A stretch of DNA of 62,616 nucleotides, taken from OCS155 cluster bacterium AG-426-D23 (GTDB lineage: Bacteria > Actinomycetota > Acidimicrobiia > Actinomarinales > Actinomarinaceae). A program made the position numbers and the translations under genes. Location: positions 1 to 62,616 of the forward strand of contig QCNO01000005.1 in NCBI GenBank assembly GCA_003213165.1. The letters run 5' to 3'. Under the pieces are notes generated by a model. That model worked only from the letters and a program-made list of their open reading frames with translations, was not told the origin of the DNA and ran no database searches. Shown piece after piece: positions 1-62,616 of this stretch (within the stretch, counting starts at the first letter, position 1; each line of letters opens with the position of its first letter).

Positions 1-744
1 TATGAATCTCTTATTGAAATTTTGAAATCAAATGATATTGAATATGAAATTGTTAATATTGACGAAAATATAGATTTAAAGATTACTAATTCAAATTTGA
101 TTCTAAGCGTTGGTGGTGATGGAACAGCACTAAGGGCAATGAAAATTGCTTGGCTTTCAAAGCTGCCTGTACTCAATATTGGATCTGGAAGAATTGGTTA
201 TTTGGTAAATTCTTTAAACGATATTGATTTTAATAAAATTATTAAAGATAAAAATCTTGATAACAATAAAAAACGAACTCCGATAATCCAAAATCAAAAC
301 GAAAATTTACCAGCTTTTAATGAAATTGTAATTATTAAAAATTCTCCGACAAGAATTTTAGATATTGAACTAGAAGTATACGATCAAAAAGTTAAATTAA
401 GAGCTGATGGAATCATTATTTCAACTTCTCTTGGGTCTACAGCTTATAATTATTCAGCAGGTGGTCCTATAGTTCAAACAAGTATAGAAAGTATCATTAT
501 TACTCCAATATCTCCATTTACTAAATTTCCCAGATCCATAGTTGTTGACAGCAGTTCTGAACTAAAAATAAATATTTCCAAAAACCAACACTATTCAATT
601 CAATTTGATGGTGTTGAAGAATATCTAAGTGATACTAAATCTGATGAAAAATTTAATTATAAGTTGTCTTCTCGAAGTCTTAGAGTATTTGAAGAACTTG
701 ATATTCCAAAATTAGATTTATTTTTAAATCAAATACTTAGATAA
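1..744 (+). CDS. nadK: NAD kinase, 5'-truncated by window edge
   Basis: Phosphorylates NAD to NADP with ATP in the cytosol. The visible part carries the family's GGDGT diphosphate-binding motif (bases 112-126) and the later block SLGSTAYNYSAGGP, which matches the conserved TPTGSTAY/AGGP region. The reading frame is open back to base 1, and the GGDGT motif, normally some 60-70 residues in, lies too close to the first possible start (TTG at 22), so the N-terminus lies outside the window. It is followed after 37 nt by pyrG. In many actinobacteria recN and other genes lie between these two; they are absent here. Identity is firm; the start cannot be seen. Confidence 0.93.
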   Translation, partial: YESLIEILKSNDIEYEIVNIDENIDLKITNSNLILSVGGDGTALRAMKIAWLSKLPVLNIGSGRIGYLVNSLNDIDFNKIIKDKNLDNNKKRTPIIQNQNENLPAFNEIVIIKNSPTRILDIELEVYDQKVKLRADGIIISTSLGSTAYNYSAGGPIVQTSIESIIITPISPFTKFPRSIVVDSSSELKINISKNQHYSIQFDGVEEYLSDTKSDEKFNYKLSSRSLRVFEELDIPKLDLFLNQILR

Positions 745-769
745 TTCTTTAATTTAAAAATAAACGTGT

Positions 770-775
770 TATTAT
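770..775 (+). promoter_or_regulatory. -10 element of a leaderless pyrG promoter
   Basis: TATTAT ends 6 nt before the GTG start of pyrG, which places the expected transcription start on or next to the start codon. There is no Shine-Dalgarno sequence before this GTG. The same geometry is seen at ispH, der, 17491 and 18009. No good -35 is visible. Confidence 0.6.
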
Positions 776-781
776 TTTCAC

Positions 782-2407
782 GTGACCAAATACATATTTG
801 TCACTGGCGGTGTAGTCTCTGGTCTTGGTAAAGGGATTACTTCTGCATCTCTTGGAAACTTGCTCAAATCTAGAGGCCTATCTGTCGTTAACCAAAAGTT
901 AGATCCATACATTAATGTCGACCCTGACACTATGAATCCATTTCAGCATGGTGAAGTGTTTGTAACTGAGGATGGTGCCACAACCGATTTAGATCTTGGC
1001 CATTATGAAAGATTTACTGGAGTGAATTTACGAAAGGATGCGAATGTAACTACTGGAAGTATTTATAGAAAAGTCATTGAGCGTGAAAGAAAAGGTGATT
1101 ATCTTGGAGCAACTGTTCAAGTAATACCACATATCACTGATGAAATTAAAAGAAGAATTAAAGGCGTATCAAATGAAGTAGATGTTCAAATTACAGAAAT
1201 TGGTGGAACTGTTGGAGACATTGAAATATTACCATTTTTAGAAGCAGCGAGACAAATTAGAAAAGAGTTTGGTTCAGAAAATGTTATGTTTGTTCACGTT
1301 ACATTAGTCCCATTCATTGGCCCAAGTACTGAATTAAAAACAAAACCTACTCAGCACTCTGTTTCAATGTTGAGAAGTTATGGAATAAGTCCAGATTTGA
1401 TAGTTTTAAGATCTGATAGAGACTTAACAGATGAAATTAAAAGTAAAGTCTCCCTTTTTTGCGATGTGGATTTGAGCAATGTCATAAATGCACCTGATTT
1501 GCCTGATATATATGATGTTCCGATTAAAATGCTCGAAGAAGGTCTTGATGCAGCTGTTAACAGTAGGCTTTCATTAAATTCAGGCAAACCAAATCTTGAT
1601 AGTTGGCGTTCAATGATGTCCCTTAAAAACGGTGTAAATAAGAATGTAGAAATAGCTATATTAGGAAAATATTTTGGTTTACCCGATAGTTATATGTCAG
1701 TTGTCGAGTCGTTAAAGCATGCATGCCTACAGAACAAGGTTAACTTGAGTTTGCATTGGATAGATGCTGATAATTTTGAAGTTGAAGAATTATCGAAGCT
1801 TCAAGGGGTTGTAATTCCAGGGGGATTTGGTTATAGAGGAATTGAAGGAAAAATTACAGCTGTTGAGTATATAAGAAAAAATAAAATTCCTTTTTTAGGA
1901 ATATGCTTGGGTCTTCAATGTGCTGTAATAGAATACGCTCGTAATGTATGCGGTATCAGCGATGCAAACTCAAGCGAATTTTCTCAAACAACAAAAAATC
2001 CAGTTATCGATCTTCTTCCTAATCAAAATTTAGAAAAAGATGATGTAGGTGCATCAATGAGACTTGGTACCTATCCTTGCAAAATTAAAAACGAAACTAT
2101 GGCATCTTACATTTACAACAATGAAATAGTTTATGAGAGACATAGGCATAGATATGAAGTAAATAATAAGTTTAGAAATCAATTAGAAGATAATGGTTTA
2201 GTTTTTAGTGGAGTATCACCTGATGAAGATTTAGTTGAGATGATTGAGATTAAAGACCATCCATATTTTGTTGCTTCACAATTCCACCCTGAATTTAAAT
2301 CAAGACCATGGGAGCCAGCCCCTATGTTCAACTCATTTATTGAAGCATCTAAAAAAATAGAGATACCGCAAGAAACAATAGATGATGAATCAAAAGTTAG
2401 AGATTAA
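782..2407 (+). CDS. pyrG: CTP synthase
   Basis: Makes CTP from UTP using glutamine and ATP, the last step of pyrimidine nucleotide synthesis. At 541 residues it is full length. The N-terminal synthetase domain begins with the family signature [17 protein letters not shown]. The C-terminal class I glutamine amidotransferase domain shows the oxyanion glycines PGGFGYRG, the nucleophile Cys in GICLGLQC, and the His/Glu pair in FHPEF. The start is GTG at 782, with no Shine-Dalgarno but a -10 hexamer 6 nt upstream, suggesting a leaderless mRNA. Its end overlaps xerD by about 26 nt. Adjacency to xerD and scpAB is a common actinobacterial order. Confidence 0.98.
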
Positions 2408-3263
2408 TTTATTAATTGATTCTTTTAAAGATTTTTTAATTTATGAAAAAGGATTGTCTGAAAATACTGTTAGTGCTTACCTTAGTGATATAAATAAAGT
2501 ATCTGGAAAGGAAGAATATTTTGATATTGAAAAATTTTTGCCGAGTACATATCTAAAGAGTTCTAAAAATAAAAACTACTCAGGCTCAACAAAAAAAAGA
2601 ATACAATCCTCAATTAATCAATTTTTAAAATATCTAATAGATGAAAATTATATAGCCAATATTGAAATGAATAATATTTCCATAATGACTGAAAAAAAGT
2701 TACCCAATGTATTGTCACCGAATGAAATTGATATATTAATAGACTTTTATGATCATGATGTATTTATATCTTCCAGAAATAAGACAATAATTGATTTTAT
2801 GTACTCCACAGGATGTAGGGTATCTGAACTTATAAATGTTGAAGTGTCAGACATTGATATAGAAGAGGCTTTTGTAAGACTTGAAGGAAAGGGTTCAAAA
2901 CAACGAATTGTTCCATTAGGGTCAAAAGTTGTAATTAATTTAGAGAATTATCTTCCATTAAGAAACAAAGATAGAAAAAATAAAAATAATAAATTATTTA
3001 TTTCCAAATCTTATAAAAATTTAGATAGGACAGCCGTTTTTAGGATAATTAAATCTACAGGAGTTAAGACAGGTATCAATAAAGAGCTCTATCCACACAT
3101 ATTAAGACATTCAGCAGCTACACATATGCTTGAGGGTGGTTGTGATTTAAGAACAGTACAAGAATTTCTTGGACATAGTTCTGTTTCAACAACACAGATA
3201 TATACTAAAGTAACTAAAGCTTTTCTAGAAGAAGCATTTATAGAAAGTCATCCCAGATCATGA
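2382..3263 (+). CDS. xerD: Tyrosine recombinase XerC/XerD
   Basis: Site-specific recombinase that resolves chromosome dimers at dif during division. The N-terminal SAM-like DNA-binding domain covers about residues 6-95 and the catalytic domain 105-290. All active-site residues are visible: Arg146 (GCRVSEL), Lys170 (EGKGSKQR), His239 and Arg242 (PHILRHSAATHML), His265 (LGHSS) and nucleophile Tyr274 (TTQIYTKV). The length, 293 residues, is normal. Two adjacent ATG codons (2382 and 2385) can serve as start, both inside the end of pyrG, so translation is probably coupled. The position before scpA-scpB favours XerD over XerC by synteny; the sequence alone does not decide. Confidence 0.93.
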   Translation: MMNQKLEINLLIDSFKDFLIYEKGLSENTVSAYLSDINKVSGKEEYFDIEKFLPSTYLKSSKNKNYSGSTKKRIQSSINQFLKYLIDENYIANIEMNNISIMTEKKLPNVLSPNEIDILIDFYDHDVFISSRNKTIIDFMYSTGCRVSELINVEVSDIDIEEAFVRLEGKGSKQRIVPLGSKVVINLENYLPLRNKDRKNKNNKLFISKSYKNLDRTAVFRIIKSTGVKTGINKELYPHILRHSAATHMLEGGCDLRTVQEFLGHSSVSTTQIYTKVTKAFLEEAFIESHPRS

Positions 3264-3697
3264 AAGATATATTAATAAAGGCAAGAAGGGCAATAAGATT
3301 CCTTTTTTATCGAGATGTTTCCATCGAAGATCAAATACTTGTATCTAATACTTTAGATGATTCAGAGTTGGAAATTCTATTTTGGAAACTTAACAAGGCT
3401 GACAGACACCACTCAATCGAAGTATTACACAGAACAATGAAACATACTGACAATTCTGATGTATTAAAGTTAGCTCTTTTACATGATATTGGAAAATGCA
3501 TTGCTGAATATTCTTGGTCATTTAGAATTTTTACTGACTTAGGTATTATAAAATCTCGAAAATCTCAAAATTATAAAAATCATGAAGACATAGGTTTCGA
3601 ATTATTAAAAGAATTACAAAATGAAGAATTGTCTAAATATTACTTTGATAATCTATTATCCAATAAAAATCAAATATTAGATAAAACTGATTTTTAA
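3260..3697 (+). CDS. HD-domain putative phosphohydrolase
   Basis: Small (145-residue) protein with an HD metal-dependent phosphohydrolase core: His50/His51, the paired His75-Asp76 in ALLHDIGK, and His108-Glu109-Asp110. These could form a metal site for hydrolysing a phosphoester, possibly a nucleotide, but the substrate is unknown. It starts in an ATGA overlap with xerD and its stop shares one base with the scpA start (TAATG), so it is translationally coupled on both sides. In many actinobacteria parA lies between xerD and scpA; here this gene fills that place. I do not recognise a characterised orthologue. Confidence 0.75.
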   Translation: MKDILIKARRAIRFLFYRDVSIEDQILVSNTLDDSELEILFWKLNKADRHHSIEVLHRTMKHTDNSDVLKLALLHDIGKCIAEYSWSFRIFTDLGIIKSRKSQNYKNHEDIGFELLKELQNEELSKYYFDNLLSNKNQILDKTDF

Positions 3698-4389
3698 TGG
3701 AAATAAATTATCTAATTCAGAATCTTGAATCATTACTTATAAAGTATTCAAATAACAAATCCCAGGTTGAAGAAAATCTACATGAACTCATTTCTGGGTT
3801 AGAAGTAAAAAGTATAAACAGTGAAATAGAGACATTTGCAGACTTTCTAGTCCTTGCTTCATCACTATTTGAAATGAAAGCCAAAAGATTATTACCACAG
3901 GATGATGAAATTGAATGGATAGATGAAGTTCAAATAATTATGAACAAAGATTTAGCCTTCGCAAGACTTCTACAATTTAAAGCGTTTTCAGAGATTGGTA
4001 TTGCGCTTGCATCACGAATAAAAAAGAATGAAAGATTGATTAATTCATTCAAATATTACCAAACAGGAAACTTGTTTCCAAAACCTGATGTAGATTATTT
4101 AATTGACAGAGATAAATTTTTAAGCACTTCAAATGAAGTTTTTCGAAGGTACAAAACAATAGAGGGTTTTCAACATATTGACAAAGATTTACCTGATCTT
4201 CAAAAGGCCATCGACAATTTTCTTTATGAGGTAGATTCTAGGATAAATACTTCATTTGAAGAGATAATAAACGAACTTGATACAACTGAAGAAGCGGTTG
4301 CATTTTTTTTAGCACTATTAGAAGCGGTAAGATGGGGTTTTGTAAAAGCAGAACAAGAATCAAATGGTATTAATATTGAAAAGCAATGA
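3697..4389 (+). CDS. scpA: Segregation and condensation protein A (kleisin)
   Basis: Kleisin subunit that bridges the SMC heads and binds ScpB in the chromosome-condensing complex. The 230-residue protein has the ScpA features: a helical N-terminal block with the conserved segment FADFLVLASSLFEMKAKRLLP (split here by the SMC-neck interface), a long middle linker, and a C-terminal winged-helix segment ending in VAFFLALLEAVRWGFVKAEQ. It overlaps scpB by 4 nt (ATGA), as is usual for this pair. Identity is well supported by motif and neighbour. Confidence 0.93.
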   Translation: MEINYLIQNLESLLIKYSNNKSQVEENLHELISGLEVKSINSEIETFADFLVLASSLFEMKAKRLLPQDDEIEWIDEVQIIMNKDLAFARLLQFKAFSEIGIALASRIKKNERLINSFKYYQTGNLFPKPDVDYLIDRDKFLSTSNEVFRRYKTIEGFQHIDKDLPDLQKAIDNFLYEVDSRINTSFEEIINELDTTEEAVAFFLALLEAVRWGFVKAEQESNGINIEKQ

Positions 4390-4913
4390 ACTATAAAAAA
4401 ATTATTACTTCCATATTATTGGTAAGTGATGGGCCTGTTGAACATTCATATTTTTGCGACAATTTTGAGATTTCAGAAAAAGAACTCATAAAACTTTTTA
4501 ATGAAATTAATAATAGCTTAAATGACAATGAGTTTGGATTCAAAATAAAATACAACGACTTAAATTCTGATTTTTTAACTACAGATGATGTAACTAAAGA
4601 ACTGATTGATTTTAAACCTCCATCTATATTGAGGGGTTTGTCTACGCCAGCTCTTGAAACATTATCAATTGTGGCTTATGAACAACCAGTGACAAAATTG
4701 AAAGTGTCTGAGATTAGGGGAGTAGAGTCTGAATCTTCTTTGAAGACTTTAGAGTCAAGAGGGTTGATTGAAAAATCAGGTGTACTTGATGTTCCAGGGA
4801 CACCATATCAATACTCTACAACACAACTATTTCTTGAAAAATTAGATATATCATCAATAGATGAACTCCCAGTCCTTGGGGATTATTTTTCTAATACTAA
4901 CGAAGAGGAATAA
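4386..4913 (+). CDS. scpB: Segregation and condensation protein B
   Basis: Winged-helix dimer that binds ScpA and regulates SMC loading on the chromosome. It is recognised by the highly conserved core STPALETLSIVAYEQPVTK (about residues 86-104), followed by the IRGV and 'LESRGLIEKSG' segments and the PGTPYQYSTTQLFLE block near residues 138-152. The length, 175 residues, is normal to slightly short. It starts within the end of scpA (ATGA overlap), and the next gene starts 5 nt downstream. Confidence 0.94.
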   Translation: MNYKKIITSILLVSDGPVEHSYFCDNFEISEKELIKLFNEINNSLNDNEFGFKIKYNDLNSDFLTTDDVTKELIDFKPPSILRGLSTPALETLSIVAYEQPVTKLKVSEIRGVESESSLKTLESRGLIEKSGVLDVPGTPYQYSTTQLFLEKLDISSIDELPVLGDYFSNTNEEE

Positions 4914-4918
4914 GATAC

Positions 4919-5575
4919 TTGAGACTCAATAAGTATTTAGCTCAAAATTTACAAATCTCTAGAAGAAATGCGGATGAAATAATTGCTGCAGGGCACGTGA
5001 AAATAAATAGGCATAAAGTCAATGTCGGAACAATTGTTACCGAAGACGATGTTGTTGAAGTAGATGGGGAAGTAATAAAATCAAGAAGTACACACGAATA
5101 CTATAAATTTTACAAACCCAAAGGATATATTTGTTCACACGAACAACAAGGTGATTCACCAATAATATTTGATTTAATTGGGAAGCAGTATTTAAAATTT
5201 GGTGGAAGATTAGATAAAAATTCTGAAGGCTTGATGCTTTTGAGCACAGATGGTGATTGGTTAAATAATATTTTTAATGCAAAAAATAAAATTACAAAAA
5301 AATATATTATCAAAATAAAATTTCCACTTCCAAAAGGTAAAAAATTTAAACAAAATATAAATCACAATGGTGAAGTATTAAAAATTATTAACTATAAATT
5401 AATCAACAAATACACGTACGAAGTAGCTCTAAAGACAGGTAAAAATCATGAAATTAGAAGAATATTTCGATTTAACAATTTAAAAATTACTACATTAAAA
5501 CGAAACAGAATCGGAAAATATTCGCTTAAAGATTTGTCGCCTGGGGATTTAGTTAAAATTAACATAGATGAATAA
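4919..5575 (+). CDS. rluB: RsuA/RluB/RluE/RluF-family 23S pseudouridine synthase
   Basis: Converts a uridine of 23S rRNA to pseudouridine. An N-terminal S4 RNA-binding domain (residues 1-50) is followed by the catalytic domain with the family motif GGRLDKNSEGLMLLS, in which Asp99 is the expected catalytic residue. The 218 residues are a little short. The start is TTG at 4919, preceded by a purine-rich AGAGGA inside the end of scpB. The scpB-pseudouridine synthase-cmk order is conserved in Gram-positives and supports RluB; the exact target uridine cannot be read from the sequence. It overlaps cmk by 8 nt. Confidence 0.88.
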   Translation: MRLNKYLAQNLQISRRNADEIIAAGHVKINRHKVNVGTIVTEDDVVEVDGEVIKSRSTHEYYKFYKPKGYICSHEQQGDSPIIFDLIGKQYLKFGGRLDKNSEGLMLLSTDGDWLNNIFNAKNKITKKYIIKIKFPLPKGKKFKQNINHNGEVLKIINYKLINKYTYEVALKTGKNHEIRRIFRFNNLKITTLKRNRIGKYSLKDLSPGDLVKINIDE

Positions 5576-6185
5576 ATTAATTATTACAATTGATGGGCCT
5601 TCGGGGAGCGGTAAAACAACTCTTGGAAGGGCTATTTCAAAAAAACTTGACATTACATTTTTTTCTTCTGGTTCTATATACAGGGTCATAACAAAGCATT
5701 TCTTAAATACAAATAGTTTAGGATTTGAAAATTTTGAAATAATTTCTCTGGAACCTCTAGAAATACAAATTGATCAGCATACATATTTTGAAAAAGATTT
5801 ATATACAAAAGAATTAAATACAAAAAGTTCTCAACTGGCACAGCAAATCGAAATAAGAGAGACAGTAAACAATATCTTAAAATTTGTTGAATCATCCGCA
5901 GAAAATGGTTTGGTTGTCGAAGGAAGAGATATGGGAAGTGTTGTTTTTCCCAATGCTACCTTAAAAATATACTTAGATGCAGACGAAAATATTAGAAGTA
6001 CTAGACGGATTGAGCAGTCAAACAATCAAGAAACTACAGAAGATATCTTTGAGAGAGATAGAAGAGATATTACAAGAAAAAACTCACCTCTAGTTGTTCC
6101 AAAAGGCGCAATCACATTAAAAAATAATACATCAACCGTTGATGAGCTTGTAGATGAGGTTATAAAGAATTTAGAGCTTCAGTAG
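5568..6185 (+). CDS. cmk: Cytidylate kinase
   Basis: Phosphorylates CMP/dCMP to the diphosphate. The P-loop GPSGSGKTT lies at residues 10-18, and the substrate-binding VEGRDMGSVVFPNA block lies near residue 120, followed by DRRDITRKNSPL, the lid arginine segment. The length, 205 residues, is slightly short for the family. It overlaps the pseudouridine synthase gene upstream by 8 nt. Its 3' end overlaps the 3' end of the opposite-strand ispH by 26 nt, so no terminator separates the two convergent genes. Confidence 0.95.
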   Translation: MNKLIITIDGPSGSGKTTLGRAISKKLDITFFSSGSIYRVITKHFLNTNSLGFENFEIISLEPLEIQIDQHTYFEKDLYTKELNTKSSQLAQQIEIRETVNNILKFVESSAENGLVVEGRDMGSVVFPNATLKIYLDADENIRSTRRIEQSNNQETTEDIFERDRRDITRKNSPLVVPKGAITLKNNTSTVDELVDEVIKNLELQ

Positions 6186-7188
6186 CTGACCATTTTCTAT
6201 CATTATTTATACCTTTGGTTTTTTGAGGATATTCATCGCCAATACAAAAGTGCTCTAAAAAATTTGAGATAATTTTTACATTATTCCTAAGTTCTTTAGG
6301 CAAAGGAAAATATTCTTCTTCATTTATATGGTTAAATTCAATTAACTCCTTAGCGTTAAGATTATCAATTATTTCGAAAACTAGATGGTCTGGAGCTGAG
6401 GCACCTGCAGTAATTGCAATATTTCCATTTAAATTAAGACTATTTAAATCATTTACGTTCTCTATACGTTGCGCATCGCAACCATTACTTCTTACCATTT
6501 CTACCAGTGCTTTTGTATTAGAAGAATTATCTGAACCAACAACCAGCACAGAATTTACTTTATTTAATATTTCAACAATTGCTGATTGCCTATTAGTTGT
6601 TGCATAACATAAATCACTTTTCCTTGGCATAAACAAATTTGGATATATTTTTTTTGAATGATTCATAATAGGTTCCCATTCAGATATGGCTAAAGTTGTT
6701 TGAGCCAGTAAGGCAGTCTCACCTTTTAGATTTAAATCCTCAACATCATTAATACTTTCTACTAAGTGCATATTGTCTGGTGACACTCCAATTGCACCCA
6801 GAGCCTCATCGTGACCTTTGTGGCCGACATATATTATTTGGGCACCTTTATCAGTATATTTTTTTGCTTCATGGTGTACTTTAGTTACTAGTGGACACAC
6901 TGAATTGATTGTTAATGTAGCTTTTTTATTAAATTCATTTTCAACATCTGGAGAGGTTCCATGTGCTGAAAGCATTACAATTGCCCCTTTGGGAATTTCT
7001 GATGGGTCTTCTACAAAAACTACATTATGACCTTCAAACTTATTAACTATCCATTTATTGTGAACAATTTCGTGATAGCAATAAATTGTTTCATCATAAA
7101 TTTTAAGCATCCATGAGAGAGCTTTTATAGCCATCTCTACACCTGCACAAAATCCTCTCGGTGTAACTAAATAAACTTTATTAACCAT
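6160..7188 (-). CDS. ispH: 4-hydroxy-3-methylbut-2-enyl diphosphate reductase
   Basis: Iron-sulfur enzyme of the last step of the non-mevalonate isoprenoid pathway, making IPP and DMAPP. The three cluster cysteines are at Cys14 (RGFCAGV), Cys98 (SVCPLVTKVH) and Cys194 (DLCYATTNRQ); His43 and His76 are the conserved substrate-site histidines. The 342 residues are full length. It is divergent from der, with only 26 nt between the start codons. A TATTCT hexamer ends 6 nt before its ATG, suggesting a leaderless transcript. The 3' end overlaps cmk on the other strand. Confidence 0.97.
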   Translation of the reverse strand: MVNKVYLVTPRGFCAGVEMAIKALSWMLKIYDETIYCYHEIVHNKWIVNKFEGHNVVFVEDPSEIPKGAIVMLSAHGTSPDVENEFNKKATLTINSVCPLVTKVHHEAKKYTDKGAQIIYVGHKGHDEALGAIGVSPDNMHLVESINDVEDLNLKGETALLAQTTLAISEWEPIMNHSKKIYPNLFMPRKSDLCYATTNRQSAIVEILNKVNSVLVVGSDNSSNTKALVEMVRSNGCDAQRIENVNDLNSLNLNGNIAITAGASAPDHLVFEIIDNLNAKELIEFNHINEEEYFPLPKELRNNVKIISNFLEHFCIGDEYPQKTKGINNDRKWSATEALNSL

Positions 7189-7194
7189 AGAATT

Positions 7195-7200
7195 AGAATA
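7195..7200 (-). promoter_or_regulatory. -10 element of a leaderless ispH promoter
   Basis: Read on the minus strand, TATTCT is followed by exactly 6 nt and then the ispH ATG. This fits the -10 plus 6 nt spacing seen at four other gene starts and predicts transcription starting at the start codon. Confidence 0.6.
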
Positions 7201-7202
7201 GC

Positions 7203-7208
7203 TATATT
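7203..7208 (+). promoter_or_regulatory. -10 element of a leaderless der promoter
   Basis: TATATT followed by 6 nt (TAGAAT) and the der ATG at 7215. No Shine-Dalgarno is present. The divergent ispH -10 lies only 2 nt away (7195-7200), so the two promoters are packed back to back in a 26-nt intergenic space and may compete. Confidence 0.55.
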
Positions 7209-7214
7209 TAGAAT

Positions 7215-8517
7215 ATGAATAGAAACAATGCTGTAGAGATTTTATTGCTGGGATTACCTAATTCAGGTAAATCAACACTTATTAATGCATTAACAAAGAA
7301 CAAAACTTCAATAATTGGTTCAAAGCCTAACACTACAAGAGACAAAATATCAAAAACGATAAGTTACGAAAATGACAAAGATATTATAATTTCAGATCTT
7401 CCGGGGTTTTTAGATAAACCAGATGAATTTAATATCAATTATCAAAATAACATTGATAAATTTATTAATGATGCTGATAAGATATTTTTTATAATTGATG
7501 TACACACTAAAGATTTTTCAGGGCTTGACTCGATTTTTAACATCATTAATAAAAAAAATCTTTCGAATGATGTTGTAACAGTTTTTAATAAGTCTGAAAA
7601 TTTTGACCAGAATGCACTTGATAAACGTTTATATAAATACATATATAGTGACTATTTTTTTTGTCTCTGGCTATCACAAGCTAGGATTAGATCAAATACA
7701 TGATTTTCTCAAAATTATTGCAAAAAAATCTTACAAAAAACATAATCTCGCTACTTCTTTAACAATTATTGGAAGACCAAATGCCGGTAAGTCAACCTTG
7801 TTCAATGCTTTACTAAATAAGGAAAGGTCAACAGTATCAAATGTACCAGGCACAACAAGAGATAAAATAATAGAGAGTTTAGAAGCCAATGAACGAAAAT
7901 ATTTGATTACTGATACTGCTGGGATACCTCGAAAAAAACAGAAGGACCAGATTGATAGATATTCCTCAGAAATCTCTATAAAGTCTCTTGAAAATACGGA
8001 TATAGCTTTGATAGTTGTTGACTCCGAAATTGGATTATCATTTGAAGACAAAAGAATACTAAACAGCTCAATTGAGAATTTCGTTACACCATTATTGATA
8101 CTAAACAAATGGGATCTTCTAGACACAGAACAAAAAAAAGATATTAACAATTCTATAAAGAGAGACTTGAAGCAATACCGTTGGGTAAATGTAATTAGAG
8201 TTTCTGCACTGAATACAAAAAACATAAATCAAATTGCTAAAAATATAGATTCTATTGAAGAACAGCTTAATTTAAGAATATCTACTTCTGAGTTGAATAG
8301 CTATTTTCGGGAATTGTGGGTAAAGTCACCTCCTCATCCATTTCGCGGCAGAAGAGCTAAATTAAAGTTTGTTTCGCAATTCTCAACTAAACCACCAGAA
8401 TTTGGATTTTCATTAAGTTCAAGAATTCCAAAAAATTACATATCATTTATAGAAAACAATATTAGAGAAAAATTTAATATGAGTGAGATTGCTTTTAGGA
8501 TAAAAATTAATGCATAG
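7215..8517 (+). CDS. der: GTPase Der (EngA), interrupted by a one-base frameshift
   Basis: Double-GTPase ribosome assembly factor that acts on the 50S subunit. The first G domain (GLPNSGKST, DLPG) is read from ATG 7215; the second (GRPNAGKS, DTAG, NKWD) and the C-terminal KH-like domain continue in the +1 frame to 8517. The switch falls in a run of eight T at 7655-7662. With seven T the frame would read straight through to a normal Der of about 433 residues, and both halves are otherwise intact. The cause may be a sequencing indel, a true mutation, or a slippage site. The first domain has NKSE where NKxD is typical, so its GTP binding may be relaxed. Confidence 0.9.
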
Positions 8518-8602
8518 CTTTGGCTTTAAATTAGTTGTGTTTCTGGCAGGTTTTTACCTAATTATCCGCTTTTATCAGCTAATTTTTCGACTAATTACAT
8601 AA
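8510..8602 (+). CDS. Possible 30-residue hydrophobic small protein
   Basis: An ATG at 8510, lying inside the last codons of der (overlapping its TAG stop), opens a 30-codon frame ending at TAA 8602. The product is strongly hydrophobic with a few arginines and one lysine (LVVFLAGFYLIIR followed by FYQLIFRLI), compatible with one membrane helix or an amphipathic membrane-binding helix. Translational coupling to der would explain expression. A frame this short could be chance in AT-rich DNA, and I recognise no family. Confidence 0.3.
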   Translation: MHSFGFKLVVFLAGFYLIIRFYQLIFRLIT

Positions 8603-8644
8603 AAAATATATATCAACTCCATTTATAAAAAAAATAAATAAGAA

Positions 8645-8672
8645 TTGAATAAACGTAGATATTTTCTAATAT
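8645..8672 (+). promoter_or_regulatory. Promoter of the ABC importer operon
   Basis: TTGAAT (8645-8650) and TAATAT (8667-8672) are separated by 16 nt, a good sigma-70-type arrangement. The predicted transcription start is near 8679, at the foot of the hairpin listed next. Confidence 0.6.
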
Positions 8673-8678
8673 GAATAC

Positions 8679-8703
8679 ATCCACATTTTAATGTGGATTT
8701 TTT
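8679..8703 (+). terminator. Hairpin plus T-run at the 5' end of the importer mRNA
   Basis: An 8-bp stem ATCCACAT/ATGTGGAT with a TTTA loop is followed by six T. It looks like an intrinsic terminator and could end der transcripts. However, the predicted start of the importer transcript is at the first base of the stem, so it may instead be a 5' mRNA-stabilising hairpin or an attenuator for the lipoprotein gene. Confidence 0.6.
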
Positions 8704-8723
8704 GTATACAAAAAGGAGAGAAA

Positions 8724-10721
8724 TTGAGTAATTTCAAGGGATCCAAGTCTTGGCGTCTTATTTTACTTTTCTCAGTTTTTGCATTAGTAGTAGTCGCATG
8801 TGGTGGCGATACAGCAGAAGAAGAAGTTGTTGAAGAAGAAGCAACTGAAACTACTGCAGCACCAGCAACTACTGCTGCACCGGCTGAAGAAGCAGCTCCA
8901 TCAGGACCTGATGGTGTTTATAAGATGGCTATATTCTCAGATCCACAAACACAAAACTACTGGAATTATCTTGATACAGAAACCGATGTATGGACACAAT
9001 ATGTAATGTCTGGACAAGCAGTTTCATTGTTCTCTATTTCATATCCAAACTATCAGTTAACTACTGGTGTAGCAGCAGAACTCGTTGAGCTAGCTGTTAA
9101 CAATGGTGACGGAACATATACTTATACTGTTCCAATGGTAGAAGGATTTGAGTGGAGCAATGGTGATCCAATTACTGCTAATGATATGGTATGGACATTT
9201 AATACTGTAAACGACCTCGGTTTGTTGAGTAACTGGGAAACATACTATCGAAAAGCTGTCGGTACTGATGAAAGTGCTGAAGACTATGTAGCTGGTATTG
9301 CAAGCCTAGTTGCAGTAGATGATTACACAGTTGAAATTACACTGAACTTTGATGCTGGATTATCCGCATGGCAATACAGAATTGCACAAGCACCTTTCTT
9401 GAATGAAACTTATTGGTCACAATTTGCTACATCAAGAGAAGACTTGCTTGCTGCTTCTGGAGCTGATGCACCAGTAGCGAGTGCTTTTGTTTACGACAAA
9501 GTCGAACAAGGTGCTTTCTACACATGGAATTATGATCCAAACACAATGTGGTTCGGTGGAGACACAACTATATATAAGAGTGGTACAGTTGTCGAATGGG
9601 ACAACGGTGTAGCACCAGCAATTAGCCAATCATTTGGTGACACTTCTGGTGATTCTTTCACTTATACTTCAGGACCTTATGTTGGTACTGTAGAGTTCAC
9701 TCTTTATGGTGATCAAGATGCTGCTTACTTAGCATTCCAGAACGGCGAAGTCGATTTCGTTCTTAACCCATTAGGTGTTAAGAGAAATCTCTTTGACCAA
9801 TTATCAAGAGTACCTGGTGTTGATACTACTGCTAACTTAGGTAACGGTATGCGTTACATGGCATTCAACACGAGAATATTCCCTGGTAGTAACAAAGCAT
9901 TTAGACAAGCAGTTGCTTGTATGTCTGATAAAGAATTTGTTTTGAACAACGTTCTTCAAGGTGTTGCTGTAAACATGGATGGTCAAATGCCAGAAGCTTT
10001 GACAGCATGGGTAGCTCCTGTAACAGGTGTATTAGCCGATTGCGCTGGCCTAACAGCAGCAGAAAGATTCGATAAATCAGTCGAAATTCTTCAAGCTGGT
10101 GGATGGACAGCATCTGATTGGGGTCTAGCCCCACAAGCATCTGATGAGAGAGCAACAGCTCCAACAGATCTTAAAGGTCCAAATGGAGAAACCCCACCAA
10201 GTGATATGTTATTATATGCACCTGGTGCTGGTTATGATCCATTAAGATCAACAATGTCATTATTTATAGCTGATTGGATGCAACAGCTTGGATTTGATGT
10301 TACTGCTAGACCAACTGGATTTAGTATTATCGTTGACAAAGTTTTCACACCTGAAAATTGTGAAGACTGGTACTTCTATATGCTAGGTTGGGGATTAAGT
10401 GCTTTCCCTGATCATCCAGAAGCATTCTTTGCATCATATAACGATACCTGCGAAGGTGGATACAACACACCTGGATTTAACAACGCAGAATTTGATGCAC
10501 TTGTCGGAGAATTTAATAAAGCTAAGACTGTAGCAGAAGCTATTGCTATTTCTCAGCAAATGGAAGCTATATTATTTGAAGAAATGCCATATTTGGTACT
10601 ATTCAATGTACCTACACTTGAGGTATTTAGATCTAATGTAGAATTCCCATTCACTGACGTATTAGATGGATTAACAGGAACTGGTGGAGGTTATCCAACA
10701 TTAGTCAAAGTTTCTAGCTAA
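8724..10721 (+). CDS. ABC importer substrate-binding lipoprotein (peptide/nickel family 5)
   Basis: Extracellular solute-binding protein feeding the two permeases downstream; the family captures oligopeptides, dipeptides, nickel or opines, and the ligand is not evident here. The start is TTG at 8724 behind a strong Shine-Dalgarno (AAAAGGAGAG at 8711-8720). From it, a lipoprotein signal peptide runs to the lipobox VVAC, giving lipidated Cys26. An earlier in-frame codon at 8691 would spoil the signal and lies within the 5' hairpin. A Glu/Thr/Ala/Pro-rich tether (about residues 30-62) precedes the mature domain (665 residues in total). Codons are visibly more GC-rich than in neighbours, as expected of a highly expressed gene. 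Confidence 0.9.
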   Translation: MSNFKGSKSWRLILLFSVFALVVVACGGDTAEEEVVEEEATETTAAPATTAAPAEEAAPSGPDGVYKMAIFSDPQTQNYWNYLDTETDVWTQYVMSGQAVSLFSISYPNYQLTTGVAAELVELAVNNGDGTYTYTVPMVEGFEWSNGDPITANDMVWTFNTVNDLGLLSNWETYYRKAVGTDESAEDYVAGIASLVAVDDYTVEITLNFDAGLSAWQYRIAQAPFLNETYWSQFATSREDLLAASGADAPVASAFVYDKVEQGAFYTWNYDPNTMWFGGDTTIYKSGTVVEWDNGVAPAISQSFGDTSGDSFTYTSGPYVGTVEFTLYGDQDAAYLAFQNGEVDFVLNPLGVKRNLFDQLSRVPGVDTTANLGNGMRYMAFNTRIFPGSNKAFRQAVACMSDKEFVLNNVLQGVAVNMDGQMPEALTAWVAPVTGVLADCAGLTAAERFDKSVEILQAGGWTASDWGLAPQASDERATAPTDLKGPNGETPPSDMLLYAPGAGYDPLRSTMSLFIADWMQQLGFDVTARPTGFSIIVDKVFTPENCEDWYFYMLGWGLSAFPDHPEAFFASYNDTCEGGYNTPGFNNAEFDALVGEFNKAKTVAEAIAISQQMEAILFEEMPYLVLFNVPTLEVFRSNVEFPFTDVLDGLTGTGGGYPTLVKVSS

Positions 10722-10735
10722 TAGAAATTATTAAT

Positions 10736-10764
10736 AAAATGGCGGGTAGATTACCCGCCATTTT
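10736..10764 (+). terminator. Intercistronic hairpin between binding protein and permease
   Basis: A 12-bp perfect stem (10736-10747 with 10753-10764, core GGCGGGT/ACCCGCC, loop AGATT) ends in a short T-run. It lies in the 62-nt gap between the binding-protein gene and the first permease. Partial termination or 3'-end protection here would give excess binding protein over permease, as in many binding-protein-dependent importers. Confidence 0.8.
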
Positions 10765-10783
10765 ATATTAAAATAGGAAAAAT

Positions 10784-11956
10784 ATGCTTGAATACATTAT
10801 TAGACGTACATTTCAAATGACAATCGTTTTCTTCTTGTTTTTAATATTTTCATATTTACTTTTCAACGCAATTCCAGGAAATGCTTTTTCAAGTTTATTG
10901 CTCAACCCAAATTTACCTCCTGATGCATATCAAAGAGTCTTGGAAATTTATGGATTAGACAAGCCGCTTTTTGAGAGAACACAAATGTATATAGTGAATT
11001 TTTTTAAGGGAGATTTTGGATATTCATATAAGTATTTTCCAAAAACTCCAATTGAGCTTATTGCAGAAAGACTTCCAAGAACCCTTATGTTATTTTCTAT
11101 CGTGAATATTGTTGCTTTCTATACAGGTTTTTTTATTGGTAAAGTTTTAGCTTGGAGAAGAGGCTCTAAGGCTGAAACATGGATTACAGTAACTTCAGTA
11201 TTCTCATATACAGTTTTTTATCCGTGGTTCGCTTTAATGATGCTTTGGGTTTTTGGTTATAAACTTGGATGGCTCCCAATAGGTAAGTTTCTTTTTCCAG
11301 AAAAATGGTATGATGCTCCTTTTGATAGTGACGTTGTATTTACATCAATGATAAAATTTACTGTAGTTGTTTCCGTCATTCAATTTATTGCATATCTAGT
11401 AACAAGAGGAATTGAGTCCCTGAGCTTAAGAAGAAATTTAAGATTTGGAAGTTTATTAGCAATATTTATTGGTAGCTATTTTTACTGGAATAATGGGGAA
11501 GCATTAATTCAAAAACCTTATGCATCAGATATTGCTTATCATATGATATTACCTGTAATGGTTGTGACTGTAGTAGCTTTTGCAGGGACAGCACTGTTAA
11601 CTAGAACAACAATGATGGAAGTATTAAAAGAGGATTATATATTAACAGCTCGAGCTAAAGGCATAAGTCAAAAGAGAATTAGAGATCGACATGCGGCAAG
11701 AACTGCACTGCTTCCTGTGGTAACTTCATTTATTTTTACAATAGTAACTATTATTGATGGTTCTGTATTGACAGAACAAATATTTTCATGGCCTGGAATG
11801 GGTCAGTTACTGCTCCAGAGTGTTTTGGAAGAAGATATCCCAGTTGCAATGGCAACCTTTTCGTTCGTTGGTGTATTTGCGTTAATCGCACATCTACTTG
11901 CTGACGTTTCTTATTCATATTTAGATCCAAGAATTAGGATTAAATCACAAGGTTAG
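10784..11956 (+). CDS. ABC importer permease, DppB/OppB type
   Basis: First transmembrane subunit of the importer. The N-terminus (LEYIIRRTFQMTIVFFLFL) is the typical OppB/DppB first helix followed by the FNAIPGNAF segment. Further membrane segments lie near residues 94-112, 128-150, 182-200, 250-270, 305-325 and 355-375. The cytoplasmic EAA loop that docks on the ATPase reads YILTARAKGISQKRI near residue 285. At 390 residues it is longer than the usual 310-340, owing to extra sequence around residues 160-240. The Shine-Dalgarno AGGAAA precedes the ATG. The oppC-type gene follows after 2 nt. Confidence 0.92.
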   Translation: MLEYIIRRTFQMTIVFFLFLIFSYLLFNAIPGNAFSSLLLNPNLPPDAYQRVLEIYGLDKPLFERTQMYIVNFFKGDFGYSYKYFPKTPIELIAERLPRTLMLFSIVNIVAFYTGFFIGKVLAWRRGSKAETWITVTSVFSYTVFYPWFALMMLWVFGYKLGWLPIGKFLFPEKWYDAPFDSDVVFTSMIKFTVVVSVIQFIAYLVTRGIESLSLRRNLRFGSLLAIFIGSYFYWNNGEALIQKPYASDIAYHMILPVMVVTVVAFAGTALLTRTTMMEVLKEDYILTARAKGISQKRIRDRHAARTALLPVVTSFIFTIVTIIDGSVLTEQIFSWPGMGQLLLQSVLEEDIPVAMATFSFVGVFALIAHLLADVSYSYLDPRIRIKSQG

Positions 11957-11958
11957 TT

Positions 11959-13032
11959 ATGGATAAAAACTTAAACCAAGATTTACAAAAAGAGTTACGT
12001 AGAGAAGCTTTAAAAAGAAATTGGAGACTTTTTAAACAGAGCAAACTAGGAATGATAGGCCTTTATATTGTAATTTTCTTTTTATTTTTAGCTTTACTTC
12101 AACCTTTTTTATTTATTACCGGAATATGGAACAAAGGAGTATACGATCCAGTTGTTGGATATGACACTATTAAAGACACCCTGTTAGTAGTTGAATGTCC
12201 TAAAGAATATCCAACAGAGAAATATGAATCTTACACAGACTGCCCTGCAAAAGGAGAGGTAAATGTTAAAAAACTTTATATGGCTCCAGGGGTTGAAGTG
12301 GGAGATATGTATGAAACATTCATTCAGCCAGCACCTCCATCTAGGACCCATTTACTAGGCACAGATTCACTAGGTAGAGATATATTTTCTCAAATAATGG
12401 AAGGTAGCCAAGTAGCCTTTATTCTAGGTCTACTAAGTGCAACGTTAGGTGTAGGAATTTCAACAATTTTGGGAACTATTGCAGCATTCTTTGGTGGAAG
12501 AATAGATGCGTATTTGATGAGACAATCCGATTTAATTTTAATGCTTCCAAGTTTACCGTTATTGTTTATTATTTCTGCATTTGCAGAGTTAAAAGTCTGG
12601 CACCTGGCAGTAGTTCTTGGGGTGATAGGTGGACTTGGCGGATCTGTAATAACTATTAAATCACAAGCCCTTCAAGTCAAAGTTAAACCATTTGTTGATT
12701 CTGCAAGGATAACTGGTGGATCAAATATGAAAATACTGTTTTCTCATGTATTACCTAATGTTGCACCACTTGCATTATTATTTATGGTGTTTAGTGTTAC
12801 CGGCGCTATTGCTTCTGAATCAGTTCTGTCATTTCTTGGTTTGTTAAATATTGATATGAGCTGGGGTATTATGATTTATCTTTCACAAACAGATGGGTTT
12901 ATATTTTCGGGTATGAGATACTGGTGGCTAATTTTACCTGCTGGACTTGCTGTAACATTTTTAGCTGGGGGTTTTTATTTAGTTGGAAGAGGTCTTGACG
13001 ATGTTTTTAATCCAAGATTGAGGAAGAGATAA
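11959..13032 (+). CDS. ABC importer permease, DppC/OppC type
   Basis: Second transmembrane subunit. It has the OppC N-terminal region with a first helix at about residues 32-55 and the conserved block HLLGTDSLGRDIFSQIMEGS near residue 130. The EAA loop reads FVDSARITGGSNMKILFSHV, followed by the remaining helices to residue 345. An insert of about 60 residues after the first helix (around 62-120, with two Cys) is external and not typical in length. The length is 357 residues. The ATG lies 2 nt after the previous stop and the ATPase gene starts 2 nt after this one, indicating one transcript. Confidence 0.92.
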   Translation: MDKNLNQDLQKELRREALKRNWRLFKQSKLGMIGLYIVIFFLFLALLQPFLFITGIWNKGVYDPVVGYDTIKDTLLVVECPKEYPTEKYESYTDCPAKGEVNVKKLYMAPGVEVGDMYETFIQPAPPSRTHLLGTDSLGRDIFSQIMEGSQVAFILGLLSATLGVGISTILGTIAAFFGGRIDAYLMRQSDLILMLPSLPLLFIISAFAELKVWHLAVVLGVIGGLGGSVITIKSQALQVKVKPFVDSARITGGSNMKILFSHVLPNVAPLALLFMVFSVTGAIASESVLSFLGLLNIDMSWGIMIYLSQTDGFIFSGMRYWWLILPAGLAVTFLAGGFYLVGRGLDDVFNPRLRKR

Positions 13033-13034
13033 AC

Positions 13035-14006
13035 ATGTCAAAAGATGTGTTAGTAGTTAAAGATCTAAACATGCATTATGAAACTCTTTCTGGAGATGTC
13101 TCTGCAGTTAAAAACGTTTCATTTACAGTAAAAGAAGGTGAATCATTTGGCCTTGTAGGTGAATCAGGTTGTGGAAAAACTTCTGTTGCTATGTCCTTGC
13201 TTCAACTTCAGGCAGATAACGCAAAAATTTCCAGCGGTAGTATCAAGTTGGATGGGTTGGAAATGGTTGGTATGTCTGAATCAGAACTTAGGGAAGTTCG
13301 TTGGGATGGCATAAGTATTGTTTTTCAGGGAGCTATGAACGCTTGGAATCCAGTTATTAAAGTAGGAGAGCAAATCAGAGAGGCTATTAGAGAACACTAT
13401 CCTGACAATACAAAAGTAGAAAATACTGAAAAAATTGCAAGTTTATTTAAAATGGTTGGCTTAGATTCATCAATTATGGATAGATTTCCCCATGAATTAT
13501 CTGGAGGCATGAAGCAAAGGGCTGTAATAGCACTAGCTTTATCATGTGACCCAAAGCTTGTAATAGCTGACGAACCTACCACTGCATTAGACGTAGTTAT
13601 TCAGGATCAAATATTGAAAGAAATAAAAAAAGTACAAGAATTGCTTGGATTAAGTCTTATTTATATATCACATGATATTGCGGTTATTGCTGAAATGACA
13701 GACAAAATGGCAGTTATGTATGCAGGAAGTATCGTTGAAAAAGGACCTACGAGTGAAATATTTGCTAACCCCCAGCACTCATATACTCAGTCATTACTCG
13801 CTTCAACACCTTCTGTAGTAGGTGATAAGGTCAAATTAAATTCTCTTGAAGGTGAACCCCCAAGTCTTATAAATCAAATTGATGGATGTTCGTTTGCTCC
13901 AAGATGTCCTAATCGTACCACAACTTGTCATCCTGAATTAGATATGGAACTTGTAGAAGTTGGACCTGAGCACTTTGTTGATATATGCAGTGCAAATAGG
14001 AATTAA
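13035..14006 (+). CDS. ABC importer ATPase, DppD/OppD type
   Basis: ATP-hydrolysing subunit. Walker A GESGCGKTS lies at residues 42-50, the Q-loop near FQGAMNAWNP, the signature LSGGMKQR near residue 155, and Walker B LVIADEPT near residue 177, followed by the switch His in ISHD. The C-terminal oligopeptide-transporter extension carries the cysteine cluster CSFAPRCPNRTTTC, which in the OppD/DppD family can hold an iron-sulfur cluster. The 323 residues are typical. It pairs with the next ATPase as a heterodimer. Confidence 0.95.
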   Translation: MSKDVLVVKDLNMHYETLSGDVSAVKNVSFTVKEGESFGLVGESGCGKTSVAMSLLQLQADNAKISSGSIKLDGLEMVGMSESELREVRWDGISIVFQGAMNAWNPVIKVGEQIREAIREHYPDNTKVENTEKIASLFKMVGLDSSIMDRFPHELSGGMKQRAVIALALSCDPKLVIADEPTTALDVVIQDQILKEIKKVQELLGLSLIYISHDIAVIAEMTDKMAVMYAGSIVEKGPTSEIFANPQHSYTQSLLASTPSVVGDKVKLNSLEGEPPSLINQIDGCSFAPRCPNRTTTCHPELDMELVEVGPEHFVDICSANRN

Positions 14007-14008
14007 AT

Positions 14009-14962
14009 ATGAAAAAAAATGTAATTGAAGTTAAAAATCTAGAAAAGTATTTTGAAGTATCTAGCGGATTTTTTTCTCGAAAAAAAACAACAGTCAAAGC
14101 TGTTGATGATATAACTTTTGAAATTCCCTTTGGAGAGAGTTTAGGTTTAGTTGGTCAAAGTGGGTGCGGAAAGACAACAACTGCTAGAGCATTATGTTTA
14201 CTTGATCCTAAAACTGGGGGAGAGGTTAATTTTTACAATAATGACGTATCTTCTATGCAAAGTATTGATGAGCTTGAAGGTGAGGAATTAAAGAAATTTA
14301 GAAGAAATATACAGATGATTTTTCAAGATCCTTATGAATCTCTTAATCCAAGATGGACAATTAAAGACATAATTTTAGAACCTCTTAACATACACAATAT
14401 TGGTGATTTAGATGAAAGAGAAGAAGCTGTATCTGAAATATTACAAACAGTAGGACTTACTCCACCAGAAAATTATATGCCAAGGTATCCCCATGAATTA
14501 TCTGGAGGTCAAAGACAGAGAGTGTCTATAGCCAGAACACTTATAATGAAACCAAAATTTGTTGTTTGTGATGAACCTACCTCAATGCTAGATGTCTCAA
14601 TAAGAATTTCTATAATGGATTTAATGTTAAATCTCGCCAAAGATTTAGAGGTTTCTTATCTTTACATAACTCATGATTTAGCAGTAGCAAGATACATGTG
14701 TAACAGAATTGCTGTAATGTTTAATGGAAAGATAGTAGAAATTGCAGAAACAGAGGAGTTATTAAGTAATCCTGTTCATCCTTATACGAAAAGACTAATA
14801 TCATCTATTCCTGTTCCAGACCCTTCATATGATAGAAAAGTATATGATGTAAATTTCGATGAACTTGATTCACTAATTGAAAAACATGGTTCTGATAAAC
14901 CAATGATAGATATTGGCAATGAGCATTTTATTGCGACTCATGATGTTAAGGGTCTTATTTGA
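14009..14962 (+). CDS. ABC importer ATPase, DppF/OppF type
   Basis: Second ATPase of the importer. Walker A GQSGCGKTT is near residue 49, the signature LSGGQRQR near 164, Walker B FVVCDEPT near 184 and the switch His in ITHD near 217. The C-terminal tail keeps the PVHPYTKRLI motif of the family but lacks the cysteine cluster seen in its partner. The length of 317 residues is normal. It ends in a 4-nt overlap (TTGA) with pgsA, so the lipid gene may be co-transcribed with the importer. Confidence 0.95.
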   Translation: MKKNVIEVKNLEKYFEVSSGFFSRKKTTVKAVDDITFEIPFGESLGLVGQSGCGKTTTARALCLLDPKTGGEVNFYNNDVSSMQSIDELEGEELKKFRRNIQMIFQDPYESLNPRWTIKDIILEPLNIHNIGDLDEREEAVSEILQTVGLTPPENYMPRYPHELSGGQRQRVSIARTLIMKPKFVVCDEPTSMLDVSIRISIMDLMLNLAKDLEVSYLYITHDLAVARYMCNRIAVMFNGKIVEIAETEELLSNPVHPYTKRLISSIPVPDPSYDRKVYDVNFDELDSLIEKHGSDKPMIDIGNEHFIATHDVKGLI

Positions 14963-15489
14963 AATTTAAGGATATTTTCCTTGCTCCAAATTTAATAACA
15001 TTATCGCGTTTGATAATTGTTATATTAATTTTCTTTCAATTTACACCTAATGACTTTGAAGTCATTACTTTGATAGTTATTATTGCAATAGTTGGATTAA
15101 GTGACTCATTAGATGGAATTGTTGCAAGAAGATTCAATCTGGTATCAAAGTTAGGAATAATCCTCGATCCATTCACAGACAGAATAGTATTTATTCTGCT
15201 TTTATTCTGGATAAGAGAAATTATTCCAAATTATTTCTTAATTGGAATAATTGTAAGAGAGATACTTATACTTATTGGATCTTTAATTGTACTTATCACT
15301 AAAAGAGGAATAAAAGTTTCTAATAAAGGAAAATTATCAACTGTTTTAATGTTTATAGTTATATGCTTATATGTTCTTAATTTAGCAGTATCAATTTTAT
15401 TTATTGATGCGATTGCTAATGCAGTTTTAATATTATATTTTTATGTTGCTTTTGAATATTTATATAACTTAATATATAAGCATGGATGA
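14959..15489 (+). CDS. pgsA: CDP-alcohol phosphatidyltransferase (phosphatidylglycerophosphate synthase type)
   Basis: Integral membrane enzyme joining CDP-diacylglycerol to an alcohol, probably glycerol-3-phosphate. The complete CDP-alcohol signature is present: Asp49, Asp52-Gly53, Ala56-Arg57, Gly66, Asp70 and Asp74. About five to six hydrophobic helices span its 176 residues. The start is TTG at 14959 with a TAAGGG Shine-Dalgarno 6 nt upstream, overlapping the previous stop. The neighbouring FHA and MerR genes match the actinobacterial pgsA-garA-ftsR order, which supports PgsA over a phosphatidylinositol-phosphate synthase, but alcohol specificity is inferred. Confidence 0.85.
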   Translation: MKFKDIFLAPNLITLSRLIIVILIFFQFTPNDFEVITLIVIIAIVGLSDSLDGIVARRFNLVSKLGIILDPFTDRIVFILLLFWIREIIPNYFLIGIIVREILILIGSLIVLITKRGIKVSNKGKLSTVLMFIVICLYVLNLAVSILFIDAIANAVLILYFYVAFEYLYNLIYKHG

Positions 15490-15823
15490 TCATACAAAAC
15501 CTCTAGAAAGACAAGCTAATGATAAAGATATTAAGTTTTTACTTACATTATTGAATGTAGACTTGATGTCTTCCTCGTGGATTCTTAATGCTGGTAAATA
15601 TACCATTGGAAGATTATCAAGTCATCAAATTATTTTAGATGATGTTACAGTTTCACGAAATCATGCATCTATAGAAATAATTAATGAAGATGTAAAGATT
15701 TATGATAATAATTCTACAAATGGGGTTTACATTAACGGAAATCTAATTCATAATCATGCGAGTATTAAATCTGGTGATCAATTACAAATAGGAAAATTTC
15801 AGTTACTATTTACTAAAGTTTAA
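15482..15823 (+). CDS. garA: FHA-domain protein, GarA/OdhI-like
   Basis: Phosphothreonine-binding protein. In mycobacteria and corynebacteria GarA/OdhI, phosphorylated by Ser/Thr kinases, controls 2-oxoglutarate metabolism. The FHA fold covers residues 38-113 with Gly43-Arg44, Ser58-Arg59-Asn60-His61 and the NSTNGVYING block (Asn80). The 37-residue N-terminal tail lacks the twin-threonine ETTS motif that is phosphorylated in GarA, so either the control differs or this is another FHA protein in the same place. It overlaps pgsA by 8 nt and lies 2 nt before the MerR gene. Confidence 0.75.
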   Translation: MDDHTKPLERQANDKDIKFLLTLLNVDLMSSSWILNAGKYTIGRLSSHQIILDDVTVSRNHASIEIINEDVKIYDNNSTNGVYINGNLIHNHASIKSGDQLQIGKFQLLFTKV

Positions 15824-15825
15824 TT

Positions 15826-16395
15826 ATGAATATTGGTCAAGTTGTAAAAGAGTTAAAGAAAGTTTATCCCTCAGCATCAATCTCTAGGGTAAGATTTTTA
15901 GAAAAAGAAGGATTAATAAAACCGAAAAGATCCAAAGGCGGTACAAGAATTTTCACAAACAAAGATTTAAAGAAATTAAATAAAATTTTAGATCTTCAAG
16001 AGAATCAGTTTTACAGTTTAAAAGCAATAAAAAACAATTCATCTTTACTTACCAGCAAAGATACTAGAAAAATTACTATTTCTGAATATAGCAAGCATGA
16101 TGTTTTAAAAAACTCTGGTGTTAGTGAGAAAGATTTTCATGAACTAGTAAAGTATAAATTTGAAGATGATAAAGAAAAATTTACCAATATCGATCTTGAA
16201 AGATTAAAATCCTGGTCATTTTTTTTAGAGTTAGGTCTTCAACCAAGAAATTTTACAACTATAAAATCTGTTTCTGATAGAACAATTGGGTTTAGTGATT
16301 ATCTGATTTCAACTATTCAAGATGAAAATATAAATGTAGAGTTAGTAGTCGATAACTTAACAAAAATTATTAAAGGCTTGATATTAAGAAAATAA
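15826..16395 (+). CDS. ftsR: MerR-family regulator, FtsR-like
   Basis: DNA-binding protein with an N-terminal MerR winged helix: YPSASISRVRFLEKEGLI (near residues 14-31) followed by the wing PKRSKGGTRIFTNKDL. The remaining 120 residues are helical with no Cys-based sensor. In corynebacteria and relatives the MerR gene after garA is FtsR, an activator of ftsZ; that role is assumed here from gene order only. The 189 residues are shorter than the roughly 240 of FtsR. Its last codons contain the Shine-Dalgarno and start of the carboxypeptidase gene. Confidence 0.75.
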   Translation: MNIGQVVKELKKVYPSASISRVRFLEKEGLIKPKRSKGGTRIFTNKDLKKLNKILDLQENQFYSLKAIKNNSSLLTSKDTRKITISEYSKHDVLKNSGVSEKDFHELVKYKFEDDKEKFTNIDLERLKSWSFFLELGLQPRNFTTIKSVSDRTIGFSDYLISTIQDENINVELVVDNLTKIIKGLILRK

Positions 16396-17459
16396 TTTCA
16401 ATTGCGTTTGTTTTAATATTTTGTAATCAACCTGTGTATGCAGTTGAAAATGATGATGTTCCAATTTCAGCTGATGTTTACCTTTCATATGACTATGAAT
16501 ATAAAAAAGTTATGTATGCAAAGAATATTGATGAAAATATAGCCCCAGCATCAATAACTAAGTTAATGACAGCACTTCTATTGTATGAAAATTTTCCATT
16601 AAACTATGAATTCATCACATCATATCCATCAAATTATACGCCTACTGGAAAAGTTGCCAATATTCCTGAAGGAATACGTGTAACCACTGAAGAACTTCTG
16701 GAGCTTTTATTAGTCTACTCAGCTAATGACGCAGCTTATATTGTAGCTAATTCTGTATTTTCTAGTTATGAAAATTTTATTATTGAGATGAATAATAGAA
16801 GTAATGAATTGTTAATGTTTTCAACAAATTTTGTAAACCCTGATGGTCTAGATGAGGAAAATCATGTAACAACAGCTAATGATTTACTAAGATTGAGTAT
16901 ATATATTTTAGAAAATACAAAGTTATTAGACGTTACTAGTAAAAAAGATATCTTTTTTGATAAATTACCTCAAAAAGTATATAACAATACAAATTTGATT
17001 ATTGACAGTGGTTTTATTGGATTGAAGACGGGTTGGACTTCGGATGCTGGGCTTACCTTTATTGGTTACAATCAAGAAAATGACAGAAAAATCATAACTA
17101 TTGTGAATAAATCAGATGTTGATGAAGACAAATTAAATCATTTTGAAGATACAAAAATTCTGTATCAAAAATCTAAAGACAATTATGCTAATTTAAATAT
17201 ACTTCAAAAAGGTTCCGAGTTATTTGAAATAAAAAATTCTTCAAATGCACAGCTGATTAAGAATAATGATAATTTTTATTTTTTTAAAAAATTAGATAAT
17301 GAAGAAATAGGTTATTCTGTATCAATTAAAAATAATATATTTAAAATATATTATCCAGAGATAGATGAAGATAGAGAATACAAAATAAATTCTTCAAAAA
17401 AAATAGAATATAAATTTCATTGGTCAAATAGATTTCTTAATAATATTTTGAATAAATAA
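16383..17459 (+). CDS. Secreted D-alanyl-D-alanine carboxypeptidase (S11 family), AUU start
   Basis: Penicillin-binding-type enzyme that trims D-Ala from peptidoglycan stem peptides outside the membrane. With the start used here its catalytic motifs are Ser57-x-x-Lys60 (SITK), Ser113-Ala-Asn115 and Lys215-Thr-Gly. The first conventional start (GTG at 16434) would cut the signal peptide in half. Starting at ATT 16383 gives a textbook signal (KKIISIAFVLIFCNQPVYA, cleavage after YA) and sits 6 nt behind AAAGG. The upstream stop at 16371 leaves no ATG, GTG or TTG option before 16434. I see no C-terminal membrane anchor. The start overlaps the MerR gene by 13 nt. Confidence 0.85.
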   Translation: MKKIISIAFVLIFCNQPVYAVENDDVPISADVYLSYDYEYKKVMYAKNIDENIAPASITKLMTALLLYENFPLNYEFITSYPSNYTPTGKVANIPEGIRVTTEELLELLLVYSANDAAYIVANSVFSSYENFIIEMNNRSNELLMFSTNFVNPDGLDEENHVTTANDLLRLSIYILENTKLLDVTSKKDIFFDKLPQKVYNNTNLIIDSGFIGLKTGWTSDAGLTFIGYNQENDRKIITIVNKSDVDEDKLNHFEDTKILYQKSKDNYANLNILQKGSELFEIKNSSNAQLIKNNDNFYFFKKLDNEEIGYSVSIKNNIFKIYYPEIDEDREYKINSSKKIEYKFHWSNRFLNNILNK

Positions 17460-17478
17460 TTTTTTACTCTAGTCAAAC

Positions 17479-17484
17479 TAGAAT
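17479..17484 (+). promoter_or_regulatory. -10 element of a leaderless promoter
   Basis: TAGAAT followed by 6 nt (TCAAGA) and the ATG at 17491. The same geometry as at pyrG, ispH, der and 18009; no Shine-Dalgarno competes with this reading. Confidence 0.6.
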
Positions 17485-17490
17485 TCAAGA

Positions 17491-17970
17491 ATGGATAGTA
17501 AAGTCTACGTTGAAGTTGGATCAATTCGTTTAGAAGAAGAAACCGATACCCCAATAATGCTCCTTCAGCAACCAAACACAAATAAAGTCCTTCCAATTTG
17601 GATTGGTACAATTGAGGCGGTCTCTATAGCCTATGCACAAGAAGGATTTATCCATCCACGTCCGCAAACTCATGATTTGCTGGTAAATATTATTGAATCA
17701 CTTGATTCAAAAATAATCGAAGTCTGTATTACAGACATCCAAGAAAAAACATATTTTGCTGAGATTTCCTTATTAACTAATGATGGTGAGATTAAACTTT
17801 CTTCTAGACCAAGTGATGCTATTGCTTTAGCATTAAGAACTTCTTCAAAGATATCCGTTGATTATCAACTATTTATTAATAACTCTATAGAAATTTATGA
17901 TGAGAATTCAGCTGATTTAGAGGAATTCATTGACTTTATTGACAATGTAAACCCAAACGATTTTTCTTAA
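17491..17970 (+). CDS. Bifunctional nuclease family protein (DUF151)
   Basis: The DUF151 domain covers about residues 12-135, with the conserved start LEEETDTPIMLLQQPNTNKVLPIWIGTIEA (in two stretches) and the SSRPSDAIALALR block near residue 105. Plant and Thermotoga members show nuclease activity; the bacterial role is still unclear. The 159 residues match actinobacterial homologues, which lie between two MerR genes as here. The promoter looks leaderless, independent of the carboxypeptidase gene upstream. Confidence 0.9.
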   Translation: MDSKVYVEVGSIRLEEETDTPIMLLQQPNTNKVLPIWIGTIEAVSIAYAQEGFIHPRPQTHDLLVNIIESLDSKIIEVCITDIQEKTYFAEISLLTNDGEIKLSSRPSDAIALALRTSSKISVDYQLFINNSIEIYDENSADLEEFIDFIDNVNPNDFS

Positions 17971-17974
17971 AACC

Positions 17975-18002
17975 TTGATAAAATAAATAATCGTAGTAGA
18001 TT
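17975..18002 (+). promoter_or_regulatory. Leaderless promoter of the second MerR gene
   Basis: TTGATA (17975-17980), 16 nt, TAGATT (17997-18002), 6 nt, ATG at 18009. This is the best full promoter among the leaderless starts, with both hexamers near consensus. Confidence 0.7.
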
Positions 18003-18008
18003 AATCTT

Positions 18009-18452
18009 ATGCAGCAGGGTTATACAGGTCCAGAAGTTTGTAATATAACTGGTATATCTTACAGACAACTTGATCATTGGACTACAACAAAACTAATAAA
18101 AGCTTCGGTTAGAAACTTAAAAGGTTCTGGTTTTCATAGAATTTATTCATTTAATGATATTGTTTTAGTTAAATTAGTTAAGAAGTTAAGATCTGCTGGA
18201 ATTAGTTTACAAAAAATTAGAATTGCTTTAAAAAATGTTAATGATTTATTAGGTAAAAATTCTAACATTTCTGATGTTTCTATCTTCTCTGATGGAGCAT
18301 CTATTTATGTTTTAACTGACAACGACCAAATGATTGACTTACTTAAAAAAGGTCAAGCAGTATTTGGTATATCTTTGGGGCCTGTACACACTGAAACGGA
18401 AGCTGAAATATTATCACTTTATCCTGATAAAGCATCAGCTGCTATTAGATGA
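18009..18452 (+). CDS. MerR-family transcriptional regulator
   Basis: 147-residue regulator with an N-terminal MerR winged helix: TGPEVCNITGISYRQLDHW (residues 6-24), wing at FHRIYSFNDIVLVKLVKKL, and a dimerisation helix (SLQKIRIALK). A small C-terminal domain of about 60 residues (residues 85-147) includes SIYVLTDNDQMIDLLKKG, seen in the actinobacterial MerR that follows the bifunctional nuclease gene. Its targets are unknown. It ends in an ATGA overlap with the next gene. Confidence 0.88.
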   Translation: MQQGYTGPEVCNITGISYRQLDHWTTTKLIKASVRNLKGSGFHRIYSFNDIVLVKLVKKLRSAGISLQKIRIALKNVNDLLGKNSNISDVSIFSDGASIYVLTDNDQMIDLLKKGQAVFGISLGPVHTETEAEILSLYPDKASAAIR

Positions 18453-18781
18453 AATTTGCTCATCGCTCAGAAAAAGTATTTGCAGAACATTTAGATTTAT
18501 TTAACATTGAATGGATTTATGAACCTAAAAGTTTTCCTTTGAAGTGGGGAAGTGGGGCTATAAAAATGATGTTTACCCCTGATTTCTATTTACCTGAAAT
18601 GAATATCTATATTGAAATTACAACTATGGATCAAAAGCTTATAACAAAAAAACAACGTAAAATTAAGCTTGCAAGAAAACTGTATCCTATGAGTACATTT
18701 AAACTTATAAACGAGCAACAATTTTATAATTTTTTGTCAAAAGATAATGTAAACTTAGTCAAAGAAGCTATCGCTAGCTGA
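18449..18781 (+). CDS. Small PD-(D/E)XK-like nuclease-fold protein
   Basis: 110-residue protein whose middle reads as a restriction-like nuclease core: a helix with Glu8 and Glu13, then PDFYLPE with Asp45, then IYIEITT with Glu56 (ExT where ExK is usual), then a basic helix (KKQRKIKLARKLYP). The fold assignment is inferred from this spacing. The missing ExK lysine means it may be inactive or use Lys67 or Lys68 instead. It is coupled to the MerR gene by ATGA and converges with the adenosine deaminase gene, overlapping by 27 nt. Function unknown. Confidence 0.6.
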   Translation: MKFAHRSEKVFAEHLDLFNIEWIYEPKSFPLKWGSGAIKMMFTPDFYLPEMNIYIEITTMDQKLITKKQRKIKLARKLYPMSTFKLINEQQFYNFLSKDNVNLVKEAIAS

Positions 18782-19693
18782 ATATTTAAGCAGTCTATCC
18801 ACATCATTTATACCTAAATTTTTTGCTATCTCTATTTCTTTAGAAATACTTGTATTACTCATTAATCTATTATCTGTGTTTAGATAAACATTAAAACCAT
18901 AATCAATCAAACTTGTAATAGGATGTGCTTCGTAACTTTCGTACATATTTGTGTGAATATTAGAAGTAATACAAATTTCTAGAGGAATTTGAAGATCTAT
19001 AATTTTTGATGCAGTTGGTCCTATGATGCCATCGTTGATATCTTCAATAATCCTCACACCATGTCCTATTCTCATCGCTCCATTATTTAAAGCATCTATT
19101 ATTGAACTTACACCGTCACCTTCACCTGCATGAATTGTTATATTTACGCCAGATTCTGACACTTTTTTAAAGCTCTCTGCAAATAATGAAGGTGGAAAAC
19201 TTAGTTCTGGCCCTGCTATGTCAAATCCAATAATTTTATCTTTTGCTTCTACACATAAATTGGCTACATTAATAACATTTTTTGTATCATGTCGCATTCC
19301 ACACAATATTAGACCAGACTTAATTCCATATGTCTCTTCAGCAATTTTAAAACCTGAATTTACGGCATCAATTACATCTAGGGGAGTCATTCCTTCATTG
19401 ACCGAATAAAATGGGGCATATCTTGATTCATAAAAATTTATACCATTTAAATGCATATCTTCAGCTGCTTCAAAAGCTATTCTCTCAATTGATGAATAAT
19501 CTTGCATTAAAGCAATTGTATGTGTAAAAGCTTCTAGGTATTCTTCTAAAGAATTAGAAAGAGACCTGTCAAAAAAACCCTGAACATCTTCTATTTCAAG
19601 TAACGGTTTGTATTTAATTTTTTTTGCAATATCATTTGCAGTTGAAGGCCTTAAACCACCATCTAAGTGATCATGCAAAATATGTTTATTCAT
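18755..19693 (-). CDS. add: Adenosine deaminase
   Basis: Zinc hydrolase converting (deoxy)adenosine to inosine for purine salvage. The metal-binding HDHLDGGLRP lies at residues 7-16; it also shows the HAGEGDG segment, GHGVRI, and the ITSNIHTN and LNTDNRLMS motifs that carry the catalytic and metal-binding residues. The 312 residues are slightly short. Its 3' end overlaps the nuclease-like gene on the other strand by 27 nt. Upstream, TATGTT lies 5 nt and TATTAT 8 nt before the ATG, so transcription may start at or near the start codon. Confidence 0.93.
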   Translation of the reverse strand: MNKHILHDHLDGGLRPSTANDIAKKIKYKPLLEIEDVQGFFDRSLSNSLEEYLEAFTHTIALMQDYSSIERIAFEAAEDMHLNGINFYESRYAPFYSVNEGMTPLDVIDAVNSGFKIAEETYGIKSGLILCGMRHDTKNVINVANLCVEAKDKIIGFDIAGPELSFPPSLFAESFKKVSESGVNITIHAGEGDGVSSIIDALNNGAMRIGHGVRIIEDINDGIIGPTASKIIDLQIPLEICITSNIHTNMYESYEAHPITSLIDYGFNVYLNTDNRLMSNTSISKEIEIAKNLGINDVDRLLKYSASDSFFD

Positions 19694-19737
19694 AACGCAA
19701 CATAATATATATTATAGGACAAAATAATGATAATAAC

Positions 19738-20631
19738 TTAAGCATATATTTCTCTTAAAACACTCTCCCTGTGTGTAATTGGTAGCCAATGTCCCGCACC
19801 AGGTATCTCTGTTATCTTAATATTAGTTCCACTAGACATCAGTCTTTCTCGCATCTTGACATTTAGTTTTACAGCAGCATCAACTTCACCAAATACAAAA
19901 TGTATGGGAGTTGTTACTACCTTTCTCCAAGCTGAGCTTAGCTCTGAGTTAAAATCTATATTCGCATACCATGCAATAGGTTGATCAAGTGAAAATTTAT
20001 CAAAGTGTTGAATTAAATTAATAATTTCATCTTCTTTCATAACACAACTTTCTGACAAATTATTAATAAAAACGTTTTCTAACGAAAGATCTACACTATC
20101 TCCTATTTGGTTATTCATTCTGTAAGCAGACCTAAAGAATAACTCTAGATTAGAGTCAATAATATTTGCAGATTCTTTTACATTTTGAAACGAAGAAATG
20201 TAATGAAGTTTTTCATTATAAGTTAAATTACTATATACCGCTGATATAGGAAATTCAGTTCCACCGCAAAGAGATATTAATTTGTTAATATTTACTTTTT
20301 CACGTGATATCACTGCCCATGCAACTATAGATCCCCAATCATGTCCGACAATTGTTAAATTTTGATCAAGATTTAGTTTTAGTATTAATTCTTCAACATC
20401 TTTTGATAGTTCTTTAATATTAAAAGAAAGAAGATCAAAATTTTTTAATCTTGATAGTGGATATCCCCTCTGTTCTAAAATTGTAACCCTGTAGCCATTT
20501 TCAACTAATTCTTTTTTAATGTCATTCCACATGTACATACTTGATGGAAATCCATGAAGTAATAAGATATCACTACCCTGTCCCTTTGTTTCATAAGATA
20601 AAGATATGTTATTTAAATTTATTTTTTCCAT
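19738..20631 (-). CDS. Alpha/beta hydrolase, epoxide hydrolase/haloalkane dehalogenase-like
   Basis: Alpha/beta-hydrolase fold enzyme with the oxyanion motif LHGFPSS (residues 25-31), the nucleophile elbow VGHDWGS with Asp98, and catalytic His281 in GAGHW. An aspartate nucleophile points to epoxide hydrolases or dehalogenases and not esterases. The substrate is unknown. The 297 residues are typical. The start overlaps the end of the SURF1 gene by 13 nt, and it is the last gene of the ggt-SURF1-hydrolase unit. Confidence 0.85.
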   Translation of the reverse strand: MEKINLNNISLSYETKGQGSDILLLHGFPSSMYMWNDIKKELVENGYRVTILEQRGYPLSRLKNFDLLSFNIKELSKDVEELILKLNLDQNLTIVGHDWGSIVAWAVISREKVNINKLISLCGGTEFPISAVYSNLTYNEKLHYISSFQNVKESANIIDSNLELFFRSAYRMNNQIGDSVDLSLENVFINNLSESCVMKEDEIINLIQHFDKFSLDQPIAWYANIDFNSELSSAWRKVVTTPIHFVFGEVDAAVKLNVKMRERLMSSGTNIKITEIPGAGHWLPITHRESVLREIYA

Positions 20632-21320
20632 GTAATTAAATTATTTCTTCTTAGGACAACAATTGTGAGGCATAAAGCAAAAAACGCCCATTGAAACGCA
20701 TAACTTAAATGTGGAGCATCGTATGGTTCTTCTAAATTTATACATTCTACCCCACTGCCACAATCATCAATTAAGACAATATAAAATTCTGGCAGAACAA
20801 CTCCAGCTTCACTTTCTATAAATGATTTATCTATTCTGAATAAATATTCTGAATCAGGAATATCATCCTGACCAACACCCTGAATGTCATAATTTAATAG
20901 TCTGCCTTTGAAGAAAGAATTTTTGTATAAAGATGTCATATCTACTTTTTCGTTAAGGGGTACCCATCCATTATTAATTAATAAATATTCTTCTAAATTT
21001 GTCCTATATAAATTAATTAGGTGATATCCATTCTCTCCATTATGGACACGTGATCTTAAATACCAAGTTCTTACCAAATCTATATCCTTGATATTTTCTG
21101 TTAGTTGAATTTTCGAAAATTCTTCAAATTTATTCTTTTCATCATATAACTGTGAAAGGGATATTTGATTTATATTGTCTTTTGAGTCAATGGATTCAAT
21201 TATCAATTGGTCTTCTTGATGCCTCATTAATTGCCAATATGAAAGACCTATAAATATAAATACAACAATAAAGCCAAAGTAAAAAAGATTTTTATGAGGT
21301 AGTTTTTTTAACATTGCCAA
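20619..21320 (-). CDS. SURF1-family protein
   Basis: Membrane protein that assists assembly of haem-copper cytochrome oxidase. Two membrane helices flank the external domain: one at about residues 11-29 (FGFIVVFIFIGLSYWQL) and one near the end (YAFQWAFFALCLTIVVL). The signature elements GLSYWQL and NNGWVP are present. The 233 residues are typical. It overlaps ggt upstream by 13 nt. No cytochrome oxidase genes are in the window, but the presence of SURF1 implies aerobic respiration. Confidence 0.88.
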   Translation of the reverse strand: MAMLKKLPHKNLFYFGFIVVFIFIGLSYWQLMRHQEDQLIIESIDSKDNINQISLSQLYDEKNKFEEFSKIQLTENIKDIDLVRTWYLRSRVHNGENGYHLINLYRTNLEEYLLINNGWVPLNEKVDMTSLYKNSFFKGRLLNYDIQGVGQDDIPDSEYLFRIDKSFIESEAGVVLPEFYIVLIDDCGSGVECINLEEPYDAPHLSYAFQWAFFALCLTIVVLRRNNLITWKK

Positions 21321-22747
21321 GAAGTATTTCCCCTTCTTTTATCTCCGTAGCTAAAAATATCATCATTTCTACCAGTTACACAAACGCCGCCAAAATACAT
21401 ATCAAATGGATTAGTTATTGTTGTATTTTCATTGATATTTTCATACCCTGGTTCTGCTCTTACTCCTCCATCAGCATTTACATGAAATCTTGGCATATTT
21501 ATTGATTCTTTCCATGTGTTACCGTTAGTGTAATTTGTTAAAACCTGAGCTATAGCTGAGCTTATCCTGTCAGCTCCAGGAGAACCAATAGTACTTACAC
21601 CTTCATTTGATTCGATAATTAATGGACTCATGTTTGATATCAATCTATCTCCCTTAGTATCTCCAAGAAAACCTTGTGGATTTAGTTCAATTTCTCCTAA
21701 AGAGTTATTGAAATACATACCCGTATTTTTACATAAAACACCGGATCCATAACCACTAGAAAAGGTTATTGAGAAATGAAAATTATTTTTATCAGATGTG
21801 TTTACTTGTATTGTTGATGAAGACTTAGAAATTTTTATTATTTCATTATTGATTAGTTCTCCCCTGTTACCAAAAAACTCGTAATTATTTTGTCTATCCA
21901 AATATATATTTTGGAGTGTTTCTTCAATATTTTGAGATTCTATGGATAAAGCATTTAAATACTTAAGTACCATTAAGCCCCCAATTGAAGGACCAGAATG
22001 ACCTGTTAATTTAAGATTTTTGTATTGATATTCAAACTTATTATCTTCAATTATGTCGTAATTATTAAAATCAGACGTCACTGCATGACCACCTTCAAGT
22101 TCTAATGTTTCAACTATCGATTTTGAAATATCACCTATATAGAAATCATTAAATCCTTCATCTGACATATGATTTAAAGTGTCAGATAATTTATCAAGTT
22201 TTACTATGCCATTATCAAGATCTTCATAAACATTTGATAAAGCAATTTTTGATTCTTCATGCCACATGAACATCGGTTCTAATGAATGAATAAAGTAATC
22301 TTTTGTTGGTTGAGTTAATTTAAAACCATCTTTGGCAGTCTTTATAGGGAATTCTAATAATTTATCTAAAGGAAGAGATGCGTATCTTTTAAAAATTAAG
22401 TCAAGAATCTTATAAATACCTGGGACAGCAAATGTATTCGCACCCTTACATGTTTCAACATGACCACCGTAAGTCATTGAAATTCGATGCTCTTCGTGAT
22501 CATTTCCACCAAATTTTTTCGGGGCTACAAAATAACCATCTACTGTATGTGTTGAATTTTTATCACCATCATAATAAGTTAAAAGCCCAGAAGCAGTAGG
22601 TGAAACAACACCGAGATCAGTAACCATTGATGTAATTACACTTGTTATCAATATATCTGCAGCATTAGGATTTAAATCTTTTATTGATTCAGCTGCTTCT
22701 GAGCTATATTCTGCTGTACTTGCTAATGAAACATTCACTGTAAACAT
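21308..22747 (-). CDS. Gamma-glutamyltransferase family protein, altered active site
   Basis: N-terminal nucleophile hydrolase family whose members cleave the gamma-glutamyl bond of glutathione and related compounds after self-processing. The family is recognised from the C-terminal subunit block SPLIIESNEGVSTIGSPGADRI (in parts, residues 375-395) and the large-subunit order. However, the self-processing site, normally Thr-Thr-His at the small-subunit start, reads Ser311-Thr312-Ile313 here, so the nucleophile assignment is uncertain. The 479 residues are short compared with 530-580, and no signal peptide is visible. Divergent from the MBL gene, 35 nt away. Confidence 0.75.
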   Translation of the reverse strand: MFTVNVSLASTAEYSSEAAESIKDLNPNAADILITSVITSMVTDLGVVSPTASGLLTYYDGDKNSTHTVDGYFVAPKKFGGNDHEEHRISMTYGGHVETCKGANTFAVPGIYKILDLIFKRYASLPLDKLLEFPIKTAKDGFKLTQPTKDYFIHSLEPMFMWHEESKIALSNVYEDLDNGIVKLDKLSDTLNHMSDEGFNDFYIGDISKSIVETLELEGGHAVTSDFNNYDIIEDNKFEYQYKNLKLTGHSGPSIGGLMVLKYLNALSIESQNIEETLQNIYLDRQNNYEFFGNRGELINNEIIKISKSSSTIQVNTSDKNNFHFSITFSSGYGSGVLCKNTGMYFNNSLGEIELNPQGFLGDTKGDRLISNMSPLIIESNEGVSTIGSPGADRISSAIAQVLTNYTNGNTWKESINMPRFHVNADGGVRAEPGYENINENTTITNPFDMYFGGVCVTGRNDDIFSYGDKRRGNTSWQC

Positions 22748-22782
22748 TGTAGTTTATATCTTTTGTATGCAAAAATGTATAT

Positions 22783-23700
22783 ATGAACACTGATGTAACA
22801 AAGTTTGATAATAATATTTATCAAATTGATGTTCATATGGAGGGTAAACCTCAAAGAATGTCATGCTATTACATTGATTCATCAGATCCAATACTTATTG
22901 AAGTTGGCCCCTCAAATTCATTTCCATATTTGATTTCAGCATTAGAATCACTTGGCATTCAAGATATTAAAAGAACAGCCATAACACATTTACATTTAGA
23001 CCATGTAGGTGGCATAGGACATTTAAATGAAAAATACAAAGACAATTTTGTATACGTACATGAATTAGGATTGAAACATTTACCAAACCCAGAAAGATTA
23101 TGGAGAGCAGTTAGTGAAGTTTATACAGAAGAATGGCTGAAAAAAAACTGGGGTGAAATAAAACCTGTCCATCTAGATAATATTAAATCACTTAATCATG
23201 GTTCAGATATAAAGCTTGAATCCAATAGAAATCTTAAAGCTTTATATAGTCCAGGACATGCAAAGCATCATTACAGTTTTTATGATGAATTTTCAGGAAC
23301 ACTATTTATGGGTGATACACTTGGACTAATATACCCTCACGGTGACTTTGTTCAACCTAATCTACCTCCACCAGATTTTGACAAAGAAATATTATTTAAA
23401 ACTCTTGATAGTTTTGAAAAACTAGAAATTAACCAATTAGCAATTGCTCATTTTGGAGTACATAAAAATGCTCGTGAACTAATTAAAGATGCAAAGGAAA
23501 GTATAGAAAATTGGATTTTGTTTATTAGAAATATTGAAAATCTAAGTAATGATGATGCAAGCAATGAATTACTAAAGTGGCTAATTAGAAATTATGAATC
23601 TTTAGGGATTGATAATGAAACAATAAAGAATTATATTGGCAATGGTAATTTTGTTATGCAGATTGAGGGCATCAGAAATTATTTGAGAAAAAGAAGTTAA
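22783..23700 (+). CDS. Metallo-beta-lactamase-fold hydrolase
   Basis: Binuclear metal hydrolase with the motif THLHLDHVGG (His69, His71, Asp73, His74), later His in SPGHAKHH, Asp in MGDTLG, and a C-terminal His in IAHFG. The family includes glyoxalase II-like, lactonase and phosphodiesterase enzymes, and the substrate cannot be told from the sequence. The 305 residues include a helical C-terminal extension of about 70 residues. It is a lone plus-strand gene here, ending in a 4-nt overlap with the opposite-strand membrane protein gene. Confidence 0.85.
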   Translation: MNTDVTKFDNNIYQIDVHMEGKPQRMSCYYIDSSDPILIEVGPSNSFPYLISALESLGIQDIKRTAITHLHLDHVGGIGHLNEKYKDNFVYVHELGLKHLPNPERLWRAVSEVYTEEWLKKNWGEIKPVHLDNIKSLNHGSDIKLESNRNLKALYSPGHAKHHYSFYDEFSGTLFMGDTLGLIYPHGDFVQPNLPPPDFDKEILFKTLDSFEKLEINQLAIAHFGVHKNARELIKDAKESIENWILFIRNIENLSNDDASNELLKWLIRNYESLGIDNETIKNYIGNGNFVMQIEGIRNYLRKRS

Positions 23701-24116
23701 CTTTCCTTAATTAATTTACTTCGTAAGTAAATATGCATCGGAGAAATAAAAAATTCTGTAAGTATTCCGAAAAAGAAATATAAGTCAATTTCAACATTTC
23801 CTTTTACTAGCAAAGTAATAATCCTTGACACAAGAACAGAAGTCCACAATATTGTTAAAAAATTAAAGTAGAAAATCTTTTGTGTTCGTAAATATTGAAT
23901 ACAACCAAATGTACACATTAAATATAAACTTAAAGGATATGTTAATAAATTTAAATGTCCATTTCCTCCAGTATCAGTCATTGCTAATACTTCAAGATAT
24001 GTTTGTTCAAAAAATAGAAAAGTTAAATTAGGAAAAAAAACTGAATAAATTACTAATATTGTGCTATTTATCAACAAAAATAACACAAATAAATTTACTA
24101 ATTTTCTATAATTCAT
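23697..24116 (-). CDS. Small four-helix membrane protein, unknown function
   Basis: 139-residue hydrophobic protein with about four membrane helices (near residues 7-29, 56-74, 80-103 and 112-128) and a short loop containing LAMTDTGGNGHLN. I do not recognise a family with confidence. The ATG at 24116 is preferred over that at 24122 because a perfect TATAAT ends 8 nt before it, which would give a nearly leaderless mRNA; both starts are in frame. It lies directly downstream of the rRNA operon terminator, and read-through from rRNA transcription is also possible. Confidence 0.65.
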   Translation of the reverse strand: MNYRKLVNLFVLFLLINSTILVIYSVFFPNLTFLFFEQTYLEVLAMTDTGGNGHLNLLTYPLSLYLMCTFGCIQYLRTQKIFYFNFLTILWTSVLVSRIITLLVKGNVEIDLYFFFGILTEFFISPMHIYLRSKLIKES

Positions 24117-24124
24117 ATCCATTA

Positions 24125-24130
24125 ATTATA
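24125..24130 (-). promoter_or_regulatory. TATAAT -10 element of the membrane protein gene
   Basis: Perfect TATAAT on the minus strand, starting at the end of the T-run of the rRNA operon terminator and ending 8 nt before the ATG at 24116. No convincing -35 is seen, as that position falls in the terminator stem. Confidence 0.5.
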
Positions 24131-24157
24131 AAAGAAAAACCCCTAGTCTCCTAGGGG
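24131..24157 (-). terminator. rRNA operon terminator
   Basis: On the minus strand a stem CCCCTAG/CTAGGGG with a GAGA loop is followed by TTTTTCTTT, a strong intrinsic terminator about 14 nt after the end of 5S rRNA. Confidence 0.92.
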
Positions 24158-24170
24158 CTCTTCATTAAAA

Positions 24171-24287
<117 letters not shown>

Positions 24288-24305
24288 ATTTCTTCTTAAA
24301 AACTC

Positions 24306-24316
24306 TATAGCAAGCG
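24306..24316 (-). other. 3' arm of the pre-23S processing stem
   Basis: Eleven bases (plus strand TATAGCAAGCG) are exactly complementary to 27413-27423 on the other side of 23S. Such inverted repeats form the RNase III stem that releases pre-23S rRNA. Confidence 0.75.
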
Positions 24317-24333
24317 TTCATGCTAGGTATTCA

Positions 24334-27391
<3,058 letters not shown>

Positions 27392-27412
27392 TATATGAAT
27401 ACTTTGCAATTG

Positions 27413-27423
27413 CGCTTGCTATA
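27413..27423 (-). other. 5' arm of the pre-23S processing stem
   Basis: Plus-strand CGCTTGCTATA, reverse complement of 24306-24316. It lies about 20 nt upstream of mature 23S in the transcript. Confidence 0.75.
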
Positions 27424-27429
27424 CAATTT

Positions 27430-27443
27430 TCAAAAAGCCAATT
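27430..27443 (-). promoter_or_regulatory. boxA-like antitermination element before 23S
   Basis: On the minus strand AATTGGCTTTTTGA, a 14-base exact copy of the sequence in the 16S leader (29202-29215). Gram-positive rRNA boxA elements resemble TTTTTGAxAACT. Duplication before 16S and 23S is typical of Nus-factor antitermination sites. Confidence 0.6.
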
Positions 27444-27457
27444 TGACTTTCTCACAG

Positions 27458-27470
27458 CTGAGTAATGTAT
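27458..27470 (-). other. 3' arm of the pre-16S processing stem
   Basis: Plus-strand CTGAGTAATGTAT, the exact reverse complement of 29186-29198 in the 16S leader. The 13-bp pairing brackets 16S and is the expected RNase III substrate. The surrounding spacer (27392-27524) holds no tRNA. Confidence 0.8.
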
Positions 27471-27524
27471 CAGTCTTGTAGACAACCGACGATTGACCTT
27501 AGAACCGAAGTTCTATGCTCCTTA

Positions 27525-29050
<1,526 letters not shown>

Positions 29051-29087
29051 AATCTTTGAATAATTTAAATCTGACCAAAGAATCAAC

Positions 29088-29175
29088 ATGGGTTTTACCC
29101 ATTTCAACTTAAAAAGTTGAATCAACTTAGTTAAAAGTTGACAAAAAAAGAGTGCTAGATATTTCTATCTGCACT
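29088..29175 (-). other. Tandem hairpins in the 16S leader
   Basis: Four adjacent inverted repeats lie between the promoter region and 16S: 29088-29102 (ATGGGT/ACCCAT), 29104-29120 and 29122-29141 (both with arms TCAACTT/AAGTTGA), and 29151-29175 (AGTGC, AGATA / TATCT, GCACT). Because the middle two share identical arms, they can swap partners. They may guide early folding or processing of pre-16S. Confidence 0.6.
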
Positions 29176-29185
29176 ACCGGCGTTC

Positions 29186-29198
29186 ATACATTACTCAG
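29186..29198 (-). other. 5' arm of the pre-16S processing stem
   Basis: Plus-strand ATACATTACTCAG, exact reverse complement of 27458-27470 beyond the 3' end of 16S. Confidence 0.8.
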
Positions 29199-29201
29199 TT
29201 G

Positions 29202-29215
29202 TCAAAAAGCCAATT
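29202..29215 (-). promoter_or_regulatory. boxA-like antitermination element in the 16S leader
   Basis: AATTGGCTTTTTGA followed by CAACTGAG on the minus strand; same 14 bases as 27430-27443. It lies just upstream of the processing stem, the usual place of rRNA boxA. The rRNA promoter itself must lie in 29216-29280; I see several weak AT-rich hexamers there and cannot choose one. Confidence 0.6.
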
Positions 29216-29260
29216 TTTTTCGTATATTTAGATTAACATAACCTTGTTTAAGTTGTGTAT

Positions 29261-30439
29261 TTATTTAATATTTATTGAGAAATAATTTCTTTTACCTAAT
29301 TTTAGTGTTTTTCCTCTAATCAGGCTAAGTTCAATATCCAATTGATCATGTTTCTGACCTTCTATTGCAAAACTGCCAGCTGTTATCAATCTTCTTGCTT
29401 CAGAGTTTGATTTCGTAATATTTAAATCAGTAAAAATCTTAGGTAAATGAAGAATTTCATTGTCATCTACATAATATTCAGGTATTTCATCTGGTACATC
29501 TTTGTTAATTGTGACATTTTTAAATTGATTTTCAGCTTTTTTTGCATCACTCTTAGAATATAACTCTGTAACAACTAATTCACCAAGAAGTTTCTTATAT
29601 TCAAATGGATTTTGTTTCTTATTAAGTACACTATTTTTCATCTTATTAATTTCATCAAGCTCTAAATCAGTTAACATGGTGAAATATTCCCACATAATAT
29701 TGTCAGGTATACTCATAATTTTTCCATAGATGTTAGATGGAGTGTCAGTAACTGAAATATAATTATTAAGCGATTGGGACATTTTTTTATTTCCATCTGT
29801 CCCGACTAATAATGGAAATGTCATAGCAATTTGTGGTTCAAGATTATAAAATTTTTGCACTTCTCTACCCAACATTAAATTCCAAAGTTGATCATGCCCA
29901 CCAATTTCAATATCAGCTTTTACAGCGACAGAATCGTAGCCTTGAAACAGTGGATAAAAGAATTCTGTTAAGGATATGGGATTTCCATCTTTGTACCTAT
30001 TAGCGAAATCTTCACGTTCTAGCATTTGCGCCAAAGTTGTTGATGATGATAGATGAACCAATTCTGAAGTTGACAACTTTGCTAACCAATCTTTGTTGCT
30101 TACAATTTCAAGATTTTCTTTATTAAGAATATTTTTTATTATTGGAAGCACTCCCTTTGAATTATCATCTATTTGATCTTCTTCTAATTGAGTTCTAGTT
30201 TCTGACTTTCCTGAAGGGTCTCCAACTTGAGCAGTAAATTCGCCTAATATTAAAACAGCAGTGTGCCCATAATCTTGAAATTTTCGTAAGGCTCTTAATA
30301 TTGCATACCATCCTAAAGTTACATCAGGAGCTGTTGGATCTACACCTAATTTAATCCGTAAAGAATCTTTACTCTTTAATAAATCTTCGAGTGAATCTTT
30401 TGGTGTAATTGCACTTGCTCTATCAATTAAATACTTCAT
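29261..30439 (-). CDS. tyrS: Tyrosyl-tRNA synthetase
   Basis: Class I synthetase charging tRNA-Tyr. The HIGH-type motif reads PTAPDVTLGW (residues 35-44) and the KMSKS loop reads KKMSQSLNN; the C-terminal S4 RNA-binding domain is visible in the last 60 residues (ITKSNSEARRLITAGSF). The start is placed at ATG 30439, where ATGA overlaps the mpg stop; an earlier in-frame codon at 30463 would add eight residues not typical of the family. With this start the protein has 392 residues. Last gene of the infC operon; the rRNA operon follows on the same strand. Confidence 0.95.
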   Translation of the reverse strand: MKYLIDRASAITPKDSLEDLLKSKDSLRIKLGVDPTAPDVTLGWYAILRALRKFQDYGHTAVLILGEFTAQVGDPSGKSETRTQLEEDQIDDNSKGVLPIIKNILNKENLEIVSNKDWLAKLSTSELVHLSSSTTLAQMLEREDFANRYKDGNPISLTEFFYPLFQGYDSVAVKADIEIGGHDQLWNLMLGREVQKFYNLEPQIAMTFPLLVGTDGNKKMSQSLNNYISVTDTPSNIYGKIMSIPDNIMWEYFTMLTDLELDEINKMKNSVLNKKQNPFEYKKLLGELVVTELYSKSDAKKAENQFKNVTINKDVPDEIPEYYVDDNEILHLPKIFTDLNITKSNSEARRLITAGSFAIEGQKHDQLDIELSLIRGKTLKLGKRNYFSINIK

Positions 30440-31008
30440 TTTATAATTAATGAAAATCTCCAAAGATTCTTATCATTCCTTTTTGCATTTTTTCTTGGTC
30501 TAGCAATAGCCTGGTCCAGTGGGTGAATCCTTGGTGACAAGTCCACAATCCCAGTTAGTAAATTATATCCGTCGAACGTATCATCTATGCCTAAACCTTT
30601 TGTTATATTTCCAGGACCATTTAAATTATCAGTTTTCATTTTTGTTTTACGTCTCTTTTCAATATGTTTTTTGCCAATCAATATTTTTCCAGATTTAATT
30701 AAGACAGCTTCGCCAGAACCTTTCTTTCCAGCTAACAAAAATAATCCTCTGTTTGAACCATAAGATCTTAATACACTCATATAAGGTGGTCCTAATGTTA
30801 ATGATGTGGGAATATTTTTATAAGTATTAAATAATGCCATCTTGTCTGTGTTTTTTCTTCCATAGGCCTCTGTTTCCGTAATCATAATTTCTACAAATTT
30901 GTCTTTAATAGTTGTAGAAAGACGCATACCTAAAATATCAACCGCAGCTTTGGCAGAGCTTTGTGATAGTGTTTTTAGTACTCTATTATTTAAACCTAAT
31001 GTTTCCAT
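30436..31008 (-). CDS. mpg: 3-methyladenine DNA glycosylase (AAG/MPG family)
   Basis: Base-excision enzyme that removes alkylated purines. The family is recognised from TETEAYG (catalytic Glu near residue 43), the LGPPYMSVLRSYG segment aligning with the GPPG..YVYLIYGM motif, GEAVLIKSG, and GPGNITKGLGID near residue 130. The sequence around the second block is quite divergent (YGSNRGLFLLAG). The 190 residues are typical. It is coupled on both sides: its start shares one base with the pheT stop and its stop overlaps tyrS. Confidence 0.85.
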   Translation of the reverse strand: METLGLNNRVLKTLSQSSAKAAVDILGMRLSTTIKDKFVEIMITETEAYGRKNTDKMALFNTYKNIPTSLTLGPPYMSVLRSYGSNRGLFLLAGKKGSGEAVLIKSGKILIGKKHIEKRRKTKMKTDNLNGPGNITKGLGIDDTFDGYNLLTGIVDLSPRIHPLDQAIARPRKNAKRNDKNLWRFSLIIK

Positions 31009-33347
31009 TACTCCCCTTTTTCGTTGAGAGTAATATTAAATTTTGAAGTTAATTTATCAACAATCATATTAAGTATCTCAGTATTCTCTTTTTCATTGTA
31101 TGTTTTTTCATAGCTTCTAGTAACTATTCTAATTCCTAAATTACGAGTTTTCTCGAAAGCATAATCATCAAATACTTTTATAGAATTTTCATTATTCTGT
31201 AGTAAATTTTCTACTTCTTGAATTAAGTCATTTGCATTCAAATCTCTATTTACTTTGAAAGACAAATCAAACTTAATAAATGGATAGTGCGATAATGGTT
31301 TGTAATTAGAAGTATTTAAACCTTCAAAATTTAGTTCTTCTAAATATATTTGTGACAAAAACAAATTTTCAGATAAATCTAGCTCCTCTTTAAGTAGATA
31401 AGATAATTGTCCAGTATGTCCAACTAATTTGTTATCTACCATGATTACATAAGAATTGTTTTGGTGAAATCCAGGCTTTGAAAGTTGTTCGAAACTTACT
31501 CCAGGTAATATTTTTCTCAGAAAAGAAGCAATGTACTGCATTGGGTTAATTTTGGAGTTGTTATCTGGGACTAAAAAACCAAGAGTATAATCCTGTTTAG
31601 GAATCTTTTTATAATTTTTGTTTGTTGAATTGTTGTATATATTATTTATCTCAAAGTATTTTCCAGAAAAATTATTTTGTTCGTAATTAAATTTATATGT
31701 TTTGATTAACGAATAATATAAATTTGTTCGTAAATACTCTTGCGTTTGATCAATAGGATTTAAAACTTTGACTCCTTCTTTATCAGGATCAAAAAATTCA
31801 TTGTATTCTTTTTGAGTAAAAGATAAAGATTGAGTTTCATTAAATTTTTCTAAACTTAACTTATCTATAAAATATTTACGTACATTCCAATAATTTCCAA
31901 CTTGATTTAAATTATTTCCTATCGGTAACGTAGATTTAAAATTATTAAATCCGTAATGTTTAGCAATCTCCTCAATTAAGTCAATTGGTCGTTCTAAATC
32001 ATATCTCCAACTTGGCTGTTTAAACTTTATGGTATCTTTTTTGATTTCACTTTCAATGGATAATGATTTAAGAGTTGATGTAATAAATTTATTATCTATA
32101 ACTTGACCAAGTATAGATTCTATTAAGCTTGTATCGAAAGTAATAAAATTTTCACTTTCGGTTTGTTTAGAGCTATCTGAAATTTCGCTGTATTGTATAT
32201 TTTCATCTAATTCATACAGATTAGTAAATCTTTTTAAGCCATAAGCTTGTATATTTCTGTCTATACCGCGTTCAAATCGAACTGAAGCATCTGAAATTAA
32301 ATTTAATTTCCTTGAAGTTTTCATTATTGATACTTTGTCAAAGTAAGCACTTTCTATAAGAAGATTACGTGTTGCATTAGTTACTTCTGTATCAAAACCA
32401 CCCATTACTCCTGCTAATGCTATTGGTTCATTATTATCGGTTATAATTAAATCTTCATTATCTAAAGTTCTTATTTGCTCATCAAGTGTTTTAAGTTTTT
32501 CACCTTCTTTGGCCTTTCTGACTGATATGGTTCCATACAGTTTATCTCTATCAAAAGCGTGCAATGGCTGACCAATGTCATGTAATACATAATTTGTATA
32601 ATCGACTACATTATTTATTATTCTTACACCTATATTCGACAATCTGTATTTAATGAGAAATGATGAATCTTTAATTGAGATATTTTCAATTTCTATAGAT
32701 TGATAGGATGAACAAAGTTTTGACTTTCCACTATTTACTTTTAAAACGGGTTTTAATTTAGGATTTAATGGGTGTTCAATCTTTTTAAGTTTTTTATTTA
32801 AATATGTAGACAATTCACGAGCAATTCCTAGATACGACATGCAATCTCCTCTGTTAGGTGTGACTCCTACTTCCCAGTATGAGTCTGTAGAATTATAAGT
32901 TTTTGATAAATCAGACCCTATTTTGAATGATTCGTCCAAAATTAAAATACCGTCATGTTCATCCCATAAATTTAATTCTGAAGCGGAACAAATCATTCCA
33001 TTCGACTCTACTCCTCTAATGTCTCGCTTGTCGATTTTAAAAGAGTCTTTTATATAAGAATTAGGCAAGGCAACAGGAACAATTGCACCTTCTTCAAAAT
33101 TCCATGCTCCACATACAATCTCATAGACCTTATTTCCTACATCAACTTTTGTAACTCTTACTTTATCTGCATTAGGATGTGGATATATTTCTACAACTTT
33201 TCCAACAATAATATTTTTGTAATCCGGCTTAATTAATTTGTAATCTTCAATTTCGAAACCTAATGACTCTAAGGCCGTTGATAAGTCAGTATCATCAATA
33301 TCTGTTAAATCTATCCAGTCTTGCAACCATGATCTTAATAATTTCAT
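31008..33347 (-). CDS. pheT: Phenylalanyl-tRNA synthetase beta subunit
   Basis: Large subunit of the tetrameric PheRS, responsible for tRNA binding and editing. Domains in order are an N-terminal tRNA-binding EMAP-like domain (residues 40-150, with VGKVVEIYPHPNADKVRV, in parts), B3/B4 editing (about 210-385), B5 (about 400-470), a catalytic-like core, and a C-terminal ferredoxin-like anticodon domain from about residue 685 (HYPFIKFDLSFKV). The 779 residues are full length. It overlaps pheS by 1 nt and mpg by 1 nt. Confidence 0.97.
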   Translation of the reverse strand: MKLLRSWLQDWIDLTDIDDTDLSTALESLGFEIEDYKLIKPDYKNIIVGKVVEIYPHPNADKVRVTKVDVGNKVYEIVCGAWNFEEGAIVPVALPNSYIKDSFKIDKRDIRGVESNGMICSASELNLWDEHDGILILDESFKIGSDLSKTYNSTDSYWEVGVTPNRGDCMSYLGIARELSTYLNKKLKKIEHPLNPKLKPVLKVNSGKSKLCSSYQSIEIENISIKDSSFLIKYRLSNIGVRIINNVVDYTNYVLHDIGQPLHAFDRDKLYGTISVRKAKEGEKLKTLDEQIRTLDNEDLIITDNNEPIALAGVMGGFDTEVTNATRNLLIESAYFDKVSIMKTSRKLNLISDASVRFERGIDRNIQAYGLKRFTNLYELDENIQYSEISDSSKQTESENFITFDTSLIESILGQVIDNKFITSTLKSLSIESEIKKDTIKFKQPSWRYDLERPIDLIEEIAKHYGFNNFKSTLPIGNNLNQVGNYWNVRKYFIDKLSLEKFNETQSLSFTQKEYNEFFDPDKEGVKVLNPIDQTQEYLRTNLYYSLIKTYKFNYEQNNFSGKYFEINNIYNNSTNKNYKKIPKQDYTLGFLVPDNNSKINPMQYIASFLRKILPGVSFEQLSKPGFHQNNSYVIMVDNKLVGHTGQLSYLLKEELDLSENLFLSQIYLEELNFEGLNTSNYKPLSHYPFIKFDLSFKVNRDLNANDLIQEVENLLQNNENSIKVFDDYAFEKTRNLGIRIVTRSYEKTYNEKENTEILNMIVDKLTSKFNITLNEKGE

Positions 33348-34339
33348 CAGAATTGTTCCAGAAATCTAATATCGTTTTCGTAGAAATTTTTAATATGATC
33401 AATTTTGTATCTTAACATTGCCAAACGTTCAATACCTACACCCCAAGCAAAGCCTTTGTATTCTTTTGAATAACCTACATTTTCAAGAACATTAGGATCA
33501 ACCATACCGCAACCAAGTATTTCAAGCCACGATCCATCATTCCATTTAACTAATACTTCAGCGGATGGTTCAGTAAAAGGAAAAAAATGAGGAATAAATT
33601 TTGTTTCAATATTTTCACCAAAAAACTCTTTAGTAAAATACTCAAGAGTGCCTTTTAAGTCTGTAAAACACAGATTTTTATCAATAGCCAAGCCTTCTAA
33701 TTGATGAAAAACTGGAGAATGAGTTGCATCTAATTGGTCAGATCTGAATACTCTTCCAGGAGCAACTATATAAACAGGTGGATCATTTTGCTCCATATGT
33801 CTTATTTGTACAGTGCTTGTTTGAGTTCTTAAGAGTGTTTCCAAATCAGAATTAAGATAAATTGTATCTGATTCGTATCTAGCTGGATGCCAGTCAGGAG
33901 TGTTTAGAGCATCAAAATTATGCCATGAAGTCTCTGCTTCAGGGCCATAAGCTACTTCATATCCAATAGATGAGAATATATTAACAACTTCATCCATAAC
34001 TGATGAGAGTATATGTTTATATGAACCTTCATTACGAGTCCAATCTATGGTTATATCAGTAAATTCATCATTCTCTTTTTTTTGAAAAGTATCTAATATA
34101 AATTGTTTTTTAGACGATGCAATTTTTGATTCTATTTTTTTAGATAACTCTGTAAGTTTTTTTCCATATATTTTCTTATCTTCATTTGATAAGGTAGGAA
34201 GTTTTTTTCGTTCTTCAGCTAGAAGTGAATCTTTACCTAAATAATCCTTAGAAATTTGATCATATTCATCTGGTATCGTGACTTCTGAAATTCTTAAATC
34301 TAAAGAAGCTAAAATCTTATCAAGATTTAACTCAGGCAT
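33347..34339 (-). CDS. pheS: Phenylalanyl-tRNA synthetase alpha subunit
   Basis: Class II catalytic subunit of PheRS. It has an N-terminal coiled coil (to about residue 85), motif 2 around [14 protein letters not shown] and [10 protein letters not shown], and motif 3 with [14 protein letters not shown] near the C-terminus. The 330 residues are typical. The start overlaps the end of rplT by 8 nt, placing it in the infC-rpmI-rplT-pheST operon. Confidence 0.97.
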
Positions 34340-34691
34340 TTAGATTCTTTTTTGCAACATCAACAAGTTTAGAAAAACCTTTAGGATCATTAACAGCTAA
34401 GTCTGCAAGAATTTTTCTGTCGACCTTAATTCCTTCCTTGGTTAGTCCATTAATGAACTTTGAATAAGTCAAACCGTTTTGTCTTGCTGCTGCATTAATT
34501 CTTGATATCCACAATTTTCTAAAATCAGCTTTTTTATCTTTACGATGGGTAAATGCATCAGCTCCTGCATGCATTACCTGTTCTTTTGCAGCTCTTAATC
34601 TTTTACTTCTTGCACCCGTGTAACCCTTGGCATTTTTTAGAACTTTCTTTTTAGATTTTTTACTATGTACGGATCTTTTGATTCTAACCAT
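34332..34691 (-). CDS. rplT: 50S ribosomal protein L20
   Basis: Binds 23S rRNA early in 50S assembly. The family is recognised from the basic N-terminal extension and the conserved block [23 protein letters not shown] (in parts, residues 54-77). The length of 119 residues is standard. In several bacteria L20 represses its own operon by binding the infC leader; the leader hairpin at 35411-35434 is a candidate site. Confidence 0.97.
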
Positions 34692-34693
34692 GG

Positions 34694-34882
34694 TTAACCT
34701 AACAACTTTCTAATTTTTCTGCTGTCTCCTTTAGAAGATTCAATATCTCTTTTTAAACGTGACCAAGTTCCTGATCCCTTTGCCAATTTATAATGAGATC
34801 TGTGAGAGCGTCTTCGCATATATTTGCCTGTCCCACTAACTCGAACTCTTTTCGACATTCCTTTGTGAGTTTTATGTTTCAT
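34694..34882 (-). CDS. rpmI: 50S ribosomal protein L35
   Basis: Small basic ribosomal protein of 62 residues starting [20 protein letters not shown], with the family's KTHKG and GTGK motifs and RRRSHRSH. It overlaps infC by 4 nt (ATGA) and lies 2 nt before rplT. Confidence 0.96.
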
Positions 34883-35394
34883 TTTCTACCTCCAATTGGT
34901 GCTAAAACCATAGTTATTGATCTACCGTCAGGATTTGAAGTAGATTCTAATTCTGCAATATCAGACAACTCTTCTTTGTAGTTATCTAATACTTTTTGTC
35001 CAAATTCTGGATGTTCTGCTTCTCTACCTCTAAATCTCATAGTAAATTTAACCTTGTCACCAGTTTCTAAAAACTTTCTTGATTTTTGCAACTTAATTTT
35101 GAAATCATTTGTATCTATTTTGGGCTTTAATTGTATTTCCTTTACAGATATTTTGACCTGATTTTTTTTGGATTCTTTAGCTTTTTGAGCAAGTTCATAT
35201 TTATATTTTCCATAATCCATCAATCTTGCAACAGGCGGTTTACTCTCTGGAGATACTTCTACTAAATCAAGTTCTAATTCATTTGCTATAATTAAAGCTT
35301 TTTTTAATTCTAGAACTCCAACTTGCACACCATCTGGTGCTATTACTCTAAGCTCCTTAGATTTTATAGCTTCATTAATCTTAAGTTCTGGTAT
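34879..35394 (-). CDS. infC: Translation initiation factor IF-3, non-AUG start
   Basis: Prevents 30S-50S joining and discriminates against non-canonical start codons. The first standard start in frame (GTG at 35328) would remove the conserved N-terminal segment INEAIKSKELRVIAPDG. That segment is encoded upstream in an open frame bounded by a TGA at 35407-35409, and contains only AUU and AUA as possible starts. AUA at 35394 is chosen because it sits 6 nt behind AAAGGGG, giving 171 residues, the normal length; AUU at 35400 is the alternative. A rare start is the rule for infC in many bacteria, where IF-3 represses its own gene through it. Confidence 0.93.
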   Translation of the reverse strand: MPELKINEAIKSKELRVIAPDGVQVGVLELKKALIIANELELDLVEVSPESKPPVARLMDYGKYKYELAQKAKESKKNQVKISVKEIQLKPKIDTNDFKIKLQKSRKFLETGDKVKFTMRFRGREAEHPEFGQKVLDNYKEELSDIAELESTSNPDGRSITMVLAPIGGRK

Positions 35395-35400
35395 GTTAAT

Positions 35401-35407
35401 CCCCTTT
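35401..35407 (-). promoter_or_regulatory. Shine-Dalgarno of infC
   Basis: AAAGGGG on the minus strand, 6 nt upstream of the AUA at 35394. It decides the start, because no AUG, GUG or UUG in frame follows at a usable distance. Confidence 0.75.
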
Positions 35408-35410
35408 CAT

Positions 35411-35434
35411 AAAAAAAACGGCACGAAGCCGTTT
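35411..35434 (-). terminator. Attenuator-like terminator in the infC leader
   Basis: Stem AAACGGC/GCCGTTT with loop TTCGT, followed by a T-run (the run of A at 35411-35418 on the plus strand), ending 4 nt before the infC Shine-Dalgarno. A terminator between the promoter and infC implies control by transcription attenuation, as reported for L20 in Bacillus. Confidence 0.75.
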
Positions 35435-35485
35435 GTTTAACCTCACTATTATTCACAGTAGGTGGAACATTGTTCGCTTAATTGA

Positions 35486-35514
35486 ATTATAACGTGAATA
35501 TTAAATAAAATTAA
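35486..35514 (-). promoter_or_regulatory. Promoter of the infC operon
   Basis: On the minus strand TTAATT (35509-35514), 17 nt, then a perfect TATAAT (35486-35491). The predicted start near 35479 gives a leader of about 85 nt. The -35 overlaps the stop codon of ribH. Confidence 0.75.
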
Positions 35515-35909
35515 GTAAAAAGATTATTTATAGCAAATGCAGCTTGAGATCCTTTATTGTTAGCGTCTTCTTTAGACCTATCATAGGCATCATTTACATC
35601 ATGAACATTTAAAACACAATTTGCAATATATATATTTTTGTCAATCGTCAATTTTATTAAACCATCTATTACACCTTGTGAGATATATTCGTAGTGATCA
35701 GTACCACCTTTAATAATTGCACCTATTGCAACAAACTTATCATATTTATCTGTAAGGGAGTTAATTTTATGAACAATTTCCCACGCTCCAGTCACTTTAT
35801 GAGTATCAATTGTAAATTTTGGATCTAAAGAATTAGTAAAACCATCAATCAATCCATTAGAAATATCTTCGTAATAATCAGAAATAACGACAGCAATATT
35901 ACTCATCAT
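35511..35909 (-). CDS. ribH: 6,7-dimethyl-8-ribityllumazine synthase
   Basis: Penultimate step of riboflavin synthesis. Recognised from [17 protein letters not shown], the substrate motif [22 protein letters not shown] (with the catalytic His) and the VLNV segment. About 132 residues, slightly short. The ATG codons at 35909 and 35906 both lie inside the end of ribBA; a TTG further upstream is less likely. It is the last gene of the long minus-strand array. Confidence 0.94.
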
Positions 35910-37101
35910 CAAAATCGTGACCCATCTTATCTTTTTTAGTCTCGAGATACTTAGAATTTTCAGGTGTTTGTTTGCCTAAGAGTGGAGTTCTCTTTGTAAT
36001 ATTTAGACCGTATCCTTCTAAACCAGCTCTTTTGGACGGATTGTTTGTTAATAAATTCATATTAGTTATTCCTAAATTTCTTAAAATTAATGCACCAGTA
36101 CCATAATCACGCTGATCATTTTTGAAACCAAGTTTTAAATTTGCATCTACAGTATCTTCACCGTCATCTTGAAGTGAGTAGGCTTTTATTTTATTTCCAA
36201 GACCAATACCTCTTCCTTCGTGACCTCTCATATAAAGTAAGACACCACTTTTATTATTAGATATAGCTTGCAGTGCACTTGAAAGTTGTGATCCACAGTC
36301 ACATTTTTTTGAAAAAAGTGTATCACCTGTTAAACATTCTGAGTGTACGCGAACCATGGTGTCTTCTCCTGACAAGTAATCGCCAAAAGTTAAAGCAATA
36401 TGTTCAGTATTGTCTACATTATCTTTGAAAACATGGCCCATAAATTCACCGTAGTCTGTTGGTATTTTAGATTTTGAAACGAATTCAACTGGGTTCGAAG
36501 CATCAAGTCGGTATTGTATAAGATCTTTAATAGTACCTATTGGTATATTGTGAACTTCAGAAAATTTAATCAAATCCTCTAATCTAGCCATTGTTCCATC
36601 TTCATTTATAATTTCGCAGATAACAGCAACTTCTTTGTGATTTGAAATTGTACATAAATCAACAGCTGCTTCTGTATGACCTGCTCTCCTAAGGACACCT
36701 CCATCCATTGCTTGTAAAGGAAAGATATGGCCTGGAACATTAAATGATTCACGCGTTGAATCGTCATTAGCTAATCCTTTAATAGTTTTAAATCTGTCTT
36801 CAGCAGAGATTCCAGTAGTAACACCATCCCCCTTCAAATCAACTGAATGAGTATATGGTGTTTGCATTTCGTTATTCACACCTTCCATTAATGGTAATTT
36901 CAATTTTTTAGCTACTGTAGAAGAAATTGGAGCACAAACTAAACCTTTACCATAAGTAATCATGAAATTTATATGGTCTGCAGTCAAGTACTTAGATGAT
37001 ATAACTAAGTCTCCTTCATTCTCGCGTTCTTCATCATCGACGAGAATTATCATTTCTCCTTTTGCAAAAAGGTCAATTATTTCTTTTATGTCACTTATCA
37101 T
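35899..37101 (-). CDS. ribBA: Bifunctional DHBP synthase / GTP cyclohydrolase II
   Basis: Supplies both precursors of riboflavin. The N-terminal RibB domain (residues 1-200) has the metal-binding [12 protein letters not shown] and HTEAAVDL. The C-terminal RibA domain (205-400) has the zinc cysteines in [18 protein letters not shown] and the GHEGRGIGL motif. The 400 residues are full length. It overlaps ribE by 11 nt upstream and ribH downstream, within the ribD-ribE-ribBA-ribH order. Confidence 0.97.
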
Positions 37102-37666
37102 AATTTAATTTTTCTAAATACTTTATTACAATATCGTACTCAACATTAACTGAGTTATTAATTTTTAAATGTTTCAAGTTGGTTCTTTTATAAGTTTCTT
37201 CAATGACAGCAACACTAAATTTATCTTTTGTTGGTTCTACTACCGTTAAAGATATTCCATTAATTGTAATAGATCCTTTATCTACAATATATTTTTCATC
37301 AGCATATTTAAAATAAAAATTCCATAACTCATTATCTAACTTAGTAACTTCATCTAACTCTATAACTCCATCAACGTGTCCTTGTACAATATGACCACTA
37401 AGAAGAGTGTTTACAGTTAGAGGCAACTCCATATTTACATATCCGCAATGATCTTTATTAAGAGATGTTCTTGATATTGTCTCATCAGATATTTGAAATA
37501 GTAAGTTGTTGTCAATATATTCTCTTAGTGTTAAGCAACATCCATCTATTGATATACTTGTACCCTGTTCTAGATTATAAAAGTTATCGTCATCGGTTGA
37601 GATCAATAAATGATCTTCTTCAAGTGTTTTTACACTTCCCACAGATTTTACAATTCCAGTGAACAT
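37091..37666 (-). CDS. ribE: Riboflavin synthase alpha chain
   Basis: Dismutates two lumazines to riboflavin. Two homologous lumazine-binding halves are visible: [10 protein letters not shown] with SIDGCCLTL (first half), and [10 protein letters not shown] with [10 protein letters not shown]'s equivalent at about residues 132-145 (second half). The 191 residues are typical. The gap to ribD is only 5 nt. Confidence 0.96.
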
Positions 37667-37671
37667 GTAAA

Positions 37672-38667
37672 CTAATTATAAATGTGTAATGAATTATCTT
37701 TAAGCTGAATTTTCTTAATCTGATTCAAATCGTTCATTAAATATTTAATAATATGATTGTCAATGGATAATCCATCGATGATTATATTTTCTGATACAAA
37801 TTTATAAAAATAATCGTATATTTTTGAAGAAATGAATAATTTATGTACATAATTTCCTCCTTCAACCAATAATGACCTTATATTTTGGTTATTCATATAT
37901 AAGTCTAAATTCTCAAAAGTTAATTCATTGATATTAACAACATTAGGTAACTTGTTATCAAAAGATGTTAGAAATAATTTTTCACTATGCTTTTTTGCAT
38001 ATTTCTCAATATCATTGCGACCATTTCCCCAAAGAACATATTTATAAATATCAATATGGCTAAGCGAGCTTAGTCTTATGTTTAACTGTGGATTATCTGT
38101 TATTAGTGTATTTTTACCTATCAAAATAGCGTCGACAGTAGATCTAAGTAAATGGGTAAAATCAAGTGATTCAGAATTAGTAATATATTTAGATGATTCA
38201 GAGTAATCAAAAATTTTATTGTCTTTACTCGTAGCTATTTTCCCTATATAGGTAATAGAATTATTACCATTATTTTTTTTGTCATAGTTTGGATTTACAA
38301 AATTGTTAACGCCTTCAATTAACGTAACATTTAAACCATTGTTCTTGAGTTTTGCAATACTTTTTCCAAAGGTTCTTTTATCAGAATCAATGTCACCTAT
38401 TACTACATTTTGAATTTTTGTTTTTAAAAGTTCATCAGCGCAGGAAGGTGATGAGTCTGTATGGTAACAAGGTTCTAAAGTTACATATAAAGTATCAGTA
38501 GATTCTATTTGGGTATTATTAATTATCTCAATTTCTGCATGATTAGTGCCTTTACCCTTATGATGCCCCATTGCTTTTACTTTATTATGTTTGTTTAAAA
38601 GTACGGCACCTACTTTAGGATTAGGAAATGCTTCAGCTTTTAATGCTTCAATAACGGCTAGATGCAT
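37672..38667 (-). CDS. ribD: Bifunctional riboflavin deaminase/reductase
   Basis: Deaminates and then reduces the early riboflavin intermediate. The deaminase domain has the zinc motifs THAE-type NHAEIEI and PCYHTDSSPSC; the reductase domain follows from about residue 140, with SVDAILIGKNT-like STVDAILIGKNT. The start is set at ATG 38667 because the family begins close to the MxxA(I)E helix; an in-frame ATG at 38727 lies inside rpe and would add 20 atypical residues. The Shine-Dalgarno is weak. 331 residues. Confidence 0.92.
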   Translation of the reverse strand: MHLAVIEALKAEAFPNPKVGAVLLNKHNKVKAMGHHKGKGTNHAEIEIINNTQIESTDTLYVTLEPCYHTDSSPSCADELLKTKIQNVVIGDIDSDKRTFGKSIAKLKNNGLNVTLIEGVNNFVNPNYDKKNNGNNSITYIGKIATSKDNKIFDYSESSKYITNSESLDFTHLLRSTVDAILIGKNTLITDNPQLNIRLSSLSHIDIYKYVLWGNGRNDIEKYAKKHSEKLFLTSFDNKLPNVVNINELTFENLDLYMNNQNIRSLLVEGGNYVHKLFISSKIYDYFYKFVSENIIIDGLSIDNHIIKYLMNDLNQIKKIQLKDNSLHIYN

Positions 38668-38698
38668 ACTGTTTGGAAACTCTAAAAAGTGTAAAGGT

Positions 38699-39286
38699 TC
38701 AGCCAAAAATTGCTCCACCTTGAACAACTATATCTACTCCAATATCCTTTAGTGAACTCAAGTGGTTATTCTGAATACCGCCATCTGCAATTATTAATCC
38801 ATCATATTTAGGATATAAAGCTTTGAAATTTTTAATTTTATCAATTAAATCTACTGATTGGCCTTGATTTGAAAATCCAGGATTTACGCCTAAAAATAAA
38901 ACAGCCGAAGAATATTCTAGATATTCTTTGAATTTTGAATTATCGGTATTTGGCAATGTAGCTACACCAAGGTTTGTAAATTCATTACTTAAATTAATAA
39001 AGTCTTCAATAGGTGTTGATTCAAGATGAATTGATACCAAGTCTGCTCCGTGTGCAAAAGCTAATGGAGCAAGTTTTACATTATCTTCGACCATTAATTG
39101 TACGTCTACTTTGTAATCAGTTTGATTTTTCACTTCTTTTATATGACTAAATGACATCGAAATATTATTTGTGAAATGTCCATCAGTAATATCTACATGT
39201 ATTTGATCAAATTTAGATGAATGTCGTTGAATGCTCTGTAAGATATTTAATTGATCTGCTGCTTGAATACTTGCCGAAATGATCAT
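38699..39286 (-). CDS. rpe: Ribulose-phosphate 3-epimerase
   Basis: Interconverts ribulose-5-phosphate and xylulose-5-phosphate. The TIM-barrel family shows HVDITDGHFTNN (metal His and Asp), VQLMVED, VSIHLE, LFLGVNPGFSNQ and IIADGGIQ (second catalytic Asp). The 195 residues are shorter than the usual 215-225, lacking part of the N- and C-terminal strands. Placed before the rib genes, it may support ribulose-5-phosphate supply for RibB. Overlaps fmt by 4 nt. Confidence 0.92.
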   Translation of the reverse strand: MIISASIQAADQLNILQSIQRHSSKFDQIHVDITDGHFTNNISMSFSHIKEVKNQTDYKVDVQLMVEDNVKLAPLAFAHGADLVSIHLESTPIEDFINLSNEFTNLGVATLPNTDNSKFKEYLEYSSAVLFLGVNPGFSNQGQSVDLIDKIKNFKALYPKYDGLIIADGGIQNNHLSSLKDIGVDIVVQGGAIFG

Positions 39287-40095
39287 TTAAGTCCTCTTAA
39301 ATAGTCTTCAAATAACATTTTACTTTTACCTTCCGGAATTACATTTAGCGGGAATAATAATCCATCACTTAATTCAATACTACTTCCTTGTTCAATTTCA
39401 CTGTAGTTAAGAATTTTTAAATTTTTATTGTTATATTTTAAAAAAGCAGGTCCTAGATAGTCGAAAGCTCTTATTTTTGTTTTAGCATTTTGAATAGTCA
39501 ATTCTTGAATATTAAAATCTTCTTTAAAAAATTTTCTTGTATCAGAAACAATATTCTCCTGAATTTGCCCTTTTTTGTAAAAATCTATATTCAAAATATC
39601 AATTTGAAAAGAATCATAAATTTGTTGATAAAGCTCTGTTGCATATTTGCCTTCTATATTTACCCTTTTTTGATAAATAATATCTCCACTATCAATATTT
39701 TTATTTATTTTAAAAATTGTATAACCCGAAAATTTTTCTAAATTTAATAGAGCACTCTCAACTGGAGTAGGTCCTTTGTATTTTGGAAGCAAACTCAAAT
39801 GTATATTAAATAGTGGTTTATTGTTAATTATAAAATTATTTGTAAAAATCATTGCAAAACTAGCAACTATGCCAAACTCCATATCTTCATAGATATTTTC
39901 CTCTTTATAGTAAGAATATTCAATATCATTTTGTTCACAGTAAATTTGTACTGGATTTGGTGTGATTTTTCTTCCTCGACCAGTTTTCTTTGGTTCAAGG
40001 GTTACAACTTTAACTTTGTTGTACAGTGTAAAAATTGTATTTAGAAAATTTAAGCTTCGTTCATCTGAACCAAAAAAATATTTATATTTTATCAC
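39283..40095 (-). CDS. fmt: Methionyl-tRNA formyltransferase
   Basis: Formylates initiator Met-tRNA. The catalytic domain shows FNIHLSLLPKYKGPTPVESAL, matching the HxSLLPxxRGxAP motif, and the SGYTIFKINKNIDSGDI segment. The C-terminal tRNA-binding domain is reduced (270 residues compared with 305-315). It overlaps def upstream by 14 nt; the pairing of fmt and def is universal functional logic, since Def removes the formyl group added here. Confidence 0.92.
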   Translation of the reverse strand: MIKYKYFFGSDERSLNFLNTIFTLYNKVKVVTLEPKKTGRGRKITPNPVQIYCEQNDIEYSYYKEENIYEDMEFGIVASFAMIFTNNFIINNKPLFNIHLSLLPKYKGPTPVESALLNLEKFSGYTIFKINKNIDSGDIIYQKRVNIEGKYATELYQQIYDSFQIDILNIDFYKKGQIQENIVSDTRKFFKEDFNIQELTIQNAKTKIRAFDYLGPAFLKYNNKNLKILNYSEIEQGSSIELSDGLLFPLNVIPEGKSKMLFEDYLRGLK

Positions 40096-40576
40096 CAGGA
40101 AAACCTTTAATTGAAATCTCTTTCAAAGCTTCTTTTCGTTGTTTTCGTGTCATAGATTTGAGAAGTAATTTTCCTTTCAAATGGTCTAGTTCGTGTTGCA
40201 ACACTCGACCCATCAGTTCGTCACCTTCATATATTGTTTCATCACCATTTTCATTGAGACATTGAATTTTGGCGTATTCATGTCTTTCAATATCCCAATA
40301 ATAACCTGGTAAAGATAGACATCCTTCCATAAAGACTATAGAACCTTCAGTTTTAACAAGTTTTGGATTTATAGCAACTTTAGGCCCATCTCCAGCATCA
40401 AATACAAATATATTTTTATTTATACCTATTTGAGGGGCAGCTAAACCAACCCCTGGAGCAGCATACATAATATCGATCATCTTTTTTGATAAATTAACAA
40501 CATAATCATCTATATTGATTATATTTTCTGATTTACTTGTTAAAGATGGATGGCCGAAGACAACTATATCGTTCAT
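40082..40576 (-). CDS. def: Peptide deformylase
   Basis: Metal enzyme that removes the formyl group from nascent proteins. All three motifs are present: GVGLAAPQIG, EGCLSLPG and the metal-binding QHELDHLKG. The 164 residues are typical. The start shares one base with the stop of the priA-like gene. Confidence 0.96.
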   Translation of the reverse strand: MNDIVVFGHPSLTSKSENIINIDDYVVNLSKKMIDIMYAAPGVGLAAPQIGINKNIFVFDAGDGPKVAINPKLVKTEGSIVFMEGCLSLPGYYWDIERHEYAKIQCLNENGDETIYEGDELMGRVLQHELDHLKGKLLLKSMTRKQRKEALKEISIKGFPGDKI

Positions 40577-41919
40577 TAAATATACCTTACTCTTTTTAAT
40601 TCAATTTTATTAAGACTTTTAAATAGATTTATAAAATTTATGTAATTTACATCTTTTGACAATTTAATTTGAACTTCATACTTGAAACCGCTTTCAGTAT
40701 TTATAGGTCCAAGAACCAATTCATTACTATCTTCAAGTTTATGTTGTAATTCAAATTGAAACACTTTTAACAATTTGTTTGGTCCATATTTTAATCTTGT
40801 ATCTAACTCCTTATTTGCCCATTTAGTTAAAGATAAGCTATTTAATGAACTTTCTATATTCAATTTTTTATTATTGAATATTATGATTTTTAAATTGTTT
40901 TTAATACAAAAGTTTAATGTTCTTAGAAGTGATATTAATTTGTATGAATTAAGAAGACCTTTCGAAGATATAGTTGGATTATTTATAATAACTGTATTTA
41001 CTTCTTTATTATTTATATCATCATGTTGTGAAAAATTTTTATTTTCTGCAAATGTTTCTTTTGAGTAAACTTTGAAAACTTTATTTGGATATTTATGATT
41101 AAGTAACTCTAAATTATCTTTTAAATTATTTGAAAAATAATATTCTATTCCATAATCTATCTCCTCAATATTATATTTATAAAAATCATTGAATTCCAAA
41201 TTGGGAAATTCATTTATATAAATAAACTTACCTCCAAATATATGATTTTTAAGAAAAGATGACTCAATAATATTTAGATTATTTAATTTTGGTAATTTAT
41301 AAGCGGGAGAATTACTGTCATAAAAAAAATAATTAGTATGATCGTTTAATATTACTTTTTCAAAATTATTAGAGAGAATTATTATATTTCTGTATTTTTT
41401 GTTGTTTAATACATTGATAAGTTCATCTTTCCCTCCAAATTTTTGATAAAAGTCAATCTTTAGTTTATTTTTCAAATTATTTGATAAATCATTTGCTTGT
41501 TTAATAGAAGATACAAAAAAAACATTATCATTTACAAACTTTAAATTATTAAATTCTTGAAAATTTATATTTGAAACAGAATTTGTTTTTAAAATATTTT
41601 GTTTTCTTAAAATATCTAAATCGATGATGTTATGTAATAATATTCCACAATTAAGTCTGTTAGAGAGAGCTATATATTTGCAATACAGATCTTGTTCATT
41701 GTTAAGAGTACTATTTGAAACTTTTAAAATATTTTTTGAATTTTTTATTTCAGTTTTTGATTTTAAATTAACAACTAATGCGTCAACAATCTTATTTCTA
41801 AATTCAACTTTCACGAAGTTGCCAATACTTAATTTTGACTGAAACTTATGAGGAATAGAATAAGTAAATTGGCTGTAACCGTATGTATTATTTGAAATTA
41901 CTTCTACATCAGCAAACAT
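40576..41919 (-). CDS. priA: Degenerate primosomal protein N' (PriA-like)
   Basis: The N-terminal 3'-DNA-end-binding domain (about residues 1-65, with YSIPHKF and IGNFVKVEFRNK) and the gene order coaBC-priA-def-fmt identify PriA. Helicase motifs are gone: no Walker A P-loop is present, and the place of the DEEH box reads FYDSNSPAYKLP. The zinc-binding cysteine pairs are also missing (three Cys in all), and the protein has 447 residues compared with about 650-730. Actinobacterial PriA proteins are known to lose ATPase motifs, so it may act as a DNA-binding loading factor without helicase activity. Confidence 0.8.
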   Translation of the reverse strand: MFADVEVISNNTYGYSQFTYSIPHKFQSKLSIGNFVKVEFRNKIVDALVVNLKSKTEIKNSKNILKVSNSTLNNEQDLYCKYIALSNRLNCGILLHNIIDLDILRKQNILKTNSVSNINFQEFNNLKFVNDNVFFVSSIKQANDLSNNLKNKLKIDFYQKFGGKDELINVLNNKKYRNIIILSNNFEKVILNDHTNYFFYDSNSPAYKLPKLNNLNIIESSFLKNHIFGGKFIYINEFPNLEFNDFYKYNIEEIDYGIEYYFSNNLKDNLELLNHKYPNKVFKVYSKETFAENKNFSQHDDINNKEVNTVIINNPTISSKGLLNSYKLISLLRTLNFCIKNNLKIIIFNNKKLNIESSLNSLSLTKWANKELDTRLKYGPNKLLKVFQFELQHKLEDSNELVLGPINTESGFKYEVQIKLSKDVNYINFINLFKSLNKIELKRVRYI

Positions 41920-41921
41920 TG

Positions 41922-43031
41922 CTAAAGTAATACATCTAATAACTCATACGCTATATCTGATTTTGACTTCTCATTCGATTCGTATATAAGTTCTTTCTTA
42001 TTAATAACTTTTATTTTATTAAGATCACTTCCAAAGTTATTTTTTAATATATTGTTTATTACTAGGTAATCGCAATTTTTACTTTTAATTTTGTCAAAAT
42101 TAAGATCATCATTAACCTGAGCTGAAAATGCAACAGTGACGATATTTTCATATGTTTCTTTAATTGTCTTCACTAAATCTATATTTGGTGTTAGATTAAG
42201 CTGAATGTTCCCTGAATCTCTACTTATCTTTCCATTCTCTTTATTTGTTGTGAAATCTGAAACTGCTGCTGTCATAAACAAATATTTACAATTATCTATG
42301 TTTTCATTTATTTTGGTAAGCAATTCTGAAGATGAGGTAAAGGCTACATTCTGAATGCCTGGTATTGGTAATATCTGACTTGAATGAATATATATAGTTT
42401 CATAACCACGAGACGAAAGTTCAATTGCTATTGCCCTCCCCTGTTTACCTGATGATTTATTTGTTATTACTTTAACATCATCAATAGCTTCTATAGTAGG
42501 TCCAGATGTCACTATTACCTTTCCCAATGTTTTTTCAATATTGTTCTTTAAATCAAGAGGTTCAATTAATCTACCGTAACCTCTATCACCAATATCTAAA
42601 TCTCCATATCTTGCACCTACTATAAAATTCTCATGTGACAGTTTTTTTAGATTGTTTTGTGTTGTGTTGTTTAAATACATTTCTTCATGCATCGCAGGAC
42701 AAATATAAATTCCAGATCCAAACATGAGTGTTGTCGAAGTTAACAAATCATCTGCAATACCATTAGCCATTTTGGCGATAACGTTAGCAGTAGCTGGGTA
42801 AATCAAGAAAATATCAGCCCATCTTGCTAATTCTATATGTGGAGTCCCTTTTAAATCATCCCAATTGCTTAGGACTTGATTATTATTTTTAAATTCATCG
42901 CTTAGAAATTGTATGGCATTGTATGTAGATATTACTTTAAAATTATATAGGCTTTCGTACTGCTTTATAAATAATTCAGCTTTAGAACAAGCAATACTAC
43001 CTGTTACAGCAAGTAGTATATTTTTTTTCAT
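41922..43031 (-). CDS. coaBC: Bifunctional phosphopantothenoylcysteine decarboxylase/ligase
   Basis: Coenzyme A synthesis. The N-terminal flavin decarboxylase CoaC (residues 1-175) has LAVTGSIACSKA, PATANVIAKMANGIADDL and CPAMHEEM; the C-terminal CTP-dependent ligase CoaB has VTSGPTIEAIDDVKVITNKSSGKQG (in parts) and MTAAVSDF. The 369 residues are slightly short. Shares one base with rpoZ upstream. metK, which usually follows in actinobacteria, is absent. Confidence 0.96.
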   Translation of the reverse strand: MKKNILLAVTGSIACSKAELFIKQYESLYNFKVISTYNAIQFLSDEFKNNNQVLSNWDDLKGTPHIELARWADIFLIYPATANVIAKMANGIADDLLTSTTLMFGSGIYICPAMHEEMYLNNTTQNNLKKLSHENFIVGARYGDLDIGDRGYGRLIEPLDLKNNIEKTLGKVIVTSGPTIEAIDDVKVITNKSSGKQGRAIAIELSSRGYETIYIHSSQILPIPGIQNVAFTSSSELLTKINENIDNCKYLFMTAAVSDFTTNKENGKISRDSGNIQLNLTPNIDLVKTIKETYENIVTVAFSAQVNDDLNFDKIKSKNCDYLVINNILKNNFGSDLNKIKVINKKELIYESNEKSKSDIAYELLDVLL

Positions 43032-43258
43032 TAATTTTCTTCGGAAACTTCTACTTTCCCTGCTGCAATTTCTTCAAATGCTACTGTTAGAGGTTTCCTA
43101 CTTAAACTTTGAACTTGTGGAGGTGTATATGCACCAATACCTTCACCGAGTTGATTAAAATAGGAATTTATATCTCTCGCTCTCCTAGATGCAGTAATAA
43201 CAAGGGCAAATCTTCCTGGTGTTTCTTTTAGTAATTCTTCAATAGGTGGTTTAATCAT
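43031..43258 (-). CDS. rpoZ: RNA polymerase omega subunit
   Basis: 75-residue subunit that assists assembly of the beta' subunit. The conserved core RFALVITASRRARDINSYF (residues 17-35) is followed by the actinobacterial-type end with KPLTVAFEEIAAGKV. ATGA overlap with gmk; gmk-rpoZ-coaBC order is widespread. Confidence 0.94.
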   Translation of the reverse strand: MIKPPIEELLKETPGRFALVITASRRARDINSYFNQLGEGIGAYTPPQVQSLSRKPLTVAFEEIAAGKVEVSEEN

Positions 43259-43785
43259 TGTTCCTCCAGCTTACATATTATATCAATTATATTATTAACT
43301 GCAGTATTTAAATCTTGGTTCTCAATATAGTAATCGTATTCACCACTGTGTTCTCTTTGAGAATTTGCAAGAATCATTCTTTTATCTATAAAATCTTTAT
43401 CATGGCCTCTAGAAACTAATCTGTTTATTAATTCATCATCATTTATATCAATAAATATACCTATATAATCACTATTAGATTTTAGTAATTTTGTGGCTCC
43501 ATTAACTTCTAGGTCTAATATAACAATCCCATCTCTATTAATTTCAGATTTTGGTGTACCGTAAAAATAACCTCCATATTCTTCATATTCGAGCATATGG
43601 TTTTTATCGATTAGATCATTAAATTGTTGATCGGTAATAAAATAGTAATCTTGACCTTCTGTTTCATTGTCTCTTTTCGGTCTTGTTGTATAAGAAGTTG
43701 AAAAATGAAAGTCAATATGATTCGAGAGCTCGTTAATTATCGTATTTTTTCCTACTCCAGATGGACCAGTAATAATAAATATCAT
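43255..43785 (-). CDS. gmk: Guanylate kinase
   Basis: Phosphorylates GMP to GDP. P-loop GPSGVGKNTI at residues 7-16, GMP-binding segment TTRPKRDNETEGQDYYF, EYEEYGGYFYGTPKSEI and the VILDLEVNGA block are present. 176 residues, slightly short. Overlaps both neighbours by 4 nt. Confidence 0.96.
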   Translation of the reverse strand: MIFIITGPSGVGKNTIINELSNHIDFHFSTSYTTRPKRDNETEGQDYYFITDQQFNDLIDKNHMLEYEEYGGYFYGTPKSEINRDGIVILDLEVNGATKLLKSNSDYIGIFIDINDDELINRLVSRGHDKDFIDKRMILANSQREHSGEYDYYIENQDLNTAVNNIIDIICKLEEQ

Positions 43786-44072
43786 ATATTCTCTATAAAA
43801 TTTACTATATCTTCAATATTTGAAATATTCAATTCCATGATTCGTGTTTGTTCGTCTAAATTTATAGTTGAAAGAAATCTAGCAAACGAGACTTTTCCAA
43901 CGTTGCCATTGTGAGTTATAAATTTATGGATTCTTATAGATTGTAAATTAATATCCTTAGATGCATTTATAAGTTTATTTTGAAGTTCTATATCGTTTTT
44001 GTCAAAGGAATCTATGAAAGATTTTCTATAATTTTTAATATCTAAGATATTAGAAAGATATTTATCATTCAT
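43782..44072 (-). CDS. mihF: Divergent mIHF-like DNA-binding protein
   Basis: 96-residue protein in the place of mIHF, the essential actinobacterial nucleoid protein encoded just before gmk. Its C-terminal half, VGKVSFARFLSTINLDEQ (about residues 66-83), keeps the spacing of mIHF's GVGKVRAQKIMEEL helix-two-turn-helix region, and the helical N-terminal half ends in LQSIRIHKFIT. Sequence similarity is weak, so the call rests on position and pattern. The start is placed at ATG 44072; earlier in-frame codons (44108) would run 44 nt into nusB. Confidence 0.6.
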   Translation of the reverse strand: MNDKYLSNILDIKNYRKSFIDSFDKNDIELQNKLINASKDINLQSIRIHKFITHNGNVGKVSFARFLSTINLDEQTRIMELNISNIEDIVNFIENI

Positions 44073-44430
44073 AATTATCCAATATTGCATTAACAAATTT
44101 TGCACCATCCGACGAAGAGTTCTTATCGACTAATTTAACCCATTCGGATATTACTACTTTTCTGGGAGTTAATTTCATTTTTAACTCAGCTATACCGAGC
44201 ATTAATGCTGTTCTTTCAGGTTTTGCAATTCTTTCAAATGACCAATTTTGAGATAATTGATCTATCTTTAACACAATTTGATCGACATTCTCATTTAAGA
44301 AAGTTATTAATTGTTGTGCTCTTAGTAGTTGATTTTCTGATAAATCATTTTCAACAAGAAGTATATTGTCTGTATAGCTATCAGTGGAAAAAAGCGAATT
44401 AAATGTATAATATCGAAAATCGTGTTTCAT
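44065..44430 (-). CDS. nusB: Transcription antitermination factor NusB
   Basis: Binds boxA RNA with S10 and promotes rRNA antitermination. The all-helical NusB domain is recognised from the C-terminal block ERIAKPERTALMLGIAELK, VVISEWVKL and GAKFVNAILDNYE (about residues 73-121). 121 residues, near the lower limit. It overlaps efp upstream by 4 nt. The boxA-like repeats in the rRNA operon are its likely targets. Confidence 0.92.
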   Translation of the reverse strand: MKHDFRYYTFNSLFSTDSYTDNILLVENDLSENQLLRAQQLITFLNENVDQIVLKIDQLSQNWSFERIAKPERTALMLGIAELKMKLTPRKVVISEWVKLVDKNSSSDGAKFVNAILDNYE

Positions 44431-44984
44431 ACTCTTGTAACATAACTAATTGTTTTGGTATCAATTTTTATAACATCTTTTTCTTCTATAAACATAGGCA
44501 CCTGAATTGTAAGACCTGTTTCACAGGTGACTTCCTTGTTGTTGGAATTTACTGAATCACCTTTTACAGCCGGCTCTGATTGCGTTACTAATAAATTAAT
44601 AGTTGCTGGTAGTTGCATATCTATTGGCTTATCCATATACATTGATAGAGTAACTTCTTGATTTGGCTTTAATAATAATTCTTTTTCATTTAGTTGATTT
44701 TTAGTTAATTCTATTTGCTCATAGCTGTCAGCATTCATAAAAAAATATTTATCAGCGTCATTGTATAAATATTGAAATGTTTGTTTATCAATAAATGCTT
44801 GTTCAACATCTTCATCTGCTCTAAAGGTTTTATCTAATACGCCTCCATTAGTTAAATTTTTAAGTTTAGTTTTTACAAATGCTTTACCTTTACCAGGTTT
44901 CACATGTTGATATTCAATGATCTGGTACAGAATTCCATCAACCAATATTGACTGCCCAGGCCGTATATCGTTTGTAGAGACCAT
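44427..44984 (-). CDS. efp: Elongation factor P
   Basis: Relieves ribosome stalling at polyproline. The three beta-barrel domains are complete in 185 residues; the loop VKPGKGKAF presents Lys32, the position modified in many species. The C-terminal signature (ITCETGLTIQVPMFIEEKD-type) is present as VTCETGLTIQVPMFIEE. Its start shares one base with the mltG stop; in many actinobacteria aroE, aroC, aroK and aroB lie between mltG and efp and are absent here. Confidence 0.97.
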   Translation of the reverse strand: MVSTNDIRPGQSILVDGILYQIIEYQHVKPGKGKAFVKTKLKNLTNGGVLDKTFRADEDVEQAFIDKQTFQYLYNDADKYFFMNADSYEQIELTKNQLNEKELLLKPNQEVTLSMYMDKPIDMQLPATINLLVTQSEPAVKGDSVNSNNKEVTCETGLTIQVPMFIEEKDVIKIDTKTISYVTRV

Positions 44985-46054
44985 TAAGGTATCACTCCTT
45001 CATCTTTAGCTTTATTCTTAAGATTAATAAATTCCTCATAATTATCTGTAAAAGTCATTTTTCCATTTGTATCTGTTAATAAGTAATAAATAAATGAATT
45101 CTCAGGTGTATTAAAAATAGCTTCCATAGATTTTTGACCAAACCCTGATATAGGTGTTGGAGGAAGTGATGTATATTTGTATGTGTTATATGGACTATCT
45201 ATTTGCAAATCAACTAAAAGAACTTGAGATTTTCTTTTTTGTAATGAGTAAAGTACAGTTGCATCAATTTGTAACAGCATATTATCATTCAGTCTATTTC
45301 TAATTACAGATGACACTAATGGTCTATCTTCATCTAATTTTGCTTCTGCTTCAATTAAACTTGCTACGGTAAAAAATTTACTTGGAGAGGTTATCCATAT
45401 TGGGACTGTATTATTCGAAAGTAATTCGTTATACCTTATTTCTAACTCATTAACGAGAATTTGTAAAATATCTTCACCATTTGCATCGATATCTATTTGG
45501 TATGTGTTTGGAAATAATAAACCTTCCCAATTCTGTAAAATAGAAAAATCACCATCAGGCAAATAAATACTTTCTACATTTCCGGAAATTAAGGAATTTT
45601 CAAGTTGATTTATATCAAACCCTGTTTGAGCTGAGATAGTTTCTAATGTTTCTGATAACCATAAACCTTCTGGAATCGTTATTGTGTAAGTTTTTAATGG
45701 TGGACCTTTTAAAAGGACTGAAGTAAGTTCATCGAAACTTAAATTGTTTGGTATTTCATATGATCCTGATCTTAATTTGTCAGTAAGATTTTCGTTACGC
45801 AAATACAGTTCAAATGCAAGTTTAGAATTTATCACCCCAGTTGAATCTAATATTGATGATATTTCGGATGCCGAACTTCCTTGAGGTATGTTTACATTGA
45901 CTATTTTTAAATTTTGTATATTCTGATTGTTCTCTATTGAATTTATTTCAACGTTATCAGCTATAGAATTTGTTAAATTGTAAGTTAATAATAAAAAAAA
46001 GGAAACAAGAAATAGTTGTATTAAAGTCCTATTTTTAAATATAACTTTAATCAT
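44984..46054 (-). CDS. mltG: Endolytic murein transglycosylase MltG
   Basis: Membrane-anchored enzyme that cleaves nascent glycan strands and ends their elongation. One N-terminal helix (about residues 11-30) anchors it; the external YceG domain carries the catalytic Glu in LIEAEAKLDEDRPLVSSV and the following RNRLNDNMLLQIDATVLY, typical of the family. 356 residues. Overlaps ruvX by 8 nt; the alaS-ruvX-mltG order is conserved. Confidence 0.94.
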   Translation of the reverse strand: MIKVIFKNRTLIQLFLVSFFLLLTYNLTNSIADNVEINSIENNQNIQNLKIVNVNIPQGSSASEISSILDSTGVINSKLAFELYLRNENLTDKLRSGSYEIPNNLSFDELTSVLLKGPPLKTYTITIPEGLWLSETLETISAQTGFDINQLENSLISGNVESIYLPDGDFSILQNWEGLLFPNTYQIDIDANGEDILQILVNELEIRYNELLSNNTVPIWITSPSKFFTVASLIEAEAKLDEDRPLVSSVIRNRLNDNMLLQIDATVLYSLQKRKSQVLLVDLQIDSPYNTYKYTSLPPTPISGFGQKSMEAIFNTPENSFIYYLLTDTNGKMTFTDNYEEFINLKNKAKDEGVIP

Positions 46055-46427
46055 TATTTTTAATATAAGTTTCTAATATTTCTAGTGCGGACAAATCATC
46101 TATCCTATCATTTTTAGTATTTTTGATTAATTCAGAGGTAAATCTTTCATCTATTTTTGAAATAGGTAAATTATATTTCATCAATTCTTCTTTAATAAAT
46201 TTGTCAACATTTTTAGTCATTCTATTTTCGGATAGATTCATGCCTAATGGATAACCAATAATAAATTTATTTATATCATAAGAATCTACGTATATAGATA
46301 TCTTGTTTCCAATATTATCTTTTTTAATGTCTACGACTTCTATTGGTATAGGTATTTGCGTTTTAATGGTCCTTACTGCAAACCCCATATATCGCTCACC
46401 GTAATCTATTGATAATAAATTATTCAC
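46047..46427 (-). CDS. ruvX: Pre-16S rRNA nuclease YqgF/RuvX
   Basis: RNase H-like protein of 126 residues; processes the 5' end of 16S rRNA in E. coli. Motifs are LSIDYGERYMGFAV (first catalytic Asp), FIIGYPLGMN and IDERFTSE, then D in RIDDLSALEILETY. Although the name suggests resolvase activity, it does not replace RuvC in known systems. It lies 2 nt after alaS. Confidence 0.9.
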   Translation of the reverse strand: MNNLLSIDYGERYMGFAVRTIKTQIPIPIEVVDIKKDNIGNKISIYVDSYDINKFIIGYPLGMNLSENRMTKNVDKFIKEELMKYNLPISKIDERFTSELIKNTKNDRIDDLSALEILETYIKNND

Positions 46428-46429
46428 GT

Positions 46430-48949
46430 TTAAATTAATTTAGTTATAGATTTTATTGCAACATCAATTGCTTTAGATGTTTCATATTTGCCAGGTCCAC
46501 CACCAATTGATAAATTCGGATCCTTCGATGCACCTCCGCCATACAATGATGATAGGTCATTAGTTATTATTGAAATATCAAGATCAACACTTGGTTTAGT
46601 TGAACCAACGATTATTGTTTTACCAGATATATTTGAAAATAATATGCAAATATCGACATCAAAATTATTAACCATATTGGAAGCAACTTCTTTTGACTCA
46701 TTGGTATTTTCTAAAGAGATTGTTTCAATGATTACATTGTATTTTCCTATCTTTGAAGATTTAGTAGAGTAATCCTGTGTTAACTTTATTAACTCATCCT
46801 TTCTAAAATTAGATATTTTTAATTTATATTCTTCAAGTGTTTCAAGATTTTGTTTTAATTTAGTTGATACATCACTTGCTTGTACTTTAAGAATATCAGC
46901 AACTTCTTGATAGGATTTATAAGCAGAATTTAAAAAATCATAAGCATCTGATCCAGACAACATTTCTACTCGTCTTAAGTTAGAACCAATTGAAGATTCT
47001 TGAGTTAATACAACTAGTCCAACGTCATGTGAATTTTTAACATGGGTACCACCACACAATTCTTTTGAAAATGTTCCAATATTAACTACCCTCACGTCGT
47101 CATCATATTTATCGCCAAAAAATGCTAGAGCACCTTCATCTTTAGCTTTATCAATATTCATAATATTTGTATTAACTTCAAGATCATCAAAAATTACTTT
47201 GTTGGCTGTTTCGAAAATTGTTGACAACTCTTCATCAGAAACTTTCTGAGTATGGCTAAAATCAAATCTAAATCTACCAGGCGCAACGTTAGAACCAGCT
47301 TGTGCAACATGATCTCCTAAGATATTTCTTAATGCAGAATGGACAATATGTGCTGCACTATGACTTTTAGATACTGCATTTCTAAAAGAATCATCTACTG
47401 TTAATTGAACTTCATCGCCTATGTTTACATTATTTATATCAACAACTAAGCCTGTTGCTCCATTTTCACTCTGAACAACTTTTTCAACAAAATATTCCTT
47501 ATCATCGATTTTTATTTTACCCTCATCGGATATTTGACCACCTGCTTCGAAATAGAATGGATTTATTTTGGTAAATATTATAGATTTATTTTCTAGAGGT
47601 TCCACATGATATATCTCAGATACGGTATCTATTGTTTCATATCCACAAAAATCATTGGTATCTATATCTAATTTCATATTTTGATTTATTTTAGTAGAGG
47701 AACCTTTAGATTTAATCTTATGATTTTCAAAATATTGTTGAAATTCTTCTTCATTTAGAGTTATTTTGTTCTCAAGAGCAATTTCCTGAGTTAATTCAAA
47801 AGGAAAACCGTAAGTTTCAAATAGATAGAAAGCTTGTTTTGCAGATAGCTCACCTGTTTCAAGTATTGTATTAATTTCTTGGATTCCCTTATTTAATGTT
47901 TTGCCAAATAAATCCTCTTCAGTTTTAAATAATTTTGTTATTTTTTCAATATTATTATCAAGTTCAGGATAAGGTACGCTGTACAATTTTGTCACTTCTT
48001 TGATAAGAAAATCGAGTGACGATGGTTCCTCAGTTAATTTATTGTAAGCTCTTAAAGCTCTTCTAATAAGTCTTCTTAAGATATAACCTCTACCTTCGTT
48101 AGTAGGAACTACACCATCACTGAGCATAAAAGTGGATGCTTTTATATGGTCTAAAATAATTTTTTCATATTTAGCATTTGAGTTTTTTATTTTTTTTGAT
48201 AGTTCTTTATGTATTGAACTAAATAAATCTGTTTCAAACAAAGATTCTTTTTCTTGCATAATCATTGCTATTCTCTCTAAACCCATACCAGTATCTATGT
48301 TTTTACTTGGTAATGTACCTACTACTTCAAAAGGTTTATCTTGTATAGATTCCATAAATACAAGATTCCATATCTCAACAAATCGATCTTCTCCCCCTCC
48401 AATTGGTCCACCATCTGGTCCATATTTTGATCCTCTGTCAATAAAAATTTCTGAACAAGGACCACATGGTCCAGGGATATTCATATGCCAGAAGTTATCT
48501 TTATCGCCATACTGTATTCTTTCTTCCGGAACGCCTATTTCATCGCGCCAAATATCGAAAGATTCTTTATCATCTTTATAAACTGTGAACCATAATCTTT
48601 CTGGTTCAATTAATAAAACTTCTGTTATAAATTCATACGAGTAACGTATTGCTTCTTTTTTAAAATACTTTCCAACACTAAAATTTCCTAACATTTCAAA
48701 AAATGAAAGATGTCTGTCAGTATCTCCAATAATATCAATATCAATTGTTCTTATACATTTTTGTGAAGAAGCCATATTTGGATTATCAGGGACTTTATTT
48801 CCAGAGAAATAATCTTTTAAAGGTACCATTCCTGCAGCTGTGAATAACAAAGTATTGTCGTGAGGAATTAAAGATGCAGACTTGATAACGTCATGATTTT
48901 TAGATTCAAAAAAATTTAAAAACTCTGTTCTTATTTGGTTACTATTCAT
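46430..48949 (-). CDS. alaS: Alanyl-tRNA synthetase
   Basis: Class II synthetase with editing. The catalytic core has the typical start (FLNFFESKNHDVIKSASLIP), RPYQKCIR-type SSQKCIRTIDID and the GPCGPCSEIFID block. The editing domain shows the zinc residues HSAAHIVHSAL and CGGTHV. A short C-terminal DHHA1/C-Ala region ends in YGGGASKDPNLSIGGGPGK. 839 residues, slightly short. Overlaps aspS by 8 nt. Confidence 0.98.
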   Translation of the reverse strand: MNSNQIRTEFLNFFESKNHDVIKSASLIPHDNTLLFTAAGMVPLKDYFSGNKVPDNPNMASSQKCIRTIDIDIIGDTDRHLSFFEMLGNFSVGKYFKKEAIRYSYEFITEVLLIEPERLWFTVYKDDKESFDIWRDEIGVPEERIQYGDKDNFWHMNIPGPCGPCSEIFIDRGSKYGPDGGPIGGGEDRFVEIWNLVFMESIQDKPFEVVGTLPSKNIDTGMGLERIAMIMQEKESLFETDLFSSIHKELSKKIKNSNAKYEKIILDHIKASTFMLSDGVVPTNEGRGYILRRLIRRALRAYNKLTEEPSSLDFLIKEVTKLYSVPYPELDNNIEKITKLFKTEEDLFGKTLNKGIQEINTILETGELSAKQAFYLFETYGFPFELTQEIALENKITLNEEEFQQYFENHKIKSKGSSTKINQNMKLDIDTNDFCGYETIDTVSEIYHVEPLENKSIIFTKINPFYFEAGGQISDEGKIKIDDKEYFVEKVVQSENGATGLVVDINNVNIGDEVQLTVDDSFRNAVSKSHSAAHIVHSALRNILGDHVAQAGSNVAPGRFRFDFSHTQKVSDEELSTIFETANKVIFDDLEVNTNIMNIDKAKDEGALAFFGDKYDDDVRVVNIGTFSKELCGGTHVKNSHDVGLVVLTQESSIGSNLRRVEMLSGSDAYDFLNSAYKSYQEVADILKVQASDVSTKLKQNLETLEEYKLKISNFRKDELIKLTQDYSTKSSKIGKYNVIIETISLENTNESKEVASNMVNNFDVDICILFSNISGKTIIVGSTKPSVDLDISIITNDLSSLYGGGASKDPNLSIGGGPGKYETSKAIDVAIKSITKLI

Positions 48950-50645
48950 CTTTGTTAATGTACTTTAAATTATATTCTTCTAATATATTTTCACTGATAT
49001 ATGAAGGAGCATCTGTTAGTGGATCTAGTCCAGATTGTGTTTTAGGAAATGGTATTACATCTCTTATAGAATTTTGATTATATACTTCAGCAATCAATCT
49101 ATCTATGCCTATAGCAAATCCTGCATGTTGTGGTGTTCCATATGAAAGTGCCTCTATAAACCAACCGAACCTATCTTGAATTTCTTCATTACTTAAACCC
49201 CATTTTTCTAGAACAATACGTTGTAAATCTGGATTACTTATTCTTTGGGAACCTGATCCAAGCTCAACCCCATTAAGAACTAAATCGTAATGTAAGGCTG
49301 TCGAAAGCTCTGGATTATTAATAAAATCGTCTTCATTTGTTGGAGCTGTAAATGGATGATGAGATGGTTGTAAATTACCATTTTCGACTTCAAAATATGG
49401 GAAATTATCAATCCAGCAAAATGTAAACTGTTGTTCGGTGGTAGGTTTGAAAATATATCTTCTTATATGATCAAGAAATGGTGCTATTTCCATCTCTTGT
49501 CCAGCCTGAAAAAGAAATACTCCATTTCCTTGACTTATCAGAAATTCTTTCTCTGATTCTGAAATTAATTTAGATAAAGGACCTGATATATCGTTGTTTT
49601 CAACCTTAAACCAGCCCAGACCATTTGAACCTAATTCTTTCAATTCTTGATCTAACTGGTCAATTATTTTTCGAGTAAGCGAATCATCAGTTTTTAAAAA
49701 TCTGATTACACCTTCTTTATTTAAAATATCACTCAAAAAATTAATTTCAGTTGCTTTAAAAACTTCAGTGCAATCACTTATCGTTTCTTTAATTCTTAAA
49801 TCAGGTTTGTCAGTTCCATACAAAGATATAGCTTCAGAAAAAGTCATATTTTTAAATGCAGAGTCTATTTTTATATCGTATGCATCTTTAAAGACAAATT
49901 TAACGATAGCTTCAATATTTTTTTTAACTATTTCAGGATTAGCATTCGAAAATTCTACATCCAGTTGAGTGAATTCAGGTTGTCTATCTTTTCTTGAGTC
50001 TTCATCTCTGTAACACTTTGCAATTTGGTAATAATTTGGAAATCCAGCCATCATGAATAGTTGTTTATACATCTGAGGTGATTGTGGTAAGGCATAAAAA
50101 GTACTGCTGTTTTTTCGCGAAGGAACTAAAAAATCTTTAGCACCTTCGGGAGTAGACTTAATAAGAGTAGGTGTATCTATTTCTAATACATCCATTTTGT
50201 CCATAATCTTTCTTATAGATTTAAAAGTATTAGATCTGCCGACTATGTTTGATTTCATAGATTGTCTTCTCAAATCAAGATATCTATATTTCAATCTTAT
50301 ACTTTCGTCAGTATCAATATTGTTATCTATTTGAAATGGTAGAGTCTTACTTTTATTTAAAACATTTATTTCAGAAGCATGAATCTCATACATACCCAAT
50401 TGAGTATTTTTATTTACTAGTTCTTTATCTCGCTCTTTAAAAACCCCTGATACAGAAATGTAATATTCATTCTTTATATCAGAAGGCATATTCTTGGTTT
50501 GCTCGTAAACAATTTGTATAGAAGAATAAAAATCACGAAGATCAATAAAAGTGAGTCCACCATGATCTCTTATAGATGAAACCCAACCATTAACATTTTG
50601 AACTTCGGCATTGTTTTTTGCATTTACTAATTCGTTAATGTTCAA
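48942..50645 (-). CDS. aspS: Aspartyl-tRNA synthetase
   Basis: Class IIb synthetase with an N-terminal OB-fold (residues 1-105, GWVSSIRDHGGLTFIDLRD), motif 2 (AKCYRDEDSRKDRQPEFTQLD), the bacterial GAD insertion (about 280-400) and motif 3 (GFAIGIDRL). 567 residues. Whether it is discriminating or also charges tRNA-Asn cannot be decided here. Overlaps hisS by 4 nt. Confidence 0.97.
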   Translation of the reverse strand: MNINELVNAKNNAEVQNVNGWVSSIRDHGGLTFIDLRDFYSSIQIVYEQTKNMPSDIKNEYYISVSGVFKERDKELVNKNTQLGMYEIHASEINVLNKSKTLPFQIDNNIDTDESIRLKYRYLDLRRQSMKSNIVGRSNTFKSIRKIMDKMDVLEIDTPTLIKSTPEGAKDFLVPSRKNSSTFYALPQSPQMYKQLFMMAGFPNYYQIAKCYRDEDSRKDRQPEFTQLDVEFSNANPEIVKKNIEAIVKFVFKDAYDIKIDSAFKNMTFSEAISLYGTDKPDLRIKETISDCTEVFKATEINFLSDILNKEGVIRFLKTDDSLTRKIIDQLDQELKELGSNGLGWFKVENNDISGPLSKLISESEKEFLISQGNGVFLFQAGQEMEIAPFLDHIRRYIFKPTTEQQFTFCWIDNFPYFEVENGNLQPSHHPFTAPTNEDDFINNPELSTALHYDLVLNGVELGSGSQRISNPDLQRIVLEKWGLSNEEIQDRFGWFIEALSYGTPQHAGFAIGIDRLIAEVYNQNSIRDVIPFPKTQSGLDPLTDAPSYISENILEEYNLKYINKDE

Positions 50646-51814
50646 ATTAATTCCTTTAATTTATTAATGTCGAATGGTATAACTTTATTGCTGCTGATAA
50701 TCTTAATAGTTTTTTCAGAACAATTAATTACTAAAGTTGCATTATTCCTTATAGCTTCTTTGTACTGAGTATTCTCCTTACTGAATCTTATAGGTACTTC
50801 ATAAGGTATATGATTTTTATCTAATTCATCAGAAATGTCATTCATTTCTTCTTCATCTTGAGATATTAAAAATATTTGTTCTTTATGAGTATCAAGTTGA
50901 AGTTGATTTATTATACGGTCTACTCCGAAAGCGACACCCACACCTTGAGATTGACCTATGTTAAGTATTTGTGACAATTTATCATATCTTCCACCACCGC
51001 CAATAACTACACCATCGGCTACAAATTCAAAAGTTAAATCATTGTAATAATCTAAACCTCTAACTAACTTATGATCTTCGGAGTAAGGAATATTAATATT
51101 ATTTAGCATATTCTTTGTATCTTCGTATTTCTGTATTGTTTCATCTTCTAGGTAATTTGTAATAAGTGGGGCCAGATCAATAATCTGTAAGTCCTCTTGT
51201 ATATTTGAATCTAATATTCTTAATGTATTTGATTCAATCTTTTCTATACTTTCTTTAGACAAATCTTTTTTGTTTTTATCAAAATACTTTTTTAAAACAC
51301 TTACATACTCTTTTCTTTCATCCACACTACCTATTGTGTTGATTTTTAATTTAAAATTTAATTCAAGTGAATTAAGAAATCTAAATGAAGATTTAATTAA
51401 TTGAACGTCAGAATAATTATCTAATGTTCCGATTAGTTCAGCCCCTGCTTGATGAAATTCTCTGTATCTATTTTTTTGTGGGTTTTCATATCTATACATT
51501 TTTCCAAAATAACTGTATTTATTTGATTGATCTTTATGAAATTCGTTATGATATCTTACGACGCTAGCTGTTCCTTCTGGTCTCAATACAAGACTTCGTC
51601 CAGCTTTATCTTCAAATTCATACATTTGCTTAGTAACTATCTCGGAATTTTCACCTATAGATTTTGTAAATAAATCTTTGTGTTCAATGTTTGGCAATTC
51701 AACAAATTTATAACCATAACTTGCATAACAATTTAAAAATTTATCTTTTATATGTAAATAGTTATCTACATCTTTACCGTATAGATTTCTTGTTCCCTTA
51801 ACTTGGTCTATCAT
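50642..51814 (-). CDS. hisS: Histidyl-tRNA synthetase
   Basis: Class IIa synthetase. Motif 2 region LVLRPEGTASVVRY, the histidine-specific motif LVRGLDYYNDLTFEF, and GGGGRYDKLSQ plus GVAFGVDRI (motif 3) are all present. The C-terminal anticodon domain is short; total 390 residues compared with about 420. Overlaps the MBL hydrolase gene by 4 nt. Confidence 0.97.
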   Translation of the reverse strand: MIDQVKGTRNLYGKDVDNYLHIKDKFLNCYASYGYKFVELPNIEHKDLFTKSIGENSEIVTKQMYEFEDKAGRSLVLRPEGTASVVRYHNEFHKDQSNKYSYFGKMYRYENPQKNRYREFHQAGAELIGTLDNYSDVQLIKSSFRFLNSLELNFKLKINTIGSVDERKEYVSVLKKYFDKNKKDLSKESIEKIESNTLRILDSNIQEDLQIIDLAPLITNYLEDETIQKYEDTKNMLNNINIPYSEDHKLVRGLDYYNDLTFEFVADGVVIGGGGRYDKLSQILNIGQSQGVGVAFGVDRIINQLQLDTHKEQIFLISQDEEEMNDISDELDKNHIPYEVPIRFSKENTQYKEAIRNNATLVINCSEKTIKIISSNKVIPFDINKLKELI

Positions 51815-52431
51815 TTTAAATACTCTCTAATAAATGGATTGTTATTCTTAATATTTATTACAGTATCATCATCTCCATGACCAGGAAATAATTGAAAATC
51901 ATCTTGAAAAAGAGTGAAAACATTGTTTATAGAATCAATCATTTCGTTATTATCCCCTGAATACAAATCTGTTCTTCCAATACTATCTTTAAATATAAAG
52001 TCTCCTGTAAAAACTACCCCTAAATCCTTAAATTCAAATGATACACTACCTTTAGTATGTCCAGGGTTTATATAGACATTTAAAAAATCATATTCATGAT
52101 CTAAAACGTTATGTAAATTACCTTCATATTTGTCTGCAGATACCTTATCACCAAGAAAATCACCTATTTGCTCACTTGGATTTCTTGCTAAATGTTCGTC
52201 ATCAAGATTGATATAAGCCTTTGAATCAAAAGAAGATAGTCCTATTGCATGATCCCAGTGACCATGTGTTATAAATGCACCTCCAATAGTTAAATTATGT
52301 GTATTTATGTAATTAATTACTTCATCAATATTTGGTGGTAAATCTATTAAAAATACAATTTCATTATCAAAAGGGCTTATTAGATAACAGTTTGATGTTG
52401 CAAAGCTTGTAAATTTTTTTATATCAGTCAT
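51811..52431 (-). CDS. MBL-fold hydrolase, glyoxalase II-like
   Basis: 206-residue metallo-beta-lactamase-fold enzyme with FITHGHWDHAIG, GHTKGSVSF, FTGDFIF and FPGHGDDDT, the full set of metal ligands. The small size resembles the GloB-like hydrolases commonly found between relA and hisS in Actinobacteria. Substrate not established. Overlaps rsh and hisS by 4 nt each. Confidence 0.88.
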   Translation of the reverse strand: MTDIKKFTSFATSNCYLISPFDNEIVFLIDLPPNIDEVINYINTHNLTIGGAFITHGHWDHAIGLSSFDSKAYINLDDEHLARNPSEQIGDFLGDKVSADKYEGNLHNVLDHEYDFLNVYINPGHTKGSVSFEFKDLGVVFTGDFIFKDSIGRTDLYSGDNNEMIDSINNVFTLFQDDFQLFPGHGDDDTVINIKNNNPFIREYLK

Positions 52432-54593
52432 TTTCTTCCTGGATAGATTCTTGTTGCTTCAAAAACATTCTCAATATCTTTAGCATCATTTAATATTGCA
52501 TCTAATTGAGTAACATCGCTAACTTCTATCTGAAATATCAAACTAACAATTCTTTTACTACTTGTAACAGATTTAGCTACCAATATATTTCCTCCATTAT
52601 CAGAAATTGCTATAGTCGCATCTCTGAGTAAGTAAGGTCTGTCAATAGCTTCTATTTCAAGCCAAACAATAGTTCCAGTATTAGGTTCAAACCCCCAACT
52701 TACATCTAAAATTCTTTCCCCTTTATTTGGATCAATTTTTATATTCAAACAATCAGAACGATGAATTGCAATACCATTTGATATGGTTATAAATCCTAAG
52801 ATATCGTCACCAGGTACGGGTACGCAGCATTTTGCCATTCTGACTTGTATGTCATCATATCCTTCAACAATAATTAAATCTGATTTACTATCACTCTTAA
52901 TTTCAGGTGAATATAAATCGTCATCAACAGATATTTCATTTGGAAATACTATTTTACGTATCTTGTTACCAACAATATTTATACCTGTATTTCCATTTCC
53001 AAGACTTTGATACAAAGTTTCGATATTAGGAAGCTTCATGTCTAATAACAATTCATTTAATATTTGGTCTTTTGAATTTACTTCCAAAACATCATTATTC
53101 TCATCTAACCAGGTATTTAATACTGTTTTTCCTTTTTGGATGTCTTCATTTTTAAGTTGCTTTTGATACCATTGTTTTATTTTGGATCTAGCTCTAGTAG
53201 TTTTTACTATATTTAACCAATCTCTACTTGGCCCTTTGTTCTTATCCTTGCTTGTAAGTATTTCTACTGTATCCCCAGATTTTAGTTCATTACTTAAATT
53301 TACTAATTTTCCATTTACTTTCGCACCAATCAGTTTCTCACCTACCTGTGTATGAATGGCAAAGGCAAAATCAACTGGTGTGGAGCCTTGTGGTAATGAT
53401 AAGACATCGCCTTCAGGTGTAAGACAAAATACTTCATTTTCATACAAATCTAACTTCATATGCTGTAAAAATTCATTAGGATCAGGATATTCTGATGACA
53501 TCTCTGTAAGCTCATTAGTCCATCTAGTTAGATCGTTAGATGGTTTCTCCTTGTATTTCCAATGTGCAGCCACTCCAAATTCTGCTCTGTAATGCATATC
53601 ATGAGTTCTGATTTGAATTTCCATTTTATTACCATCAGATGTAATAACTGTTGTATGAAGGCTTTGATACAAATTAAATTTAGGCATTGAAATAAAATCT
53701 TTAAATCGACCTAGAACAGGTTGAAAATTTGCATGAATTAATCCAAGTATCGTATAACAATTTTTTACATCATCAGTAATAATTCTTATTCCAACTAAAT
53801 CATTAATTTCATCAAACGTTAATCCATTATTAACTATTTTTTTGTATATTGAATAATTATGTTTTGGTCTGCCGTAAGCTTCTGCAGAAATTGAGTTATC
53901 TGATAACAATGACTTAATTATATTTAAAGATTCTTCAAGTTGATTTTCTCTATCTGGCCTTGCTTGAGTTATCTGTTCTTGAATTTCATTATTTTGTTTA
54001 TCAAAAAGGATCTTGAAGGAAGTGTCTTCTAATTTATGTTTAATTGATTGCAAACCTAATCTATGTGCCAATGGTGCGTAAACGTAAAGTGTTTCATTAG
54101 CGATTTTCTCTTGCTTCCAATCAGTATGATATTGTATTGTTTCTATATTGTGAAGTCTGTCTGCTAATTTGAGAATTAACACTCTAATGTCTTTTGACAT
54201 AGCAATAACCATTTTTCTTATTGCATCTGCTTTAGCTTCTTCCTTTGAGTTGTAATTTATCTTATCTAGTTTCGTTACACCATCAACGATATCAGCAACT
54301 TCTTTGCCAAAGTCTTTTTTGATATCAGAATAAGTTACATCAGTGTCTTCTATCAAATCGTGCAAAAATGCAGCTATGATTGTTTCTTTATCAAGATTCA
54401 ATTCAGCGAGATATAGAGCAACTTGTAGTGGATGAGTAATGTAGTCTTCACCTGATTTTCTTTTTTGGTCTTTATGCCCATTAGCTGCAAACTTATATGC
54501 ATCATTTAAAAGCTTATGAGAAGATTTTGGATAGTTTTCTAAAATACTATTAAATAGTTCATCAGCTGTTTTTACAGGACTTTTAGTCGACAT
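52428..54593 (-). CDS. rsh: Bifunctional (p)ppGpp synthetase/hydrolase, RelA/SpoT (Rsh)
   Basis: Controls the stringent response. The hydrolase domain is intact, with His54, His78-Asp79 and Glu82-Asp83 (AAFLHDLIEDT) and RLHNIETI. The synthetase domain shows GRPKHNYSIYKKI, DLVGIRIITDD and YQSLHTTV. TGS (about 390-450) and C-terminal ACT domains (about 640-720) follow. 721 residues, full length. A single gene with both activities fits the usual actinobacterial situation. It lies 21 nt after secF. Confidence 0.97.
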   Translation of the reverse strand: MSTKSPVKTADELFNSILENYPKSSHKLLNDAYKFAANGHKDQKRKSGEDYITHPLQVALYLAELNLDKETIIAAFLHDLIEDTDVTYSDIKKDFGKEVADIVDGVTKLDKINYNSKEEAKADAIRKMVIAMSKDIRVLILKLADRLHNIETIQYHTDWKQEKIANETLYVYAPLAHRLGLQSIKHKLEDTSFKILFDKQNNEIQEQITQARPDRENQLEESLNIIKSLLSDNSISAEAYGRPKHNYSIYKKIVNNGLTFDEINDLVGIRIITDDVKNCYTILGLIHANFQPVLGRFKDFISMPKFNLYQSLHTTVITSDGNKMEIQIRTHDMHYRAEFGVAAHWKYKEKPSNDLTRWTNELTEMSSEYPDPNEFLQHMKLDLYENEVFCLTPEGDVLSLPQGSTPVDFAFAIHTQVGEKLIGAKVNGKLVNLSNELKSGDTVEILTSKDKNKGPSRDWLNIVKTTRARSKIKQWYQKQLKNEDIQKGKTVLNTWLDENNDVLEVNSKDQILNELLLDMKLPNIETLYQSLGNGNTGINIVGNKIRKIVFPNEISVDDDLYSPEIKSDSKSDLIIVEGYDDIQVRMAKCCVPVPGDDILGFITISNGIAIHRSDCLNIKIDPNKGERILDVSWGFEPNTGTIVWLEIEAIDRPYLLRDATIAISDNGGNILVAKSVTSSKRIVSLIFQIEVSDVTQLDAILNDAKDIENVFEATRIYPGRK

Positions 54594-54614
54594 ATATTAA
54601 TGGTACTAAATTTC

Positions 54615-55526
54615 TTAAGTTTTAATTATCTTTGATAAAAATGGTACAGTAACAAATATAGAACTGTATGTACCAGATAATATCCCAATTAATAAAGGAA
54701 TAGCAAAATCAGATAAGTTTCCTTCAATACCTAAATAATTACCTATAAGAATTATTGAAATAATCGGAATAGCTGAGGTAAAAGAAGTATTAATACTTCT
54801 CATTAACACTTCATTAAAAGTTTTGTTTAGTATTTCACTAGTAAGCGTATCTCTCTTAAATGATTTTTGAGAATCCTTTAATTTATCAAATAAAATAACT
54901 GTATCGTATAGGGAATATCCCAATATTGTTAATAAAGCAATTATTGTTGATGGCGTTATCTCGAGTCCTAAAATTACATAAACAGAAAAGGTTAATAAAA
55001 GATCATGCATTAATGCCGTTAGTGCAATCAATGAAAATCTATATTCATATCTGAATGATATAAGAAGTGCAATTATGGATAAAAATATAACAAGTGCTCT
55101 AATCCCCTTATTTGTTATTTCTTCACCGAAAGTAGGACCGACTCTTTGAAACTCTATTTCATTTTTTTCTACGCTGAATTTATCTGATAAATAATTTAAC
55201 AATTCAGTTTCACGTTCCTGCGTAGACTCAACAGCTCTAAATATGATTGTATTTGAATTGTCGAATGTCTGATATCTAGAAACTGGGAGTATTGTATTGT
55301 TTAATACATCATCTATATCATTATCTGTATATTCAGTATCAAGTTGATATGTTGTTCCACCCGTAAAATCTACTGAAAGATTTAAATTTAATAATCCAAA
55401 TATTGATCCAATCAAAACAGAAGAAAAAATTATAAATTCAATAATAAATATTTTATAAAATCGACTACCAATATTATGAAAATCAATATTTGTATTACCT
55501 AAAAATAAACTCTTAAACATTTTCAA
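54615..55526 (-). CDS. secF: Protein translocase subunit SecF
   Basis: Partner of SecD in driving late steps of Sec export. Six membrane helices: one N-terminal (about residues 28-48), then a short periplasmic domain, then five from about residue 140. Conserved FTGGTTYQL, GYSLYDTVILFDKL and EVLMRSINTSFTS are visible. 303 residues. Overlaps secD by 14 nt. Confidence 0.96.
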   Translation of the reverse strand: MKMFKSLFLGNTNIDFHNIGSRFYKIFIIEFIIFSSVLIGSIFGLLNLNLSVDFTGGTTYQLDTEYTDNDIDDVLNNTILPVSRYQTFDNSNTIIFRAVESTQERETELLNYLSDKFSVEKNEIEFQRVGPTFGEEITNKGIRALVIFLSIIALLISFRYEYRFSLIALTALMHDLLLTFSVYVILGLEITPSTIIALLTILGYSLYDTVILFDKLKDSQKSFKRDTLTSEILNKTFNEVLMRSINTSFTSAIPIISIILIGNYLGIEGNLSDFAIPLLIGILSGTYSSIFVTVPFLSKIIKT

Positions 55527-56958
55527 TATCTTTCTTTCTTAAAGGAAAATAACTACGAGGGTTATCAGTTATATTTCCAAACAGTGGAACAGCGTTCCTA
55601 ATGAAAATTCTTGTATAAAAGAGATCGAATACTGTTGCAAGACCTAAAGTTAAGGCGAATCCTCTAATAGGTCCGATTGCAAGTATATATAAAATAACTG
55701 AAGCAATAATTGATACAAAGTCAGCTACTAATATAGTATTCCATGCTTCAGTAACTGCTTTTTCTGCTGCAAAGTTAAATGACCTACCTACTTTAAGCTC
55801 GTCTTTTAATTTTTCAAAAATAACGATATAAGAATCTGCCGTTAATCCTATAGAAACTATTACACCAGCTATACCAGCTAAAGTTAACGTATATCCCTGA
55901 TACTCACCTAATAATGCAATAACGGAATAAAAAAGAGCACCGAATGAACCTAATCCAAGTATTGCAATAATTCCAGACAATCTGTAATAAAACAATAAAA
56001 ATAGACTGACAATAATAAGACCTACAAATCCTGCCTGTAATCCAAGTGCTAACGTATTCTCACCTAAAGTTGCAGAAACTTTCTGTATAGAAGATCTCTC
56101 AAAAGCTACTGGTAAAGCTCCATATCTTAAAATAACTGCTAAATTGTTAGCAGATTCACCTTGATCGGAATTTCCCATTGATATCGCAGCAGTTCCACCT
56201 GTTATTCCTATTTCTGGATTTACATCAATTGCTATACCAGGTGCAGAAATAACTTGACCATCCAAAACAATAGCTAAACGCCTTTGTTCCCCCATTAATT
56301 TTGCCAATTTTTTGGTTAAGTCAGTAAATTTTTGTTCCGAAGTGTCTTTTAAAACTAGTTGAACTATCCATTCATTTTGAGGATAAACAGCTAAAGCGTC
56401 ATCTATATCATTACCTGTCAGTTCAGCAGGACCTAAATGATAGATTATTGGAAATCCGTCAGACAATGAAAGTAAATAAGAGTCCGTGTCGGGATTATCA
56501 TCTAAAGTTAAACCAGTTATTTGATCAACACCATCTGGTGCAGTAACAATTGGATTATCTGGGTCATCTTCATTTGGAGTTATTGTCAAAGCTGGAGAGT
56601 AACCTAAATTCAATGAAGAGTTAAGAACAGGTCTAAAAGTGAGTAGTCCAGTAGTTCCAACAGCTTCAATTGCTTTTTCTTGATCTGTTAGACCTGGTAA
56701 TTGAACTAAAACTGAATTTTCTCCACTAATTGAAATTTCAGGTTCTTGTACTTCACCAAAAGCAGAAATTCTTGTTCTCATAATTTCTACTGCTTGTTCA
56801 ATCAATTCAGGATCTGTTCCCTCTTCAGCAGTTAGAATCACTGATACACCACCTTGCAAATCCAAACCAAGTTTTGGTTGAATATTATTTAGATATACAA
56901 AAATAAATAATCCAACGGAAAGTATAGGTAAAAATATCAGTTTTAGAAATGATTTCAT
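55513..56958 (-). CDS. secD: Protein translocase subunit SecD
   Basis: Large SecDF subunit with an N-terminal helix, GLDLQGGVSVILTAEEG, a periplasmic P1 region (about residues 45-290) and five C-terminal helices with GLTADSYIVIFEKLKDE. The P1 head has an acidic insert (about residues 120-155). 481 residues. yajC lies 1 nt upstream, the normal yajC-secD-secF order. Confidence 0.97.
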   Translation of the reverse strand: MKSFLKLIFLPILSVGLFIFVYLNNIQPKLGLDLQGGVSVILTAEEGTDPELIEQAVEIMRTRISAFGEVQEPEISISGENSVLVQLPGLTDQEKAIEAVGTTGLLTFRPVLNSSLNLGYSPALTITPNEDDPDNPIVTAPDGVDQITGLTLDDNPDTDSYLLSLSDGFPIIYHLGPAELTGNDIDDALAVYPQNEWIVQLVLKDTSEQKFTDLTKKLAKLMGEQRRLAIVLDGQVISAPGIAIDVNPEIGITGGTAAISMGNSDQGESANNLAVILRYGALPVAFERSSIQKVSATLGENTLALGLQAGFVGLIIVSLFLLFYYRLSGIIAILGLGSFGALFYSVIALLGEYQGYTLTLAGIAGVIVSIGLTADSYIVIFEKLKDELKVGRSFNFAAEKAVTEAWNTILVADFVSIIASVILYILAIGPIRGFALTLGLATVFDLFYTRIFIRNAVPLFGNITDNPRSYFPLRKKDIENV

Positions 56959-56959
56959 T

Positions 56960-57208
56960 TTATTTAAAAGATATATTCGACTTTAAAATCTCAATCTCTC
57001 CTTTTTTGACAACTAAAGTAACTTTATCCTCTTTTATATTTACAACACGCCCATAAATACCAGAATCAGTAATTACGTTGTCTCCAATTTTTAAATTTTC
57101 TACATATTCTTTATGTTTTTTTTGTCTCCTTCTTTGAGGAATGTACAAAATAACGTAAAAGATTACAAATACAGTAATTAAAGGCAACAGAGTTATGATC
57201 TCATTCAT
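56960..57208 (-). CDS. yajC: Preprotein translocase accessory subunit YajC
   Basis: 82 residues with one N-terminal membrane helix (about 5-24) and the typical cytoplasmic motif QRRRQKKHKEYVENLKIGD, VITDSGIYGRV. Part of the SecDF-YajC complex. Overlaps tgt by 8 nt. Confidence 0.93.
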   Translation of the reverse strand: MNEIITLLPLITVFVIFYVILYIPQRRRQKKHKEYVENLKIGDNVITDSGIYGRVVNIKEDKVTLVVKKGEIEILKSNISFK

Positions 57209-58286
57209 TTAAAAGTCTTTCTTTATAATTATCAAAATCTGAGTTTAATATACTTTCTCTTACTTCGTTAATGATATTTTGAGTCTGATATATATTGTGT
57301 ATTGTTAAATATTGCCATGATGAAGTGGGCTCATTAATTAACAAGTGTCTCATATAAGAAGTAGAAAAATTTAGACACGTATTGCAGTTACAATCTTGCA
57401 CTAACGGTTCTTTAATATTTTTATATTTACTGTTTTTTAAATTAAAATATTTTGCTCTATTAATAATTTTTCCATGACGTGCAATTCTTGCGGGCCAAAC
57501 ACAATCAAACATGTCAACACCAAACTCAATTAAATTTATCAGGCTTTTAATATCTCCAACACCCATAACGTATCGTAATTTATCAACAGGTATTAAATCT
57601 GTAGTAAATGAAACAATCTCATTTCTCTCATTTTCAGTTTCACCTATAGCAAGTCCACCAATTGCATAACCATTAAAGCCATTCTCTATCATATTTTTTG
57701 TAGAAATTTCTCTTAAATCTTTATATTTACCACCTTGAATGATTCCAAATAACGATTGATTTTTATTGTTGTGAATGTCACGTGCTTTTTTTGCCCAAAT
57801 ATTTGTATTGATTATTGCTTGTTTTTGCATATCTTTTGAAGCATTAATATCTATTAATTGATCAAGTATCATTGCAATATTACTATTTAAGGTCTCTTGT
57901 ATTTGAATTGATAATTCGGGAGTCATTAGAAATTTTGTTCCATCATATATATTCTTAAACAAAATACCATCATCTGTTTGAGAGTTTGGAATGGACCAAC
58001 CTTGAAACCCTCCTGAATCAGTTAATATTAATTGATCCCAATTAATATATTCATGCAATCCTCCAAAGTCCTTGATGATGTCTAAACCAGGTCTTAAATA
58101 AAGATGATATGTATTTCCTAGGATAATTTTTGTATCTGAAAGTTGTTCTAAGTTAACTGATTTAATAGAACCTCTTGTAGCAACGGGCATAAAAATGGGA
58201 GTATTAAATTCATGATTGTTAATTTTTACTTTATTTACTCTTGCTTTACCATCTACTGCAAGTAACTCTAAATTGATGTTATTCAT
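57201..58286 (-). CDS. tgt: tRNA-guanine transglycosylase
   Basis: Exchanges G34 for the queuosine precursor in tRNAs for Asp, Asn, His and Tyr. Motifs are VATRGSIKSV, LTDSGGFQ, GGLAIGE, MFDCVWPARIARHGK and the zinc site CNCNTC with a later His (MRHLL). 361 residues. The precursor synthesis genes are not in the window. Overlaps queA by 4 nt. Confidence 0.96.
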   Translation of the reverse strand: MNNINLELLAVDGKARVNKVKINNHEFNTPIFMPVATRGSIKSVNLEQLSDTKIILGNTYHLYLRPGLDIIKDFGGLHEYINWDQLILTDSGGFQGWSIPNSQTDDGILFKNIYDGTKFLMTPELSIQIQETLNSNIAMILDQLIDINASKDMQKQAIINTNIWAKKARDIHNNKNQSLFGIIQGGKYKDLREISTKNMIENGFNGYAIGGLAIGETENERNEIVSFTTDLIPVDKLRYVMGVGDIKSLINLIEFGVDMFDCVWPARIARHGKIINRAKYFNLKNSKYKNIKEPLVQDCNCNTCLNFSTSYMRHLLINEPTSSWQYLTIHNIYQTQNIINEVRESILNSDFDNYKERLLNE

Positions 58287-59272
58287 TTATATTTAAATAA
58301 TACAGCATCACCGAAGCTTAAAAATTTTAAACCTTGATCAATTGCATATTTATACAATTCTTTCCAGTTATCTCCATAAACATTGTGAACAATTGAAAGA
58401 AGTGAACTCATTGGAGCGTGAAAATTCGTAATTAAGTGTGTAGGTAAATTAATTTTTGTATCAGGCAAAATAAAAAGATCTGTATTACCAACTAGATTCT
58501 CTGTATTGTATGCAGTTTCAATTGCTCTAAGAGTTGTAGTTCCTACGCAATAAATATTTTTATTTGATTCTTTATAAGTAATTATTTTGTTATATTCAGT
58601 CTTATCTATTGAATAAAACTCCTTATGAATATTATGATCATTTAAATTTTTTGATTTAACTGGTTTGAACGTATTAAGATTTACATCTAAATTAATAAAT
58701 GCGGTTTTAATATATTTTTTCTCAAATTTTTTAATTAATTCATTAGTGAAATGTAAACCAGCTGTTGGTGCAGCAATCGAAAACCCGCTATCTGAGAATT
58801 GATTGTTATAGAATTTTCTTTTTTCAGGAGTATCTGTAATGTACGGTGGCAACGGAAGTATACCGTGTTTATTTATAACGTCATCAATTTTCATATCAAA
58901 AATACATTTAAATGTTTCATCTAAAACTTCTTGTATTTTAAAATTAAATAAATTTGTTTGGTATTTTTTATTTTTACTTTTTTTATCGGAAGATTTTAAT
59001 AAACATATTGCTTCAAAATCATTTAATTTTTTAGTTATAAATATCTCTAAAGATCCTCCAGTATTTTTCTCTGTCTGAATTCTTACCTTACGTACAGTAG
59101 ATTTATTAAATATAAATAGAGAATCAGTTTCAACATAATCAGGGAACTCTTCAAATGATATTATTTCTTTGTTCTCAGCAATTAAAAGCTTTGAATTTAA
59201 TGGATTTTCATAAGGTTCTTGATTTATAGATGAATTTGGTAACTCGTAGTTTAGTAAACTACTTTTAATCAT
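58283..59272 (-). CDS. queA: S-adenosylmethionine:tRNA ribosyltransferase-isomerase
   Basis: Builds epoxyqueuosine on tRNA after Tgt. Family blocks are the start (LNYELPNSSINQEP), TPEKRKFYNNQFSD, SIAAPTAGLHFT, GTTTLRAIE and NFHAPMSSLLSIV, all in order. 329 residues. Shares one base with the stop of the resolvase-like gene upstream. In most bacteria ruvB lies directly upstream; here it does not. Confidence 0.96.
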   Translation of the reverse strand: MIKSSLLNYELPNSSINQEPYENPLNSKLLIAENKEIISFEEFPDYVETDSLFIFNKSTVRKVRIQTEKNTGGSLEIFITKKLNDFEAICLLKSSDKKSKNKKYQTNLFNFKIQEVLDETFKCIFDMKIDDVINKHGILPLPPYITDTPEKRKFYNNQFSDSGFSIAAPTAGLHFTNELIKKFEKKYIKTAFINLDVNLNTFKPVKSKNLNDHNIHKEFYSIDKTEYNKIITYKESNKNIYCVGTTTLRAIETAYNTENLVGNTDLFILPDTKINLPTHLITNFHAPMSSLLSIVHNVYGDNWKELYKYAIDQGLKFLSFGDAVLFKYK

Positions 59273-59628
59273 TACTTACTATTTAGCAATTTAATAAATA
59301 AATCATAAGACATAGATACAACTTCTGGAATTCCGTCATTTGTACGTCTGGAGTTCCCTTGTTTCCTTTTTAATTTCTTCCAAAAAAGAACTGTATTTTT
59401 ATCTCCTGATTTTTCAATAGCTTTTTCTAAAGATTGATGAATATTTAAATTTTGTCTAGATTTTGCTTCAAGAAAATATTCTTCTTCTTTAACGAATAAT
59501 TGTATATCGCCTAGATCTTTTGATCCACCTTCAGCAAACCTTTGAGCTTTAAAATCAACTTCTTTATTCAATCTATTTACTATGTTTGTTTCGTACGTAG
59601 TTCCCTGTTTTTTTGCCTTATTTACCAT
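59272..59628 (-). CDS. Hjc-like PD-(D/E)XK nuclease, in place of ruvC-ruvA-ruvB
   Basis: 118-residue protein with the order of an archaeal/phage-type Holliday-junction resolvase: KQGTTYETNIVNRL (Glu13), FAEGGSKDLGDIQLF (Asp41), then YFLEAKSRQN (Glu54 and Lys56) and a basic C-terminal half (KKLKRKQGNSRR). The spacing E-D-ExK matches active PD-(D/E)XK nucleases. It sits between yebC (18 nt) and queA (1-nt overlap), where actinobacteria normally carry ruvC, ruvA and ruvB. A role in resolving recombination intermediates is therefore inferred; VRR-NUC or phage-derived nuclease of other function is the alternative. Confidence 0.7.
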   Translation of the reverse strand: MVNKAKKQGTTYETNIVNRLNKEVDFKAQRFAEGGSKDLGDIQLFVKEEEYFLEAKSRQNLNIHQSLEKAIEKSGDKNTVLFWKKLKRKQGNSRRTNDGIPEVVSMSYDLFIKLLNSK

Positions 59629-59646
59629 GTATTTATTTTAATTTTT

Positions 59647-60390
59647 TTATTCAGAAAGTAACGCTTCTAACTCTTTTTCTTCAATATCAAAATTTGCATA
59701 GACATCTTGGACATCATCAAGGTCTTCTAATGCGCTAATCAATTTTGATACTGACTTAAATTTTTCCATATCAATAACTACACCGACATTCGGAATCTGA
59801 GCAATTTCAGCATTTGATGGAACAAACGAATTGTCATTAAATTTTTCATTCATATTTTTAAAATCAGATGGTGGGAATTCAAATGTTACTGATTGATTAC
59901 TTTCTAAAATATCTAAACAATCCGAGTTTAAAGCTAAATCGATTAATTCATCATTATATTTATCAAATTGAAATACAGCTTTTCTTTCAAATAAGTAATT
60001 AACACTCCCTGGCGTACCCATCGAGCCACCATGTTTAGTAAGAGTAGCTTTTACATCAGATGAAGTTCTATTCTTATTATCAGTAAGACAACTAATTAAA
60101 AGTGCAACTCCATGTGGTGCGTATCCTTCGTATGATAATTCGAATATTTCTCCAGTTTCTAAATTTCCATCAACACGTTTTAAAGCTCGTTCAATATTTT
60201 CATTAGGTACTGAATTAGATTTTGCTTTTTGTATTGCTTGGTAGAGCGATGCGTTATTTGCTGGGTCAGTACCTCCATTACGTGCAGCAATTTCTATAGC
60301 TTTAACTAATTTTGCGAATAATTGTCCTCTTTTAGCATCGTTAGCTCCTTTTTTTCGCTTTATAGTAGACCATTTAGAATGACCCGACAT
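59647..60390 (-). CDS. yebC: YebC/PmpR-family regulatory protein
   Basis: 247-residue protein with the hallmark N-terminus SGHSKWSTIKRKKGANDAKR, RNGGTDPANNASLYQAI and YEGYAPHGVALLI. Members are described as transcription regulators and, more recently, as translation factors easing stalls. Overlaps pdxT by 17 nt. The pdxS-pdxT-yebC order is standard in Actinobacteria. Confidence 0.96.
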   Translation of the reverse strand: MSGHSKWSTIKRKKGANDAKRGQLFAKLVKAIEIAARNGGTDPANNASLYQAIQKAKSNSVPNENIERALKRVDGNLETGEIFELSYEGYAPHGVALLISCLTDNKNRTSSDVKATLTKHGGSMGTPGSVNYLFERKAVFQFDKYNDELIDLALNSDCLDILESNQSVTFEFPPSDFKNMNEKFNDNSFVPSNAEIAQIPNVGVVIDMEKFKSVSKLISALEDLDDVQDVYANFDIEEKELEALLSE

Positions 60391-60955
60391 ATTTTCCCTC
60401 TTTCATAAAAGCAAGCAACCATTCGAGATAATAGTTATCATTTGTCAATTCTGGATGGTATGTAAGTGAGACTATATTGTCTTGTGAAACACCAACTATA
60501 TCTTCAATATGTGTAGCAATTACTTTGACATCATTATTTAACGTTCTTAGAATTTTTGGTGCACGTATAAAACAATATATGTCATTATTATTTAAAAATT
60601 TTACATCTGCTTCAAATGATTCATTTTGTCTTCCATATGCATTTCTTTGAATTTCTATATCAATATTCGGGATATGAGTATCTCCGTCAATAACTGATTT
60701 TGAAAGAATTATCGTTCCTGCGCAAGTACTGAGAGTTGGCAATCCTTGTTTTATTTTTGTATCTAATTTTTTATACAAATTATTATATGATGATATTTTC
60801 GACATAGCTGTAGATTCCCCACCTGGAAGTATAATTCCATCTACTTTATCTAAATCTTCAGGTGTTTTTACTAATAATGATTCTAAAGAAATAAGATCTA
60901 AACTTTTTTGATGATCAAAGAAACTACCTTGTAAAGAAAGTATCCCTACTTTCAA
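60374..60955 (-). CDS. pdxT: Pyridoxal 5'-phosphate synthase glutaminase subunit
   Basis: Class I glutaminase passing ammonia to PdxS. GILSLQGSF at the start, LPGGESTAM (oxyanion and substrate site), nucleophile Cys78 in STCAGTIIL, and the catalytic His-Glu in YHPEL. 193 residues. The start is TTG, directly after the pdxS stop. Confidence 0.96.
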   Translation of the reverse strand: MKVGILSLQGSFFDHQKSLDLISLESLLVKTPEDLDKVDGIILPGGESTAMSKISSYNNLYKKLDTKIKQGLPTLSTCAGTIILSKSVIDGDTHIPNIDIEIQRNAYGRQNESFEADVKFLNNNDIYCFIRAPKILRTLNNDVKVIATHIEDIVGVSQDNIVSLTYHPELTNDNYYLEWLLAFMKEGKYVGSF

Positions 60956-61840
60956 TTACCAACCTCTTTTAGCTAATTTCTCTTCTTCTGTCAGAGTATC
61001 GATGTTTATTCCAACCATAGGTTCACCTAGATCTTTTGAGACATCTGCGAGAACTTTTGGATCATTATAGTTAGTAGTCGAGACAACTATAGCTTCAGCT
61101 CTTTCAGCTGGGTCACCACTTTTAAATATTCCTGAACCTACAAAAACTCCATCGCATCCTAGCTGCATCATTAATGCGGCATCGGCTGGAGTAGCAATTC
61201 CACCAGCTGCAAAATTAACTACAGGAAGTTTTCCTAATTCTTTAATCTCTTCTAATACATTCAATGGGGCTCTGAATTTTTTACTTAAAGCAACTAACTG
61301 ATTTGTATCGCATGTTAGTACTTCATTGATTTCATTAGTTATTGTTCTCATATGTTTAACAGCTTCAATAACATTTCCTGTACCCGCTTCACCTTTGGTA
61401 CGTATCATTGCAGCGCCTTCTGCTATTCTTCTTGATGCTTCACCAAGTCCAGTAGCTCCACAAACAAATGGAGATTTAAAATTATTCTTATTTATATGAT
61501 TTACATCATCAGCAGGGGTTAAAACTTCTGATTCGTCGATAAAGTCGATTCCGATAGACTCTAAAATTTGAGCCTCGACAAAATGACCAATTCTTGCTTT
61601 TGCCATTACAGGTATCGATACAGCGTTCATGACTTCTTGAATAACACCGACAGATGACATTCTTGCTACTCCACCGTCAGCTCTTATGTCTGCTGGGATT
61701 CTTTCTAAAGCCATTACTGCAACAGCTCCAGATTTTTCGGCGATAACTGCTTGTTCGGCGTTGACTACATCCATAATCACGCCACCCTTTAGCATTTCAG
61801 CTAAACCCTTTTTAACTTTAAATGTTGATTCAATCTTCAT
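60956..61840 (-). CDS. pdxS: Pyridoxal 5'-phosphate synthase lyase subunit
   Basis: Makes vitamin B6 cofactor from ribose-5-phosphate, glyceraldehyde-3-phosphate and ammonia. The highly conserved TIM barrel is full length (294 residues), with [21 protein letters not shown] (active lysine), CGATGLGEA and [14 protein letters not shown]. Upstream, TACTAT lies 7 nt before the ATG, suggesting a near-leaderless promoter in the 15-nt gap after the glycosyltransferase. Confidence 0.98.
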
Positions 61841-61847
61841 AAGTTAT

Positions 61848-61853
61848 ATAGTA
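61848..61853 (-). promoter_or_regulatory. Possible -10 element of pdxS
   Basis: TACTAT on the minus strand, 7 nt before the pdxS ATG, close to the 6-nt geometry of the leaderless starts elsewhere. No -35 is evident and read-through from upstream is equally possible. Confidence 0.4.
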
Positions 61854-61855
61854 CA

Positions 61856-62616
61856 TCAATTGTTTGAATACAATAAAACGTAATACTCCATATTTTTTTC
61901 AATATCATACTTTTGTATAGATTCATATTGTTTTTCCCATATAATATGTAAATCACTTTTTAATGTATTTGTTAATAGATTTAACAAGGATTTATAAGAA
62001 TTTCGTTCATAGTAAATACCTGATTCTTCTAACACATCTTTAAATGCAGCTAGATCACTAGAGATAACAATATTTCCTGAATTAATTGCTTCAATTAGAG
62101 TGATTCCAAAACTTTCATTTTTTGTATTCAGTGCGAAATATATAGAAGAGTTTTTAAAAATAATATTTTTCTCTTCATCATTAGGTTTTAAATAGATAAC
62201 GCCATTAAAATTTTTAATATTTTCATTCGTAATTGCTTCAAATTCATAATCTTGAAATGATTTTTCTTTTGATAAAAAATTAAAGTAGTTAAAATTTTTC
62301 CTTTTTTCATTCCGTCCAACGAATAAAAATTTTTTTGTGTTGTTAAATTCTATATTTTTATTAATTTCTATCATATTAGGAATCAAGATTGGTTGGTTAT
62401 TTAATGTTTTAGCATTTGATAATGCTGATTCACTAACATAAACACTTATACCTTTAATTTTTACAATTTTGTATATAATGCTCATGAAAAAGGTGTAAAG
62501 TTTATTTAAATTTGCATGATGAGTAAATATATATTTTTTGTTCTTTGGTAATTTCCAAAAAATTAATGGTATAAATGGTTCGTGTATATGTACTACATCT
62601 GACCACTCGATAGCTT
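61856..62616 (-). CDS. pimA: GT4 glycosyltransferase, PimA-like, 5'-truncated by window edge
   Basis: Only the C-terminal part is in the window. The frame is open to the edge: residues before the first Met (62485) read DVVHIHEPFIP, a classic GT4 acceptor/donor linker segment, so the ATG at 62485 is not the start. The C-terminal Rossmann domain shows LFVGRNEKRKN and the donor-binding SFGITLIEAINSG (Glu-x7-Glu type). In actinobacteria pimA, which mannosylates phosphatidylinositol, lies before pdxS; specificity is inferred from that order. Confidence 0.8.
   Translation of the reverse strand, partial: AIEWSDVVHIHEPFIPLIFWKLPKNKKYIFTHHANLNKLYTFFMSIIYKIVKIKGISVYVSESALSNAKTLNNQPILIPNMIEINKNIEFNNTKKFLFVGRNEKRKNFNYFNFLSKEKSFQDYEFEAITNENIKNFNGVIYLKPNDEEKNIIFKNSSIYFALNTKNESFGITLIEAINSGNIVISSDLAAFKDVLEESGIYYERNSYKSLLNLLTNTLKSDLHIIWEKQYESIQKYDIEKNMEYYVLLYSNN

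Follow-up and report, generated by a model that had tools for sequence, protein, structure and literature searches.

A small gene of Candidatus Actinomarina that encodes a putative Hjc-type Holliday-junction resolvase occupies the place held by ruvC, ruvA, and ruvB in related genera of the class, and it is probable that a phage junction-cutting resolvase of this type was captured by an ancestor of the genus and took over both the job and the place of RuvABC. The gene was identified in a window of 62,616 nucleotides (i.e., the whole stretch of DNA analyzed here), which is contig 5 in a genome assembly of 0.96 Mb and approximately 86% completeness. Replacement of all of RuvABC by a non-orthologous protein, as proposed in the initial annotation, is supported by the shared slot, by the loss of RuvA, RuvB, and RuvC, and by the Hjc-type family and fold of the protein.

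Gene order and conservation at the ruvABC site

The resolvase gene (PD-(D/E)XK, PHROG 244; 59272–59628, minus strand) has an ATG start and a TAA stop and encodes a protein of 118 aa. Its upstream neighbor is yebC (59647–60390, minus strand), with a gap of 18 bp between the end of yebC (59647) and the start of the resolvase ORF, and its downstream neighbor is queA (58283–59272, minus strand), the ATG of which shares one base with the resolvase TAA; these coordinates, the gap, and the overlap agree with the tightly packed ORF between yebC and queA described in the initial annotation. The neighborhood also includes pdxT (60374–60955, minus strand), which precedes yebC, and tgt (57201–58286, minus strand), the next gene in the conserved row, which frames the ancestral ruvABC site.

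At the corresponding place, related genomes of the class carry the row pdxT-yebC-ruvC-ruvA-ruvB-queA-tgt, with yebC directly before ruvC and queA directly after ruvB. ruvC-ruvA-ruvB was intact in 17 outgroup contigs, with yebC found before ruvC in 15 and queA found after ruvB in eight; for the remaining contigs, the fetched stretch ended before the neighbor or the neighbor was not recognized. Within the genus, the order yebC-resolvase-queA was present in 28/28 loci that reach both flanks (the row being pdxT-yebC-X-queA-tgt), while a 29th locus (L022) keeps the order although its yebC is broken, and the 30th locus is cut at a contig end. Therefore, in this comparison, which was made within the class, one gene fills the exact gap of three; the proposed position of the resolvase gene is thus borne out by the outgroup row, and a survey of related genomes for the same swap found it in every complete genus locus, with the outgroups keeping ruvABC. 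In L022 (G022:C47, 1871–2921), yebC was recovered as two tblastn pieces (85 aa, 78%; 129 aa, 50%) with a gap and a shift between them, which may reflect a frameshift in this genome or a fault in its assembly.

Whole-genome family searches found RuvA, RuvB, and RuvC in 0/35 genus genomes (51–94% complete), including the genome from which the window is derived; the three genes noted as missing at this locus are thus found neither elsewhere in this genome nor in 34 further genomes of the genus. The same searches recovered RuvB in 23/24, RuvC in 24/24, and RuvA in 23/24 genomes from other genera of the class, and ruvC sits at a contig end in the only outgroup genome lacking both RuvA and RuvB (G048). 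A wider search for RuvC found matches in 241/254 class genomes outside the genus versus 0/42 inside; among class genomes at least 90% complete, these counts were 198/201 and 0/8, respectively. The 13 genomes outside the genus without a RuvC match, three of which are at least 90% complete, could represent gaps or further losses. No homologue of the resolvase gene adjoining an intact ruvABC was found among 296 class genomes (the sole homologue outside the genus is located on a phage-like contig), and no genome with both ruvABC and the resolvase gene was found among the class genomes surveyed.

Homologues of the resolvase were identified in 37/42 genus genomes in the wider search (30/35 in the first search). 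True absence from the other five was considered and rejected; three of these genomes also lack queA and two have a queA match that ends at a contig end. The closest named loci are from single-cell genomes and MAGs of uncultured Candidatus Actinomarina or OCS155 bacteria and encode resolvases that are 78–97% identical, which assigns the window to Candidatus Actinomarina. Across the genus, the resolvase showed a mean amino-acid identity of 83%, compared to 72% for YebC, 62% for PdxT, and 56% for QueA, and a median dN/dS of 0.10, compared to 0.19 for YebC and 0.31 for both QueA and PdxT (these dN/dS values are approximate, as the pairs are diverged). By both measures it evolves more slowly than its neighbors and is under strong purifying selection. 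Its presence in 37/42 genomes marks it as a core gene of Candidatus Actinomarina, and together with its 83% mean identity and its dN/dS of 0.10 this argues clearly against an ORF that arose by chance.

Family assignment and predicted fold of the putative resolvase

The protein matches the HMM of PHROG 244, which is annotated as Holliday junction resolvase, over its full length (residues 1–117; E = 2e-11), and the same HMM is matched by 11/11 aligned members of the resolvase family. The E13-D41-E54-x-K56 pattern pointed out in the initial annotation consists of four residues that are invariant in 27 genus homologues and that align, with the same spacing, to E12, D42, E55, and K57 of Sulfolobus (Sso) Hjc, which are the catalytic residues of that enzyme. 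In Pfam, the window protein has only a match below the cut-off to PDDEXK_15 (phage putative PDDEXK endonuclease). It has no PF01870 (Hjc) match, and because the gathering score of that family is not reached, we refer to the protein as Hjc-like rather than as a PF01870 member; one viral relative scores 20.3 against the PF01870 cut-off of 21.1. No match to PF02075 (RuvC, RNase-H fold) was found in the window protein or in its genome, no match to the RecU Pfam family was found among the Pfam hits of the window protein or of the 11 family members, and neither NCBIfam nor the anti-phage-defense models of PADLOC match the window protein.

PHROG 244 and several GenBank records (L128–L131) name such proteins “RusA-like”. 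We rejected this identity, as RusA is not among the Pfam families matched by any of the 11 family members, and both motifs and fold are of the Hjc type; for PHROG 244, the name looks like a misnomer.

Profile searches against the PDB placed the protein closer to Hjc as more relatives were included. The single sequence (phmmer) matched Hjc at a weak E of 0.9, a profile from the genus alone had archaeal Hjc as its first match (E = 0.04), and adding actinophage sequences improved the Hjc match to E = 2.4e-4. With uncultured viral relatives added, the best match was Hjc 1hh1 (E = 2.9e-6), and matches 1–8 were all Holliday-junction resolvases of known structure (Hjc, Hje, or others); these include 2eo0, which appears in the profile list as “hypothetical protein ST1444” and is titled as a Holliday junction resolvase in the Foldseek list.

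With only genus sequences in the alignment, a first AlphaFold2 (AF2) model was of low quality (pLDDT 65) and gave mixed fold matches; the model was therefore rebuilt with viral relatives in the alignment, which yielded a pLDDT of 83.7 and a pTM of 0.76. This second model predicts helices at residues 10–21, 63–74, and 108–116 and strands at residues 26–30, 42–46, 49–58, and 79–86. In a Foldseek search of this model against the PDB, matches 1–17 were all Hjc or Hje chains (probability 0.90–1.00), with restriction and other nucleases ranking only below them, indicating that the predicted fold is nearer to Hjc than to other PD-(D/E)XK nucleases. As the Foldseek scores are modest (best E = 1.8e-3, TM-scores of approximately 0.47), placement with Hjc rests on the agreement of sequence profile, active-site residues, and fold. 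The viral-extended profile and Foldseek thus both place the protein among Hjc, Hje, and phage Holliday-junction resolvases, as had been proposed from its residue pattern.

Phage relatives and origin of the gene

Outside the genus, the closest relative is encoded on a 47.7 kb IMG/VR contig and shows 50% identity over 121 columns; it was reached stepwise via a class homologue and the relatives of that homologue; two scans of viral sequences with genus patterns had found nothing. This viral protein carries the NLN-HQ and WKK-KRK stretches that are otherwise found in the genus only. In a tree that is unrooted and has long branches, it joins 14 genus sequences with support of 100/99, and the genus sequences form one group with support of 99/95. 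The only other homologue among the 296 class genomes belongs to another family of the class and lies on a phage-like contig (G048:C107), and a search of 397 phylum genomes yielded one more, located beside an ORF that we read as phage-type primase- or helicase-like. Relatives are also carried by named actinophages, often next to primase or helicase genes. On the phage-like class contig (L127, G048:C107:1–9000), the PHROG-244-type resolvase gene (1103–1447, minus strand) adjoins an ORF that we read as WhiB-like, and a 1348-aa repeat-rich ORF, by our reading tail-like, is also present.

The initial annotation had left the source open as phage- or archaeal-type. The phage alternative is favored by PHROG 244, the viral relative, and the tree, while an archaeal source is less supported; because of the 50% identical viral relative, the phage-like contexts, and the relatives in actinophages, we consider phages to be by far the more likely source. 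Transfer in the opposite direction, from the genus to phages, is less likely given the much greater diversity of the phage family. We infer a single ancestral capture and, likewise, the order of gain and loss.

Junction processing without RuvABC and comparison with known systems

RecA was found in 37/39 genus genomes, and one genus genome with 5% contamination has a second, weaker RecA-family match (G013:C50:7629–8240; E = 7e-13, 219-residue frame), perhaps representing a phage RecA-like or contaminant gene. Searches for RecG, carried out in the genome and across the genus, found it in 32/35 genomes, and it is the only enzyme remaining among the branch-migration enzymes searched for. The other motor for branch migration suggested in the initial annotation is thus most likely RecG, a pairing that we infer; RarA or RadA could serve as motor instead. 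RuvX was found in 33/39 genus genomes despite the loss of RuvABC, and the window copy (ruvX/yqgF, 46059–46418, minus strand; PF03652) lies on the same contig as the resolvase gene; RuvX is the second nuclease retained in this genome that is a candidate for this role, and it could contribute to junction resolution.

Many Hjc- and phage-type resolvases work in vitro without a dedicated motor. If the captured nuclease has replaced RuvABC, RecA, which is present, would make joint molecules, RecG or another remaining motor would move or remodel the junction, and the small nuclease, probably as a homodimer, would nick two opposing strands across the four-way junction. By analogy with the chemistry of the family, the nicking would use metal ions bound by E13, D41, and E54, with K56, and a ligase would close the nicks. 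For E. coli, a comparable pairing of RecG and RusA has been suggested (PMC3403352).

PD-(D/E)XK nucleases switch substrate easily, which counts against reading the protein as a resolvase. It could instead be a phage PD-(D/E)XK nuclease that was domesticated for a different role (for example, cutting replication forks, flaps, or foreign DNA), with junctions resolved by RuvX and RecG, or with resolution dispensable in a slow-growing small genome. The variation of substrate specificity across the superfamily, the sub-threshold “phage putative PDDEXK endonuclease” as sole Pfam match, and the retention of RuvX in most of the genus are consistent with such a task; however, we consider it unlikely, given that every one of the closest relatives of known structure is a junction resolvase, that in each complete genus locus the gene holds exactly the ruvABC slot, that none of its neighbors is as conserved, that no anti-phage-defense model matches, and that RuvX usually co-occurs with RuvC or RecU and had no resolvase activity shown as of that report (PMC1193525). 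It is even less probable that the protein is a resolvase in a coincidental place, with streamlining having removed ruvABC and the phage gene having inserted at a later time or at another site before drifting to its position between yebC and queA: although no genome with both genes was found from which the order of gain and loss could be read, and the swap is already fixed in the genus, the location is exact and constant, the gene overlaps queA, and it is unlikely that a lineage with RecA and strong recombination went through an interval lacking any resolvase. That ruvABC is present and was missed, in genomes that are incomplete (51–94% complete), divergent, or contaminated, is very improbable, as three independent families gave 0/35, including in genomes at least 90% complete, the locus was assembled across in 28/30 cases, and the same searches recovered ruvABC genes in nearly all outgroups and controls.

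Capture of a phage resolvase in place of RuvABC would be of interest as Candidatus Actinomarina comprises free-living, abundant, tiny ocean bacteria with strong recombination that nevertheless lack RuvA, RuvB, and RuvC; the homologous-recombination signal of Candidatus Actinomarinales is among the strongest in bacteria (PMC7771536). RuvAB is nearly universal in bacteria. It was reported as missing with RecA present in two genomes only, those of Aquifex aeolicus and Wigglesworthia, both with RecG (Rocha and colleagues, 2005; PMC1193525), and a 2012 survey found RuvA and RuvB missing in <2% of sequenced bacteria, mostly parasites (PMC3403352). The Actinomarinales genome paper (PMC7771536) makes no mention of ruv, Holliday, or resolvase, and a literature search of incomplete coverage found no report of a RuvABC swap of this kind. 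We regard it as fairly likely that a free-living, highly recombining genus resolves junctions without RuvAB or RuvC by means of one domesticated phage Hjc-type nuclease, with RecG or no dedicated branch-migration motor, after an in-place swap. If so, a three-protein resolvasome would be replaceable by one small enzyme with recombination retained, which would allow the need for RuvAB to be tested directly and would provide a clean example of a streamlining genome recruiting a phage enzyme to a core cellular function.

Archaeal Hjc (PF01870) enzymes of Sulfolobus, Pyrococcus, and Archaeoglobus (1hh1, 1gef, and 2wcw) share with the Actinomarina protein the PD-(D/E)XK core, the order and spacing of the active-site residues, and a similar length (~120–143 aa versus 118 aa), and they represent its best profile and fold matches. 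In contrast to these, the Actinomarina gene is bacterial and chromosomal, lies in the ruvABC slot, and scores below the Pfam Hjc threshold, and the C-terminal half of its product (FWKKLKR...NxRRxxDGxPEV) has no matching Hjc sequence. The actinophage resolvases of PHROG 244 (e.g., Microbacterium phage Caron gp47, Propionibacterium phage B22 gp52, and Arthrobacter phage Eileen gp59) belong to the same HMM family and have G9, E13, R30, D38, G40, D41, and K56 in common with the Actinomarina protein, which is 21–27% identical to them versus 50% to the uncultured viral protein; however, these are phage genes, often beside a primase or helicase gene, whereas in Actinomarina the gene belongs to the core genome and is fixed within a row of housekeeping genes.

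Among bacterial systems, the RuvAB-RecU arrangement of Firmicutes and Mollicutes is similar in that RuvC is replaced by an unrelated PD-(D/E)XK resolvase (PMC1193525, PMC3403352). There, RuvAB is kept and recU is located elsewhere, whereas Actinomarina lacks RuvA and RuvB and carries the new gene in the old place; replacement of RuvC by such an enzyme with RuvAB kept is thus already known, and what appears to be new here, judging from the genome sequences, is that RuvAB is gone as well. Aquifex aeolicus and Wigglesworthia (PMC1193525) resemble Actinomarina in keeping RecA and RecG with RuvAB absent; however, these are a hyperthermophile and an endosymbiont, respectively, while Actinomarina represents an entire genus of free-living marine bacteria that recombine strongly and for which a candidate replacement has been identified.
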